DNA of 64,000 bases from contig JARFIW010001670.1 of the NCBI GenBank assembly GCA_036346225.1, positions 5,270,001-5,334,000 on the forward strand, read 5' to 3'. The stretch comes from Platerodrilus igneus (taxonomy: Eukaryota; Arthropoda; Insecta; Coleoptera; Lycidae). A model generated the notes under the pieces. That model saw only the letters and a list, made by a program, of their open reading frames with translations, searched no databases and was not told where the DNA came from. This document shows, piece after piece, positions 1 through 64,000 of the stretch; position 1 is the stretch's first letter; every line of letters starts with the position of its first letter. A program made the translations under genes and the position numbers.

Positions 1-211
1 AATGTTTAGTGTTGCTAAGAAGAAGAACTAGTTTAAGAAGATATTAGTGCTTGTAAATTCATTAGTGTGATAGTGCTTCATTGTTAATTGGACTGAAACC
101 ATCTCTAAATAAGGCATATATTGTTAATTAGACTTGTGAACAGTGAGTAATAAAGACTCTTGTTATTACTTGTTTTAAATCAGTGAACCGCGGTAGTAGT
201 AGCCCGCTACA
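1..211 (+). repeat. 5' LTR, 3' part only (macrodomain gypsy copy 1)
   Basis: This is the R-U5 end of an LTR, cut by the window edge. It aligns with the second half of the solo LTR at 62821-63363 and with the reverse complement of 8133-8340. It contains AATAAA near 150 and ends in GCTACA at 211. A primer-binding-like TGGTGTTAG follows at 213; copy 2 has TGGTATCAG at the same place. Confidence 0.85.
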
Positions 212-286
212 CTGGTGTTAGCCTGTGTGGGGTATATAGTGATTAATTTAAAAGAAAAAACACAAGCCTAAAGATATTTAAGTAGT

Positions 287-1777
287 TTGTATATGCCTGT
301 AACAAGAAGCCAAAGTAAGATGGACGCAGACACTTTAATAATTTTTCTTAAGGATTTTAAATCCGGTATGGAAGAAAAGTTATACGAAAATGCTGCGAAA
401 ATAGATGAAAAGCTTAGTGAAAATGCTGAGAAAATGGAGAAAAGGTCGGCTAAACTGACACTAAATGAAAACGTAGTGTGGTCAGTTGAACTGGAATCAA
501 CCCTTTAAGAAAAGTGAAAATGCTGAGAAAATAGAAAAGTTAAGTGAAATTACAGCCACGTTAAAACAAAGATTAATGGAAAACTCCATTGCATTGAAAG
601 AAGATTTCACTGAACAGGTAAAAACAGTGGAGCAAAAGTTGAACAGTAAATTGACAAAAATGGAAGAAGATGTGATGAGGCTGCAAGAACAAATGATTTT
701 ACTAACAACGCGGCCACTTGAATTAGCAAACCAAGCTGTAAATCAGAGCATTCCAGAAATAAGAAGCATGGAAGGAAGGGAGTCAATACCGTCAAAATTT
801 AAAGTGAAACCACCCACATTCGATGGTAAAACACCTTGGCCCACATATTTAAAACAATTTGAAGCTGCTGCAATAGCCAACGGTTGGTGCAACAAATAGA
901 AGGCTATCTCGTTAGTAGTGGCCCTACGGGGTGAAGCTCTTAACATCTTACAAACGATTCCCGATCACCAGCAGAATAATTACGGCTTCTTAACATCGAA
1001 ATTGAGATGAGATATGGAGACGCTCACCTTCAACAGGTCTACCATGCACAAGTTAAGAACCGCTCGCAAAAAACCAATGAAAACCTGCAAGAATTCGAAG
1101 CTGACATTGCCAGATTAGTTAGATTGGCATACCCAACGGCACCAGAAATACAGCAAGCGCTAAGATTAGCACCGCCAAAAATGTTAGATGACGCACTGGC
1201 TGATGCGCTTGAATTTGAAGCAGCTGAGCAGACATCACACAAGATGAGTCACAAAGTTCGGTCTGCCTTAAAAGAACCTGGCCAATCGCAGAAAAACATA
1301 GAAGAAATAATCAACCGTGTGTTTGAAAAGTAAAAAGCAGAAAAGTTTGAAAGACAACAACCTTATATGTGATTTTCCAGTGCTCCACCCGAAGGTACTA
1401 TATTGGCCAGGAAGCGAGTTTTTTTACCTGGAAAATTTTTTATTTTGCCGAACCCTTGCTGTTCCAGGCAAGGTAGGGATCTTTAACGTGCGTGACAACA
1501 CACGCACACGGGACCTCCATTTTACCTCTCATCCGAACGAGAGTGTACTTTTGTGAAAAATGCTCGCCTAACATTTTTCAAGCGGACCGTGTCGGGATTC
1601 GATCCCGGAACCTTGAGCGTAGTAGTCACACACATACCACTACGCCACGGAGCCGCCGAAAGACAACGACCGTGGAGATGGGGTCTGCGATGCTGGAACT
1701 GCGGTAAAGTTGGTCATATACAGAAACGTTGTACTCAACCAAAAATAAAACAACTGGTTGAGCAGCAGAAAAACTAG
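287..1777 (+). pseudogene. Gypsy gag (copy 1), broken
   Basis: Gag forms the retrotransposon capsid. The first 150 or so residues are Glu/Lys-rich heptads (repeated SENAEKMEK-like stretches), a likely coiled coil. The capsid part starts near 800 (PPTFDGKTPW). A stop at 897-899 and frameshifts break it. About 60 nt present in copy 2 are missing near 1143. A CCHC knuckle (C-x2-C-x4-H-x4-C) lies at about 1690-1735, just after the SINE that splits the gene at 1363-1657. The start at 287 is GTG in the track frame; the true start is uncertain. Confidence 0.85.
1363..1657 (-). mobile_element. tRNA-headed SINE in gag
   Basis: Read on the minus strand it starts with a tRNA-like head ending in a Pol III B box (GGATCGAATCC, plus 1595-1605), then a body ending near the left edge. 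It is flanked by near-identical 14-bp target duplications (gaaagacaac-a/g-acc) at 1349-1362 and 1658-1671. A second copy of the same family lies at 45019-45320. The head is not a functional tRNA: it runs directly into a conserved body. Confidence 0.85.
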
Positions 1778-1854
1778 AGCAAGTCGACGTAAGGGGGCGA
1801 ACGTCGACAGCACTACGTAGTGCCTCGGAGGTTATCATCCGTTCTGCATCGTCG

Positions 1855-2235
1855 ATGGAGAATCTGGACAGTATTTATATTGATGGTAGAATTAATGGTA
1901 GGGTTGTCCGATTACTCGTGGATACAGGAGCGACAAGAACTATTGTGGGACCAGATCTAGTTGGTCGTGGAAAAGTGCTACTTGTATCGGTATGTCTTCG
2001 AACGGCAAGTGGTGAGAAAATTTCTACTCACGGAGAGACTGCCGTAATGTTGGGAATTGAAGACAAACTAATTAATCATCGGGTGTTGGTAGCTCAAATC
2101 ACAGAAGAAGTGATCTTGGGAATGAACATCATGAAAGAATATGAGTTTCATGTGAACATGAAAGAATATGTGCTACGGATAGATGACGATGAGATTCCAT
2201 TTCAAGGGACGAGTAACCAGTCGATGCAAGTTTGA
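1855..2235 (+). pseudogene. Gypsy aspartyl protease (copy 1)
   Basis: This 126-residue open stretch is a retropepsin-like protease that would process the polyprotein. The active-site motif VDTGAT is near residue 23, and a second conserved element, EVILGMNIM, is near residue 86. It lies between the CCHC knuckle and RT, as in other gypsy elements. A stop at 2233-2235 separates it from the next open stretch (2236-2649), which is probably the linker into RT, so the pol frame is broken here. Confidence 0.85.
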
Positions 2236-2593
2236 ATGATTTGTAATATGAAAATACCTGAGAAGGCGGAAATGATAGTAATGGGACGCCCGGATGGTGC
2301 GCTCCGAGAAGGACAAATATGCATGATGGAAGCAACTGAATCGGAAATGGGTCAAGAGGGATTAGTAATTGGAAAAATGATGGTAAAGTTTCGAAATAAG
2401 ATACCAGTAAGGGTGCTAAACATTAATCCGCATACGGTGACCCTGAAGAAAGACATGATTGTGGTAAGTTGCATTCCAGTATGCCATATTAAACGTTGTG
2501 TGGACGGCACGAAAGATAAACCGGCCAACGGTTGCACACAGAAATTGCTGAGTATGTTGATACCTTCGTGTCAAGAATTAAACGGCGACCAAC

Positions 2594-3697
2594 TTGGCCA
2601 AGGTAAAAGAACTGGTCGGACGATATCAAGGTGTGTTTGCACTGGATGATAGTGATAAAGGAAGGACGAATGTTGGGCCACATAAGATCAATACTAGAGA
2701 TGCGCAACCAATAAGACAACACCCCAAGCGGCTTCCTTTGGCAAAACGTAAGAAAGGCAAGCAAATTATCACCGATATGGAAGAACAGGGAGTAATTGAA
2801 CCGTCAAATAGTCCATGGGCATCCCCGGTAGTGCTTGTCAAGAAAAAGGACGGGTCGACAACGTTTTGTGTAGACTACCGGCGACTTAACAAAGTGACAA
2901 AGAAAAACAGCTATCCTTTGCCCAGAATTGATGACACCTTGGATACTCTATCCGGATCTAAATGGTTTTCGACCTTGGACTTGAAAAGCGGATACTGTCA
3001 GGTAGGCTTGGAGCCAAACGATAAAGAGAAAACTGCATTTACAATCGGAACTAGATTATGGCAGTTCAAGGTCATGCCATTTGGATTATGCAATGCCCCT
3101 GCTACTTTTGAACGTTTGATGGAGTCAATACTGCGTGGACTGTCCTGGAAAACATGTCTGGTGTACCTAGACGACGTGATAGTGTTAGGCCGGTCTTTTG
3201 AAGAACACCTTAAGAACCTAGAAGAGATATTCCATGGATTACGCGAGGCAAACCTTACATTGAGCCCCAAGAAGTGCCACCTATTTGGAAAAAAGGTGAA
3301 ATACCTAGGACATGTTGTTTCGGAGACCGGAATAAGAGCTGACCCTGACAAAATAAAAAGGTACAAGTGTGGCTTACATCAGCAGATATACACCAACTAC
3401 GCAGTTTTCTAGGATTGTGCACATATTACCGACGTTTTATACTTGGGTTTGCAAACATTGCCAAACCGTTGACGAAACTAACCGAAAATGGACAAAAATA
3501 TAACTGGAATGACGACTGCCACAGTGCATTTGAACAACTGAAACGGCTACTAGTTACAGCACCAATTTTGAGTTATCCACGGATGGAGGGGAAATATGTG
3601 TTGGATACCGATGCCAGTAACACAGCTATAGGAAGCGTTCTTTCTCAAGTGCAGGACGGACAAAAAAACGTTATTGTGTATTTCAGCAAAATCAAAT
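2594..3697 (+). pseudogene. Gypsy reverse transcriptase and start of RNase H (copy 1)
   Basis: RT motifs are clear: the VDYRRLNKVT block, STLDLKSGY, MPFGLCNAPATF and the catalytic YLDD box (near 3160-3175). A frameshift near 3360-3410 moves the thumb and RNase H start into another frame (3367 onward: FLGLCTYYRRF, then LDTDASNTAIGSVLSQ). The match stops at about 3697, in the middle of RNase H, where copy 2's LTR begins in reverse. The copy cannot make a full pol. Confidence 0.9.
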
Positions 3698-4033
3698 TAG
3701 CAACACTAAACACTACCATAATTTATTTATTACACTTTTGTTTATTTATGTATTCTACAAGCTGCATGTACATTAGACATGTTCACCTCATATAAATTTA
3801 TGTATACTCTCGGACTTCCAAAAGCTCAACTATTTAACTTTACACGATATAATTTATATTCGACATTCTGATATAGACTAGCCCTGTACTTCCTCATCGG
3901 TCTTATTTATACCCTGAATTAAAAAGGATGATTCATCGTCCAGTAATTGCTAGAAAATTCTCGGTCCATGGAGAATATACAGTGCTTATGGCGCTTGTGT
4001 GTTTGACGGGTTGCCTAATAGTAGCTCGCAACA
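3698..4033 (-). repeat. 3' LTR of copy 2, truncated
   Basis: It starts with TGTTGCGAGC at 4033 (minus) and matches the first two thirds of 8133-8670. It stops at about 3698, losing the U5 end, exactly where copy 1 pol stops. Confidence 0.85.
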
Positions 4034-4046
4034 CTGCCCCCTCTTT
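4034..4046 (-). promoter_or_regulatory. Polypurine tract of copy 2
   Basis: On the minus strand AAAGAGGGGGCAG directly precedes the LTR start TGTTGCG. This is the expected place and composition for the plus-strand primer of an LTR retrotransposon. Confidence 0.8.
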
Positions 4047-4100
4047 AAAACCGTTACGTCTCGTAACTGTAAATACATTTTGACGCCAATTCGATGACTG

Positions 4101-4157
4101 ATGACGGTATCGGCAGCTATCTCCTCTGGTGCATGCACCGCGTCGTAGGAAATAACA
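4101..4157 (-). pseudogene. CCCH zinc finger at the 3' end of gypsy pol
   Basis: Nineteen residues have the exact spacing C-x7-C-x5-C-x3-H, with the TRGDSCRYRH style typical of RNA-binding CCCH fingers. The finger is in the same frame as the second half of the macrodomain, about 37 codons after its GCGL motif. Downstream the frame runs through the polypurine tract into the LTR without an earlier stop. An overlapping open frame (about 3986-4222) is in the integrase frame but has no recognisable domain. Function is inferred from spacing only; RNA binding is plausible. Confidence 0.65.
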
Positions 4158-4204
4158 GTCAACAGTCTTTTCTTGGTCTCGGTAGACAATCGGTTGATAA
4201 CAAC

Positions 4205-4600
4205 AAACAGGTACCTGGACATTGGTTCCCTGGAAAACTACTTCTAGCATACTCCAGACTATCCTCCACAGTCCACAGCCTAGCTTGGGCACCGCTAGTT
4301 TCGTTACACCATTTTCCATCATTTGAGCCTTAAGATTTAGCAACGCCTCCCATAGATGTCCATAACTAGGTCTCTGCCCTGAAGAATTTTTGGTGACTAG
4401 ATAGTAAACATAACGATTTTTATCCTGAAAATCAAAGCTTTTCCTACAGTTGGCTGCTGTTGTACTAATTCATCCACACATCCAAACTTTTTCTTGAAAA
4501 CAACAGTTATTTCTCTTGACATTTCCAAATCTTGAGCTACGCAATGTGCAAGGTAATTCTCCTCTGGTGCTCTAAACAGATCTTTCTGTTTTTCAACAAC
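4205..4600 (-). pseudogene. OARD1/TARG1-type macrodomain fused after gypsy integrase
   Basis: Macrodomains of this family hydrolyse ADP-ribose from proteins or from O-acetyl-ADP-ribose. The first half is in the integrase frame (residues about 209-256 of the open stretch from 5218) and shows KDLFRAPEENYLAHC and VFKKKFGCVDEL. A one-base frameshift near 4425-4432 moves the rest to the next frame: YVYYLVTK, NGVTKLAVPKLGCGL and the final beta strand near 4210. The Lys matching the TARG1 catalytic Lys is present (4389-4391). The residue after GCGL, normally the catalytic Asp, is Trp here (4266-4268), so this copy is probably inactive. Assignment rests on colinear motifs along about 130 residues. 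Confidence 0.9.
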
Positions 4601-5965
4601 AACGCCAAATCTTGCCTTAGCGGAACCACCATACGCCACCATAAAACTCTCAAAATCTACATTTGGCTCATGATTAATAATTCGTCGAACACCATTCTCA
4701 TTATTCGAGGCTTCCTGGTTGTTGCCAGCGTAGGATGTTAAACGGTCGAAGTGTACCACTTTCGGTTTACCACGGGGAGATCTTCTGATGCGGTACACTA
4801 CATCACTAATTCCTTTTAACGCTTCGTACGGGCCTTCCCATTGTCTTTGTAATTTTGGCGACAACCCACGCTGTCTTTGTGGATTATACAACCACACTAA
4901 ATCTCCAGGTTGATAACCACCTTCTTGAGCTCTCGTGTCATATTGTGATTTCATTCGATCGCTTGCTTTCTGGATATTCTTTTGGACGTTTTCGTGAATG
5001 CTATTTGATCTTTCACAAAGCTTACTAACGTAATCTTCACCTGCGATCTCTTCTCCAGATTTAAATCCAAACTGAAGATCACATGATAGCCACAATTCAC
5101 GTTCTAACATCACGCAAGCGGGTGAGTATCCTGTGCTATCATGTACTGAGTGAGGACCGGCACGAGAATAGGAACAAATGTAAATATTGATCCCAGTCTC
5201 GTTGATGTTCAGAGACATCTTTGGCTAGGTATTTTCCTAACGTCCTGTTCATTCTTTCAACCATTCCATCCGATTGAGAATGAAGTGGCGTGGTTCTAGT
5301 CTTCCTGATTCCAAGATGCTTGCAGACGTTTTAAAACAACGCTGATTCGAAGTTCCGACCTTGATCGGAGTGTAATTCCAACGGAACTCCAAAGCGACAA
5401 AACAACTCCCTCACTAGTACATCTGCAACCGTCTCGGCTTCTTGGTTAGGTATAGCATATGCCTCCGGCCATTTGATAAAATAATCCATTGCAACCAAGA
5501 TGTATTTATTTCCTTTCTCTGATTCAGGATACGGACCAGCTATATCAATGGCTACCCTTTCAAAAGGATTCCCCACGTTATACTGTCTCACTGGGGCTTT
5601 CCGTTTTGTGACCGGGCCATTTGCAGAGACACACAACTCACATTTCCGGCACCACTCCTTCACATCTTCTTTGCGGTTCACCCAATAGAATCTTTCACTC
5701 TTTCGAGAGGTCTTTTTACGCCAAAGTGCCCTCCGGAAACCCCATCGTGCAAGTGCTGCAACACTTCCGGCACTCTGCTTCTCGGCACTATCACTTGGAG
5801 TCTCTCAGTGCCATCTTCACATTCCAGGCGTCGTTTCAAGATTCTATTTTCAATCACCAAGGATTCCCACTGTGCCCAGTATGCCTTCAGGCTCCTACTT
5901 GAAATACTAATTTCTTCCCAAGCTGGTCGTTGTCCTCTACTTTTCCACTCAATAATACGTCCCAA
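4601..5965 (-). pseudogene. Gypsy integrase and C-terminal region (copy 2)
   Basis: Integrase inserts the cDNA into the genome. From the right: zinc-binding region ending in CRKCELC (about 5640), then catalytic Asp contexts AIDIAGP and HSDQGRNF. The third acidic block, with VERMN, lies near 5240-5260 after frameshifts. The C-terminal part has PGDLVWLYNP and WEGPYEAL, a chromodomain-free GPY/F-like module. An acidic linker of about 50 residues leads straight into the macrodomain in the same frame. Frameshifts near 5330 and 5680 split it into three pieces. Confidence 0.9.
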
Positions 5966-6560
5966 TTCGATGTAATTCTCCTAGTCTTCTCGTATTCTTT
6001 CGGGTTGCCAAGAATCATCGGTTACCGTCATTCATGGATGACACTTATTTTCTCTTCCATCTTGGAGCAATGATTGCAGTCTACCGGACAAGGTCTCTTA
6101 GATAGAGCGTCTGCATTCCGATGGCTAGTTCACTACACGATGTTCTGTGTCAAAGTCATATTCCTGCCGCCGCTCTATCTACCTTGCAATTTACCCTTCA
6201 GGATTTTGAAACTGCAGTAACCATTTTAGTGCAGCATGGTCTGTTCTCAACAGGAATTTACGGCCGTATAAGTACTTATAAAAGTGCTCTACGAATTTGA
6301 TGACGGACAACAGCGCCCTTCTTGTCACACAAAAGTTCCTTTCTGACCGCGACAAGACCTTGCTGAAATACCCAATAACTTTGTCTTGTCCGTCCTAACT
6401 TGAGAAAGAACGCTTCCTATAGCTGTGTTACTGGCATCGGTATCCAACACACATTTCCCCTCCATCCGTGGATAACTCAGAACTGGTGCTGTAGCTAGTA
6501 GCCGTTTCAGTTGTTCAAATGCACTGTGGCAGTCGTCATTTCAATCATATTCTAGTCCAT
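5966..6560 (-). pseudogene. Gypsy RNase H region (copy 2)
   Basis: Read on the minus strand it resumes the pol of copy 1 from the thumb (the SAFEQLKRLLATAP region) through LDTDASNTAIGSVLSQ. It then continues beyond where copy 1 stops, with the FVEHFYKYLYGRKF and RTDHAALKWLL segments. Several stops and indels break it. At about 6560 it is joined to the beginning of protease: roughly 1.6 kb, matching copy 1 about 1894-3476, is deleted. Confidence 0.8.
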
Positions 6561-8054
6561 CTTCGGTTAATTAATTCTACCATCAATATAAATGCTGTCC
6601 AGACTTCCCATAGACGATGCAGCACGGATGATAATCTTCGGGGCACTACGTTGTGCTGTCGACGTTTGCCTCCTTACATTAACCTGCTTTAGCTCAACCG
6701 GTTGTTTCTTTGGTTGAGTACAGCGTGTCTGTATATGACATATAGCATCGCAGACTCCCTCTCCGCGGTCGTCGTCTTTCTAGCCTTTCTGCCTTTTGCT
6801 TTTCAAACACACGGTTGATTATTTCATCTATGCTGTTCTACGCTTGACCAGGTTCTTCTAAGGCAGACCGACCTTTGTGACTCATCCTGTGTGATGTCTG
6901 CTTAGCTGCTTCAAATTCAAGCGCATGAGCCAGTGCGTCATCTAACATTTTTGGCCATGCTAATCTTAGCGCTTGCTGTATTTCGCCATCTTTAACGCCA
7001 TCCACAAATGTTTGAACAGCCAGTTGTTCGAGGAAGCTATCTGGTGCCGTTGGGTATGCCAGTCTAACTAATCTGGCAATGTCAGCTTCGAATTCTTGCA
7101 GACTTTCATTTGTCTTTTGCGAGCGGTTCTTAACTTGTGCATGGTAAACCTGTTGAAGATGAACGTCTCCATATCTCGTTTCAAGTGTCGATGTCAAGAG
7201 GCCGTAATCATTCTGCTGGTGATCGGGAATCGTTTGCAAGATGTTAAGGGCTTCCCACCGTAGGGTCACTATTAGAGAGATAGCCTTCTCTTTGTTGCAC
7301 CAACCGTTGGCTATTGCAGCAGCTTCAAATTGTTTCAAATATGTGGGCCAAGGTGTTTTACCATCGAATGTGGGTGGTTTCACTTTAAATTTCGACGGTA
7401 TTTACTCGCTTTCTACCATGCTTCTTATTTCTGGATTGTTCTGACTTACAACTTGGTTTACTAATTCAAGTGGCCGCATTGTTAGTGAAATCACTTGCTC
7501 TTGTAGCCTCATCGCATCTTCTTACAAATTTACCAATTTACTGTCCAACTTTTGCTCCACTGTTTTTACCTGTTCAGTGAAATCTTCTTTCAATGCAATG
7601 GAGCTTTCCATTAATCTTTGTTCTAACGTGGCTGTACTTTCATTCAACTTTTCTTCCATTTTGGCAGCATTTCACTAAACCTTTACATTTTCTCAGTATT
7701 TTTCACTAAACTTTTCTTCTATTTTCGTAGCATTTTCACTTAATTTTCTTCTATTTTCTCAGCATTTGCACTAAGCGTCACTTCCATACCGTATTTAAAC
7801 TCTTTAAGGGTCGATTCCAGTTCAACTGACCTCACTACGTTTTCATTTAGTGTCACTTACAGTTTAGCCGACCTCTCCTCCATTTTCTCAGCATTTTCAC
7901 TAAGCTTTTCATTTATTTTCGCAGCATTTTCACTTAACTTCTCTTGCATTTTTGCAGTATTTTCGCTTAAGTTTTCTTCCATATCGGATTTAAAATCCTT
8001 AAGGAAATTCATTAAAGTTTCTGTGTCCATCTTACTTGTTACAGGCATATACAA
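6561..8054 (-). pseudogene. Gypsy gag, knuckle and protease start (copy 2)
   Basis: The capsid part at 6838-7383 is intact for 181 residues (PPTFDGKTPW to EEPGQA). It includes a stretch missing from copy 1 (DSFLEQLAVQTFVDGVKDGE). The N-terminal coiled coil (7857-8054 and the broken stretch to 7500) is again Glu/Lys-rich heptads. The knuckle region (6700-6790) is damaged, and the first residues of protease are at 6570-6610. Unlike copy 1 there is no SINE in it, so the SINE inserted only into copy 1. Confidence 0.85.
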
Positions 8055-8111
8055 ACTACTTAAATATCTTTAGATTTGTGTTTTTTTTTCTTTTAAATTA
8101 ATCATTATATA

Positions 8112-8132
8112 CCCCACACAAACTGATACCAG
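8112..8132 (-). promoter_or_regulatory. Primer-binding site of copy 2
   Basis: Immediately inside the 5' LTR the minus strand reads C-TGGTATCAG, with the TGG expected for pairing with a tRNA 3' CCA end. I cannot name the tRNA with confidence. Confidence 0.6.
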
Positions 8133-8670
8133 TGTAGCGGGCTACTACTACTGCATTTCACTAATTTAAAACAAGTCGTAACAAAAGTCTTTATTACTCA
8201 CTGTTCGCAAGTCTAATTAACAAATGCCTTATTTATAGGTGTTTTCAGTCCAATTAACAATGAAGCACTATCACACTAATGAATTTACAAGCACTAATAT
8301 CTTCTTAAACTAGTTCCTTAACTATAAGTCTTCTTAGCAACACTAAACACTACTATAATTTATTTATTACACTTTTGTTTATTTATGTATTCTACAAGCT
8401 GCATGTACATTAGGCACGTTCACCTCATATAAATTTATGTTTACTCTCGGACTTCCAAAAGCTCAACTATTTAACTATACACGATATAATTTATATTCGA
8501 CATTCTAAATAGACTAAACTCTGTACTTCCTCATCGGTCTTATTTATACTTTGAATTAAAAAGGATAATTCATCCTCCAGTAATTGCTAGAAGATTCTCG
8601 GTTCATGGAGAATATACAGTGCTTGTGGCGCTTGTGTGTTTGACGGGTTGCCTAATAGTAACTCGCAACA
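8133..8670 (-). repeat. 5' LTR of copy 2, complete (538 bp)
   Basis: It starts TGTTGCGAG at 8670 and ends GCTACA at 8133, in the TG...CA form. It has a TATA-like TATAAATAAG and AATAAA upstream of its end. It matches the solo LTR at 62821-63363 end to end. The 98 bases to its right (8671-8768) contain nothing I recognise. Confidence 0.9.
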
Positions 8671-10622
8671 ATATCCTTGCTTATTATTTTATAATAAGAA
8701 GCTAAAAGCTCCATATTTTACTAAATATTACATAAAACAATTGTATGTATAACAATCGATATGAAATATGTAACGATAAAACGCACTGGTTAGGCAGAAA
8801 CAGAAAGGACGGAAAAGTAACACCCCACACGAATTGCCATAACGTATAAAAAGATAAAAGTAACAGAGATGCCGATGCTAACTACAAATGCAGAAAGTAG
8901 GGTGGCTCACATACACAAAGAAAGGACATATCATCAAACTTTTATTTGCAATCAGTCAAAAATTTCTATTTAAATAAACAAAAAATATATAATCTACAGA
9001 CAATTTTTAATAATTGAGATACGAAGTGCGCATTTCGTATTGTAACATAAAAAAGGAAGGATAATGAACATAAAAGGCAATACGTATGGTCTCTTTTAAC
9101 CAAACATTTTCAGTTTCTCACAGAACACTTACTGCGATTTTAATAGTAATTTATCTCACTCCGCCCGTCACAGTAAGATGATTCACGTTTCTTCTTGTTG
9201 CATGAGTTTACGCATTATGACATAAGGAGAAAGAAAATAAGGTAAGATACATGTACGTACTGTTTACTTATCTTGCACCTACATCAGCGGAGATGAACAA
9301 GCAAAACGTCGTGATTTTGCTTTATCTTGCACCTACATCGGCGGAGGTGAACCAGCAAAACATTGCGATCTCGCTCTCTGAGGGATAGTTACCACGGTAG
9401 TCATAATCAATAAGGCTGCGGCCATAACCGCAACAGCGGGCCTACGTGAAAGAGCTAGAAAGAGATTCTATCTAGTACCACTAACAACGTAGAAACTTAC
9501 CGATGCCCCGAAGGCAGAAGCTTCCCGTGGAAGACGTGCATGGCTCTTGAAGTAATAGAATCAGCCATGCAGAAAGTACATGCTAGGACGAATAACAGGT
9601 TGCTACGCACCTAAACGTAGCCGGGAGAAACGTAAATAGCAGGCTAACTACCAAACGCGGAGAGTGGGGGTTTCACCTACATACAAAAAACAAAAAAAAG
9701 CATTTCGTTCTCGCTTATCTATTAACAATCAAAATATACCGTTTGTAAAATAAACTAATCAGTAGAAAAGAATAAGCGTGTGGGAACTTTTGTCAAACAT
9801 TTTTAACAATGGTACATCACACCTGTAGAGCAATAATATCGATTCGCAGCAACAAACAATAGTCCAACAGTATCACGTTTCTTAACACGTAACTACATCA
9901 AACGCCAATAAGGAATATTCCCTTGATATACACAAAAAAAAACAAGTTGTATACCTGTATGTGTCGGGATGCTTAGCTTGCACGCCATCGGGAGTAAATC
10001 AGCACAGTATCGCCACGGTCGTCGGGATCTATTTACCCTGTTACCATAACGGCACTAGCGATCTACAGGCAACGGCAGTTGATCTGTGGCAAACAACAGT
10101 TGGGTCTACATAAAAAAGAACCACTTTGGCCTCCAGCTAAGAGCTAAAAAGAGAATCTGATTAGGACGAGTAAGTGCGGAAAAAATCACCGATACACGCA
10201 AGATACCTCCTATTTGTCGAACAAAAAACGTGCATCGCTCTTGAAGTACTGGGACGACAAATGTAGACAATATTTCAAAGTACAAGCTGCAGAATCAAAT
10301 TAAAAATTGGTTCAAATAATACGAGTTCGAACTACAATCCTTGCGTTATCATAACGCGATTAGCAAACTGGAAAACACGCTATCAAATAATAGTAGGATC
10401 CATTATTTTGACAAATCTTTAGATGGGAAACACAAGATAAAGCAATTACACGTTATCGGAATGTTTAACAAATTAACGAATACCTAAAACAAGGTATTGA
10501 CTATTTAATTTATCGAATAAATTTTCGTTTTAAAAGCAAAATAGATTTCAGTTAAAACAAGTTGAAAATGCAAGGCATTGTCGCAACGAACTTCCAAATG
10601 TAGACTTACTTTAAAACAATTT

Positions 10623-11180
10623 ATGTATCGCACATTAATTTTGGACCTATTTGAAATTTTTGATAAAATTAATTCCCGGGGGTCGGTATCCGTGGTCAGA
10701 TTTTGTGGGGGTACCATATTTCGACTCAGCTATGTTAGGGGAGTCCAAATATGTATCGCACATTAATTTTGGACCTATTTGAAATTTTGATAAAATTAAT
10801 TCCCCGGGGGTCGGGTATCCGTGGTCCGATTTTGTGGGGGTACCATATTTCGACTCAGCTATGTTAGGGGAGTCCAAATATGTATCGCACATTAATTTTG
10901 GACCTATTTTAAATTTTGATAAAATTAATTCCCGGGGGTCGAGTATCCGTGGTCAGATTTTGTGGGGGGTACCATATTTCGACTCAGCTATGTTAGGGGA
11001 GTCCAAATATGTATCGCACATTAATTTTGGACCTATTTTAAATTTTTGATAAAAATTAATTCCCGGGGGTCGGGTATCCGTGGTCAGATTTTGTGGGGGG
11101 GTACCATATTTCGACTCAGCTATGTTAGGGGAGTCCAAATATGTATCGCACATTAATTTTGGACCTATTTGAAATTATTT
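10623..11180 (+). repeat. 128-132-bp tandem array, about 4.5 units
   Basis: ATGTATCGCACATTAATTTT recurs at 10623, 10751, 10880, 11009 and 11141, giving periods of 128, 129, 129 and 132. Each unit holds a GC-rich core (CCCGGGGGTCG) and a GTACC/CATATTTCGACTC block. Length differences are mostly in homopolymer runs. It lies in the part of copy A that copy B lacks. Confidence 0.9.
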
Positions 11181-11189
11181 TTTTCCCGA

Positions 11190-11390
11190 CGGAATATCGC
11201 GGGGGCACGGCGCCCCCGTGGCCCGATTTTAACTGACATCAAAACTTAAGCTCTGGACACCGAGCTGAATCGATTGATGTATCACACATTGATGTGCGAC
11301 CATTAGAAAGGCCTCGGACGGACGGACAGACGGACGACAAATCGATTTCATAAACGAACGAAGTTCGTTGATTATGTTAAAAGGAGCTTT
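11190..11390 (+). repeat. GC-rich palindromic block and GGAC-rich stretch after the array
   Basis: It contains a GC-rich inverted repeat (GGGGGCACGGCGCCCCCGTG), a (GGAC)n-like run near 11315-11335 and the short palindrome ACGAACGAAGTTCGTTG. It may be the terminus of the element that carries the tandem array. No coding potential is seen. Confidence 0.4.
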
Positions 11391-12055
11391 TTCTGAACAG
11401 GTACACTATATAGGGTATTGTTGGAGAATTTAAGAATAGAAATGGAATATATTCGAGCGGGTAATGACTTAACCAAGCGAAAAAAGGGTATTTAATTTAT
11501 GTTGAAAAATAAACGTAACAAGGTTCAAAATGAACCCAGTTTAGGAAACGATAAAATAATCGATTCAAATATTGGGATACCACATGTCGAAAGAACACTT
11601 CCAGAGTCTGTTTAATGCATAAATAGATAAAGAAAACCGGCAAACTCGAATTTAATCACCTTTGTTACTCACATAGAAAATAGAAAATCTATTCTACTCA
11701 AATTTATATCACTACTTTTAAATAAAGCAAACATATCCCTTCATAAAGTAACGATTGTTGACAACCGAATACATTAGCTGTGTTATATCAAACAATAAAG
11801 ATAGGTTAAAGTACTTTGATTTAAACTAATTACACTAATAACATTCTACGGGTGTTGAAGAAGCACTTATTTCAATTGTATTAAAATTAGTTTTATAGGA
11901 ATAAATCGATTTATTAAATGATAATGCGTGATCAGAGGCATCTCCCATAACAGGAAGTTATACAAATATCGAAGCGAAAGTGTCGGAATATTTGAGAACA
12001 TCGTAAATTGAATGAAAATATTTAGGCATGAAGAATTGAACGTAACAAATCCTCT

Positions 12056-13339
12056 CCAAGCAAAATTAAAAGGTCGGGGCAGGAAACAGAAGCAATGAAT
12101 CAAATAACACACCAACAGAACAAATCACAAGGAAATTTCTTTCAGAAAACAAAAAAAAAGAAGAGAAAAAATTTATTTAGTTTGAAGAACCACTATATAT
12201 TAATAGGATAATCGAGAAAAACAATTGTTCGTAAAACCCAAAAAAACAAAACCAATTGTTTGCGGCTCTAAAAACCAGTATACCGGGCCAAATCAAGAAA
12301 TATAAAGGGATATAGAAGAAAGAAAGGTATAGGTAGCAATCCAGAGAACAAAGATGGAATAGCCTAATACTGCAAAAGTCGTCGCAGGACGACGGATATC
12401 TCTAAGAAACAAATAGCAGAGTTTTCAACCTCAAGAAAAGAAGTTAGTTTCTGCAGAAAATCAATGGTAAGAAAAGTAGACGAGGAAGAAAACTAGCAGT
12501 AACCAAAACAAAACAGTATTGTCTAGCCTCAAGTATGTAAACCAACGAAAAGAGAGCTGGAGTATAAAAATATATAAATACTTTACGCTGTGGTAACAGG
12601 AAATCGTCATAGACGAATAACCAAGAAAGAAAAAAAGTACGCTAATAGACCGAAAAGTCGACTAATACGTAGTTTCCGAAGAACAGAATAGGTTTAAAGA
12701 GCACATGCCACAGGAACAGGATCGAAAATCAAACTCAGTCAACACGAAGACTGACAGAAAGCAAGACCAGCCACAGGAAAAAGAGATGAATGTGAACCAA
12801 AGGAACGAGAAAAGAAAAAAACCCAAAAAAACAACCCTAAGCAACAAGTATAAGAACCAAGAGAAAATACCAGAACAAAGCAGAGTTATCATAAGAAAAT
12901 GGAACGAGAGGATCAAGAATGTGGTTTACGACGTCTGCGTCGCTACAAAGAGAGCAAAGCAATATCGGAAATATTATTGTCAGGATGTGCGGGTTTAATG
13001 TCTTTACCTTTACGGTGGAGAATGGTGAAGTAGTTATAACTGAACTGCCGAAACAAATAAACGTGCCCTGTAACGCATAATTTTGCCAGAATTACAGACT
13101 CCGTATGCGCCTCGCCTACACTAATACACCAAAAAATTTACATCATCACCGATCTAAAGAATGATGCAAAAACTGCTATCGCGACACACTTACCTTGAGT
13201 CTCGTCGAGACTAATGTACTGCGACCAACTACGACGACAAGTTTCGGCGAGACTAAATAAATATAAACATGTTGCGTTGCAATACCAATAAAAAATAAAA
13301 AACTGCTGCAAAACAAAACTGCTGCAAAACAAAACTGCG
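12056..13339. other. No recognisable gene
   Basis: A Lys/Gln/Glu-rich 97-codon frame at 12705-12998 has low-complexity composition and no domain. I see no RNA gene or TE protein here. Confidence 0.5.
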
Positions 13340-13790
13340 CCTGCTGCACAAAAGCTTCAATTTGCAGATAATGTAGCGGTATTAGCATCTAGCAAGGAAG
13401 AGTTAGAAGCAGCAGTTGTGTTCGAAGATAACAAACATAGAAACAAGGAACAAACCATTGAAAGCATATGTATGGAGCACAGTACCTCAAGGCTGCGAAA
13501 CGTGGATAGTATAAGAATCAGGAAAAAGATAGAAATCTTTAAAATATGGTGCTATAGTTGCAAGATGAAGATGTTAAGGACCGACAAAATCAACAACTAA
13601 GAACAAAAAGGTTCTAAAAATGGCTGGAGAAGAAAGGCACGAGAAAAGAGTGCAGGATATATTAGAATCAGAGTAAGGAGAGAAAGAGAGGCACAGATAG
13701 ACCTAGATTAGACTATTGCCCAAGGATAGTGAAAGATGCAGGCTGGAAGGACTTCATGAAAATGTGTTCCAATGAGTTTTAGGACGGAAA
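13340..13790 (+). pseudogene. LINE reverse transcriptase C-terminal scrap (RTE/R1-like)
   Basis: A short RT motif LQFADNVAVLASSKEELEAA appears with the catalytic FADD changed to FADN. After a gap it is followed by a LINE-like C-terminal stretch (ESICMEHSTSRLRNVDSIRI, IFKIWCY) to a stop at 13600, then further broken fragments to about 13790. It is short and degenerate, so the clade is uncertain. Confidence 0.6.
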
Positions 13791-14478
13791 GTTTAAAGAA
13801 AATTCCCAAGTAACGGACAAGAAACAGTAAAGCGAACGCAACATAAATTTTTATCAGGACGAAACGATGCATGTACAAAATTAATTCAGGTCCACACCCA
13901 CAAGAAGATAGTTTATACTGAAGCCAAAAACATTACGAAACAGCACACGATCTAAAAGAACAAGAGAAACGAAAGAATAGAAAGAAAAGACCACAAATAT
14001 GTGTGTATGTTGTGTGTGAGCATGTGTACGTGGGTGCGGGCGTGCGTGCATATGTGTACGTGTTGGACCGCTATAGTCACCCCTTACGACAAGCAAATCG
14101 TACCGTGGGACTATTCTAATTCGGACCGACACAGGGACAGCAGAATAAATTATAATACACCTAAAAAGAATTCAGTAAGGACGTAACAAAAGTTTTACGT
14201 TTCAAAAGCGTATTAAACTCAAACAGAGAAAGTAAATATTAGTAGGGTGAGAACGGTTTCAACTGTAATTAGGTTACCAACAAAAACGCAAGTCTGATAA
14301 TCCGCGGGAAAATAATAAAAAGAAAAAAATTCCCTAACGAAATGCTCCACAGAAAATAAATGGATATCTAAAAAATGTTTAACGTGGAAAAGTATCCTGA
14401 CCAAACGTTGAATACAGAAATAAATCGAGGCGAAAAGTTAATTAAAAAAATGAGGCCAAATGTTGGGTTTGCCAAATT
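13791..14478. other. No recognisable gene; GT-rich stretch
   Basis: A run of imperfect GTGTG/GTGCGTG repeats is at about 13998-14062. Nothing else is recognised. Confidence 0.4.
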
Positions 14479-15803
14479 TGTAACGGTAAAAGGCACGGGT
14501 TACGCAGAAACAGAAAGGACAGCATAGTAAGGGCCCGCACGAATCACGATAGCATATAAAAAAATAAAAGTAACTTAGAGATGCCGCACTAATCACAAAT
14601 GAGGAGAGTGGGATGGTTCACATAGACAAAGAAAGGACTTCGCCTTCGAATTTTTATTTACAATCAATAAAAAATTTCTATTTAAACAAACAAAAAAAAA
14701 TTATAATCTGCAGACAATTTTTAATAATTTATATACGAAATGCGCTTTTCGTATTGTAACATAAAAAAGGATTGATAACGTACAAAAAGAAAAAAGTAAT
14801 GCGGATGATCTCTTTTAACCAAACATTTTCAATTCCACACAGAACATTTAGTGCGATTTTAATAATAATTTATCTCGCTCCGCCCGTCAGACTCAGGTGA
14901 TTCGCGTTTCCTCTTGTTGCCTAATTTTATCCATCACGATATAAAGAGAAAGAAAATAGGTAACATACCTTCACATGCCGCTTCCTTATCTTGCAACAAT
15001 ATCAGCGGAGGCAAACCAGCAGAACGTCGAAATCTCACTTTATTTTGCACCTACATCGGCGGACAGCAAACCATTGTGATCCCGCTCTCTGAGGGATAGT
15101 CACCACGGTAGTCAGGATCAATAAGACTGCTACCATAACTGCAACAGCGGTCATACACGAAAGAGCTAAAATAATATTCTTTCTAGTATGAATAATCAGG
15201 TAGAAATTTACCGATGTACCGAAGGTATCGTGTATAGCTCTTAAAGTAATAGAATCAGTCACGTAGAAAGTATATGCTAGGACGAAAAGTAGGATCAAAG
15301 TGAACCCAGTTTAGGAAACGTTATGATAATCGATTCAGATATTAGGATACCACATGTCAAAAGAAGTGTACTAAAGTCTCTTTAATGCATCAATAGATAA
15401 AGAAAACCGGCAAACTAGAATCCAATCGCTTTTGCTAATCACATATGTAGAACATCTATTCAAATTTATATTACTACTTTAAAAAAAAACCTTTCAAAAA
15501 GCAAAGATTGTTGATAACCGAATCCATTTGCGGTGTTATATCAAACAATAAAGATAGGTTGAAGTACTTTGACTTAAACTAAATACACTAATAACATTCT
15601 GCAGGGCGTTGAATAGTTTCAATTGTTTTAGAATGAGTTCTATAGGTAACAAATCGAGTTATTACATTGTAATGTGTCATCAGGGGCATCTTGTCTAACA
15701 GGTAGTTATACAAAATATCGAAGCAGAGGTGTTGAAATATTTGAAAACATTATAAATTGAATGAAAATATTTAAGAATGAAGAATTGAACGTAACAAATT
15801 ATC
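14479..15803 (+). repeat. Unclassified long repeat, copy B (internally deleted)
   Basis: It matches copy A in two blocks: 14479-15295 to 8769-9600, and 15296-15803 to about 11515-12055, with the junction near 15296. It also keeps the short tandem duplication (14988-15080). Both copies lie in direct orientation about 5.7 kb apart, and B ends about 500 bp upstream of the OBP exon. Confidence 0.65.
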
Positions 15804-16311
15804 TAAAAGTTCCTATTAAGAATTACACACTGCTATTTAGTTTATAAGCAGATTTAGAATAAAGAAGTTTTCTACTATTACCGTATATACATAACTATCA
15901 CCAAATAGAGTGGTAACAAAATTTAACCGAATAAGTTTATCCAACCAAAATTAGATGAATGTTTTATTGTGATTTAAAATACTGCAAAACATTTTCTTGC
16001 AGTTTCTATAACTAGAAACCAGAATACACTTCTAGGAATGGTATACAAACACAAATCAGTGTTTGTTCATGTTTACTTTTTTGACGTAGCATGTTTTTGT
16101 GAATCACTTTAAGCAAAAAATTTTGTAAAATTTATCAAGAATAATACATCATCTACCCTTTCTATACAATATATAACCATTTTTCTAATTTTTAAATGAA
16201 CAACCACTTTAAAAACCTTGTAACTAAACTTTTACTCAATTTGAATCATTTTTTCCTACAACCTCAAATGCATATGTGCGTAATCGATCTAACATGACAT
16301 TTCTGTTGCAG

Positions 16312-16695
16312 GAATCGGTATTTTTTGAAAATGTAGAGATAAAGTGCATTGATACTTATGGTCTTAACAAGGATAAAATGTTTACGCTAGATAAATCAAA
16401 TGTAGTACCAGAAGATGACAAAGATTATACCTCTTTTAAAAACTGTGTGTACTTAGAGAAAGGAATACTTAAAAATAATTTAGATGTTGATGTAGACGGA
16501 GCCAAAGCTACTATTACGGAGGCTTTAGAAAAGCACCATCAGGACACTAAAAAATTAAAAGAGAATCCATCATATATAAAAGATATTGTGAACGTTAAAG
16601 TTGAAAATTGCAAAGATAAAAATGGAGGACCTGCTCTGAAAAACTGTCTTCTACGACATGAAGATTTTAGAATACTACATAACTTTCAACAATAA
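16312..16695 (+). CDS. Odorant-binding-protein-like, last exon (minus-C type)
   Basis: OBPs are small secreted carriers of hydrophobic odorants and other ligands. A good acceptor (TTTCTGTTGCAG) ends at 16311. The exon then reads 127 codons to TAA at 16693-16695. Four cysteines remain: IKC, then 32 residues to FKNC, then 54 to ENC, then 11 to KNC. FKNCVYLEKGIL and CKDKNGG followed by a Cys near the end are typical of the PBP/GOBP fold. Lack of C2 and C5 suggests a minus-C OBP. Spacing between the second and third Cys is longer than usual. The signal-peptide exon was not found in the window, so the gene is partial or its first exon lies beyond the upstream repeats. Confidence 0.6.
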   Translation, partial: ESVFFENVEIKCIDTYGLNKDKMFTLDKSNVVPEDDKDYTSFKNCVYLEKGILKNNLDVDVDGAKATITEALEKHHQDTKKLKENPSYIKDIVNVKVENCKDKNGGPALKNCLLRHEDFRILHNFQQ

Positions 16696-16710
16696 ATATG
16701 ATTTTTAAGA

Positions 16711-16716
16711 AATAAA
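16711..16716 (+). terminator. Polyadenylation signal of the OBP-like gene
   Basis: AATAAA lies 16 bp after the stop codon. Another AATAAA overlaps the stop at 16691. Confidence 0.55.
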
Positions 16717-16924
16717 ATTTTATCGAATATTTTGTGCGAGTTTTTTGTTAAAATGAGAGCGTCATCTAAGATTTATGAAAAATAATCAATGAAGGCCCAT
16801 AAAGTTTATAAATCTCTTAACAAATTAGCACAATTTCTAATTTCATCAATGGTTAAAGGCATCTAATTCCAAAGATTATTTAATTGTAAGGATGGATTTA
16901 AGTAATAGGATTGGATGATCCGAG

Positions 16925-17240
16925 GAAAGCGTTTTTTTAATGAGTTTTCTAATTAAAAACCTATTAGCACTAATCGCTTTTAATGGAAAACTCATTAGCA
17001 CTAATCGTTTTTAATGGGAAAGCTCATTTAGCACTAATCGTTTGTTAATGCAAAACTCATCAGCACCAATAGTTTTCAATGGGAAAACGCGTTAACACCA
17101 AGTGTTTTTTAATGCGAAAAAATTAGCACTAATCGTTTTTAATGGGAAAACTCATTAATACTAAACGTTTTCTTATTAGCACTAATCGTTTTTAATGAGA
17201 AAACTCATTACTACTAATTGTTTCTTAATAAGAAAACTCA
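16925..17240 (+). repeat. Minisatellite, 32-37-bp units
   Basis: About eight or nine imperfect copies of a CTCATTAGCACTAATCGTTT-type unit, with TTAATGGGAAAA between them. It lies just downstream of the OBP-like exon. Confidence 0.85.
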
Positions 17241-19079
17241 TTAAATAGTAATTTAATAATATAGGTAATAAAATCGCAAAATAGTTAAAATTTCAACAAC
17301 TTTCCAAGGTCACCGTTTAAGTATGCCTCTGTTTAACTGTTGGGAACTCTATATTAATAAGTAACATCTAATTTTAATACTTATTTATAATTGTGTGAGA
17401 TAGATTTTGAGTCCTTGGAAGTTCTTTTAAAAAGTTTCATTTCCGAAAACAACTATCAAATTTGTTTTAATTCTATAATTACACAAAATGCTTTATTTCT
17501 TTTCCAAATTGATCGCTTATGTTTATTAAACGTAAAGTTAATGCAATTGAAAAATACTTGAAATTAATATTTTAATAAATCAATAATTAATAATTCTGGA
17601 TGAGTAGCTTGAACACCTAACAATGTTAATGTTATGAAGTTCGAAGACTGACTGGCGATCAGGGCTTCTTAGATTTAACATGAAGCCTTTATCCTCGCAT
17701 CATTTTGTGGGAAAGTGCAGATCTTGCTTTCTGCAGTTTCTTGATAAATCATACATTGTCTTACTCTAAGTAATTATAAATAAGTCTGCTTAATCACAGT
17801 TCATTGTTTCTTCACCTATATTAAGTTGCGTCTGGAATACAAAGTAGTCGTTTTCTATTCTTATTTCTGATATGAACTTTGATAACACTTAATATATTAC
17901 ATTCTTTAATACAATATATCATACTAAAACTAAGACAATAATTACTTTTAATTTTATATATTTTTTTATAAAGGGGATATGTAGCTCCTCTCGACTTATA
18001 TAAAAATTAAGGGTTGATACTTAATTTTTAAAAACTCATTGTCCCTAAAGGTATATTTTGTGGTTTCTTTGTCTTTCACTTTTGTTGCCTTAATCTTATA
18101 TCTAATATACATTTTGTACAATACTAATATTGTCGTAGTGTAACTTTGGCACTTTCAATTCGTTCAAATGTTTTTTGTAATTGTCCATTAATTTCCCTGC
18201 ATGGTTAAGATCGTCGAGATCTAGATGTTCCTGTTGCATCGGTTTCTGGATAATTCCATTGTGTTCGGTTTGAGGAATCTTGATTTGTAGTTCGGGTAAG
18301 TTTCCAAATCGAATTTTATATGATCATGCTATTTGGGAATGTATACAGAGATAGTACAAACTTAAATCTTAAGCAAACAAAAATAGTACAATTGATTGCT
18401 CAAACGCGCAAACAAATAACCGGAAACAAATAACTATTTAACCTATGGATAATACGAACAGAACGAAGTATATGCTCTTATGCTTGCAGTTTTAAAACCG
18501 TGGGATGAGCGGTTACTAATAAGAGAAATAAAATATTCGTCTTTTATTTAACTATTTACCTGTAAATTGCTTGGAGATAATAGAGGAAGAAAACAGCAAA
18601 GTAAAAATCTTACACAGGTACTGCATTAAAACAGGTAATACATAATTTTCACAATCTGCAGCAACATATTCTGTAATCCCAAAAGACAAAATTATGTCGA
18701 AATAGGGTTGATTAATACACCTAACATTTGCCCTCAGGTTGTAAGACAATGCATAACTATTGGTAACAAACTCTACCCGTTTTGACCCATTATCGCAGCA
18801 TAAGTTGTAAGTGGGAGAAAAAGATGGCCGAAATCAGAGGAAATGGATGCAAGAAGATGAAAGTTAGAATACAAGGTAAATACTGCAGCGATATGAGAAC
18901 AACACAAAGATGCATTGGTCAAATAACATTTTATTAGAGAAAATGGGTACCGATTTAATTACACTTGGGTTTTACGAACTATATGCATTGTGGTTAACAA
19001 GAAACTTTTAGTTTGTGGGCATCCTTGCAGAAAGGGATAGTACTAAATTGGTATGCTATTTAAAAGGTTTCTCTAAGAA
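17241..19079. other. No recognisable gene
   Basis: AT-rich sequence. The only open frame (18552-18749) shows no domain. The OBP-like gene and the R1 LINE flank it. Confidence 0.5.
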
Positions 19080-19087
19080 CGTATTTA

Positions 19088-21170
19088 TCAAAATGACAGA
19101 TGACATAGACGAACTAAGTAAGGTGAGGAAGTAGTCATATACGTCTTCGCCGCCATGGCTGCAGTTATGCATTGAATGCTCGTCAATTGTCCGACTTCTT
19201 TGATCTTATAACCCTTTGCCCAAACAGATGCCACATACAGCGTCGCCAGTTCTATTGTTCCGGAGTAGACTGTCCTCAACGATTTGCCTCTGAATTTCCA
19301 GTCTATCTTTGCTACTGGCATCATTCTATTGGATACTTTGCTCTCCTCACTTTTGACATATTTCACATGCGCCTTCCAATTCAATTTGTTGTCTAATTTA
19401 ATGCCGAGGTATGTAATGACTTCCTTTTCCCCTTCAAGTTCTAGCCTAGAGGGACGTCGTTTTGGTTTTGTTCCGAAATAAAGTGCCTCCAACTGTTGTG
19501 TTGAATTTCAATTAGACCTCCCTCGACCATTCACACCATCTGCACAAAGCCTCATTCAGTTTTGTCCGCATTAGCAATCTCGATCTAATAATCAACACCG
19601 TATCGTCCATAAACCCAATAATAAAGCATCCTTTGAGCAATCTGATCCTAAAGATACTCTCATATAACAACTTCCAAAAATTACCTCTGCGGACATCCCC
19701 TTTCCACCAGTTGCGACACAACTTCCCCGGAATTTCGAACTGTACCAGTCGTTCCGAGAAATAACTTTTGACTGATGACATCAGGTTCCCCGGACAATCC
19801 CTATGCTCTAACTGCCAAACGAGAGATGGCCATCAGTTTGCATCAAATCCCCTGAAATGTCCAAAGCCAAGACGACACAATACTCCTTTGCTTCCCCCGC
19901 CTGGTTGATTTCTCCGACTAACAACTCCAACGCGTCGATAGTCGACTTACCTTCTGCAAATCCAAATTGTCTATTATTAAAACCGCCGCCGTCCCACACA
20001 GTGTACTCATGAATCTATGCAAAGCTTTCCCCAATACCAGTAGCAAACTAATTGGACAATAGCTGCCCGAGTCTGGCACATCCGCCTTATTGGGTTTAGG
20101 TATAAAGTTCACGTTCTGGACTCTCCAGTAATGTGGAAACATGCCCTTCTCGAAGCAGAAATTAAATAACTCGCCAAAGACTTGCGGGGTCAACAGGCAC
20201 GCCTCTAGAGCTGCGTCTAAGGTGATTCCATCATGCCTGGTGCCTTCTTATGGTTCATGCTCCTAAGAGCCCTTGCAACCTCGTGACCAAGAATTGCCTC
20301 TGTAGCACATCAACGAATCGTGTCATGCAACCCCTTGTTCTCCTCTGGATAACCCGATGGGAAACATTTTTTCAACAAATATTCCGCCGTAGTTTTAAAT
20401 CCCTCCATATACTCCCCATTATCCTTTTTGATATTGTCGAGTGCAATCTTTTGTTGTTTGCCCCTTATGATATGCCATCCCCCAGGATTCTTTTTCAGAA
20501 TTGCACGTGCAGAATTCTTTAAATTTATTGGTTTGCGTGTTTTCAATTGTTTTATATTCCTAGTTACTTTGGTTATCCTCGATTCTTCTTTGTTCTGTTA
20601 TTTCACCCGTGGCGCATTGATAGCGATGCCTTAGGTTGCACGTTTCTGCACGCTTAATGTTAACTCTCGGGTCCAACAAGGAACGCTGTCTTTGAATGTT
20701 TTCTTCCGCGGCGTGAAGTACACCTACGCGTCAACCATAACATCGTTTAATTTTTCCACGAAAGCTTCTATTTGAGTAGCCTCTCGGCAGTTTACTAACT
20801 CGTTCTCGAAGATGTGGATGCTTTTGCTGAATTTTTGTTTAAACCGCTCCCAATTTGCTGGTTTATTACAAAATCGCAGGAAGACGGTAATTTGCTCGCT
20901 TAGGCGTGTCCTGATCAGAGAGCGTGATCTCGTCCGACCTCAATTTCCAATTGTAAATGACCTCCAAAATCTTATGAGAGACTGCAGTGACATTGATGAA
21001 AATGCTATCTCTATGCCCTCAAATGTTGGCGAATCGTTGTTGTTTAACATGTTCAAATCCTATTCTGTTAACAAATCAGCGATATGTAACCCCTTGTCGT
21101 TCTCTATTGAACTGCTCCATAATGGGGACTTGGTAATAGGTCCCCCCCCCCATGATTATATTTTTGTTTT
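19088..21170 (-). pseudogene. R1-type LINE remnant (endonuclease end and RT)
   Basis: Minus-strand fragments are in the correct order. The endonuclease tail and linker are at about 21140-20640, and RT N-terminal is at 20193-19918 (FPHYWRVQNVNFIPKPNK). The FGFAEGKSTIDALELL and LALDIS block is at 19999-19808, the catalytic-like YMDD-related FMDDTVL is near 19600, and the thumb/C-terminal is at 19492-19088 (VITYLGIKLDNKLNW). Spacing and motifs suggest R1/LOA-type LINEs. It has many frameshifts and stops. Confidence 0.8.
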
Positions 21171-21917
21171 ACCGATTTTCTGTAGCATCTTACAGTTGTG
21201 GAAGCTATTTTCCTAAATAACGCTTACAGATAGGAAAAAACTGCAAAAGACCAAAAAGTTTCTAAACAAAACAGAAAATTTATTTTGTTTTAAAATCTAC
21301 CAGCGGCGCACCTCAACAAAGTTGGGAAGAAAAGGGTACATGACCCCCTAAAAACTACCACCCTGTAGATTCTCATAACCATTCGACATGTCCAATGATG
21401 TATGCCCTACAGCATAATCTATTTTCCAAATTTGATCTTAATATCTCAAAAACTGCAAGAGCTATAAAGAGAAAACCAAAAAAATTTCGAAACTTCAACA
21501 CCCCGTAGATCGAAAACGAAGCGTTTGTGGAGCTATGTTTATATAAATTCTTAGTCATCAAATTCGCCAAAGAATCGCACCCTTTTGTATGTATATGAAA
21601 TGTAAAACACTCTGCATATGATGTAATCGAAAATTTTTTTATTAATACAGAGAAGAAAGGAGGCAACTTTTAACATTTTTAATTGCCAAAACATTAAATA
21701 TTTTATTATCCCATAAACCTGCTCATTTGTTGGAGGGCCAATTATGACGAATAATGGCGTTCCCAGTTTGGCATCAATTATTACATTAGCCCCGGGCGTA
21801 ATTTATTATACCCCAAATTTAATGTACAGTTGTACAAAAAAAGAATAAACTAAAACTAGAGTTAGTCAACATACTTTGATCCCTTATTCCAAAATCACAA
21901 TAAACAACACATCGTAT
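21171..21917. other. Spacer before the PWP1 3' end
   Basis: No protein is recognised. The stretch 21300-21640 has short motifs (CACCCTGTAGA and CCCCGTAGATC) that look like repeat sequence, but I cannot assign it to a family. Confidence 0.4.
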
Positions 21918-21923
21918 TTTATT
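21918..21923 (-). terminator. Polyadenylation signal of PWP1
   Basis: AATAAA on the minus strand, about 27 bp beyond the PWP1 stop codon. Confidence 0.7.
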
Positions 21924-21949
21924 AAATAAATATAAATACAAGGAATTAA

Positions 21950-22005
21950 CTAATTATCCTGTGTTACAAGTTGTACCAAAGGTCTTGAATGGAATGTGTT
22001 TCTAA
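21950..22005 (-). CDS. PWP1: PWP1 exon 6 (C-terminus)
   Basis: Acceptor TTAAATTTCAG, then 56 nt encoding the C-terminal 17 residues (FRNTFHSRPLVQLVTQDN in part) and TAG. Intron 5 is 58 bp (22006-22063) with donor GTGAGTAAAC. Without this splice the frame would stop six bases later, so the splice is well supported. Confidence 0.85.
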
Positions 22006-25000
22006 CTGAAATTTAAAAAAAAAATAGAATTCACCATCAAATATTTTAAATGTGTTTACTCACATTCATCGATATTTTGTAGATCATACACTAAGAAGTT
22101 GTTGTCTCTATTATCCCCACCAGCAGTTATTACAAATGATAAATCAGGACATAACTCAAGACAGTGTACAGCTCCTATGTTAAAATTGTTTTCATGTACT
22201 ACAACTGGCTGTTCTTTATCAGCAACGTCCCATATCTTAATTAAACCATCTGAAGATGCTGTTAAAAATAAACCTGCACATTTTTCACTTACACTAAATC
22301 CAGTTACTTCTTTTTCATGTGCTTTAACTGACCACATCATACCCTGTCTACAATCAAAATATTGTACATCACCTATGCTTGTCGCTGCAAAAAATGCAAA
22401 CGGATCAAGTGGATTCCAAGCAATTCTCTCAGCTTCTCCAGATATTTCCCAATTTTGATATGTATCTATGTTACGACAATCAAAAACTTTTACAGTTTTG
22501 TCACATCCTCCTGCTAATAGTGTTTGAGGTTCAAGTTTGTGCCAGTCTAAGCACTGCACTTTATCTGTAAAAGCATTAATCGATGAGGCAGGTTCACCTT
22601 GATCTAAATCCCATAATAGAATACTTTTATCTACAGAAGCACTTGCTAGTATGTGGTCAAAATTTTTATTCCATGCTAGATCTAGAACAGCATCTGTGTG
22701 TCCCATCTGTTGTAAGCCTCTTTTACGACTACCTTTTCGACCTAATTTGAAAGCTGGTTCTAAACAATTTACAATATCTAGATCCCACACTTCAATAATT
22801 GGGTTTAGAGAACCAATAGCACAATAATTTCCAGGTGGATGTCCAACCTCGTGATCTAACCATTCGATACATAAAGGAAAAGCAGGCAGTAGAAAATCGT
22901 GATGAACATACAGAGATTCTTCATTTTCGTTGTACACTAATAACAAAAAAAGGTTGTTATTTTTAAATCTTTTGCTAAATAAATAAACATTTATGTACAG
23001 CCAAGCTACACATATTTGTACTCGTTTAAAATATGAAAATGCAAAAACACGGTACATTCATGATTAAGGTTTTTCTATTAACATGGAAATGCTATAGACA
23101 ATTTTCATGGTTTGGTGTGTCATGTAAGTAGAAACCTCTTGCATCATAGATTCAAATCTGGTTGCAATCAAATACATACATATTATTCTTTCCATTATTT
23201 GTAACCACAAGTGCAAAACTAACTTTATATTTCTTGTAAATCTCAAAAACGCAAATAACATTGTTTGCTGTAATAAAGTATATTGAGGGGTTATTAAAAC
23301 CAGGTCTAATATAGATACAAGTTGTAACCATTAAACACCAGTATTGGTAAACAAGTTCACACACAGGCAGCTCCAAGCACAGGTGGACTGGGCAGCCGTG
23401 TGAGGTCCCATGCTAGTGTGGGCACAGTGCCAAGGGAAAATTTATGGAAAATTAATGTTCAAAGAAAGAGTCCCAAACCACAAAAAAGAACTAAAATGTA
23501 TACACAATAGTTTAATGATTAAACAAAGTTTTTATTTAAAAACTAACAACATAAGAAATACGGAGCTAGACAAGGTTTTTAAAGGAAACGAAATACATTG
23601 TATAAAAGACTATAATATAATACTTACACAATGCTCTGGACTCGAACACAAAACTTTCTTAGAACCAATTTAAATAAACTTGTGTTGTTTGTCTTGCAGT
23701 CTTTAAATTAAAGAAAGTTAACGGCTTACGTAAACATGTATGATGCACCTCTAATCTTTTAATGAAAAATCTGTTTGACTTTAAATTGTAGTCCTCTATT
23801 CATAAAATAACGTAATAGACATTTACCTAACCAGTTATGAAAAGACTAATTTTATTTGACAAATGTAATATTTGCATTGCTAGAGTTTGTTTATGTCCAC
23901 TGCCAATCTGCCACTAGCACTGCTGCAACTACGCCCCACTCCACAAAAACATTCCTCTGTGGTAGAATCATTTCTAGGCGACAGTTACTCATCATAACGC
24001 ACTGAATCGGTGCCAGTCAAAATGTAGAGTCATTTATTGTGCAGTGTGCAATTTGAATCTCGATTTCTTTGTGATGTTTATTTCTTGCTTTGTTGTAACT
24101 ACTGTAAACTGTTTTTTGATTGATAATACTATGATTAGTTATATTTAATTAGACAGTTGTAACAGGTTAAAATACACGGGTCAGACAGAAACAGAAACGA
24201 AAGAAATAAGGGCCCATACAAATCATGGTCACGTATAAAAGATAAAGCAAATTTAGAAAGACCGGGGTAACTACAAATGCGAAGAGTGGGATAGTTCACA
24301 TATACAAGAAAAGTACATAGCCATCGATTGTTTATATTTACAATAAAAATTTTAATTTTTATTACCTTGAATATAAATTAAAAACAACATTGAAAACACA
24401 AACAAATAATAATGTGGATCCAAATGTTAAAAATGAAAATGTTACTAGTGGGAAATCAAAAAGCTTTGCAGATGCCCTAAAAACCAATGATAATGTTTTG
24501 TTAATCAAGCCAAAAAAAGACCAAAATTCAAACAAGACCAGAAATGAAATTAAAGAAAAGATTAGTGTTAGTGAATTAGGGGTGACTATTGCAGGAATTA
24601 GAGGCACAAATAAGGGTGGACTTGCTATCAGTTGCTCATCCAAAGAAGATTTAATCAAGCTGAAAACAGAAACCAAAAATAAATTACATGGTGAATATTT
24701 AATCAAAACACTGAGTAAACAAAAACCATGTGTAAAAATTGTTGGTATTTTAGAAGAGATTGCACCTGATTCTCTAATAAATGCTATTATCAAACAAAAC
24801 AGATGTATTAGTGACAATGCTGAAATCAAAGTGATTAATATAAAAGGATGGTAAATAACAATAGTAAATGGACTGCAATTATACAGGTGGATATTGACAC
24901 ATATAATAGCATACTAGATAATGGTGCTCTTTGCATTGAATTTTCAGCTTGTGCGGTTTATGAACATATTAATATTAAAAGATGCTTTAATTGTTATGGG

Positions 25001-28000
25001 TATAACCACTATGCAAACGTTTGTCAAAAACAACCAGTTTGTTCTAAATGTGGATATGAAAATCACCCAGGGGAAGTGTGTAAGAATTTGGAAACACAAT
25101 GTCCGAACTGCAAAGAAATGAATACCAAATATTCATTAATGCTCAACATTAACCATTCACCCTTTGATAAAACCTGTCACACATGGTGCAAGCAATTGCA
25201 GATAGCTCGTTCCAAAATTGACTATGGTAAACAAGTTTAGCAATCACAGCATAAACAACAGTGTTTCGGTATCCGGGATAAGCAATATATACATATCAAA
25301 AATCAAAATGTTAAAACCTTATCAGTATGTCACTTAAATATACGTTCGTGGGTATCGTGCTTTTCGCATTTTACAGACTTTGTGAATAATGAGAAGTTTG
25401 ATATCATAGCATTATCAGAAACTTGGCTCACAAAGGATATACCGTCTGAACTAATCATGTTACCAGGTTATGCGTTAACAAGATTAGACAGGCCAAGTAG
25501 GGGAGGCGGAGTATGTTTTTACGTAAGGACATGGATCAATTGGAAGAATGTTGATATAAGTTATATAACAGGAGCTGAACTAGAACAGCGCTGGATTACA
25601 TTTAAAATTAAATCTCAGTCATATATAATGGGTGTCATATACAGATGTCCCACAAAATCGATAACATGCCTGAAAGAATTGGAGAGCGTATTATGTGATT
25701 ATAGCATTAAATACGATAACACAATATTAATGGGTGATATTAATATCGATATGCTCCAAACTACCAGAGCTAGTAATTATTTAAATCAGATATTAGAATG
25801 TTTCAACTTAACAAGATCTAATATAGAACCTACAAGAGTAACAGAACATTCAGAAACACTACTCGACATTGTATGTGTTAGCAACAACATCAGTATCCAA
25901 AAGTGTGGTACACTGGATATGAATATCATGTCAGATCATCGTCTTATATATGAAATTATAAAAACAGATACATATCAAGTCTCTGTGAAATATAATACAG
26001 CAAGAAATTTTAAGTATTTTGATTTGGAATTATTTAACAATGATGCTAAATTGTTAAATTGGGAGCAAATTCTAAATATGCAAAATATTGATGACAAAGT
26101 GAGTTGTCTTAATAATATGATAAGGGAATTATTTGATTTACATGCACTCATGCAACGATTTAGAACTAGTAGTCTGAATAAACCTTACATAACTGCAACT
26201 ATAAAAAATATGATAAAGCTGCGTGACAAAGCATATGCTCGTTATCGCAGAACTAAATTAGCAAGTCATTTTGGGTATTATAAAGATTTACGTAATATTA
26301 CTAATACTGCAATTAAAGCAGAGAAAGCTGCATACTTTAAGTTTGAAATTAATAAACATAGAGGCAACAAGAAAAGATTGTGGGACTTCTTTAGGAAAAG
26401 ACAAATATATCATAAACCAGAAAATACAATCCAAGAAAATTTGAACGACCCCAATCACCTAAACAGATTCTTTGTTAAGGCTGCAGAAAATTTGGCCTCA
26501 AGTATAGAAACAGATAAAAATAATAAATTAGATTATCCAGTGTTTAAGCAACAATTTAAATTTGATATGCAAAAAATTACACATGATGCAGTATACAAAA
26601 TTATTTTTGGTATGAAATCAGAAGCAATTGGTGTGAATGGTATTGGCATAAAAATGCTAAAATATATAATACCTTTCTGTATAGATGTGCTGGTTAATAT
26701 TTTAAGATGCTCATTAAATGAAGGAACCTATCCTAAGATATGGAAGTACTCAATAGTCACGCCTATTGCAAAAGTATCTAATGCTACAGAATTGTCTCAT
26801 CTAAGGCCAATCAATATTTTAAGCACAATGTCAAAAATAGCAGAAAAAATAGTTTATGATCAGTATAGTGAGTATATCAATACATATATTTTGCCATCAG
26901 CACAGTCTGGATTCCGAAAGGGGCACAGTACGATAACAGCGCTATGTAAGATTGTTAATGACATTACGAGAGCTATGAATGAAGCCAAGGTTACTCTATT
27001 GGTAATGTTAGACTATAGCAAAGCATTCGAACTAGTAAATATACAACTTTTGCTTCGTAAATTAGAATTATATGGTTGCAGTAAGACAGTTTTATTATGG
27101 TTTAAAAACTATCTCAGTGAAAGGTATCAGCAAGTAAAGCTCAACAATAGATTCTCAGAATTTTTACCACTAAAGCAAGGAGTGCCACAGGGAAGTGTTT
27201 TAGCACCGATTATATTTTCCCTATTTACTGCAGATCTACCAGAGGTGATAAAGGTATGTTCAGTGCACATGTATGGCGATGATGTGCAAGTGTATGTATC
27301 ATGTATGCCAGAAGAAATTAACAAAACTATTCAATATTTAAATATGGATTTGGAACAAATATCTAAATCGTCAAAAGAAAATGGTTTACTCTTAAATCCT
27401 ACAAAAACGGTCGCTATGTGCTTGGGAAATAAATTGGCTTGTAGGAAAGTTCACGACAATATAAATGAGGTTATCACAATCGATAATGTAGAAGTTACTT
27501 TTTCATCGAGTACAAAAAATCTTGGTCTTATTATAGATACCAATTTAAATTTTGAAAAGCATGCAGTAACAAAGATTAAGTCAGGCTATGCAATTTTAAA
27601 GCGACTATATAGTTATAAAAACTTGATTCTTTCACATGCAAAAATGGAATTATGCAATACTTTAATAATTAGTCAGCTTGATTATTGTAGTTGTGTCTAT
27701 TTTAATTATCTAACTAACGAATTAAAAAATAAGTTGCAGGTATTACAAAATAGTTGCATACGATTTATTTTTAATTATAGAAAATTTGATCATGCAACAC
27801 CTATTTATAAAGAACATCAAATTTTAAAATTTCAAGGTAGGTGTGAATTGTTGTTTGCGGTGCTACTGTATGGAATTATTATTACAAAAAAACCAAATTA
27901 CTCGTATGAACTACTAAAGAAGCGAAGTGACATACATAATCTAAACTTAAGGTCAGTAGACATGATTAATGTACCTAGGCATCAAGTAGCCAAATTTAAA

Positions 28001-31000
28001 GCTTCATTTGAACATACGGCAGCTAAGTTTATAAATCAAAATATAAATCTGTATAAAAGTTGTAAAAATCAATGTACATTTAAGAAAGATATGAAAAAAA
28101 TTTTGTTAAATAAGTATTATAAAAAATAATCTAAGTAAGTGTACTAAATTATAGTCAGGAGTGGTTGAAAATCAGCCTTGCTGAACCATGTCCTTTTGGA
28201 TATATGTATTTGTATATATTCAATAAATCAAATTTATTATTATTATTATTATTAAAAAAAAGCAATTATACTCTACAGACAATTTTTAATAATTGATCTA
28301 CGAAGGATGCATTTCGTAGCGTAACCTATAAAAAGGATTGGTAACGAACAAAAAAGTAAAGCTTGCGATTTCTTTTGGACAAACATTTTAATATAAACAA
28401 AGTACATTTAAAACAATTTCTAATATCAATTTCAAGTATCAAGAAACACTAATGAAGCTAGTTTCTAACAGGTTTTGAGGTTCAGGTTACACATCAACAT
28501 CAAAGTATTTTCTGGTGATAGTAAATGCATTACGAACGAGCTGTCAGCCTAGATTTGCAGCTTTGAAGTTCTATGAATACAAATTTGGCTTTATGTACCC
28601 TATTAAAGGTCTTCGGGCGTGATGACCTGATGAATAATTGTAAGGACCTACAACTTTCATTGAGCAACAGAGATAAGCATGATATCAACTCTGTGGAATT
28701 GTATGAGCAGCTAAAAATGTTGGTCCTTGTCTACTATGGAAATCAACACAATGTATTTTCACTTCTTAAGTATATGCACAGAACAGCTTGAAAGCTGTTA
28801 ATGTCGTATTAAGAGTAATATGTACAATTCCTGTCATAGTAGCGGCTGCTGAAAGAAACCTCCAAGTTAAAGCTTATCAAAACCTACCACCATGGCACAA
28901 AATCGGCCATCATCTGTAGCCCTTCTCTCCATAGAAAACGAGATAGCAACCAGTCACTATTTTAGTGAAGTGATTGAAGACTTCAACTGAAAAAAAGACG
29001 CAGAGTTACCTTTTAATGAAGTACATTAATAAGCACAATATATTGTGTTGAGTGATAAATAGGTATAAGGTGTTCTAATCTCATATTTTTAAATTTTTAG
29101 TTGGATATTTGCCATCCAAAATAATTTCACTCCTGATGTAAAATCTCTTTCTTATTAACTTCACTAAGTTTATTTATTTATTTAGCATACATCTGCTCAG
29201 ACAGAAAATCCAATAATAGAGCAGGAATCAAGCTTGATACATAGAAAATAATAAAATATAACAAATTACATAACTAAAATTTAAATTAACTAAGACTTAT
29301 TTAAAATCACTTTCTTAATAGTAGCCACAGTTGAACAATAAATGTCAAATTTGGTCAAGTACAAATTATAGTTATTGTACATCTTGAATATGGGCGAGAA
29401 TTGGAAGGAGTTAGTTTTTACAGCTCGTAGGTAGAATGGAAAGTTGCCTCGAGACTGAAATTGTGGCACCTTGAATTGTATATAATTAAGGATCTCAGGG
29501 CAATCAATACCACCATAAAGAAGCTTAAATAAAAAGAGCATGAAAAAATACTTGTGCGTCAACTCAAGATCATGTATGCCGAATCTTACCTGTAAGTGTA
29601 ACAGTGGAATTCCTTGAATAGGGTACACACTGTCACATTTCAAGCACAAAAATTTAAGGAATCTCCATTATACACTTTCAATTTTTAGCTTATGAAGTTG
29701 GTAATTCAGACTTCACACCGTCATTGTATATTCAAGTTTTGGTCGAACAAAAGCAAAATACAGAGTTTTCAACAAATGCACATCATAAAAATTAGCAGAG
29801 TTACGCACAATAAATTCAAGGGTTTTATAAGCTTGAGCTATCATGACATTGATATGGTTAACAAAATTCTGGATCAAATGCAACTCCTAAGTCAAGATAT
29901 GTATTAGATTTTTTCTAATATAACATTACTTATAGAATAGTTGAAAACTGTTGGTTTCGTCCTTCTTGTAAAAGACATAAAGACGCATTTATCAGTCTTC
30001 AACTTCAGTAAGTTATAAATACAATAATTGTTAATCTTGTTCAGGTGTTTAGTGTCATGCAATCTTCGAGGCTATCGATACTTTTTAACAATTTGAGGTC
30101 ATCGGCATATATTAATAGAATAGAATTAATGTTTTAATTGATGTTGTTAATAAAAAAGTTGAAAAGCAGTGGCCCCAAAACGAAGCCTTGAGGCACCCCT
30201 GAAGTAACAGCTATATTACTAAATATATATCCCTTGTATGTAACGGTTGACACTCTATTGGACAAATAGGACTGTAGAAACCAAATAAACCTTAATATAA
30301 GGCCAAGCTCATAAAATTTTACTAATAGTTCCCATGATCAAGTCGATCAAAAGTCTTACATTGTTCCATGTAAATTACATCCACCTGGCCTCTGTCATCT
30401 AAGCTTTCAGAAATATATTGCCTTGTACATATGAGATTAATAACTGTCGACCGTCCTAGAGTAAATCAATGTTGGCATGGTGTTAACTGTGATTTTTGTG
30501 CTGAATGTCAAATAATTAAAGAGTAAAGATTTAAAGACCTTGTTGAAGTTGCATAAAATTGCAATAAGTCTATAGTTACCTATGTCTGATCGATCTTTTG
30601 TCTTGAAAACTGGACAGATCTTAGAATGTCTCCAAATTATAGGGTAGACTGAAGTTTTAAGCGACAGATTGAACAAGTAAGTTAAAGGTCTAGTTAGGAG
30701 GTAGGCAGAATCATGCAGCAAAAAAGCAGGAGTACCATCTGGACCGGTAGTAATTTTTTGTTTAAAATTTCCAGGTACTCGCAAAATGTCATCTTCAAAA
30801 AATGTGGGGGGTTTATGGTTGGCACCCCTGTAAAGTTATTCCAATCACCTTCCCTGAATGTTGTTGAGGAAATAAATGCTGATTGAAAATAGTGGGCGAA
30901 AGCATCCACAATGGCCTATGGATCAGTTAAATGAGTATTATCATATTTCATGTTGCCAGGACTACCACTAATGTTTTTCGTACCATTGATGTAAGACCAA

Positions 31001-34000
31001 AACTGTTTGGGATTGTTCTTTAGGTTGGATTCAATATGTAATAAACAGTGTTTGTGGGTAGCTTGTATTTTGTGTTTGATATGAGCCCGTAACAATTTAA
31101 ATTCCTCCAAAGTTTGGTCATGGCCATAAGCTTTGTAAAGACGCCAAGTTTTAGATTTATTTTTGATGTCATAAATAATAATAATAATAATAAGTTTATT
31201 CAAAGTAATAATATAACAACAAAATTATATAAATAAACAATATAAATAAACAATGCAAAACATAAGTCCCCTAAGTCTATTCGACTGTGCATGGACTATC
31301 AACTATATAAACTGACATTAAGTAAGTGCATTTTATTAATAAACAGTTCTAAATCTTTGTCTTTGCATACATAATATGTAATGATAGTTTCTTAATTTTG
31401 TAAAAACAAAATGTGTATTAAGGGTTTGCCCCCCTTCCAAATATAAAGGTTTAGGTTTCAACTAATAAACTACACGATACTATGTACTTGTGCACGTTCC
31501 AACACTATAATGTAATATTTAAACATTTTCTTTACTAATGGTAATGAATTGCAAATTGTAATTTAGTTTTTATACAAGTTAGGTAACTGGTTATAAATCA
31601 GGTTCATAAAGCTATGTATAGTGATGCTTCGAATATAAGGTCTTTGAACGTTATCATTTAGTTTATACCTGGTGTCGTATTTATAGTGGATATGGTGGAT
31701 ATGTTTCCTGTTATTTTTATTCTTATATAAATATAAAATAATGCTGTACATAAACAATTGCTTGATATCCATTATGGCCGTTTCAATAAACAGCAGGTGT
31801 GAAGGATAAATGAAGGGCTTATTGTATATTATTTTTAGAATTCTCTTTTGTAGGACGTCAACTTGATGAAGATAACAAGGAGATCTTTGCAAATAATCAA
31901 CATGGGTTTGTGTCACGGAGATCAACAGTCACAAATCTATTAGTTTATACCAACTATATAACACAGGCATTAGAAAATCGTTACCAGGTCGATGCACTAT
32001 ATACAGATTTTGCCAAGGCTTTCGATCGAGTAAACTTAAATATACTCATGTATAAACTGCACAATGCAGGTTTTGATGGTAAGATGCTACAATGGCTCAG
32101 TAGCTATTTATACGGAAGATGGCAGTGTGTCAAATACAAACAATTACATCGTACAAATTTCCAGTACAGTCAGGAGTCCCACAAGGCTCCCACATTGGGC
32201 CCTTATTATTTCTTTTGTTTATTAATGACATAAACCTTGTCTTTAAGCATTGCAAATTCCTAATGTTTGCAGATGATTTAAAAATCTATCGCAGTATCAT
32301 ATCGCCAAGTGACTGTACAATGATTCAAGATGATTTGAACTTGCTGCACATATGGTGTGAACTTAATAGACTATCTCTTAATATCAAAAAATGCTATAGC
32401 ATTACCTTCTCACATATCGCCCGTGGCAACACAGTACTACATCGATGGCATCGTATTGAGTAGAGTAGATGAAATTAGAGATGTTGGAGTAATATTAGAT
32501 TCAAAACTTTCATTCAAACCACAAATACAACATTTAACTAACAAAGCAATGAAATTGCTAGGATTTGTATTCCGTGACTGTCAGGGATTCTCAATTAGAA
32601 CTTGCAAATTGTTATACTGTGCCTTAATAAGAAGTATTCTTAAATATGCCTCCATCATCTGGTCACCCTATTACAAAAATAGCATAATTAAAATTGAAAG
32701 AGTCCAGCTGAAGTTTATCAAGTTTATAGCATATAAAATGGGATTACAAAAACAACAATACAATGTTCAAGATATTTTAGACATACTACAACTTATCTCG
32801 CTTCACGATAGGCGTACATTAAATGACCTACTTTTTCTACATAAAACTATTAATGGTTTTGTTAACTGCCCTGAAATACTCGAATTAATTAAATTAACAG
32901 TTCCTTCTAAATTAACACGTAACTTCAACCTTTTCTATTGTGAATGCCATCGAACTAATTATGGTAGTCATTTCTATCTAAATCGAACTGCAATTATTGC
33001 CAACAAGTTTAAATAATTAAATTGGTTTAATAGCAGTCATCAATCCTTTAGAATGTCTGTATTAGCTAATATTAAAAATAAGTTATAGATTAAGTTTGTA
33101 TGTATACACATTTTCTGTTTATTGTAAATGGGGTTTCCCGTAAATGTATGAAAGTACAAATAAATAAATAAATAAATAAATAAACAAGAGGACGCTCCTC
33201 CCCAACTTAAGATACTATAGTTAAGTCTAGATTCGACTAATGCATAATAAATAATTCTTAGGTGGGTAATATCGAGGTATTTCTTTTAAGTATTTCAAGT
33301 TGTGTAATAAGGTTCTTAAAACTTTAGTCACATTATTTAAATGAATATTCCATCGCAAATGAGAGTCTAAATACACACCTAAGTATTTTGTACTTTCTTG
33401 CAATTTAATTTCCACACTTTCTTAGGATAGTTGAATTTTAAGAGTACTAAATTTTGGTAATCCGACTATGTTATTAGAGAATGGAATAAAGCATGATTTT
33501 TCATAATTCACTGTTAATAATTTATGACTATATATGTTAAATAGTATTTTTAAATCATCTTCAACCATTTTTTTCAGCTCTATCCAAGTATTTCCCGTAT
33601 ATGTAATTGCCGTACCGTCAGCAAAACTAATTATTTTACCGTTTAAATGAGTATCTTCAACCATTTTTTTCAGCTCTATCAAAGTATTTCCCGTATATGT
33701 AATTGCCGTATCATCAGAAAACCTAATTATTTTACCGTTAAAGGAGTTGTAAGTATATTATTTATATACATATTGAAAATAGAATTGGCCCTAAAACAAT
33801 TCCTTGAGGTACGATAGTCCATATTTTATACTTCGAGCACTACTGTAAGTATTTCCTATTTTGACAACTTGTGTCCTTTGTTCCAGATAACTCTGAAAAA
33901 GTTTACTGGAATCTCCTCTTATTGCTGAATAATCCAAAGCTTCCAGTATTTGCGTATGACTAACAGTATCAAATGCTTTGGCTAGATCTAGGAAAACAGC

Positions 34001-37000
34001 AAGAGTTGGCTTACTTTCTTCAAGACTGTTTGTAATATTTTCACAATTAAGGAATTTATAGCATCACTAGTGGAATATCCTTCCCTAAAGCCAAACTGAT
34101 TATATACTATAGTATTGTTTTGATTAAAAAAATGTATGATGCAGGTTTTCAAAGTTAATTCAAATATTTTCGCAATCGATGTAATAATAGATATAGGTCG
34201 GTAGTTTGCCGGATTTACGTTATCTCCCTTTTTATGAATCGGTATTACAACCACATTTTTAAATGAATCAGGAACAATGTTTGTCTCATATATTTTATTT
34301 ATTAGAAATGTAAGTGGTGAAACAATTAAATGGCTTATTTCTTTTAATAACTCTGATTTTATACCATCGCTTCCAACAGCTTTTTTACTTTTTAGTAATT
34401 TTATTATTTCTAAAATTTCATTTTCTTGAACCGGTCTCAAGAAGAAGGTTTTATCACATTTTTTTGTATATGGTACTGGAGTAGTTGGTTTTTAAATTTT
34501 ACTAGCAAGTGCTTCCCCTACCTTACAAAAGAAATCATTAAACGTGTTTGCTATCTGTGTTGGATCTGATATCATATTGTTTACAAAAATCTCCTTGACC
34601 CCCTTATTTTGTACAGTACGATTTTTATTACTTACGATGGTCCATAACTTTCTCGCAGAGTCTTTAATTAGCATAAATTTCATTGACATAATAATTATAA
34701 TTTGTTTTTTTTTATTACTTTGTTCACAAAATCTCTGTATTGCGTGTAAGATGCCTTTTTAGATTGTTACTTGGGTCGCTTTTGTCTTCTCTGTATAATA
34801 AAATTTTCTTATTCATGGAATTTATTAATCCTGGCGTTATCCACTCTTTACATGATAAATTATTCCTTTTCACTTTTTTTATAGTTCTATAATGTGTAAC
34901 ATATGTATTTATTGAAGCAATCAGGTTATCTGTTAATTTATTAACATCACATTCATCATAGTAAGTAGTCCAATCATGAGTTTGTACGGCATCTTTTATT
35001 TTTGAGTAATTTATGTAAATAATTTCCTTTAAGTTGTTTTTGATTTGGCTATGCTGTTCCCACTGTATATATAAAGTTGCGGCCCTATGATCTATAATGT
35101 AAGTATCTATAACTGTCGAAATACAATTTAGATAGTGATCTTTATTTCTTGTTTTCATAAATATATGGTCTATGCAGCTTTCAGTGTTACCAGATATACG
35201 AGTATTTTTGTTAATCAAGGAAAGGAAACCGTGTTCGCTTAAAATATCCAGATAGTTATTTGTAGTTTCTTTTTCACTATTTATGTTTTTATTGTCTCCG
35301 ACTATTATATGGATATGACAATGATATCTCTTGTAAACCATGGTGGATAGTTGTTACTCCTAGGCGATGTTCTAGGGACAGTGTCCATAAAAATTGAGTG
35401 CAAAATCTCATAGAAGTAGCTGCAAGCATCAATAACATCTTCACGATACAGGATACCATCTCAATCAACCATACATGGTAGAGAGCTGTTAAAGTTGACC
35501 TTTTTGAAGTTAAATTGAAGATTGTGTTTGGAACCATAATCCTTAATGAAACCTTTTATAGGCAATTTTATTTATAGTGAGGATCGAGTATCGTCTTCCG
35601 GTAATAGACTAAGAATGTGATACAAATGATACATGGCAAAACACTACAATGCCAAGATATCATTATCAAGAAAGCTAACAGTCTGTACAATCTTGTTTAT
35701 GCCAATATACGACACATGATTTACTTATCGGAAATAATAAAATAAGTTGTGATATATGCACAATCAGACATGGTTAAACCGGTAAAAGAACTATATATAC
35801 TAATGCCACTAAGCAACTTCTAATACACAATTCACTCCCTGTGCTGATATTGCATTTAAAGCAATTTCAGATTTTAAAACCTCATTCTGTGAAAATTATT
35901 AACTACATTTCCTTCCCATTGTTACTGGAATTAACACTGTTTTGTTCAAAACGATGTGAATATCTTCCATCATTTAATTTCGATCAAACTAAAGTGTTAC
36001 ATACATTACATGATGTTGTGCGACATAACGGTTCAATTCCATAGCGAACACTAGGATGCATATTAGAAAAGGACAGTTATCGTTGGCAGTTCCTACAAAA
36101 TAATGAAAATCAATTTTTGTTTTTGCCGTATAATGGTGCCAAAGTTAAAGCTAACATTTCACTGGGAAGGTGGTATTATGTCAGTCACGCTTATATCGCA
36201 GAAGTGTCAGAAAAATGTACTTGAGGCATAGGCATACTTACTATTTTATGAACTAATTTGAAAATCAATTTTACTGTTAATATATTTTGTTTTAGTTTTG
36301 TAAAGTGCTTTTATACCATAAAGCTAATAGAATGTCATTCATTTTATTGTTTGAAATAATAACAAATATACTAGACTAGTTTTTTTAAAAATGATTATCA
36401 CAATGCCTTTTAGAGATATTGATTTATTTGTAAAACACCCTTCTTGTACTAAAAATGCCTTCGAAAATTACCAAATAAAAATTTTTTCCCCAAATAAATA
36501 AACACGGGGGTTTATTTAATTCCTTCCTGAAATCGGTACAGTTTACTTCACAATACTGCAAATTTCTGTAAGATTTGCATTAAAAGTAGCCGAGGGAAAT
36601 TTTTTCAATGGAAGTATAGGTTGTTCCGGAGGCCTTGGAAACGACAAAAACACTTATTATACTTACATTTTAAGTACCCATAAAAAACAATTGAGACAAA
36701 GGTTTCAACAAAATCAAAAGTGGTGGGTGTTAAATCTCGATTTTTTTGATGATTTGAAATGAATTGTACAAGAATTTTTTCTAGAAATGTTACAAACCAG
36801 AAGATGGGTATGTGTATGGTACAAATCACAAAAAAAATGCATTCACATCATAGGTTTCTGAATTAAAACACGACATACCTTTAAAAGATCTATCGGAATA
36901 TACTTAATGCATAAGATTTGAAAGTATGTCATTTTTTAATGCAGCAACCTATGAGGTGAATGCATTCTTTCATGATTTGGACTACATCTGCCAATACAGT

Positions 37001-40000
37001 TAAGAGATAAAATGATAAACGATTAAACCACAGTACTAAATATGTTAAAGCAGCTTATCTTTGTCGTCACTGCACTTTTTAAACTAGAGTAATAGTTTCT
37101 TGATAAGCCATGGAAATCTATTCAACTTAATAATGCCTTTTGTTCAGTAATTACAAACAGATTAAATTTCCCACTTATAATTGTTTCATATTTCATTTAA
37201 AATATATAAAAATACTAATTAAATATGCAATCAGTTGATACATACCAAAATTGGCATTGCACATTTTTAAATATGTCTAAATTCCCGCCATTATTTCAAA
37301 TAAACTTGTTAAATTTCCGCCATCCCGGACAGTTGCATCGGTGCAAAAGAATGCGCAGGTGCGGAGTGAGTGGGGAAGTGCACAGTGTGACACAACTTTA
37401 TTAGTCACAAGACGTCAAATGGTAACGTTTACCTGTGTCGTGTTTTTTTGTCTTTTCTCTTTTTTAGGATGTAGGTTCCTCCTTATCTTGCCTTATCGTT
37501 CCTTACCTGGTTGCTCCTATCGTACCGCTACAAATGACAAAAGAGGAGAGACAGATAAATTTGGATCAACAATGGCATAGCCGACCCCCACCAACACAAC
37601 ATCAAGGAGATGCCCTGAGATTAACTGCAAGGCGCGTTTTAAGTGAATTTGCTTTATTTTCATTTTCAAATAAAAATTGTATCATTGTAAACGTGTTTGG
37701 TATTTGATACAATTTGCCGCGTAATTACGTCATAATATTAACTATTGTGCAAAATTGTGAAACGTGGACCGTGTCAGTGTTGCCAACCGTAACAGTGGCG
37801 CTGAATACGTGCACGGGATAATGTAACACAGTATCAAACATACTAAATACCTATTTGCAGATTCTATCTTATTTGCTAACTAAAGAAAACAGTCATAAAA
37901 CAACATTGAAAGACTTGGCTTGTCAAATTGAATTGTAAAAATGTTTTGGTTAAAACACAAAACATTTACTACAATACTTCTTAAACTTTGTATGTAGGAT
38001 ATCGCAGGAACTTCCGACAGTTTAAGAAAGTGCCCCTCGAGCTTACACTTTAATTTAGTCACGACAAAAACTATTCTAAATAAAATCTTAAATTTAGAAC
38101 AGCAATTTAGTGACATTCTGCCAACAAAATTATTATGCTTGCAATAAATATATTGTATTAAACTGTGAAAACATTTAATTGCATTATGCAAAATTTAGAA
38201 TAAGTTCACAAAAATGAAAAAAGCTTTATTCTTAAGATAATTTTTCATTTATTTTGAAAGTAGTAAAAAATTAGAAATAAGTGCACATTGAAGATATTGT
38301 CAGTTTACTTATTCCCACACTGACGGTATTTCACTTGCAATTGAAAATGATCTTATGGACAGCAATAAACTGCCTAAAGGCTTATAATATAAAAATCATT
38401 AATTAATGGGTATCCTTTGATAATTTATTGTCAAGTCTTGCAATGATTATACTTTTAATACAGGGTGAGCCAGTCAAACCTGCATTTTTGAAATGGCTGT
38501 AAAAAAATAAACGGATGGATATTTCAAAATTTTATTGTTACTATTTTAATGTACATTAAAAAGCATTTAAGAAACAACATTCACTGTTTAAAAATAACAC
38601 CAGTTTGATGGTGTCCTTCCCGATTGAGACATTCTTGTAGGCGATTTCTGAAACTGCCCATCACATCACAGAGCATACGTTGAGAAATTCTCTCGATTTC
38701 CAACCGGATTCTCCTCTTGAATTCCCAAGCGTTGGAGGCCGTTGTTTAAAGACTTTACTCTTCAGGTACCCCCACAAGAAAAAATCGCACAGTGTAAGGT
38801 CGGGCGATAGGGGAGGCCAAGAAATTGCTCCATTTCGGGATATCACCCGATTTGGAAAAACATTGTTGAGAACATTCATGGTCACATGGGCTGTATGACT
38901 TGTGGCAGCGTCTTGCTGGAATAAGGTTTCATTGTTCATTCCATGTTGAAGAAGCTGACGAATGAAGAGCGAATGCAACATTTCCGAATAGCGTTGTGTA
39001 TTCACAGTAACTGCTTGCTCCCTGTCATTTTCAAAAAAATATGGGGCTATGATTCCCAATAAGAACATGGCGCACCAAACTGTTATCTTGCTTGAATGGA
39101 GTGGTTTTTGATGGAGTTGTTGAGGGTTTTCATCACTCCAATATCGGAAATTTTGTTTATTCACAAAACCGGAGAGATAAAAATGTGCCTCATCGCTCTT
39201 CCACAGGTTGTGAACAAAGTCCTCGTTTTCATCAAACATGTCCAACAACGTTTGACAAAAACGCCATCAAGCTGCAAAATCGTTTTCATTCATAGCCTGA
39301 ACAACCTGAATTTTGTATGGGTGATAGTGTAAATTCTTACGGTTTAAAATTCAAATTCTTACACTCAAAAGTTCATAAATACATCGCACAAGCGCGGAAA
39401 AAGCGACGCCACGGGCGGTTGGTAGCGCTAATCTTTTTACAGATTTCGGCGCGCCCATCTGTCAATGACGTCACCCGATCAGCAATTTTAATTACGCAAT
39501 ATATAAGTTAGATTAGCAACAATTATGTCAATAAGGTACTCACATAATACGTCCAGATTTCCATGAAGTACGCCAAGCGTCCTTCAAGATAGATAAAGAT
39601 GGCGTCAGCCCACTTTAAGATAATTGCTGGAGGGTACGCCCAACGCTCTTCCAAAGCGCTCGGACAGGATCTCAGGGCTCCACTCTGGGGTGATTAAAGA
39701 TGGTGCTTGCTCCGGTGCTGTTGGCGGAGCATGGACATCCGGCTCGTTCTTATGTCGTGGATTGCTCCAAGGTCGTATCAGATTTCTATATGTAGCGGAA
39801 CGATAAGTAATAGGTTAATTAGGGAAAGACAAACACAGATAAGTAAGGGAAATCTACATAATAAAAATAAAAATACGATACCAGTCACGACCGCCCTTCT
39901 CGATGTTCAAAGGCAAAACGGCCTGACACGACCGCCCTTCTCGATGTTCAAAGGTAAACGGCCACGTTAAAGCGTCTCACGGAAACACTTCCCTCCCACT

Positions 40001-43000
40001 TTTTCTCCGCCACTCGCGTCGCGCGATCTGGCGCAAACGCACTCTGACGTGACGGAAATAAATATACGCCGTCTTTTGAATTTGTGGCGCGAAACTTCCG
40101 CACATCAAAATTAACCTAAAAAATGTTTTTGGCACGTAACAATCGCGACAAAGCCATAAAAAATTAAAAAAAGAAAGTCTGTTAGTACAGTAACAGCTTA
40201 AAATCTAAATCCTAGTTACCCTACGTAAAACCTAACTTAAAACCTATAAAATGTTTATATAAGGCGCCACCTGGTTTTTCGACCGATAACACGTCTACCG
40301 AAGTACCAGGAAACGGAATATGTAGCCCCATTGTCTTTGACTACACTAATAATCGACAGCAGAAATTTGTCGGGGAGCATGAAACACTACTTAAATTAAA
40401 ACAGATGCGACAAGTCGCCTAACCTATCTAAACTAAAGCTAACATTAAAGTTTTTACGTGCAAACACACATGAGCATTGCATCAAAACTGTTCCTTGTTG
40501 GCAAAAAGTGCCCAAATTTAAAAATGTTCACAGAGTGCGTCACTCTACACTCTAGCAAATTTTTGTTACTGGTACTTAGGTTTACTAACGATACACATCA
40601 AAATTTGTCCATGACAATGTTTGTGAATCAACAAATTTACCAAAAGTACCACCCTAGTAAATCCTTACATGGCTAACCTAACAAATTACATTTCTATATC
40701 AGGTTAGCTTTTTCACTAAAATTTCAAGAAAAATAATTCCCACGTCTGGTCATAAATACCAGACGTTAGGAAGATAAAAAGATAAGACAAGATCTCAAAT
40801 TGTTGTTAAAGATAATAGATAAGATAACGATAATGAGCTTAAATTGTTATCATCAAAGGTAATAGATAAGATAACGATATTAAGCTTAAGTTATTATTTG
40901 AGATACTAGGTAAGATAACGCGATATTAAGCTAAAGTTATTATTAGAGATAGTAGGTAAGGTAACGCGAAATTAAACAAAAGTTATTACTAAAAATAATA
41001 GGTAAGATAACGTGAAATTATCTCGAAGTTATTACTAATGGTAGTCGGTAAGATAACGAGAAATTAAACCAAAATTATTACTAACGGTAATCGGTAAGAT
41101 AAGAGACTAACTAAAATTATTATTATAGGTAATCGGTAAGATAACGATATTCAAACTAAGGGTATTATCTAAGATAATAAATAAGATAAAGATACTAGCC
41201 TAGTTATTACCAAAGACAATAGATAAAGATAATAGAGTGACTCCGTTGTAACGTATTTTTTTTCTAGTTACATTTCGTTCAATAAAATAAAAATAAAACA
41301 GCTATAATTTAAAATATTTAATTTGTGAATTACCGTCCAATAGAAATTAATGTATAAAATTCATAATAACACATAGATTCTTTTACGTTTATGCTCTAAA
41401 GTTCGTTACTAAGCTCTGTCAAGTTGTCAATTGGCACTTCATTATCAGCGTTCGAAAGGGCAGGCTGCTTTGCAGGATAAGTGAAGTCGAGATGGCCGTG
41501 TGTAAGCACGTGGCTTCTAACAAAGTTAGAGAAAAGTAAAGAATTGATAAATTCTTGGTGTCTGGAGGTCGAACCTAACAGCGGTTGCGTGAGCATAATT
41601 TTCGATAAGCTTCGCTCCGAGCAGTTCAGTTGATCCCTACAGGCCTAAGAAGATGGAAGCCCCTTTGGACATCATTTAGACAGTTGGTATATATTAATTA
41701 AATAGATTATACTAATATTTTTCATCTTAGTGCAATATCTTAAGGACATATCTTGTATAATATCTCCGATAGTAACTTAAAACAATTTCTTAAGGCAATA
41801 TTTTAAAGCAAGAATATATGGTTTCGTCCTATTTAATATAAGATGCAGTAACGTAGAAGGTGATTTCACATGTGTTCCGTATATTTCAACCTTACCGATG
41901 AATAACATCAAACAAGGATATTATGGTTGGTTTTGTAATATAGTCGTTGTATTCCAAACAACTTTGATGCTTATGGAAATTTCCGACAGCTGAGGTCAAG
42001 GTCCAGTATTTTTAGTTCAGGGCAGTTTCGTAGCACGTGAGTGTTCTTTAGGATTTAATAACTTTGAAAATACAGTAAATTACTATAAATTGTCTAACAT
42101 TAAATATTTGTGTAACGTAAAAAGAAAATAGTTTTTGAGGAATCAGCGAATTAAATAATATGTCGATTGCTTGTCAGAATTGCTTGTGATAATGTGTTAA
42201 TGTTAGCAGTGGTGAAAAAGTTAGAGAAAAAACCCTTACGATGGTTTCATGCTAGGAGTAAAATTTTTTCAATGAGTTCCCAAGTAACGTTATTAAGAAA
42301 ATTATTAATAACAATATGAGAAGCAAAGGAAGATTTATGTTCGGCAAAACATTGTTCAAAACTACTACCAATCTGGCCAAATTGCAACAATCACAAATGG
42401 GTTTGCAAACATCTGATCTTCGAAAGATATTAGTTTTATTTTTATTAAAAATTAAAGACATACTAAATTATTGTTTGCCGAAAAAGAAATGTTAATATTG
42501 TACCTGTTGAAAATATTTTCAAATTTTAAGGAAATGTAAAAAGGTAGAGTATAATAAGTCGATGGAGCGTGATTATCAGGAATAAGAAATTAATGAAAAT
42601 TTAATTTATGTTTTATTTTATACTAAAGATTGTTAATTAATGATATAGGATAATTATTATTAACAGCAATTTGTTTTATGATATTGAATTCTTTCTGGAA
42701 ATCAGTCTTAGCGAGAGGAGTTAATAAAATAAGAGAAATCTAAAGCTTGGAAGTTTATTATCCCTAGGACGACAATAATCAAAAGGCATAACAGCGTCTG
42801 TGGTGTAGGTTTTCTATAAGTATTGAAAATAACCTAGGTGTTGCTGTTAGATACATCCAAAAAGGAAATAACCTTGTTATCAAATTTAACTGTAAAATCT
42901 GTCTGGACGAATATTGGTCAAGCGAACTAAAAATTCAGTAATCTCGGACTCGGAATCAATGTGAAGACAAATGATGCCACCACATAACATGCCAAAAAAA

Positions 43001-46000
43001 TTAATTTAACTAAGAAAAACTGCGATTTCTCAATACGTAAGGTTTCTAATTTATTCATGAAGAGTTTCGCTAAGAAAGGTGAAAGATTCAAGCTCATGGT
43101 AAGACCACTATTTTGTTTGTAGAAATTATTGTTGAACTTGAAGAAATTTTGTTTGATAGCGAGATTTATTAACAACGGTATTATGGTGTGAAATTGAGAA
43201 ACAGTGAGATTAGAGCATTCCATTAAACCATTAATAGTTGAATGCATTCCGAAGGAGGTATGCTGGGAAACAAATTTACAATGAAACAATGTTAAACGAT
43301 CCTGGAAGTTGAAGACTGTATTTTAGAAATGAGAGATGAGGAATTTTTAATAGGGTATTTTGGTTTTAAAATAAAATGTCCAGTAAAAAATTCTTTCAAA
43401 ATTTTGCTAATTTATTACAAGGGGTATGGGTGTATGAAATGAGAGGCCTAACTGGAACGTTCGCTTTACAGATTTTAGGTAATCCATATACACGAGGTGT
43501 GGTAGGATTCATTTCCAAAATATTTTTATAATTTAAATTGAAGTTAGTAAGAATATTACAAGAATCATAAATTAATTTCCTAATATTACTGATACAATGA
43601 GAAGTGTAACCTTTTTGAAGTGCAGTACAATTTGAAGAATGTATAAAATCACTGACTTTGCTAACTTAAGCTGACATCTAAAATAACTTTATAACTACCT
43701 TTGTCTGCCTTAGTACAACTCCATTGAGTGACATTTCTTCTTTTTCATTATGGACATTCGTTGAAGTCAGCCTACAGGTTCGATATAGAATTTAATAAAA
43801 TAGATAGTACTTTGGAAGCAGTGATAGATTCAGGTAGTCATGTTTCGATGATTAAAGAAAAATTGATTCCAGAATGTCTTGTCCAATCAGGTAAACAAAA
43901 TAATTGTTCTGTAGGAACTAATAATTCTATTGTAAATGACAAGAAGTTACTTTTAGATAAGGTTATTGTCAACAACAAAAGCTACGATCAATGTTTTTAT
44001 GTGGTAGATTAAAGCACTATGTTTAGTGATAGCTTATTAAAGTAAGATTTTTTGTAATTCGAAAATTGAACAAACTGTTTTCAAATGATGATGTACAGGT
44101 TATGCATAAAGTTTTACATCTGAATTTTTAATGAATGATGTTCTTTTAACTAATGATTTATCGTCCAAATGTTTACATAAATAAAAGGTTGAATCTTTAT
44201 TTGATCGCTAATGTTAATGATATTTTAAAAACTTATTATTTTTGAACTAGTAGACATTTAGTACCAAAAACAGCTTAGCATGCAGGTAAATTTAAGAAAA
44301 AATGAACCATTTTGGCCAAGGAGGAAGTGTTTTGTTGGAAAAATGTGTTGGCAGGTATTGTTACCTGCCAACACATTTTCCAACAAAACACTTCCTCCTT
44401 GGCCAAAAATGGTTCATTTTTTAAATTTACCTGCATGCTAAGTTGTTTTGGTACTAAATGTCTACTAGTTCAAAAATAATAAGTTTTAAAATATCATTAA
44501 CATTAGCGATCAAAAGATTCAACCTTTATTATGTAAACCAAGATCTTCTAGAACAAGGTATTTTTCACGAAAGTGATTCTGCCTATTGTTCACCTGTAGT
44601 TATGGTACGACAGAAAAATAATGAGTTTAAATATGTGTTGAATATCGTACATTAAATAAGCAGAAAATTCGAGATCAGTACCCAATTCTGTTCATTGATG
44701 ATCATTTGAACCAACTGAAACATACGAGGTGAATAGTATCTTTGAGGTTGTAGCAATAGAATATAGCAATTTTACATACCTTGAGATACTGATGACCATA
44801 AATTTTGCTGGTACAACGAATTGATATTATAACGAATTAATAGTGGACTGTATTTAATAATGTAGTCGTGCTTCCTCTGCAAGACGATACGAAGTATCCA
44901 ATGAACAAAAAGTTAATTATTACTCACAACGTTTGCACCGTTATGGCCATAACACTCGTGTAACCAAAACCCTTTATTGCAATCACTACACAATAAATAA
45001 TCTTTTGCATAACAAACCGTTCATTTACATTTTCAAATGCTCCACCCGAAGGTACTACATTGGCAAGGAGGCGAGTTTTTTGTTGCCTGGAAATTTAGAA
45101 TTTTGCCGAACCCTTGCCGTACCAGGCAAGGTAGGGATCTTTAAAGTGCGTGACAACACTCACACACGGGACCTCCATTTAACCTCTCATCCGAACGAGG
45201 GCGTAATATTTGTAAAAAATGCTCACCTGCCATTTTTCAAGCAGTCGGCCGTGTCGGGATTTGAACCCGGGACCTTGGGATCCGTAGTCTTACGCTTACT
45301 ACATTGATCCACGGCGACGCCTTTGCATAACGAACCATAAAAAAAGCACGAAAACACACCGAATTGTATGTTGCTCCAAGTAAGGTTCACAACAACATCT
45401 TAACGATTCGAACTGGTCACGCATAAACTTCGTGAAGAAGGGATGTTATATTCACGATGCATATTTCTAATGTCTAAATTAATAGGATAAAAACCGGGTC
45501 TTCAAATTAAATTTAATAAAGAAATATTAAGACCGAACACGAGGTATTTTACAAAACTTTTTATTATGTTTCTAGCGGTAATGATTCAGTAAAGTATACT
45601 TCTTTTGTTACACATAGGGGGCAATTTGAATTTTTGAAAGCACCTTTTGGTTTGGGTACGAGTCCAAACAGTTTATGCAGATTCATAAATAAGGTTATTA
45701 AAAATTTAACGCAACAAATAAGGGTTCTCATATTTTTTAATGATATTCTTATCGCTACAGAAACAGAAGAAGAGAATCTTGGAATTTTAGTAGAAGTTTA
45801 AATTCTTTTGATTGATGACTTACTTGAATTGCGTTTAGCTAAATGTTACTTTTATATGAAGAGGTTGCTTATTTAGGTTGGTTACTGTATTAGTAAGGTA
45901 GGTATTAATTAAATTGAAAAGTAGAAAACTCTAAACCAAACCCATAAAATAATCGTATATTTTTTATTTATTCGACGGCTATAGTTTCGAATACCAATAC

Positions 46001-49000
46001 ATTCATTATTAAGTACAAGTACACTAACAAAAAGAAAACATGGAACAAAATTAAAATGGTAAAGAAGTACTGACCTTAAACAAACTATTCACATGTTATA
46101 TAAATACAATTATATAACTGAAGTGACAGTTAAAAATAAATTAAAAGTATGACTTGTCAAAGAGACAAGTTATATATATTGAAGTCACACTTTTAATTTA
46201 TTTTTAACTGTAACTTCATTTATATAATTGTATTTATATGACATGTAAATAGTTTGTTTAAGGTCAGTACTGCTTTACCATTTTAATTTTGTTCAATATG
46301 TTTTCTATTTTTTAGTGTACTTATACTTAATAATGAATGCATTGGTATTCGAAACTATAGCCGTCGAATAAATAAAGAATATACGATTATTTTATGGGTT
46401 TGGTTTAGAGTTTTCTACTTTTCAATTTAATTATTAAAACCCATTGTAAGTATGGACTACAAATACGATTGTAGGTAGGTATTAAGCCCAATGGTGATAA
46501 TATTCAGAGTATAGAGAATTTCCCCTTGTGCACGTATGTCAAGCAAGTCCAATCATTTTTAGAGTTTGTAGCATGTTTAATTTGCCCACTATTTATTTAG
46601 ATTAAATTAAAAGTGTAGTACACCAAACGTGCTTTATTCGTTATCATCATTAATAATTCCTATTATACATAATGGAACGCCTTCATTTTGATGGTTCTTC
46701 TATAGTAGAGTATCTGTGTAATATAAATTTATTTCGTTTAGTATCTCTAGGAATTTTATACCGCATGCATTTTCGAATCGTTAATGGCAAGTCCTTGGAG
46801 GTCATCAACGTTCATTTTAGGGAGTCGCAGCCATGCTATCAAGCCGTCAAGATGTTTTTGAAATTAGAAGCCTGCGACTTGTGATTAGCAATAAGTGTTT
46901 GAATATTTTCAAGTCACAGTGGACTTGAAAATTTATAATAACTTACATTAATGCGCGACGTACAGGAAAAACAAACACAAACGTAAAGCAAGAAAGAATG
47001 TAGCAATAATTGTACTGCATGAATTGTGGGTGTTACAAGATTTGGATATCACGAACATGTAGTTAACCTACATTAATGCGCAGCGTAAAGTAAAGACAAA
47101 ACAAGCATGAACGTAAAGCAAGAAAGAATGTTGCGATAATTGTACTTCATAAATTTGAAATGGTTAATGGTGTTGTTTGCAGCTCATGAAATTTCTAATG
47201 GAATCTCTCAATGGAAAGTAGATACAGTTTGGTTCGTTATTTAGTTTAAGTTTAAATTTTCTTTGCATGTCTATAAAATGTCGTTGGTCTTTGTTGAACA
47301 GATGGTCATGGAAATACGTTGTTTGCTGTATTGTTTGTGACCTGTTTCACCTTTGATCATTTATAAACCAGTATGTTATAAACCGTATTTGAATTTTGTT
47401 TGGTTAGGCTTACACTTACTAGCTTTGTTTAGATTTAAACGTCAGATAAATTTGAAATTCTTACCGTTAGAGGATAGCCTCATCATAGTTTTTCTAAAAC
47501 TCAAATTTTAACATTTTTCTAATCTTGAAGTTAGTTTTTAGCAGTTTAGTATAAAGATTTAAATTCATTCAGTAATAAATGCAGTGTTTACATTGATGTT
47601 CATACAAAAGTTGATCTTCAATATAGAAAGTGCTTGATAAGAAATAGCAGTGAACTTTTGTTTACTCTTTTTTTGTTTTTGTGATACAATAAAGTTTATT
47701 TCACTTCTTTGCACATTTAAATACAAGTTGAGTGCTTATAATGAACCTGTAATCTACCTGATAAGATCTGCCCAAGATAGAAATGCATTGTGTTTACAAA
47801 TTTTTACTAAAATCAATTACCTAAAAGGTGTAAATAGACCTATGTTTAGACAGCCGTTTTTTTGCTTTAAAAAGACATAATTTTGAACCTCCATTAAGTT
47901 AGACCCCCCACCAGCGATAAATAAATTAATACCTATAAAAAAATTAGGTGCTAATTAGGTGCTAATTAGGTGCTACATTCCAAAATTAGGTGCTCGAATA
48001 GTTTGGCAGGAAATTAAATTTGAAATGGGGGGGGCTGACTTAACGTTAAGCTGGACCCCCCCATATGAAAAAACTAATTTGCAACATGCAAACTGAAAAA
48101 TTAGATATACCAGAATTAAGTGCTAATTAGGTGCTCTTAAAATCAACAAAACATATCACTAAAATAACCTTTATCTTAATAATTAACTATATCATGTATA
48201 AGTACATGATTCGACAAGAGTAAAGTCCCATTAAATAATTAGGTGCTCTTACGACTGTGGTCTCAAAATACTCGTCTAGTAGCGCACTGTCGATATATCC
48301 AGTCGCCGAATTAAGTGCTCGTAAGGTTTCGCAAAAATTTTGCACTATAACGTGATCCGCGTCCAGCGTACAAGAGTAAAGTCCCATTAAATAATTATGG
48401 AATTAAACAAATTCATTATTGTTTAATTTTAATCGGTTTTTCGGTATGTATTTTGCTTATTTTTTCAATATTTTACGTACATTGTACTCTGCGTGTAATA
48501 TTTCTTCTTTTTATCATCGCGTCATGTATTAGGTGAAGTAATCAAAGCCGCCACTTGATATTTAGTATTATTATATTAATATTTTTAATGATAATTTTAA
48601 TGTAATAATGTAAGGATAATTTATTTTAGGAAAGTTAAAGGATTACAAAGGATTTATATTAATTATTTTTGTTATTTTTACAGATATTTTATATTTAATC
48701 TTATAAAATTTATACATTTTTAAAAATATAAACATATAAAAATATTTTCTTAATATAAACATATAAAAAATAAACATATAAAACATATCTAATATAAACA
48801 TATAAAAATATTTTCTTAATATAAACATATAAAAAATAAACATATAAAACATATCTAATATAAACATATAAAAATATTTTCTTAATTATATATATACACG
48901 TTTCCTTTATAAATATGGACGTTTGCTTGTCCTCGTCCGCGTTCTCTTCCTCGCCATTGTCCTCCACGTCCACGTCCACGTCCTCGTCCACGTCCGCATC

Positions 49001-52000
49001 CCCATCCGCGTGCTCGTCCGTTCCTCTATCGTTTTCATTTATATTCCAATGTTGGAATCTTCATATCTTCATATATAGTATGAATAGCAGTTCACGCTCT
49101 TGTCGCGACTAATGTTTAAAAGATATTTAGGAATTATTAAATATGATTTACGAATTTTATAATTATTAATATATATGAATAAATAATGTTGGAAATTATA
49201 ATCAAAATATTAATAATACTTTTAAACATTATCAATGCTTACTATATAGCTTTCTTCACAATGCTTGTGAAGTTATTTCTATATTTGCTTGTTCTGTAAT
49301 TAAAAATGTTTCTAATTTCTTTTTAAACATTATAAATATAGAATTATAAATATGAATATGTAAAACATTATAAATATGAATATGTAAAACATAAATATAA
49401 AAATATATATTCATATTCAAGATGCCTCTACAAAAATGTTATTAAATAAAAGATTGTGAAAAATAAATAACAAAAGTGTAAATGTATATTATGTTCTAAG
49501 GAATAAATATTTAAAAATGATAAGGAATAAATATTTAAAAAATTTCATTAATCACGATATAGTATTAAAAATTACCCTTACATTATTACATTAAAAATTA
49601 TCATTAAAAATGTTAATATAATAATACTAAATATCAAGTGGCGGCTTTGATTACTTCACCTAATACATGACGCGATGATAAAAAAGAAGAAATATTACAC
49701 GCAGAGTACAATGTACGTAAAATATTGAATGATATGCAGTTAAATACATTGAAAAAATAAGCAAAATACATACCGAAAAACCGATTAAAATTAAACAATA
49801 ATGAATTTGTTTAATTCCATAATTATTTAATGGGACTTTACTCTTGGACGCGTGTGGACGCGGACCACGTTATAGTGCAAAATTTTTGCGAAACCTTACG
49901 AGCACTTAATTCGGCGACTGGATATATCGACAGTACGCTACTAGACGAGTATTTTGAGACCACAGTCGTAAGAGCACCTAATTATTTAATGGGACTTTAC
50001 TCTTGTCAGCGCTGTGACGCGGACCACGTTATAGTGCAAAATTTTTGCGAAACCTTACGAGCACTTAATTCGGCGACTGGATATATCGACAGTACGCTAC
50101 TAGACGAGTATTTTGAGACCACAGTCGTAAGAGCACCTAATTATTTAATGGGACTTTACTCTTTGCGCGTGTGACGCGGACCACGTTATAGTGCAAAATT
50201 TTTGCGAAACCTTACGAGCACTTAATTCGGCGACTGGATATATCGACAGTACGCTACTAGACGAGTATTTTGAGACCACAGTCGTAAGAGCACCTAATTA
50301 TTTAATGGGACTTTACTCTTGTAGCGCGTGTGGCGCGGACCACGTTATAGTGCAAAATTTTTGCGAAACCTTACGAGCACTTAATTCGGCGACTGGATAT
50401 ATCGACAGTACGCTACTAGACGAGTATTTTGAGACCACAGTCGTAAGAGCACCTAATTATTTAATGAGACTTTACTCTTGTACGCGTGTGACGCGGACCA
50501 CGTTATAGTGCAAAATTTTGCGAAACCTTACGAGCACTTAATTCGGCGACTGGATATATCGACAGTACGCTACTAGACGAGTATTTTGAGACCACAGTCG
50601 TAAGAGCACCTAATTATTTAATGGGACTTTACTCTTGTACGCGTGTGACGCGGACCACGTTATAGTGCAAAATTTTGCGAAACCTTACGAGCACTTAATT
50701 CGGCGACTGGATATATCGACAGTACGCTACTAGACGAGTATTTTGAGACCACAGTCGTAAGAGCACCTAATTATTTAATGGGACTTTACTCTTTGCGCGC
50801 TGTGACGCGGACCACGTTATAGTGCAAAATTTTTGCGAAACCTTACGAGCACTTAATTCGGCGACTGGATATATCGACAGTACGCTACTAGACGAGTATT
50901 TTGAGACCACAGTCGTAAGAGCACCTAATTATTTAATGAGACTTTACTCTTATGCGCGTGTGACGCGGACCACGTTATAGTGCAAAATTTTGCGAAACCT
51001 TACGAGCACTTAATTCGGCGACTGGATATATCGACAGTACGCTACTAGACGAGTATTTTTAGACCACAGTCGTAAGAGCACCTAATTTTTAATGGGACTT
51101 TATCTTTGGCGTGTGACGCGGACCACGTTATAGTGCAAAATTTGCGAAACCTTACGAGCACTTAATTGGCGACTGGATATATCGACAGTACGCTACTAGA
51201 CGAGTATTTTGAGACCCAGTCGTAAGAGCACCTAATTATTTAATGGACTTTACTCTTGCGCGGTGACGCGGACCACGTTATAGTGCAAAATTTGCGAAAC
51301 CTTACGAGCACTTAATTCGGCGACTGGATATATCGACAGTACGCTACTAGACGAGTATTTTAGACCACAGTCGTAAGAGCACCTAATTATTTAATGGACT
51401 TTACTCTTTCGCGTGTGGCGGACCACGTTATAGTGCAAAATTTGCGAAACCTTACGAGCACTTAATTGGCGACTGGATATATCGACAGTACGCTACTAGA
51501 CGAGTATTTTGAGACCACAGTCGTAAGAGCACCTAATTATTTAATGGACTTTACTCTTCGCGTGTGACGCGGACCACGTTATAGTGCAAAATTTGCGAAA
51601 CCTTACGAGCACTTAATTCGGCGACTGGATATATCGACAGTACGCTACTAGACGAGTATTTTGAGACCACAGTCGTAAGAGCACCTAATTATTTAATGGG
51701 ACTTTACTCTTGTGCGTGTGACGCGGACCACGTTATAGTGCAAAATTTGCGAAACCTTACGAGCACTTAATTGGCGACTGGATATATCGACAGTACGCTA
51801 CTAGACGAGTATTTTGAGACCACAGTCGTAAGAGCACCTAATTATTTAATGGGACTTTATCTGACGCGTGTGACGCGGACCACGTTATAGTGCAAAATTT
51901 TTGCGAAACCTTACGAGCACTTAATTCGGCGACTGGATATATCGACAGTACGCTACTAGACGAGTATTTTGAGACCACAGTCGTAAGAGCACCTAATTAT

Positions 52001-55000
52001 TTAATGGACTTTACTCTTTGCGTGTGCGCGGACCACGTTATAGTGCAAAATTTTGCGAAACCTTACGAGCACTTAATTGGCGACTGGATATATCGACAGT
52101 ACGCTACTAGACGAGTATTTAGACCACAGTCGTAAGAGCACCTAATTATTTAATGGACTTTATTTTGGGTGGCGGACCACGTTATAGTGCAAAATTTGCG
52201 AAACCTTACGAGCACTTAATTTGGCGACTGGATATATCGACAGTACGCTACTAGACGAGTATTTTAGACCACAGTCGTAAGAGCACCTAATTATTTAATG
52301 GGACTTTACTTTGTGCGTTGGCGGACCACGTTATAGTGCAAAATTTGCGAAACCTTACGAGCACTTAATTGGCGACTGGATATATCGACAGTACGCTACT
52401 AGACGAGTATTTTGAGACCACAGTCGTAAGAGCACCTAATTATTTAATGGGACTTTACTTTTGCGGTGGCGGACCACGTTATAGTGCAAAATTTGCGAAA
52501 CCTTACGAGACTTAATTGGCGACTGGATATATCGACAGTACGCTACTAGACGAGTATTTTGAGACCACAGTCGTAAGAGCACCTAATTATTTAATGGGAC
52601 TTTACTCTTTGCTGTGACGCGGACCACGTTATAGTGCAAAATTTTGCGAAACCTTACGAGCACTTAATTCGGCGACTGGATATATCGACAGTCGCTACTA
52701 GACGAGTATTTTGAGACCACAGTCGTAAGAGCACCTAATTATTTAATGGGACTTTACTCTTTATCTACCGACAGTTATAGTGAAATTTTGGAAACTAGAG
52801 CACTAATTGCACTGGTATATCACAGTGCTTAAAGTTTTTGGCCACACGTAAGAGCCTATATTTATGGACTTTACCTATTGGTGTAGCACCATTAGCAAAT
52901 TTTGGAACCTTGGCACTTAATGAGGTATTGATGTACTAAATATTTTAACACAGTTAAAACCTATTATAAGGATTTTTGCTTACATTATACAAAATTTTGC
53001 AAACCTCAACTTAATTTCGACTGGATTACAAGTAGCTACTAGACGATTATTTAAGACCAATGTCTATTTTAATGGATTTCTTTGGCTTGCTATAGAAATT
53101 TTTCAAACTTGACCTTAATTGGCGACTGGATTATCGACAGTCGCTCTAGACAGTATTTTAGACCACAGTCGTAAGAGCACCTAATTATTTAATGGACTTT
53201 ATCTTTATGCGTGCGCGACCAGTTATAGTGCAAAATTTTGCGAAACCTTACGAGCACTTAATTTGGCGACTGGATATATCGACAGTACGCTACTAGACGA
53301 GTATTTTGAGACCACAGTCGTAAGAGCACCTAATTATTTAATGGGACTTTACTCTTGCGCGTGTGACGCGGACCACGTTATAGTGCAAAATTTTTGCGAA
53401 ACCTTACGAGCACTTAATTCGGCGACTGGATATATCGACAGTACGCTACTAGACGAGTATTTTAGACCACAGTCGTAAGAGCACCTAATTATTTAATGGA
53501 CTTTACTCTTGACGCGTGTGCCGGACCACGTTATAGTGCAAAATTTTGCGAAACCTTACGAGCACTTAATTCGGCGACTGGATATATCGACAGTACGCTA
53601 CTAGACGAGTATTTTGAGACCACAGTCGTAAGAGCACCTAATTATTTAATGGGACTTTACTCTTGCGCGTGTGCGCGGACCACGTTATAGTGCAAAATTT
53701 TTGCGAAACCTTACGAGCACTTAATTCGGCGACTGGATATATCGACAGTACGCTACTAGACGAGTATTTTGAGACCACAGTCGTAAGAGCACCTAATTAT
53801 TTAATGGGACTTTACTCTTTACGCGTGTGAGCGGACCACGTTATAGTGCAAAATTTTGCGAAACCTTACGAGCACTTAATTCGGCGACTGGATATATCGA
53901 CAGTACGCTACTAGACGAGTATTTTAGACCACAGTCGTAAGAGCACCTAATTATTTAATGGACTTTACTCTTGGCGTGTGACGCGGACCACGTTATAGTG
54001 CAAAATTTTTGCGAAACCTTACGAGCACTTAATTCGGCGACTGGATATATCGACAGTACGCTACTAGACGAGTATTTTGAGACCACAGTCGTAAGAGCAC
54101 CTAATTATTTAATGGACTTTACTCTTTGCGGGTGACGCGGACCACGTTATAGTACATTGTCGTTAAGAGCACCTAATTATTTTAATGGGACTTTACTCTT
54201 AGGCGTAGTGAGCGGACCACAGTTATAGTGCAATTAATTTTCTGCGAAACCTTACGAGCACTTAATTCGGCGACTGGATATATCGACAGTACGCTACTAG
54301 ATTTTCGAGTATTAATTTATGACCACAGTCGTAAGAGCACCTAATTATTTAATTTGATTTGTACTAATTACTCTTGTGACTCAGTGTGACGCGACCACGT
54401 TATAAGTGCAAAATTTTTGCGATAACACTTAAACGAGCACTTTAATTTGGCGACTGGATATATCGACAGTACGCTACTAGACGAGTATTTTGAGACCACA
54501 TTTGTCGTAAGAGCACCTAATTATTTAATGGGACTTTACTCATTATACGCTGTGACGCGGACCAACGTTATAGTTGCAATATTTTTGGAAACCTTACGAG
54601 CACTTAATTCGGCGACTGGATTATATCGACAGTACGCTACAATAGACGAGTATTTTGAGACCACAGTCGTAAGAGCACCTAATTATTTAATGGGACTTTA
54701 CTCTTGTCGAATCATATACTTATACATGATATAGTTAGATAAAGTTAGATAAAAGGTTATTTTAGTGATATGTTTTTGTTGATTTTAAGAGCACCTAATT
54801 AGCACTTAATTCTGGTATATCTAATTTTTCAGTTTGCATGTTGCAAATTAGTTTTTTCATATGGGGGGGTCCAGCTTAACGTTAAGTCAGCCCCCCCCAT
54901 TTCAAATTTAATTTCCTGCCAAACTATTCGAGCACCTAATTTTGGAATGTAGCACCTAATTAGCACCTAATTTTTTTTAGGTATTAATTTATTTATCGCT

Positions 55001-58000
55001 GGTGGGGTGTCTAACTTAATGGAGGTTAATTTTGATTTTGTTACATAAATATCATTGTTGTTAATTTACATGTTAAAAACCATGATTATTAAAGAGAAAG
55101 TATTTTTTGCTACATTATACAATTAGATAAAACATATAGACTTTTATTTTGGTCAAACGCAATCAAATCTAATAATATAAAATCAGAACTGCTGATTAAC
55201 AATTTTTGTGCTAAAAAGCAATAACTAATTGCTTACGTATTATCAATTATATTAAAGGACACAAACTGTGTTCTATATTTTTTGTTTAACCTTTATAATT
55301 TCTTTCAGGAGCTGCATCTTATTTTTATAAGACAGGTTTTTCTTAACAAATGTGATCCTTTTTTATCTTTGGGTTTCCACGTCTGCCCTTAGATTATTGC
55401 ATTGCCCTTAACTTGTTTACCTTAGGACTTGGTAGCGTCCATTTTTGTTTATTTATTTAGAAACAAAAATCCGCTCCAATTTCTCATTGCCCTACCTAGG
55501 AATAAACCCCTAGCTACATCGGAAGATGTCCCTTTCTTTGATTTTCTGTGAAGGAAGCGTGTTTCTCATGACTAACATGCTAGAGCAAGAAAACGTTACA
55601 CTAGCTCCCAAAAAAAAGGAGAAGTTACACTGGAGTCCAATGCTAGAGTGAGAAAGAAAAAAACGTTACAAGTAAGCACGTTATTTTTGGTATTTTGAGA
55701 ATTTTTCTATAATTGCCAAGTCACTATACAACCTGTTAAAAAAAAACTCTAAATTTAAATTTGGTGTTGAAGAATTCGATGCTTTTGAAACATTAAAATC
55801 AAAATTAGTTTCCCAGCTTGTTCTAACAATAAATATTCACCTTTGTGCAAAACTGAATTCCATTGTGATGCGAGCGCATTAGGTTTTGGGGCAATTCTTT
55901 TGCAAAGCAGCAAGAAGGAAAGTTTCATCTGATCTTCTACTTTAATAAGAGAACCACAGAGCAAAAATCAAAATACCATAGTTATGAGTTGGAAATATTA
56001 TGTTGTCTATGCCATTAAACGTTTTCATCCTTATTCTGAAGATATACATTTTAAAATTATAACTGATTGTGATAGTTTTCATTTAACTCGATCGAAAAAG
56101 GAAAGTATACCAAGGATTACAAGATGGTATTTACTTTTACAAAATTATTATTATGAGTTTGAGCACTGACCTAACCCAAGAATGAAAGATGTAGTCTGTT
56201 TGAGTCGAGTTAACAATATATTGGTTTTAGAGGACAATACTTTTAAACAAACAGCTATAAAACAATCGACTGATGCAAAATTCAGTGTCTGAAAACTGTT
56301 TTAAAGAATCCTGAACACAGGTTTTGAGCTTATAAATGGTCTTGTTTATCGCAAGGCTAAAAGTAAAGTATTATTTTACATCTTTTCTACTATGGTTTAT
56401 AATGTGTTGCATACCAGCATACCTATTATAGTGAAATTGCCCATGTTGGTGTAGATAAAGTTTACGAATTAGTTACTTGAACTTACTGGTTCCCTAATTT
56501 GAAAACTAAAATTAAAGGTCACACAGAGAATTGTTTGAAATGTGTAAATTTGGAAAGAAGGAATGTTTGTTAAATAACATTCCCAAAGGTAATTCTCCTT
56601 TTGAATGTTTACATTTAGATTTTATGGCCCATTCGAAGTTGTTAGTCAATCTAGGAATAAATAAATTTTTAAAGTCGATGCTTTTTCTAGATTTATTAGA
56701 TTCTAACCATAAAGAACTAATTCAACTGATGGATTTATTAAGCACTTAGAATCTTTCTCAGAGTTGTGTAGTTGTCATAAGCGACGTTACAGATCTAGGG
56801 TCTTGTTTTACATCAAATAGGTTTAAGAAATTTTTAAAGAGTTAAGACGTGCAATATCTTGCTGTTGCTACCACAGCACCATATGCGAATGGGCAAATTG
56901 ACGTAATGAATAAGATGTTAATGCCAATGTTAGCAAAACTAGTAGATGAGAAACATAAGACGGGATAAAGTTTTATCCCATGTTGAATTTTACTTTAATA
57001 ACAGTGTAAATAGATCGGTTGTTTTTACTCCTGCATAACTTTTGTTAGGTAGAGATTAGATAAATAAAATTAAGGATAATTTGAAATTAATTGTAGAGTT
57101 TATTACATAAGAGTGAGGAAGATATTGAGCAACTAAAGCTAGAGCTTCAACTAATATTGTAAAAACTCAGAATGAAAATAAAGTTCAGTATGATAAAAGA
57201 CACAAGCAAGCATATTTCTATAATGTAAATGATTACATAATTGTTGAAAATGTCAATGTTACAGTAGGTGTAAGTAAAAAGCTGAACCCAAGTATCGAAG
57301 ACCTAATGTTATCAAAAAGGTTTTAGAAAATGATCGTCGTAACAGATATTATTGGATATCAAAATACTAACTTATCTTACGATGGTATCCCTGATGCTTC
57401 GAGGATAAAAGCTTATTCTGTTTAATATGATAATAAGTAAGTTAGGTTTAAGTTCGGCCCAGTTTTTTAGTTTGATTGATCTTGAGGTTTGTAAAAACTC
57501 AACATGATGTAATCTGCTTATGTATTTTTATGCATATGAGAGTTTATGATTTTTGCTTATGTATTGCTTACGACCATATGTTTATATACTTATAATGATA
57601 CTTATGAAATTGCTTATGAATACGATTATGTTATGTTATCACCTATGATTATGTTCATGTATTAGTTTATAAAATAATGCTTATGTTTACAAATGTGTTG
57701 ATATTTTGAAATAGTGTTCAGGTAGACTAAACAATAGGGTTAATCAAGGTCAATCAAATTGTCAGGTTAGGCTGAGCTGTAGGAATAAAATTGTATTTTT
57801 AGGTTATAATTTACTTATGTGATTTCTGAATTTACCTCCAGATATGACATTACAGCTTAAGTGTTATTTATTTGAATGGTAATTGGTATGTGCAAGAGAA
57901 TTATATGACTGGTCGAGGATTCAGGGAACGGCTTCTTTCCTTTTTCCAGTGTCGTCAAGTCAACCTGACTATGGTTTCAATTTTGCTAATGGTTACTTTT

Positions 58001-61000
58001 AAATTAATAAAGTTTATATCTCAAAATATTAGTGTTTTTCTGCTGACCCATGAGTAGATTTACAATGTTAAGCAATAACCTCAAATAATTAGTAATATTA
58101 TGATAAATTAATTGTCATACAATATTGCAGATTTAACTAATTTTAGCATTAGTGTAAAAAATATGTTACATTATACAATCATGGACCAGTTACCTCAACC
58201 CACCTTACAGCAAGACAGGCATATGCGAATATGAACTTTTCTTCATAATATGACTCGAGACAACACCCTAAAATATGAACATATTAAGAAACACACTGTT
58301 AAACTAGTTAACAAACTAGCTTTATTATCATCAATGTCCGTTTCTTCATAACATAATGCCTACAAATTATGATTATTACAAACACTGAAAACTGTGTTCT
58401 ATTAAGAAATGCCCCACTATGTATTTTTAATAACATACAGAACTAATTTATTATTAAAGTATTTAAACAGTATTTACTTGACGTTTAAAGTGAACCAGTT
58501 TAATTGTGTCCTGTAGTTTGTGCGTAACAATGCTACAACCACGATTGTTTTAATCACAAGTGACCTTTGGAAAGCATACCATTTAAGTTAATTACAATAA
58601 AAAGATTAACTAAAACAACTATCAAACTTTACCATAAACTTCCATAATGCTGGCATCTCCTTCAACCCTTCCTGCCAAAATCAAACTATCATCAGATTTA
58701 ATTACATCATCTTCTTTCTCAGAATCATCTGAATCAGAAAAATGTTGATCTGCATCACCTTCAATTTCTGCCAATGCACCTAGTCCCAATATCTCCTGTG
58801 ATGGATTTTCTGGAATAAAGATATAAATAAGAAAAATTTGATCGATAACCTACCAGCTTCGTTATCATAATTATTAAACCCAAACTCATCTTCGGTACTC
58901 GTATGTCCTACTTCATTATTAGTTTGTGATGCGAGCATTAGGTTTTGGGGCAATTCTTTTGCAAAGCAGCAAGAAGGAAAGTTTCATCTGATCTTCTACT
59001 TTAATAAGAGAACCACAGAGCAAAAATCAAAATACCATAGTTATGAGTTGGAAATATTATGTTGTCTATGCCATTAAACGTTTTCATCCTTATTCTGAAG
59101 ATATACATTTTAAAATTATAACTGATTGTGATAGTTTTCATTTAACTCGATCGAAAAAGGAAAGTATACCAAGGATTACAAGATGGTATTTACTTTTACA
59201 AAATTATTATTATGAGTTTGAGCACTGACCTAACCCAAGAATGAAAGATGTAGTCTGTTTGAGTCGAGTTAACAATATATTGGTTTTAGAGGACAATACT
59301 TTTAAACAAACAGCTATAAAACAATCGACTGATGCAAAATTCAGTGTCTGAAAACTGTTTTAAAGAATCCTGAACACAGGTTTTTGAGCTTATAAATGGT
59401 CTTGTTTATCGCAAGGCTAAAAGTAAAGTATTATTTTACATCTTTTCTACTATGGTTTATAATGTGTTGCATACCAGCATACCTATTATAGTGAAATTGC
59501 CCATGTTGGTGTAGATAAAGTTTACGAATTAGTTACTTGAACTTACTGGTTCCCTAATTTGAAAACTAAAATTAAAGGTCACACAGAGAATTGTTTGAAA
59601 TGTGTAAATTTGGAAAGAAGGAATGTTTGTTAAATAACATTCCCAAAGGTAATTCTCCTTTTGAATGTTTACATTTAGATTTTATGGCCCATTCGAAGTT
59701 GTTAGTCAATCTAGGAATAAATAAATTTTTAAAGTCGATGCTTTTTCTAGATTTATTAGATTCTAACCATAAAGAACTAATTCAACTGATGGATTTATTA
59801 AGCACTTAGAATCTTTCTCAGAGTTGTGTAGTTGTCATAAGCGAACGTTACAGATCTAGGGTCTTGTTTTACATCAAATAGGTTTAAGAAATTTTTAAAG
59901 AGTTAAGACGTGCAATATCTTGCTGTTGCTACCACAGCACCATATGCGAATGGGCAAATTGACGTAATGAATAAGATGTTAATGCCAATGTTAGCAAAAC
60001 TAGTAGATGAGAAACATAAGACGGGATAAAGTTTTATCCCATGTTGAATTTTACTTTAATAACAGTGTAAATAGATCGGTTGTTTTTACTCCTGCATAAC
60101 TTTTGTTAGGTAGAGATTAGATAAATAAAATTAAGGATAATTTGAAATTAATTGTAGAGTTTATTACATAAGAGTGAGGAAGATATTGAGCAACTAAAGC
60201 TAGAGCTTCAACTAATATTGTAAAAACTCAGAATGAAAATAAAGTTCAGTATGATAAAAGACACAAGCAAGCATATTTCTATAATGTAAATGATTACATA
60301 ATTGTTGAAAATGTCAATGTTACAGTAGGTGTAAGTAAAAAGCTGAACCCAAGTATCGAAGACCTAATGTTATCAAAAAGGTTTTAGAAAATGATCGTCG
60401 TAACAGATATTATTGGATATCAAAATACTAACTTATCTTACGATGGTATCCCTGATGCTTCGAGGATAAAAGCTTATTCTGTTTAATATGATAATAAGTA
60501 AGTTAGGTTTAAGTTCGCCCAGTTTTTTAGTTTGATTGATCTTGAGGTTTGTAAAACTCAACATGATGTAATCTGCTTATGTATTTTTATGCATATGAGA
60601 GTTTATGATTTTGCTTATGTATTGCTTACGACCATATGTTTATATACTTATAATGATACTTATGAAATTGCTTATGAATACGATTATGTTATGTTATCAC
60701 CTATGATTATGTTCATGTATTAGTTTATAAAATAATGCTTATGTTTACAAATGTGTTGATATTTTGAAATAGTGTTCAGGTAGACTAAACAATAGGGTTA
60801 ATCAAGGTCAATCAAATTGTCAGGTTAGGCTGAGCTGTAGGAATAAAATTGTATTTTTAGGTTATAATTTACTTATGTGATTTCTGAATTTACCTCCAGA
60901 TATGACATTACAGCTTAAGTGTTATTTATTTGAATGGTAATTGGTATGTGCAAGAGAATTATATGACTGGTCGAGGATTCAGGGAACGGCTTCTTTCCTT

Positions 61001-62232
61001 TTTCCAGTGTCGTCAAGTCAACCTGACTATGGTTTCAATTTTGCTAATGGTTACTTTTAAATTAATAAAGTTTATATCTCAAAATATTAGTGTTTTTCTG
61101 CTGACCCATGAGTAGATTTACAATGTTAAGCAATAACCTCAAATAATTAGTAATATTATGATAAATTAATTGTCATACAATATTGCAGATTTAACTAATT
61201 TTAGCATTAGTGTAAAAAATATGTTACATTATACAATCATGGACCAGTTACCTCAACCCACCTTACAGCAAGACAGGCATATGCGAATATGAACTTTTCT
61301 TCATAATATGACTCGAGACAACACCCTAAAATATGAACATATTAAGAAACACACTGTTAAACTAGTTAACAAACTAGCTTTATTATCATCAATGTCCGTT
61401 TCTTCATAACATAATGCCTACAAATTATGATTATTACAAACACTGAAAACTGTGTTCTATTAAGAAATGCCCCACTATGTATTTTTTAATAACATACAGA
61501 ACTAATTTATTATTAAAGTATTTAAACAGTATTTACTTGTACGTTTAAAGTGAACCAGTTTAATTGTGTCCTGTAGTTTGTGCGTAACAATGCTACAACC
61601 ACGATTGTTTTTAATCACAAGTGACCTTTGGAAAGCATACCATTTAAGTTAATTACAATAAAAAGATTAACTAAAACAACTATCAAACTTTACCATAAAC
61701 TTCCATAATGCTGGCATCTCCTTCAACCCTTCCTGCCAAAATCAAACTATCATCAGATTTAATTACATCATCTTCTTTCTCAGAATCATCTGAATCAGAA
61801 AAATGTTGATCTGCATCACCTTCAATTTCTGCCAATGCACCTAGTCCCAATATCTCCTGTGATGGATTTTCTGGAATAAAGATATAAATAAGAAAAAATT
61901 TGATCGATAACCTACCAGCTTCGTTATCATAATTATTAAACCCAAACTCATCTTCGGTACTCGTATGTCCTACTTCATTATTAGTTTGTGCACCAGAGCT
62001 GAAATATTAATTAATATTATAGACATATATGCTTTCTAATCATTATACCGCAATTGTGATTTGGTTTCATTAATAATCCGTACTAGTTCATCCTTATTTA
62101 GTTGCACCTGAAAGGCATTGCTTAAATCATATTACAAACAAATACTACTACCCTGTCTGGGTTGTTTTTTGCCACTCCTTTCTTTATCCATTTAACGCAC
62201 GGAATAAAATTAATCTTTGGTGGTTGCTCCAT
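21950..62232 (-). CDS. PWP1: PWP1, periodic tryptophan protein 1 homolog (six exons)
   Basis: PWP1 is a nucleolar WD40 protein needed for ribosome biogenesis. CDS is the join of 62152-62232, 62049-62107, 61916-61998, 61694-61870, 22064-22936 and 21950-22005 on the minus strand. That totals 1329 nt, 442 residues plus stop. Every junction has GT...AG and the phases agree. The N-terminus has the family hallmark INFIPCVKWIKKGVAK. An acidic Ser/Asp stretch follows (exons 3-4), then WD repeats in exon 5 (ILASASVDKSILLWD, LFLTASSDGLIKIWD). Length fits the family, a little shorter than vertebrate forms. Introns 1, 2, 3 and 5 are 44, 50, 45 and 58 bp; intron 4 is about 38.8 kb and packed with transposons. 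Exon 4 and part of exon 3 occur a second time at 58633-58928. Confidence 0.93.
22064..22936 (-). CDS. PWP1: PWP1 exon 5 (WD40 domain)
   Basis: It is 873 nt, phase 1 at both ends. It starts after TTGTTATTAG at 22937 and opens with VYNENEESLYVHHDFLLPAF, the family block just before the first WD blade. It holds most of the beta-propeller: GHTDAVLDLAWNK, ASASVDKSILLWD, CDKTVKVFDC and ASSDGLIKIWD. The open frame runs further upstream (to 23057), but that part is intron: the exon joins exon 4 across 38.8 kb. Confidence 0.93.
23058..24157. other. Intron stretch, no gene recognised
   Basis: Open frames at 23064-23376 (minus) and 23410-23673 (plus) have no domain I recognise. They may be transposon residue. 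Confidence 0.4.
24158..24361 (+). repeat. Unclassified long repeat, copy C (left part)
   Basis: It has the same start as copies A and B (TTAAAATACACGGGTCAGACAG) and is interrupted by the LINE at about 24362. The repeat resumes at about 28255 (TCTACAGACAATTTTTAATAATTGA). Confidence 0.75.
24390..25240 (+). CDS. LINE ORF1 (gag-like), one frame shift
   Basis: The nucleic-acid-binding protein of the LINE. It is encoded in two frames: 24390-24854 and 24848-25240. The shift is at a short A run (24842-24845), where one missing A would explain it, so a sequencing error or a real mutation is likely. An alternative is restart at the ATG at 24848 that overlaps the TAA at 24852. Zinc-finger motifs: CFNCYGYNHYANVC, CSKCGYENHPGEVC and CPNC. 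ORF1 ends in TAG at 25238-25240, in the same frame as ORF2. The N-terminus may be missing. Confidence 0.8.
25238..25246 (+). promoter_or_regulatory. Leaky-stop context UAG CAA UCA between ORF1 and ORF2
   Basis: The stop of ORF1 is followed by CAA TCA, an exact match to the UAG-CAR-YYA readthrough consensus known from tobamoviruses. ORF2 continues in the same frame with no stop. This is a candidate site for readthrough that makes an ORF1-ORF2 fusion; function is inference. Confidence 0.6.
25241..28129 (+). CDS. LINE ORF2: endonuclease and reverse transcriptase
   Basis: ORF2 nicks the target and primes cDNA synthesis. The frame is open for 962 codons from the base after the ORF1 stop (25241) to TAA at 28127-28129. 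No ATG precedes the endonuclease, which begins near codon 29 (VCHLNIRS); the track start at 25382 is GTG. Endonuclease residues: LSETWL (Glu), GDINID (Asp/Asn) and SDHRL (Asp/His). RT: LLVMLDYSKAF, GVPQGSVLAP and catalytic YGDD where many relatives have YADD. The C-terminal part continues to NKYYKK. Clade is CR1/Jockey-like; Crack or Daphne cannot be ruled out. All key residues seen are present. Confidence 0.9.
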   Translation, partial: QSQHKQQCFGIRDKQYIHIKNQNVKTLSVCHLNIRSWVSCFSHFTDFVNNEKFDIIALSETWLTKDIPSELIMLPGYALTRLDRPSRGGGVCFYVRTWINWKNVDISYITGAELEQRWITFKIKSQSYIMGVIYRCPTKSITCLKELESVLCDYSIKYDNTILMGDINIDMLQTTRASNYLNQILECFNLTRSNIEPTRVTEHSETLLDIVCVSNNISIQKCGTLDMNIMSDHRLIYEIIKTDTYQVSVKYNTARNFKYFDLELFNNDAKLLNWEQILNMQNIDDKVSCLNNMIRELFDLHALMQRFRTSSLNKPYITATIKNMIKLRDKAYARYRRTKLASHFGYYKDLRNITNTAIKAEKAAYFKFEINKHRGNKKRLWDFFRKRQIYHKPENTIQENLNDPNHLNRFFVKAAENLASSIETDKNNKLDYPVFKQQFKFDMQKITHDAVYKIIFGMKSEAIGVNGIGIKMLKYIIPFCIDVLVNILRCSLNEGTYPKIWKYSIVTPIAKVSNATELSHLRPINILSTMSKIAEKIVYDQYSEYINTYILPSAQSGFRKGHSTITALCKIVNDITRAMNEAKVTLLVMLDYSKAFELVNIQLLLRKLELYGCSKTVLLWFKNYLSERYQQVKLNNRFSEFLPLKQGVPQGSVLAPIIFSLFTADLPEVIKVCSVHMYGDDVQVYVSCMPEEINKTIQYLNMDLEQISKSSKENGLLLNPTKTVAMCLGNKLACRKVHDNINEVITIDNVEVTFSSSTKNLGLIIDTNLNFEKHAVTKIKSGYAILKRLYSYKNLILSHAKMELCNTLIISQLDYCSCVYFNYLTNELKNKLQVLQNSCIRFIFNYRKFDHATPIYKEHQILKFQGRCELLFAVLLYGIIITKKPNYSYELLKKRSDIHNLNLRSVDMINVPRHQVAKFKASFEHTAAKFINQNINLYKSCKNQCTFKKDMKKILLNKYYKK
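28255..28420 (+). repeat. Unclassified long repeat, copy C (right part)
   Basis: It resumes after the LINE tail and matches copies A and B near 8995-9110 and 14705-14830 (ACAGACAATTTTTAATAATT and the CATTTCGTA block). Similarity fades near 28400. Confidence 0.7.
28540..28990 (+). pseudogene. hAT transposase C-terminal scrap (ZMYM1-like)
   Basis: The open stretch 28573-28791 (LKVFGRDDLMNNCKDLQLSL, then LKMLVLVYYG) is followed, after a stop, by a block with VICTIPVIVAAAERN. That is the C-terminal dimerisation segment of hAT transposases, and it continues through NLPPWHK and broken SIENEIA-like residues. Several stops and frameshifts mean no activity. The N-terminal part is absent. Confidence 0.7.
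29165..31178 (-). pseudogene. LINE remnant L1 (CR1/Jockey-type), minus
   Basis: Ordered on the minus strand. Linker (NLKNNPKQFWSYINGTKN) is at 31150-30910, and RT N-terminal is at 30784-30437 (TGPDGTPAFLLHDSAYLLT, ICPVF). A broken RT core with VTSGVPQG-like residues is near 30200. The C-terminal end at 29649-29290 carries GGIDCPEILNYIQFKVPQF, very like the element at 31860-33185 (NGFVNCPEILELIKLTVP). It ends in a TAAATAAATAAA-type tail near 29165. It has many stops. Confidence 0.8.
31179..31925 (-). pseudogene. LINE remnant L2, C-terminus and (TTA)n tail, minus
   Basis: A 120-codon minus frame (31925-31563) has the conserved LINE C-terminal style VLQKRILKIIYNKP. It ends in a (TTATTATT)n tail at about 31180-31198, inside remnant L1, and so inserted later. 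The 5' side is cut by the plus-strand remnant L3. Confidence 0.7.
31860..33185 (+). pseudogene. LINE remnant L3, RT and C-terminus, plus
   Basis: 5'-truncated. RT: NNQHGFVSRRSTVTNLL, then YTDFAKAFDRVN, GVPQGSHIGPLLF and catalytic FADDLKIY. The C-terminal part reaches CPEILELIKLTVP and a stop at 33016. Two frameshifts (about 32130 and 32400-32460) move between frames. The tail is (AAAT)n at 33160-33184. It abuts remnant L2 head to head. Confidence 0.85.
33227..35341 (-). pseudogene. LINE remnant L4, endonuclease to C-terminus, minus
   Basis: The endonuclease tail and linker form a 205-codon open stretch at 35341-34724 (ISGNTESCIDHIFMK, WITPGLINSMNKK). RT N-terminal at 34440-33988 has KSKKAVGSDGIKSELL, VIPIHKKGD and YRPISI, with GFREGYSTSDAI. 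The catalytic FADD is FADG near 33620. C-terminal YLGVYLDSHLRWNIH is at 33390. A 96-bp in-frame duplication sits in the RT (about 33556-33747). It has several frameshifts. Confidence 0.85.
35342..35540 (-). pseudogene. LINE remnant L5, linker fragment, minus
   Basis: On the minus strand a frame differing from the listed ORF reads DACSYFYEILHSIFMDTVPR and PPWFTRDIIVI, the linker between endonuclease and RT in I/Jockey-type LINEs. It ends abruptly at remnant L4. Confidence 0.6.
35695..36250 (+). pseudogene. USP16/45-like ubiquitin hydrolase retro-pseudogene fragment
   Basis: Colinear with the C-terminal half of USP16/USP45, deubiquitinases with a split Cys/His catalytic domain. From about 35695 it reads CLCQYTTHDLLIGNNKISC and the zinc-binding CDICT. 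After an in-frame TAA near 35788 come YTNATKQLLIHNSLPVLILH, ISFPLLLELTLFCS and DVVRHNGSIP. An in-frame TAG at about 36043 falls where the catalytic His box should be. GRWYYVSHAYIAEVSEKC follows to a stop. Introns seem absent, so a processed copy is likely, though only part remains. I am sure of the family and less sure which of USP16 or USP45. Confidence 0.8.
36251..37320. repeat. AT-rich intron stretch with imperfect inverted repeat
   Basis: No gene recognised. Arms at about 36838-36878 and 36924-36964 (TGCATTCACATCATAGGTTT on the left) form an imperfect inverted repeat of about 40 bp around a 45-bp centre, like a MITE remnant. Confidence 0.5.
37321..38460. other. No recognisable gene
   Basis: A slightly GC-richer patch lies at 37320-37640 with an unassigned 79-codon frame. 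The rest is AT-rich. No domain is seen. Confidence 0.4.
38461..39336 (-). pseudogene. Tc1/mariner-superfamily transposase remnant
   Basis: DDE transposase in minus orientation. It opens with YHPYKIQVVQAMNENDF near 39330; a TGA at 39267-39269 then breaks it. Catalytic contexts: LWKSDEAHFYLSG, QQDAATSHTA and SPDLTLCDFFLWGYLKSKV. A frameshift near 38735 moves the C-terminal part into another frame that stops at 38581. The left terminus CAGGGTGAGCCAG after TA (38459-38460) fits a TA-inserted element. The N-terminal helix-turn-helix and the right terminus are missing. Confidence 0.8.
39337..40720. other. GC-richer repeat-like stretch, no gene recognised
   Basis: It includes a direct repeat of about 41 bp (CACGACCGCCCTTCTCGATG at 39887 and 39928) and two ATATGTAGC-led segments (39788, 40318). 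Overall it resembles an LTR or repeat fragment, but I could not place boundaries. Confidence 0.4.
40770..41245 (+). repeat. Degenerate minisatellite, about 60-bp units
   Basis: Seven or so imperfect copies of GGTAAGATAACG(CG)-led units alternating with AAGTTATTATTA. Arrays of GATAA are conspicuous. Confidence 0.85.
41246..42179. other. No recognisable gene
   Basis: AT-rich. A 66-codon minus frame (41396-41596) has no domain. Confidence 0.4.
42180..43740 (-). pseudogene. Penelope-like element, RT and GIY-YIG remnant
   Basis: On the minus strand, from the right: TPRVYGLPKICKANVPVRPL (about 43490), then the fragment at 43289-42927 with FFKFNNNFYKQNSGLTMSL and LSPFLAKLFMNKLE, typical of Penelope RT. 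The catalytic block is damaged. Further on are YLKTYTTDAVMPFD-like residues near 42780 and a C-terminal segment (42450-42250) with VCKPICDCCN, matching the start of the GIY-YIG-linked zinc region. Many stops. It ends at or near the protease of gypsy element 2. Confidence 0.75.
44170..44542. repeat. Long palindrome inside gypsy element 2
   Basis: Two arms of about 185 bp, nearly perfect, meet at about 44356 (GGCAGGTATTGTTACCTGCC). The right arm runs into the RT coding frame, so the left arm is an inverted copy of the start of RT and of upstream sequence. Confidence 0.9.
45019..45320 (-). mobile_element. tRNA-headed SINE in gypsy element 2
   Basis: Same family as 1363-1657. On the minus strand the B box is GGTTCAAATCC (plus 45257-45267). 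Flanked by about 16-bp duplications (TTTTGCATAACAAACC at 45003 and the same with one or two changes at 45321). Confidence 0.85.
45909..46473. mobile_element. Foldback-like element, about 565 bp
   Basis: Two near-complementary arms of about 250 bp (45909-46160 and 46180-46436) around a short loop near 46165. A 12-bp direct repeat GGTAGGTATTAA flanks it (45897-45908 and 46474-46485). No coding capacity. Pol of gypsy element 2 is interrupted at exactly this point and continues after the right repeat. Confidence 0.8.
46621..47877. other. Left flank of the large foldback element
   Basis: A 70-codon frame (46672-46884) is unassigned. An imperfect tandem repeat of about 95 bp is at 46945-47030 and 47065-47158 (ACATTAATGCGC and GTAAAGCAAGAAAGAATGT shared). 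Otherwise AT-rich. Confidence 0.4.
47887..48621 (+). repeat. Left arm of the foldback element
   Basis: It contains one 159-bp unit (about 48222-48387, minus), at least six AATTAGGTGCT/AATTAAGTGCT motifs and a G8/C7 palindrome around AACGTTAA near 48030-48065. Confidence 0.85.
48727..48885 (+). repeat. Tandem repeat of about 65 bp in the foldback loop
   Basis: Two and a half copies of a unit built from ATAAACATATAAAAATATTT and ATAAACATATAAAACATATC. Confidence 0.8.
48925..49025 (+). repeat. CGTCC-rich simple repeat in the foldback loop
   Basis: A (CGTCCA/CGTCCT)n run. The reverse strand is an open Asp/Glu-rich frame, which I read as simple repeat rather than protein. Confidence 0.7.
49830..54715 (+). 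repeat. 159-bp satellite array, about 30 units, in the right arm
   Basis: Units start at ATG GGACTTTACTC (49830, 49989, 50148, 50305, 50464 ...), with spacings of 159, 159, 157 and 159. Each unit carries two GAGCACYTAATT motifs. Units vary mainly in the short run after TTTACTCTT. 52760-53160 is heavily corrupted. Short open frames (for example 49830-50174) arise because 159 is divisible by 3; I see no protein family in them. Confidence 0.95.
55036..55740. other. Right flank of the foldback element
   Basis: It continues the sequence interrupted at 47877 after the 9-bp duplication. No gene recognised. Confidence 0.4.
55741..57430 (+). pseudogene. Gypsy element 2, RNase H and integrase (duplication unit 1)
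   Basis: RNase H: FGVEEFDAFETLKSKL near 55770, then an ALGFGAILLQ-type block after 55870 and FNKRTTEQKSKYHSYELE. Integrase: AHVGVDKVYELVT near 56440 and TENCLKCVNLERR (56526-56570), the zinc-binding His/Cys region. Later come VVISDVTDLG and ATTAPYANGQID (about 56860), then ASKY-type C-terminal residues. Many stops. It follows element 2 RT after about 9 kb of inserted DNA. Confidence 0.75.
55863..58923. repeat. 3.06-kb tandem duplication, unit 1 (distal to PWP1 start)
   Basis: Unit 1 starts at TTGTG 55863. It carries gypsy RNase H/integrase, about 1.2 kb of AT-rich DNA, PWP1 exon 4 and part of exon 3. Unit 2 follows directly. Differences seen between units are 1-2-base indels, mainly in homopolymers. 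Confidence 0.95.
58633..58809 (-). pseudogene. PWP1: PWP1 exon 4, duplicated copy
   Basis: Identical to 61694-61870, with the same acceptor and donor. It is 177 nt and phase 1-1, so splicing it in would keep the frame and add 59 residues. Whether it is used cannot be told from sequence. Confidence 0.9.
58854..58928 (-). pseudogene. PWP1: PWP1 exon 3, truncated duplicated copy
   Basis: The donor end of exon 3 is present but the acceptor end is missing, cut at the duplication junction (TTGTG at 58924-58928). It is unlikely to be used as an exon. Confidence 0.9.
58924..61985. repeat. 3.06-kb tandem duplication, unit 2 (next to PWP1 exons 1-3)
   Basis: It repeats unit 1 in full (3062 versus 3061 bp). 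Its gypsy integrase remnant is at about 58930-60490, with the same stops. It ends at TTGTG 61986-61990 in exon 3, where the original sequence continues. Confidence 0.95.
61694..61870 (-). CDS. PWP1: PWP1 exon 4
   Basis: Acceptor TTTATTCCAG, donor GTAAAGTTT. It encodes ENPSQEILGLGALAEIEGD, an acidic SDSDDSEKEDD run, then LILAGRVEGDASIMEVY, the family block before the first WD blade. Confidence 0.93.
61916..61998 (-). CDS. PWP1: PWP1 exon 3
   Basis: 83 nt, acceptor AATATTTCAG, donor GTAGGTTATC. It encodes a Ser/Thr/Asn-rich linker ending FGFNNYDNEAG. Confidence 0.9.
62049..62107 (-). CDS. PWP1: PWP1 exon 2
   Basis: 59 nt, acceptor GCCTTTCAG, donor GTATAATG. It encodes VQLNKDELVRIINETKSQL, the conserved helix after the N-terminal block. 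Confidence 0.93.
62152..62232 (-). CDS. PWP1: PWP1 exon 1
   Basis: ATG at 62230-62232 (minus) starts MEQPPKINFIPCVKWIKKG; this start matches the expected family N-terminus. Donor GTAGTAGTATTT at 62151. An out-of-frame ATG lies inside the exon. Confidence 0.93.
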
Positions 62233-62820
62233 TTAGACCAGAGAAAATATAAGTTCTCTGATTTAGATGACTGTGAAAACACCAAATTTTATTTTTGAAA
62301 GGAGCATGTCACATTGAGGTTAAGGTATAAGGACAAAATGCATACATCTGTGGCTCTAAACCAATCAGTGTGAAGGTTAGGCTATTTAGTAAATATTATT
62401 CAGATGTGATATAACCCACCAATAGTTAACGATTGTATTTTACTTCTATACCAGGATATCTCAATTACCATAGCTAGAAATTATCACCAAACAAAACGTT
62501 TACTAAAACTTACAATATCCTTTTAAAATTTTAATGTTGTAATGCTCAACGTAGTTGGATTGTAATAATTAAATTAAAAAGATGAAATTCTTAGTAAGAT
62601 TCTTAAAGTTTTTGTCCATACAGTTTAATATGTTTTTATAAACTAGAAACTGGATTAAAATAAATTTTGAAAATGTACTCTACTTCATTCACTACAACAA
62701 TATATTCTTTTTTAATGCTATCAAAATTATTTTTCAATATGTCTGATGTTCTTTACACACGCTCTTCTATTATAATTCATTGTAGCAGTTAATAAAAATA
62801 TTTATAAATATTATAAATAC
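62233..62820. other. PWP1 upstream region, no element recognised
   Basis: AT-rich, with no clear TATA box in a sensible place. It probably holds the PWP1 promoter, followed by the solo LTR. Confidence 0.4.
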
Positions 62821-63363
62821 TGTTGCGATCCACTATTAGGCAATCCGTCAAACATACAAACGCCCGGGGCACAAAGTATTCTTCAGGATTCGAGAATTCT
62901 TCTAGAAATTACTAGATAATGAGTCATGTCTTTAATTTAGGGTATATATAAGGCCGCTTATGTATGTAAGAGTTAGTCCACATAAGAATGTCGTATATAA
63001 ACTATATCGTGTATAGTGAATGTAGTTGAGATTTTTGGAAGCCGAATAGTATATATACATAAATGTTATATGAGCTAAACGTGTCTAATGTACATGCAGC
63101 TTGTAGTATACATAAATAGATAGAAATTGGATTGAATAATAGTTGTGTTAGTGTTGTTAATGGACCTATGGTAAAGAAGTTAGTTTAAGAAGATATTAGT
63201 GCTTGTAAATTCATTAGTGTAATAGTGCTTCATTGTTAAGTGTCCTGAAAACATCTATAAATAAGGCTTACACTGTTAATTGGACTTGTGAACAGTGAGT
63301 AATAAAGACCTTTATTATTACTTGTTTTGAATTAAAGAAACGCGGTAGCAGTAGCCCGCTTCA
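62821..63363 (+). mobile_element. Solo LTR of the macrodomain gypsy family (543 bp)
   Basis: Starts TGTTGCGATC and ends CGCTTCA, matching 8133-8670 over its length. It is flanked by ATAC on both sides (62817-62820 and 63364-63367), a 4-bp target duplication. TATATATAAGG is at 62942-62952 and AATAAA at 63301-63306. No internal sequence, so it arose by LTR-LTR recombination. Confidence 0.92.
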
Positions 63364-63367
63364 ATAC

Positions 63368-63920
63368 TATATATTACTTAAGTAGTCAATAACAAAGTAA
63401 GCTCATAAAATGTATAGCTTGTCGTGCTGTATGTGCTGTTTTAAACGTGGCCATGTTATAATTTATCATTCCCTGCATATAAAACAAATTTATTCAAGAA
63501 TTCAAGAGTTTGCTTCAATACCGCCCCGCATTGATCGTAGAACTCAAAAAAGTATGCCCACCAATCGTATACAAAAAATTATTTTTAAACACTCATTTTA
63601 CAGAATTAGGGAAAATATTCAATAGAAATATGAAAATTATTAGTGTTCAATCGATGCATAATTTGTGAAAGTTAATGAGCTGACAGTTAATCTAATTAAT
63701 CACATGTTATCCTAGCCATTTTAATTAGGTTTCAATCACATAACACACACGAAAAAATTGAATTGGAACCACATAACACCCAATTCAATTTTCTTGTGTA
63801 TTAAAAAGGTAACATGTGTTGCGATACCAACACTAATTACAAAGAATATTATAACAATTTAATACAGGAAATGCGACTTGGTTATCCTTTGTTATTTATT
63901 AATTTTACTAGAATTTGCTT
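63368..63920. other. No gene; short hairpin at 63747-63799
   Basis: A 71-codon frame (63410-63625) has no domain. An imperfect stem of about 19 bp (ACACGAAAAAATTGAATTG / CAATTCAATTTTCTTGTGT) with a 15-nt loop is at 63747-63799. Confidence 0.4.
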
Positions 63921-64000
63921 TTAGTAATTTGATTGTCTTCTGCCACTTGTTGGAAACAGTCTAATAAAATCTTTAGTTCGAGAGGCATTATCATCATCTC
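63921..64000 (-). CDS. Possible C-terminal end of a neighbouring gene
   Basis: A minus-strand frame entering at the window edge reads DNASRTKDFIRLFPTSGRRQ and then SNY and TAA at 63921-63923. AATAAA lies just beyond, near 63895-63901. The composition looks like a protein tail, but it is short and I do not recognise it. Chance is possible. Confidence 0.25.
   Translation of the reverse strand, partial: DDDNASRTKDFIRLFPTSGRRQSNY

What the first reader, a model, noticed from the sequence alone, without database searches (positions are those of the whole stretch)
4205..4600. OARD1/TARG1-type macrodomain encoded by a Ty3/gypsy retrotransposon
The frame of the integrase continues without a gap into a macrodomain with the OARD1/TARG1 order: KDLF, LAHC, FKKKFG, YYLVTK, PKLGCGL. 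TARG1 removes ADP-ribose from acidic side chains. The Lys of its active site is present and the Asp after GCGL is Trp in this copy. A retroelement with its own ADP-ribose hydrolase fold could act against host PARP-based control of RNA or on chromatin at insertion; that is inference. I do not know of a description of this domain order for this family.
Basis: partly seen in the sequence, partly recalled or inferred. Interest (0 to 1): 0.92.

Follow-up and report, generated by a model that had tools for sequence, protein, structure and literature searches.

The report
Jumping gene with an ADP-ribose eraser
A family of insect retrotransposons carries, at the end of its integrase protein, an enzyme domain like human TARG1, which strips ADP-ribose marks; its conserved active site suggests that mobile DNA may counter a host defence or repair signal.

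The parts
4206..4606 (-). TARG1/OARD1-type macrodomain; frame broken near 4418-4442; four residues including the catalytic Asp missing
   Evidence: tblastn mapping; PDB matches
4101..4160 (-). CCCH (C-x7-C-x5-C-x3-H) zinc finger, best solved relative CPSF4
   Evidence: Pfam zf-CCCH 24.3 bits over cut-off 20.5; CPSF4 E=6.4e-8; mapping
4034..4046 (-). polypurine tract abutting the 3' LTR; in 7 other copies the Pol frame runs through it (KEGAVLR)
   Evidence: sequence; frame in other copies
3697..4033 (-). 3' LTR
   Evidence: direct repeat with 8334-8670; K2P 0.0496 over 336 sites
4705..6031 (-). integrase (H2C2, rve core, p58 C-terminal domain), frame-broken
   Evidence: Pfam; tblastn
6037..6570 (-). 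RNase H remnant; nearly all of protease and reverse transcriptase lost in this copy
   Evidence: tblastn; junction of inverted repeats I3 and I6
6700..8037 (-). gag region (limits approximate), disrupted
   Evidence: ORF 6838-7401; inverted repeats I1, I2, I4, I7 with the plus-strand piece
8334..8670 (-). 5' LTR
25..3696 (+). second, inverted partial copy of the same family (leader, gag, protease, RT, part of RNase H); stops at the 3' LTR edge, lacks integrase and macrodomain

Best explanation
This is a degraded copy of an LTR retrotransposon family of the Ty3/gypsy type whose Pol polyprotein reads protease - reverse transcriptase - RNase H - integrase - TARG1-type macrodomain - CCCH zinc finger and runs into the polypurine tract and 3' LTR. 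Shown: the architecture, its conservation within this genome and between insects, the TARG1 fold, the kept catalytic Lys/Asp pair, and purifying selection on the domain. Inferred: the domain is an active ADP-ribosyl hydrolase that travels with integrase (fused to it, or cut off by the element's protease) and removes ADP-ribose that host PARPs put on element or host proteins at Glu/Asp, or on DNA ends, when element RNA and DNA are present and when integration leaves nicked DNA. This would keep integration sites or element particles free of a repressive or repair mark. The zinc finger probably binds RNA and helps to place the enzyme.
Against: No activity, cleavage or expression data. Only 6 of 30 copies not chosen by the domain keep it in one open block by a strict test, and break points recur at the same codons in several copies (near 508, 550 and 606-614; not checked base by base), so some sublineages seem to have spread with a broken domain, perhaps helped in trans; several of these have broken integrase too. 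Selection is not stronger than on integrase (macro 0.29, IN core 0.18, IN C-terminus 0.12); other samples gave 0.45 (17 copies), 0.44 (45 copies) and 0.40 (19 copies, uncleaned). The CCCH finger was not found in P0016, P0022, P0027 and P0033. P0008 has Arg and Glu in place of the pair. The fly paper says PARP-1 effects on retrotransposons may be indirect.
Confidence: 0.6

Rival explanations
1. The domain is a reader rather than an eraser: it tethers the integrase complex to ADP-ribosylated chromatin or nicked DNA and so chooses the integration site, like the chromodomain of other gypsy elements; hydrolysis is incidental.
For: It sits at the integrase C-terminus, where gypsy chromodomains sit (recalled); the macro fold with its pocket is kept.
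Against: A reader need not keep the catalytic pair, yet Lys is kept in 30 of 31 and Asp in 29 of 31 rows.
Confidence: 0.2
2. The domain protects the element's own DNA: it removes ADP-ribose from cDNA ends or bases (TARG1/DarG-type DNA de-ADP-ribosylation), keeping the ends usable for integration.
Against: I have no evidence that insect retrotransposon DNA is ADP-ribosylated (not searched for); protein-linked substrates are equally open.
Confidence: 0.15
3. A host gene piece was swept into one master element by chance and rides along without function.
For: Most copies examined are broken (6 of 30 intact by a strict test); recurrent break points.
Against: Same domain, same place, in one clade of insect elements, median identity 0.58 between families with the active site kept, depletion of shared amino-acid changes. 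The element's domain is closer to elements of other insects (median 0.56 over 17 proteins) than to this genome's own TARG1-type gene L164 (44% over 108 residues; the two identities were measured in different alignments).
Confidence: 0.04

Closest known systems
Human TARG1 / OARD1 / C6orf130 (PDB 4j5r, 4j5s, 2eee)
   Different: Part of a retrotransposon Pol polyprotein, mostly followed by a CCCH finger; MSRGIA in place of the MGAGIA loop (one search shows the human loop, another the element rows); extra C-terminal sequence.
Macrodomain ORFs of fish epsilon-like endogenous retroviruses (Basta et al. 2009, as cited in PMC4977317)
   Same: A retroelement that carries a macrodomain.
   Different: Epsilon-like retroviral sequences of ray-finned fish, described as additional open reading frames; the macrodomain type and place could not be compared. 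My one look-up for the primary paper, by a recalled DOI, found nothing held.
Macrodomains of RNA viruses (alphavirus nsP3, rubella p150)
   Same: Macro fold in a mobile genome; they counter host ADP-ribosylation (PMC7729036, start of abstract).
Insect cellular TARG1-type genes (Zophobas P0009, dipteran OARD1, L164 in this genome)
   Same: Same macrodomain type and active site.
   Different: Not in Pol; P0009 and L164 have a second C-terminal domain, and in L164 the two lie in separate frames about 150 bases apart, as if split by an intron. P0009 and the dipteran proteins fall outside the element clade; L164 was not put in a tree.
Gypsy elements with chromodomain or env after integrase
   Same: An extra domain between integrase and 3' LTR (recalled).
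   Different: Here that place holds a TARG1 domain and a zinc finger; none of the four long Pol proteins scanned hit an env or chromodomain model at E up to 0.01.

Membership tests
TARG1/OARD1-type macrodomain | Macro fold closest to TARG1 | tested here: met
TARG1/OARD1-type macrodomain | Catalytic Lys and Asp (Lys84, Asp125 in human numbering, recalled) | tested here: met
   For the family: 30 of 31 and 29 of 31 rows. Not met in the window copy, where the Asp is deleted.
TARG1/OARD1-type macrodomain | Release of Glu/Asp-linked ADP-ribose | not testable with these tools
   needs a bench assay
Ty3/gypsy LTR retrotransposon | Pol order protease-RT-RNase H-integrase | tested here: met
   P0135, P0155, P0156; window pieces (protease and RT only in the inverted partial copy)
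Ty3/gypsy LTR retrotransposon | LTRs with polypurine tract | tested here: met
Ty3/gypsy LTR retrotransposon | RT falls among Ty3/gypsy RTs in a tree | not tested
   only Pfam models and domain order were used
Errantivirus (env-bearing gypsy) | Envelope gene after integrase | tested here: inconclusive
   no env model hit in P0135, P0155, P0156 or P0142; an unknown env-like ORF elsewhere was not sought
MacroD-type macrodomains | NAAN...GGGGVDGAIH loop (seen in this genome's MacroD-like exon L001) | tested here: not met
   absent in the element copies printed; the alignment has DLF, LAHC, MSRGIA instead
Fish epsilon-like ERVs with macrodomain | Epsilonretrovirus-like Pol and accessory macro ORF | not tested
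   sequences not at hand; primary paper not found by the one DOI tried

The most novel reading that the evidence does not exclude
LTR retrotransposons of insects have long carried an integrase-linked TARG1-type ADP-ribosyl hydrolase (since before the sampled beetle families separated, unless the elements spread between hosts) and use it as a counter-defence against PARP-made marks on proteins or DNA, which would imply that insects restrict retrotransposition by ADP-ribosylation.
Probability: 0.35. Interest if true: 0.93.

Novelty: new variant of a known kind. Interest (0 to 1): 0.82.

Why it matters
Macrodomains are well known in RNA viruses, where they undo host ADP-ribosylation. A gypsy lineage that kept a TARG1-type active site while it spread, and in several insect families, suggests that ADP-ribose signalling meets retrotransposons too. 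It makes a question testable: do insect PARPs restrict retroelements, and is the mark on protein or on DNA? It may also explain odd annotations: insect Pol fragments named OARD1-like, 'Macro domain-containing' or 'Cleavage and polyadenylation specifi...'. Pfam's Macro model is not listed at E up to 0.01 for three of the four long Pol proteins scanned and stays below its cut-off in the fourth, so the domain is easily overlooked.

Tried and rejected
Chance or artefact: rejected. Recent capture from this genome's own gene: disfavoured (L164 44% identical; elements of other insects median 56%). A dipteran OARD1 query (P0040) returned 150 matches of 46-53% identity, which I take to be element copies without having read them, so a further host OARD1 gene could be hidden. 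RNase H-macrodomain protein P0070 as a second capture: open; it fell with beetle host-like proteins in the quick tree (91) but next to the element clade, weakly (73/48), in the careful one. Viral contigs: 136 TARG1-like stretches, 80 kept, none of the 80 with IN or RT hits within the fetched flanks.

Selection estimates on copies chosen by the domain itself are biased; the 28 gave 0.16-0.17, the 17 gave 0.45, both together 0.38-0.44. The 30 copies were chosen by RT or by integrase C-terminus; codons near alignment edges or in poorly matching stretches were dropped there; without that cleaning 19 RT-chosen copies gave 0.38-0.40. In one search the linker gave 0.46 (0.13-2.27, p=0.45), CCCH p=0.17, IN core p=0.051. 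Rows dropped: L058 (no IN or macro hit), and L082 (integrase end followed by unrelated sequence), which I left out beforehand. RT picks were every third row from row 2 to row 59 of 150 scored; 40 were planned, 20 fetched. The 12 p58_C picks were chosen by hand from 150 rows to cover both profile groups. Tree rows: 27 names of the 85-row set were left out and 6 added (64 rows).

Seven combined macrodomain or macro domain with retroelement terms (13, 14, 19, 23, 31, 72, 85) and one OARD1/TARG1 with transposon terms (20); their lists show no description of this architecture. Some lists are capped (20 of 13,551; 15 of 20; 10 of 703), and the library holds open-licence papers only.

Full report
What is there. 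On the minus strand of the window a gypsy-type element with LTRs at 8334-8670 and 3697-4033 (K2P 0.0496 over 336 sites) keeps a gag region, an RNase H remnant, a frame-broken integrase, a TARG1-type macrodomain at 4606->4206 and a CCCH zinc finger at 4160->4101. Nearly all of its protease and RT is gone. A second partial copy lies inverted at 25-3696 and has protease, RT and part of RNase H. The two halves of the macrodomain match human OARD1/TARG1 at E=1.5e-10 (2eee) and 3.9e-15 (4j5r); Pfam's Macro model finds only the second half, below its cut-off. The frame breaks between the halves, and four residues including the catalytic Asp are missing. This copy is very unlikely to make a working enzyme.

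The family in this genome. G000 is 2.71 Gb. A natural macrodomain-CCCH stretch gave 14,009 first-look candidates, of which 150 were scored; all 150 match over 195 or 196 of 196 residues at 93-100% identity. Candidates beyond 150 are not verified. To avoid choosing copies by the domain, I took every third RT hit from row 2 to row 59 of 150: 19 of 20 have integrase, macrodomain and CCCH downstream; the one without (L058) also lacks an integrase hit. Of 12 copies picked by the integrase p58 C-terminus, 11 have it, two of them cut short inside the domain. In 30 of these copies (L058 and L082 left out) Lys is kept in 26 and Asp in 25, but only 6 have the domain in one open block by a strict test. 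Of 150 scored RT hits, 6 lie in open frames of 1400 codons or more, so long intact frames exist; none is singled out here. Among 47 loci (L004-L050) 8 hold the exact tract pattern I searched for, and in 7 of these Pol runs in frame from the macrodomain through it into the LTR.

Other insects. One search returned 14 proteins, 8 with integrase domains and the macrodomain in one chain; two more returned further ones. Named sources inside the element group are Harmonia, Callosobruchus, Molorchus, Aromia, Brassicogethes, Gonioctena, Acanthoscelides, Pyrocoelia, Aquatica, Diabrotica and Macrosteles, besides a record named Erysiphe pulchra; six lineages were looked up (Coleoptera five, Hemiptera one), the other insects are recalled as beetles. 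Some of these records hold only the macrodomain with or without CCCH; the leafhopper one (P0033) has no integrase domain in the record, while its sister P0027, unnamed, has the p58 C-terminus. 29 of the 41 rows are from Molorchus. Three natural proteins of 1372-1379 residues, from unnamed sources, read protease-RT-RNase H-integrase-p58_C followed by the macrodomain and CCCH. In the careful tree 27 element domains form one clade (98/96), apart from cellular TARG1-type proteins. Between families median identity is 0.78 in integrase core, 0.64 in its C-terminus, 0.34 in the linker, 0.58 in the macrodomain and 0.55 in the zinc finger; integrase and macrodomain distances correlate (r=0.67, 0 of 5000 permutations, 13 proteins). 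This fits one capture and shared descent. CCCH was not found in P0016, P0022, P0027 and P0033: the macrodomain is the more constant part.

Selection. For 30 copies not chosen by the domain, variants shared by two or more copies (mostly made before insertion) were compared with singletons (mostly decay after insertion); that split is an assumption. Per-site N/S ratios: macrodomain 0.29 (95% interval 0.17-0.48) against 0.70, Fisher p=0.01; integrase core 0.18 (0.09-0.32) against 0.39, p=0.051; integrase C-terminus 0.12 (0.02-0.28) against 0.41, p=0.035; linker 0.46 against 0.87, p=0.45; CCCH 0.18 (0.00-0.76) against 0.75, p=0.17. Other samples gave macrodomain shared ratios of 0.45 (17 copies), 0.16-0.17 (28 copies chosen by closeness to one domain, biased low) and 0.38-0.44 (both together), and 0.38-0.40 (19 copies, uncleaned). 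So the domain was under purifying selection, perhaps weaker than integrase. Recurrent break points at the same codons suggest that some sublineages spread with a broken domain.

Host side. The genome holds PARP catalytic exons (8 matches), MacroD-like exons (L001, L002) and its own TARG1-type genes: L164, 66% identical to Zophobas P0009 over 105 residues and 44% to the element domain over 108, apparently spliced, and L163, a diverged paralogue whose LAHC and GCGL motifs are changed although a Lys and an Asp still align. P0009-type genes were otherwise seen here only in beetle and unnamed records, which suggests, but does not show, that the host is a beetle.

Mechanism. Steps shown: architecture, conservation, fold, active-site residues, selection. 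Steps inferred: hydrolysis, release from or fusion to integrase, and the target. I favour removal of PARP-made ADP-ribose near element particles or integration sites, because the catalytic pair and not only the fold is conserved, and because fly PARP-1 loss mostly raises mobile-element expression (PMC7712786, passages; its authors allow that this is indirect). DNA-linked ADP-ribose is a serious alternative target. A reader role for site choice is less likely.

Novelty. The lists show no description of a macrodomain in a Ty3/gypsy Pol (some lists capped; open-licence papers only). One review states that fish epsilon-like ERVs occasionally carry macro domain ORFs (PMC4977317, passage). I therefore rate this a new variant of a known kind: captured host enzymes in retroelements, and macrodomains in mobile genomes.

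Noticed in passing
window 1370-1660: An insertion inside the gag of the plus-strand copy, with a tRNA-like CCGTGGCGTAGTGG stretch at one end on the minus strand (looks like a SINE); its translation resembles one at 44861-45307 (by eye). ARAGORN reports no tRNA in 1-9000.
   Followed up: partly
window 62821-63160 (-): A third LTR-like piece, 78% identical to the element's LTR.
   Followed up: no
window 24321-28129 (+): Long ORFs of a LINE (Jockey-like by eye): zinc-knuckle ORF then a 962-residue endonuclease-RT frame.
   Followed up: no
window 22056-23057 (-): A 333-residue frame with WD repeats, PWP1-like by eye: likely a host gene exon.
   Followed up: no
P0070 (295 aa, unnamed source): RNase H followed directly by a TARG1-type macrodomain without integrase between: possibly a second, separate capture.
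   Followed up: partly
P0002, named Erysiphe pulchra: A fungal assembly holds a beetle-type element with the macrodomain on a 5.4-kb contig, followed in the same frame by a gag; contamination is the likely cause (inference).
   Followed up: no
Molorchus proteins P0139-P0143, P0145, P0151, P0163, P0164: UniRef names these Pol-macrodomain proteins 'Cleavage and polyadenylation specifi...' (cut in the listing), apparently from the CCCH finger.
   Followed up: partly
L083-L162: TARG1-like macrodomains are common in IMG/VR contigs up to 394 kb: 136 stretches from one scan, none of the 80 fetched beside IN or RT.
   Followed up: partly
L163 (G000:C861): Host TARG1-type paralogue in a 577-codon open frame with changed LAHC and GCGL motifs.
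   Followed up: no
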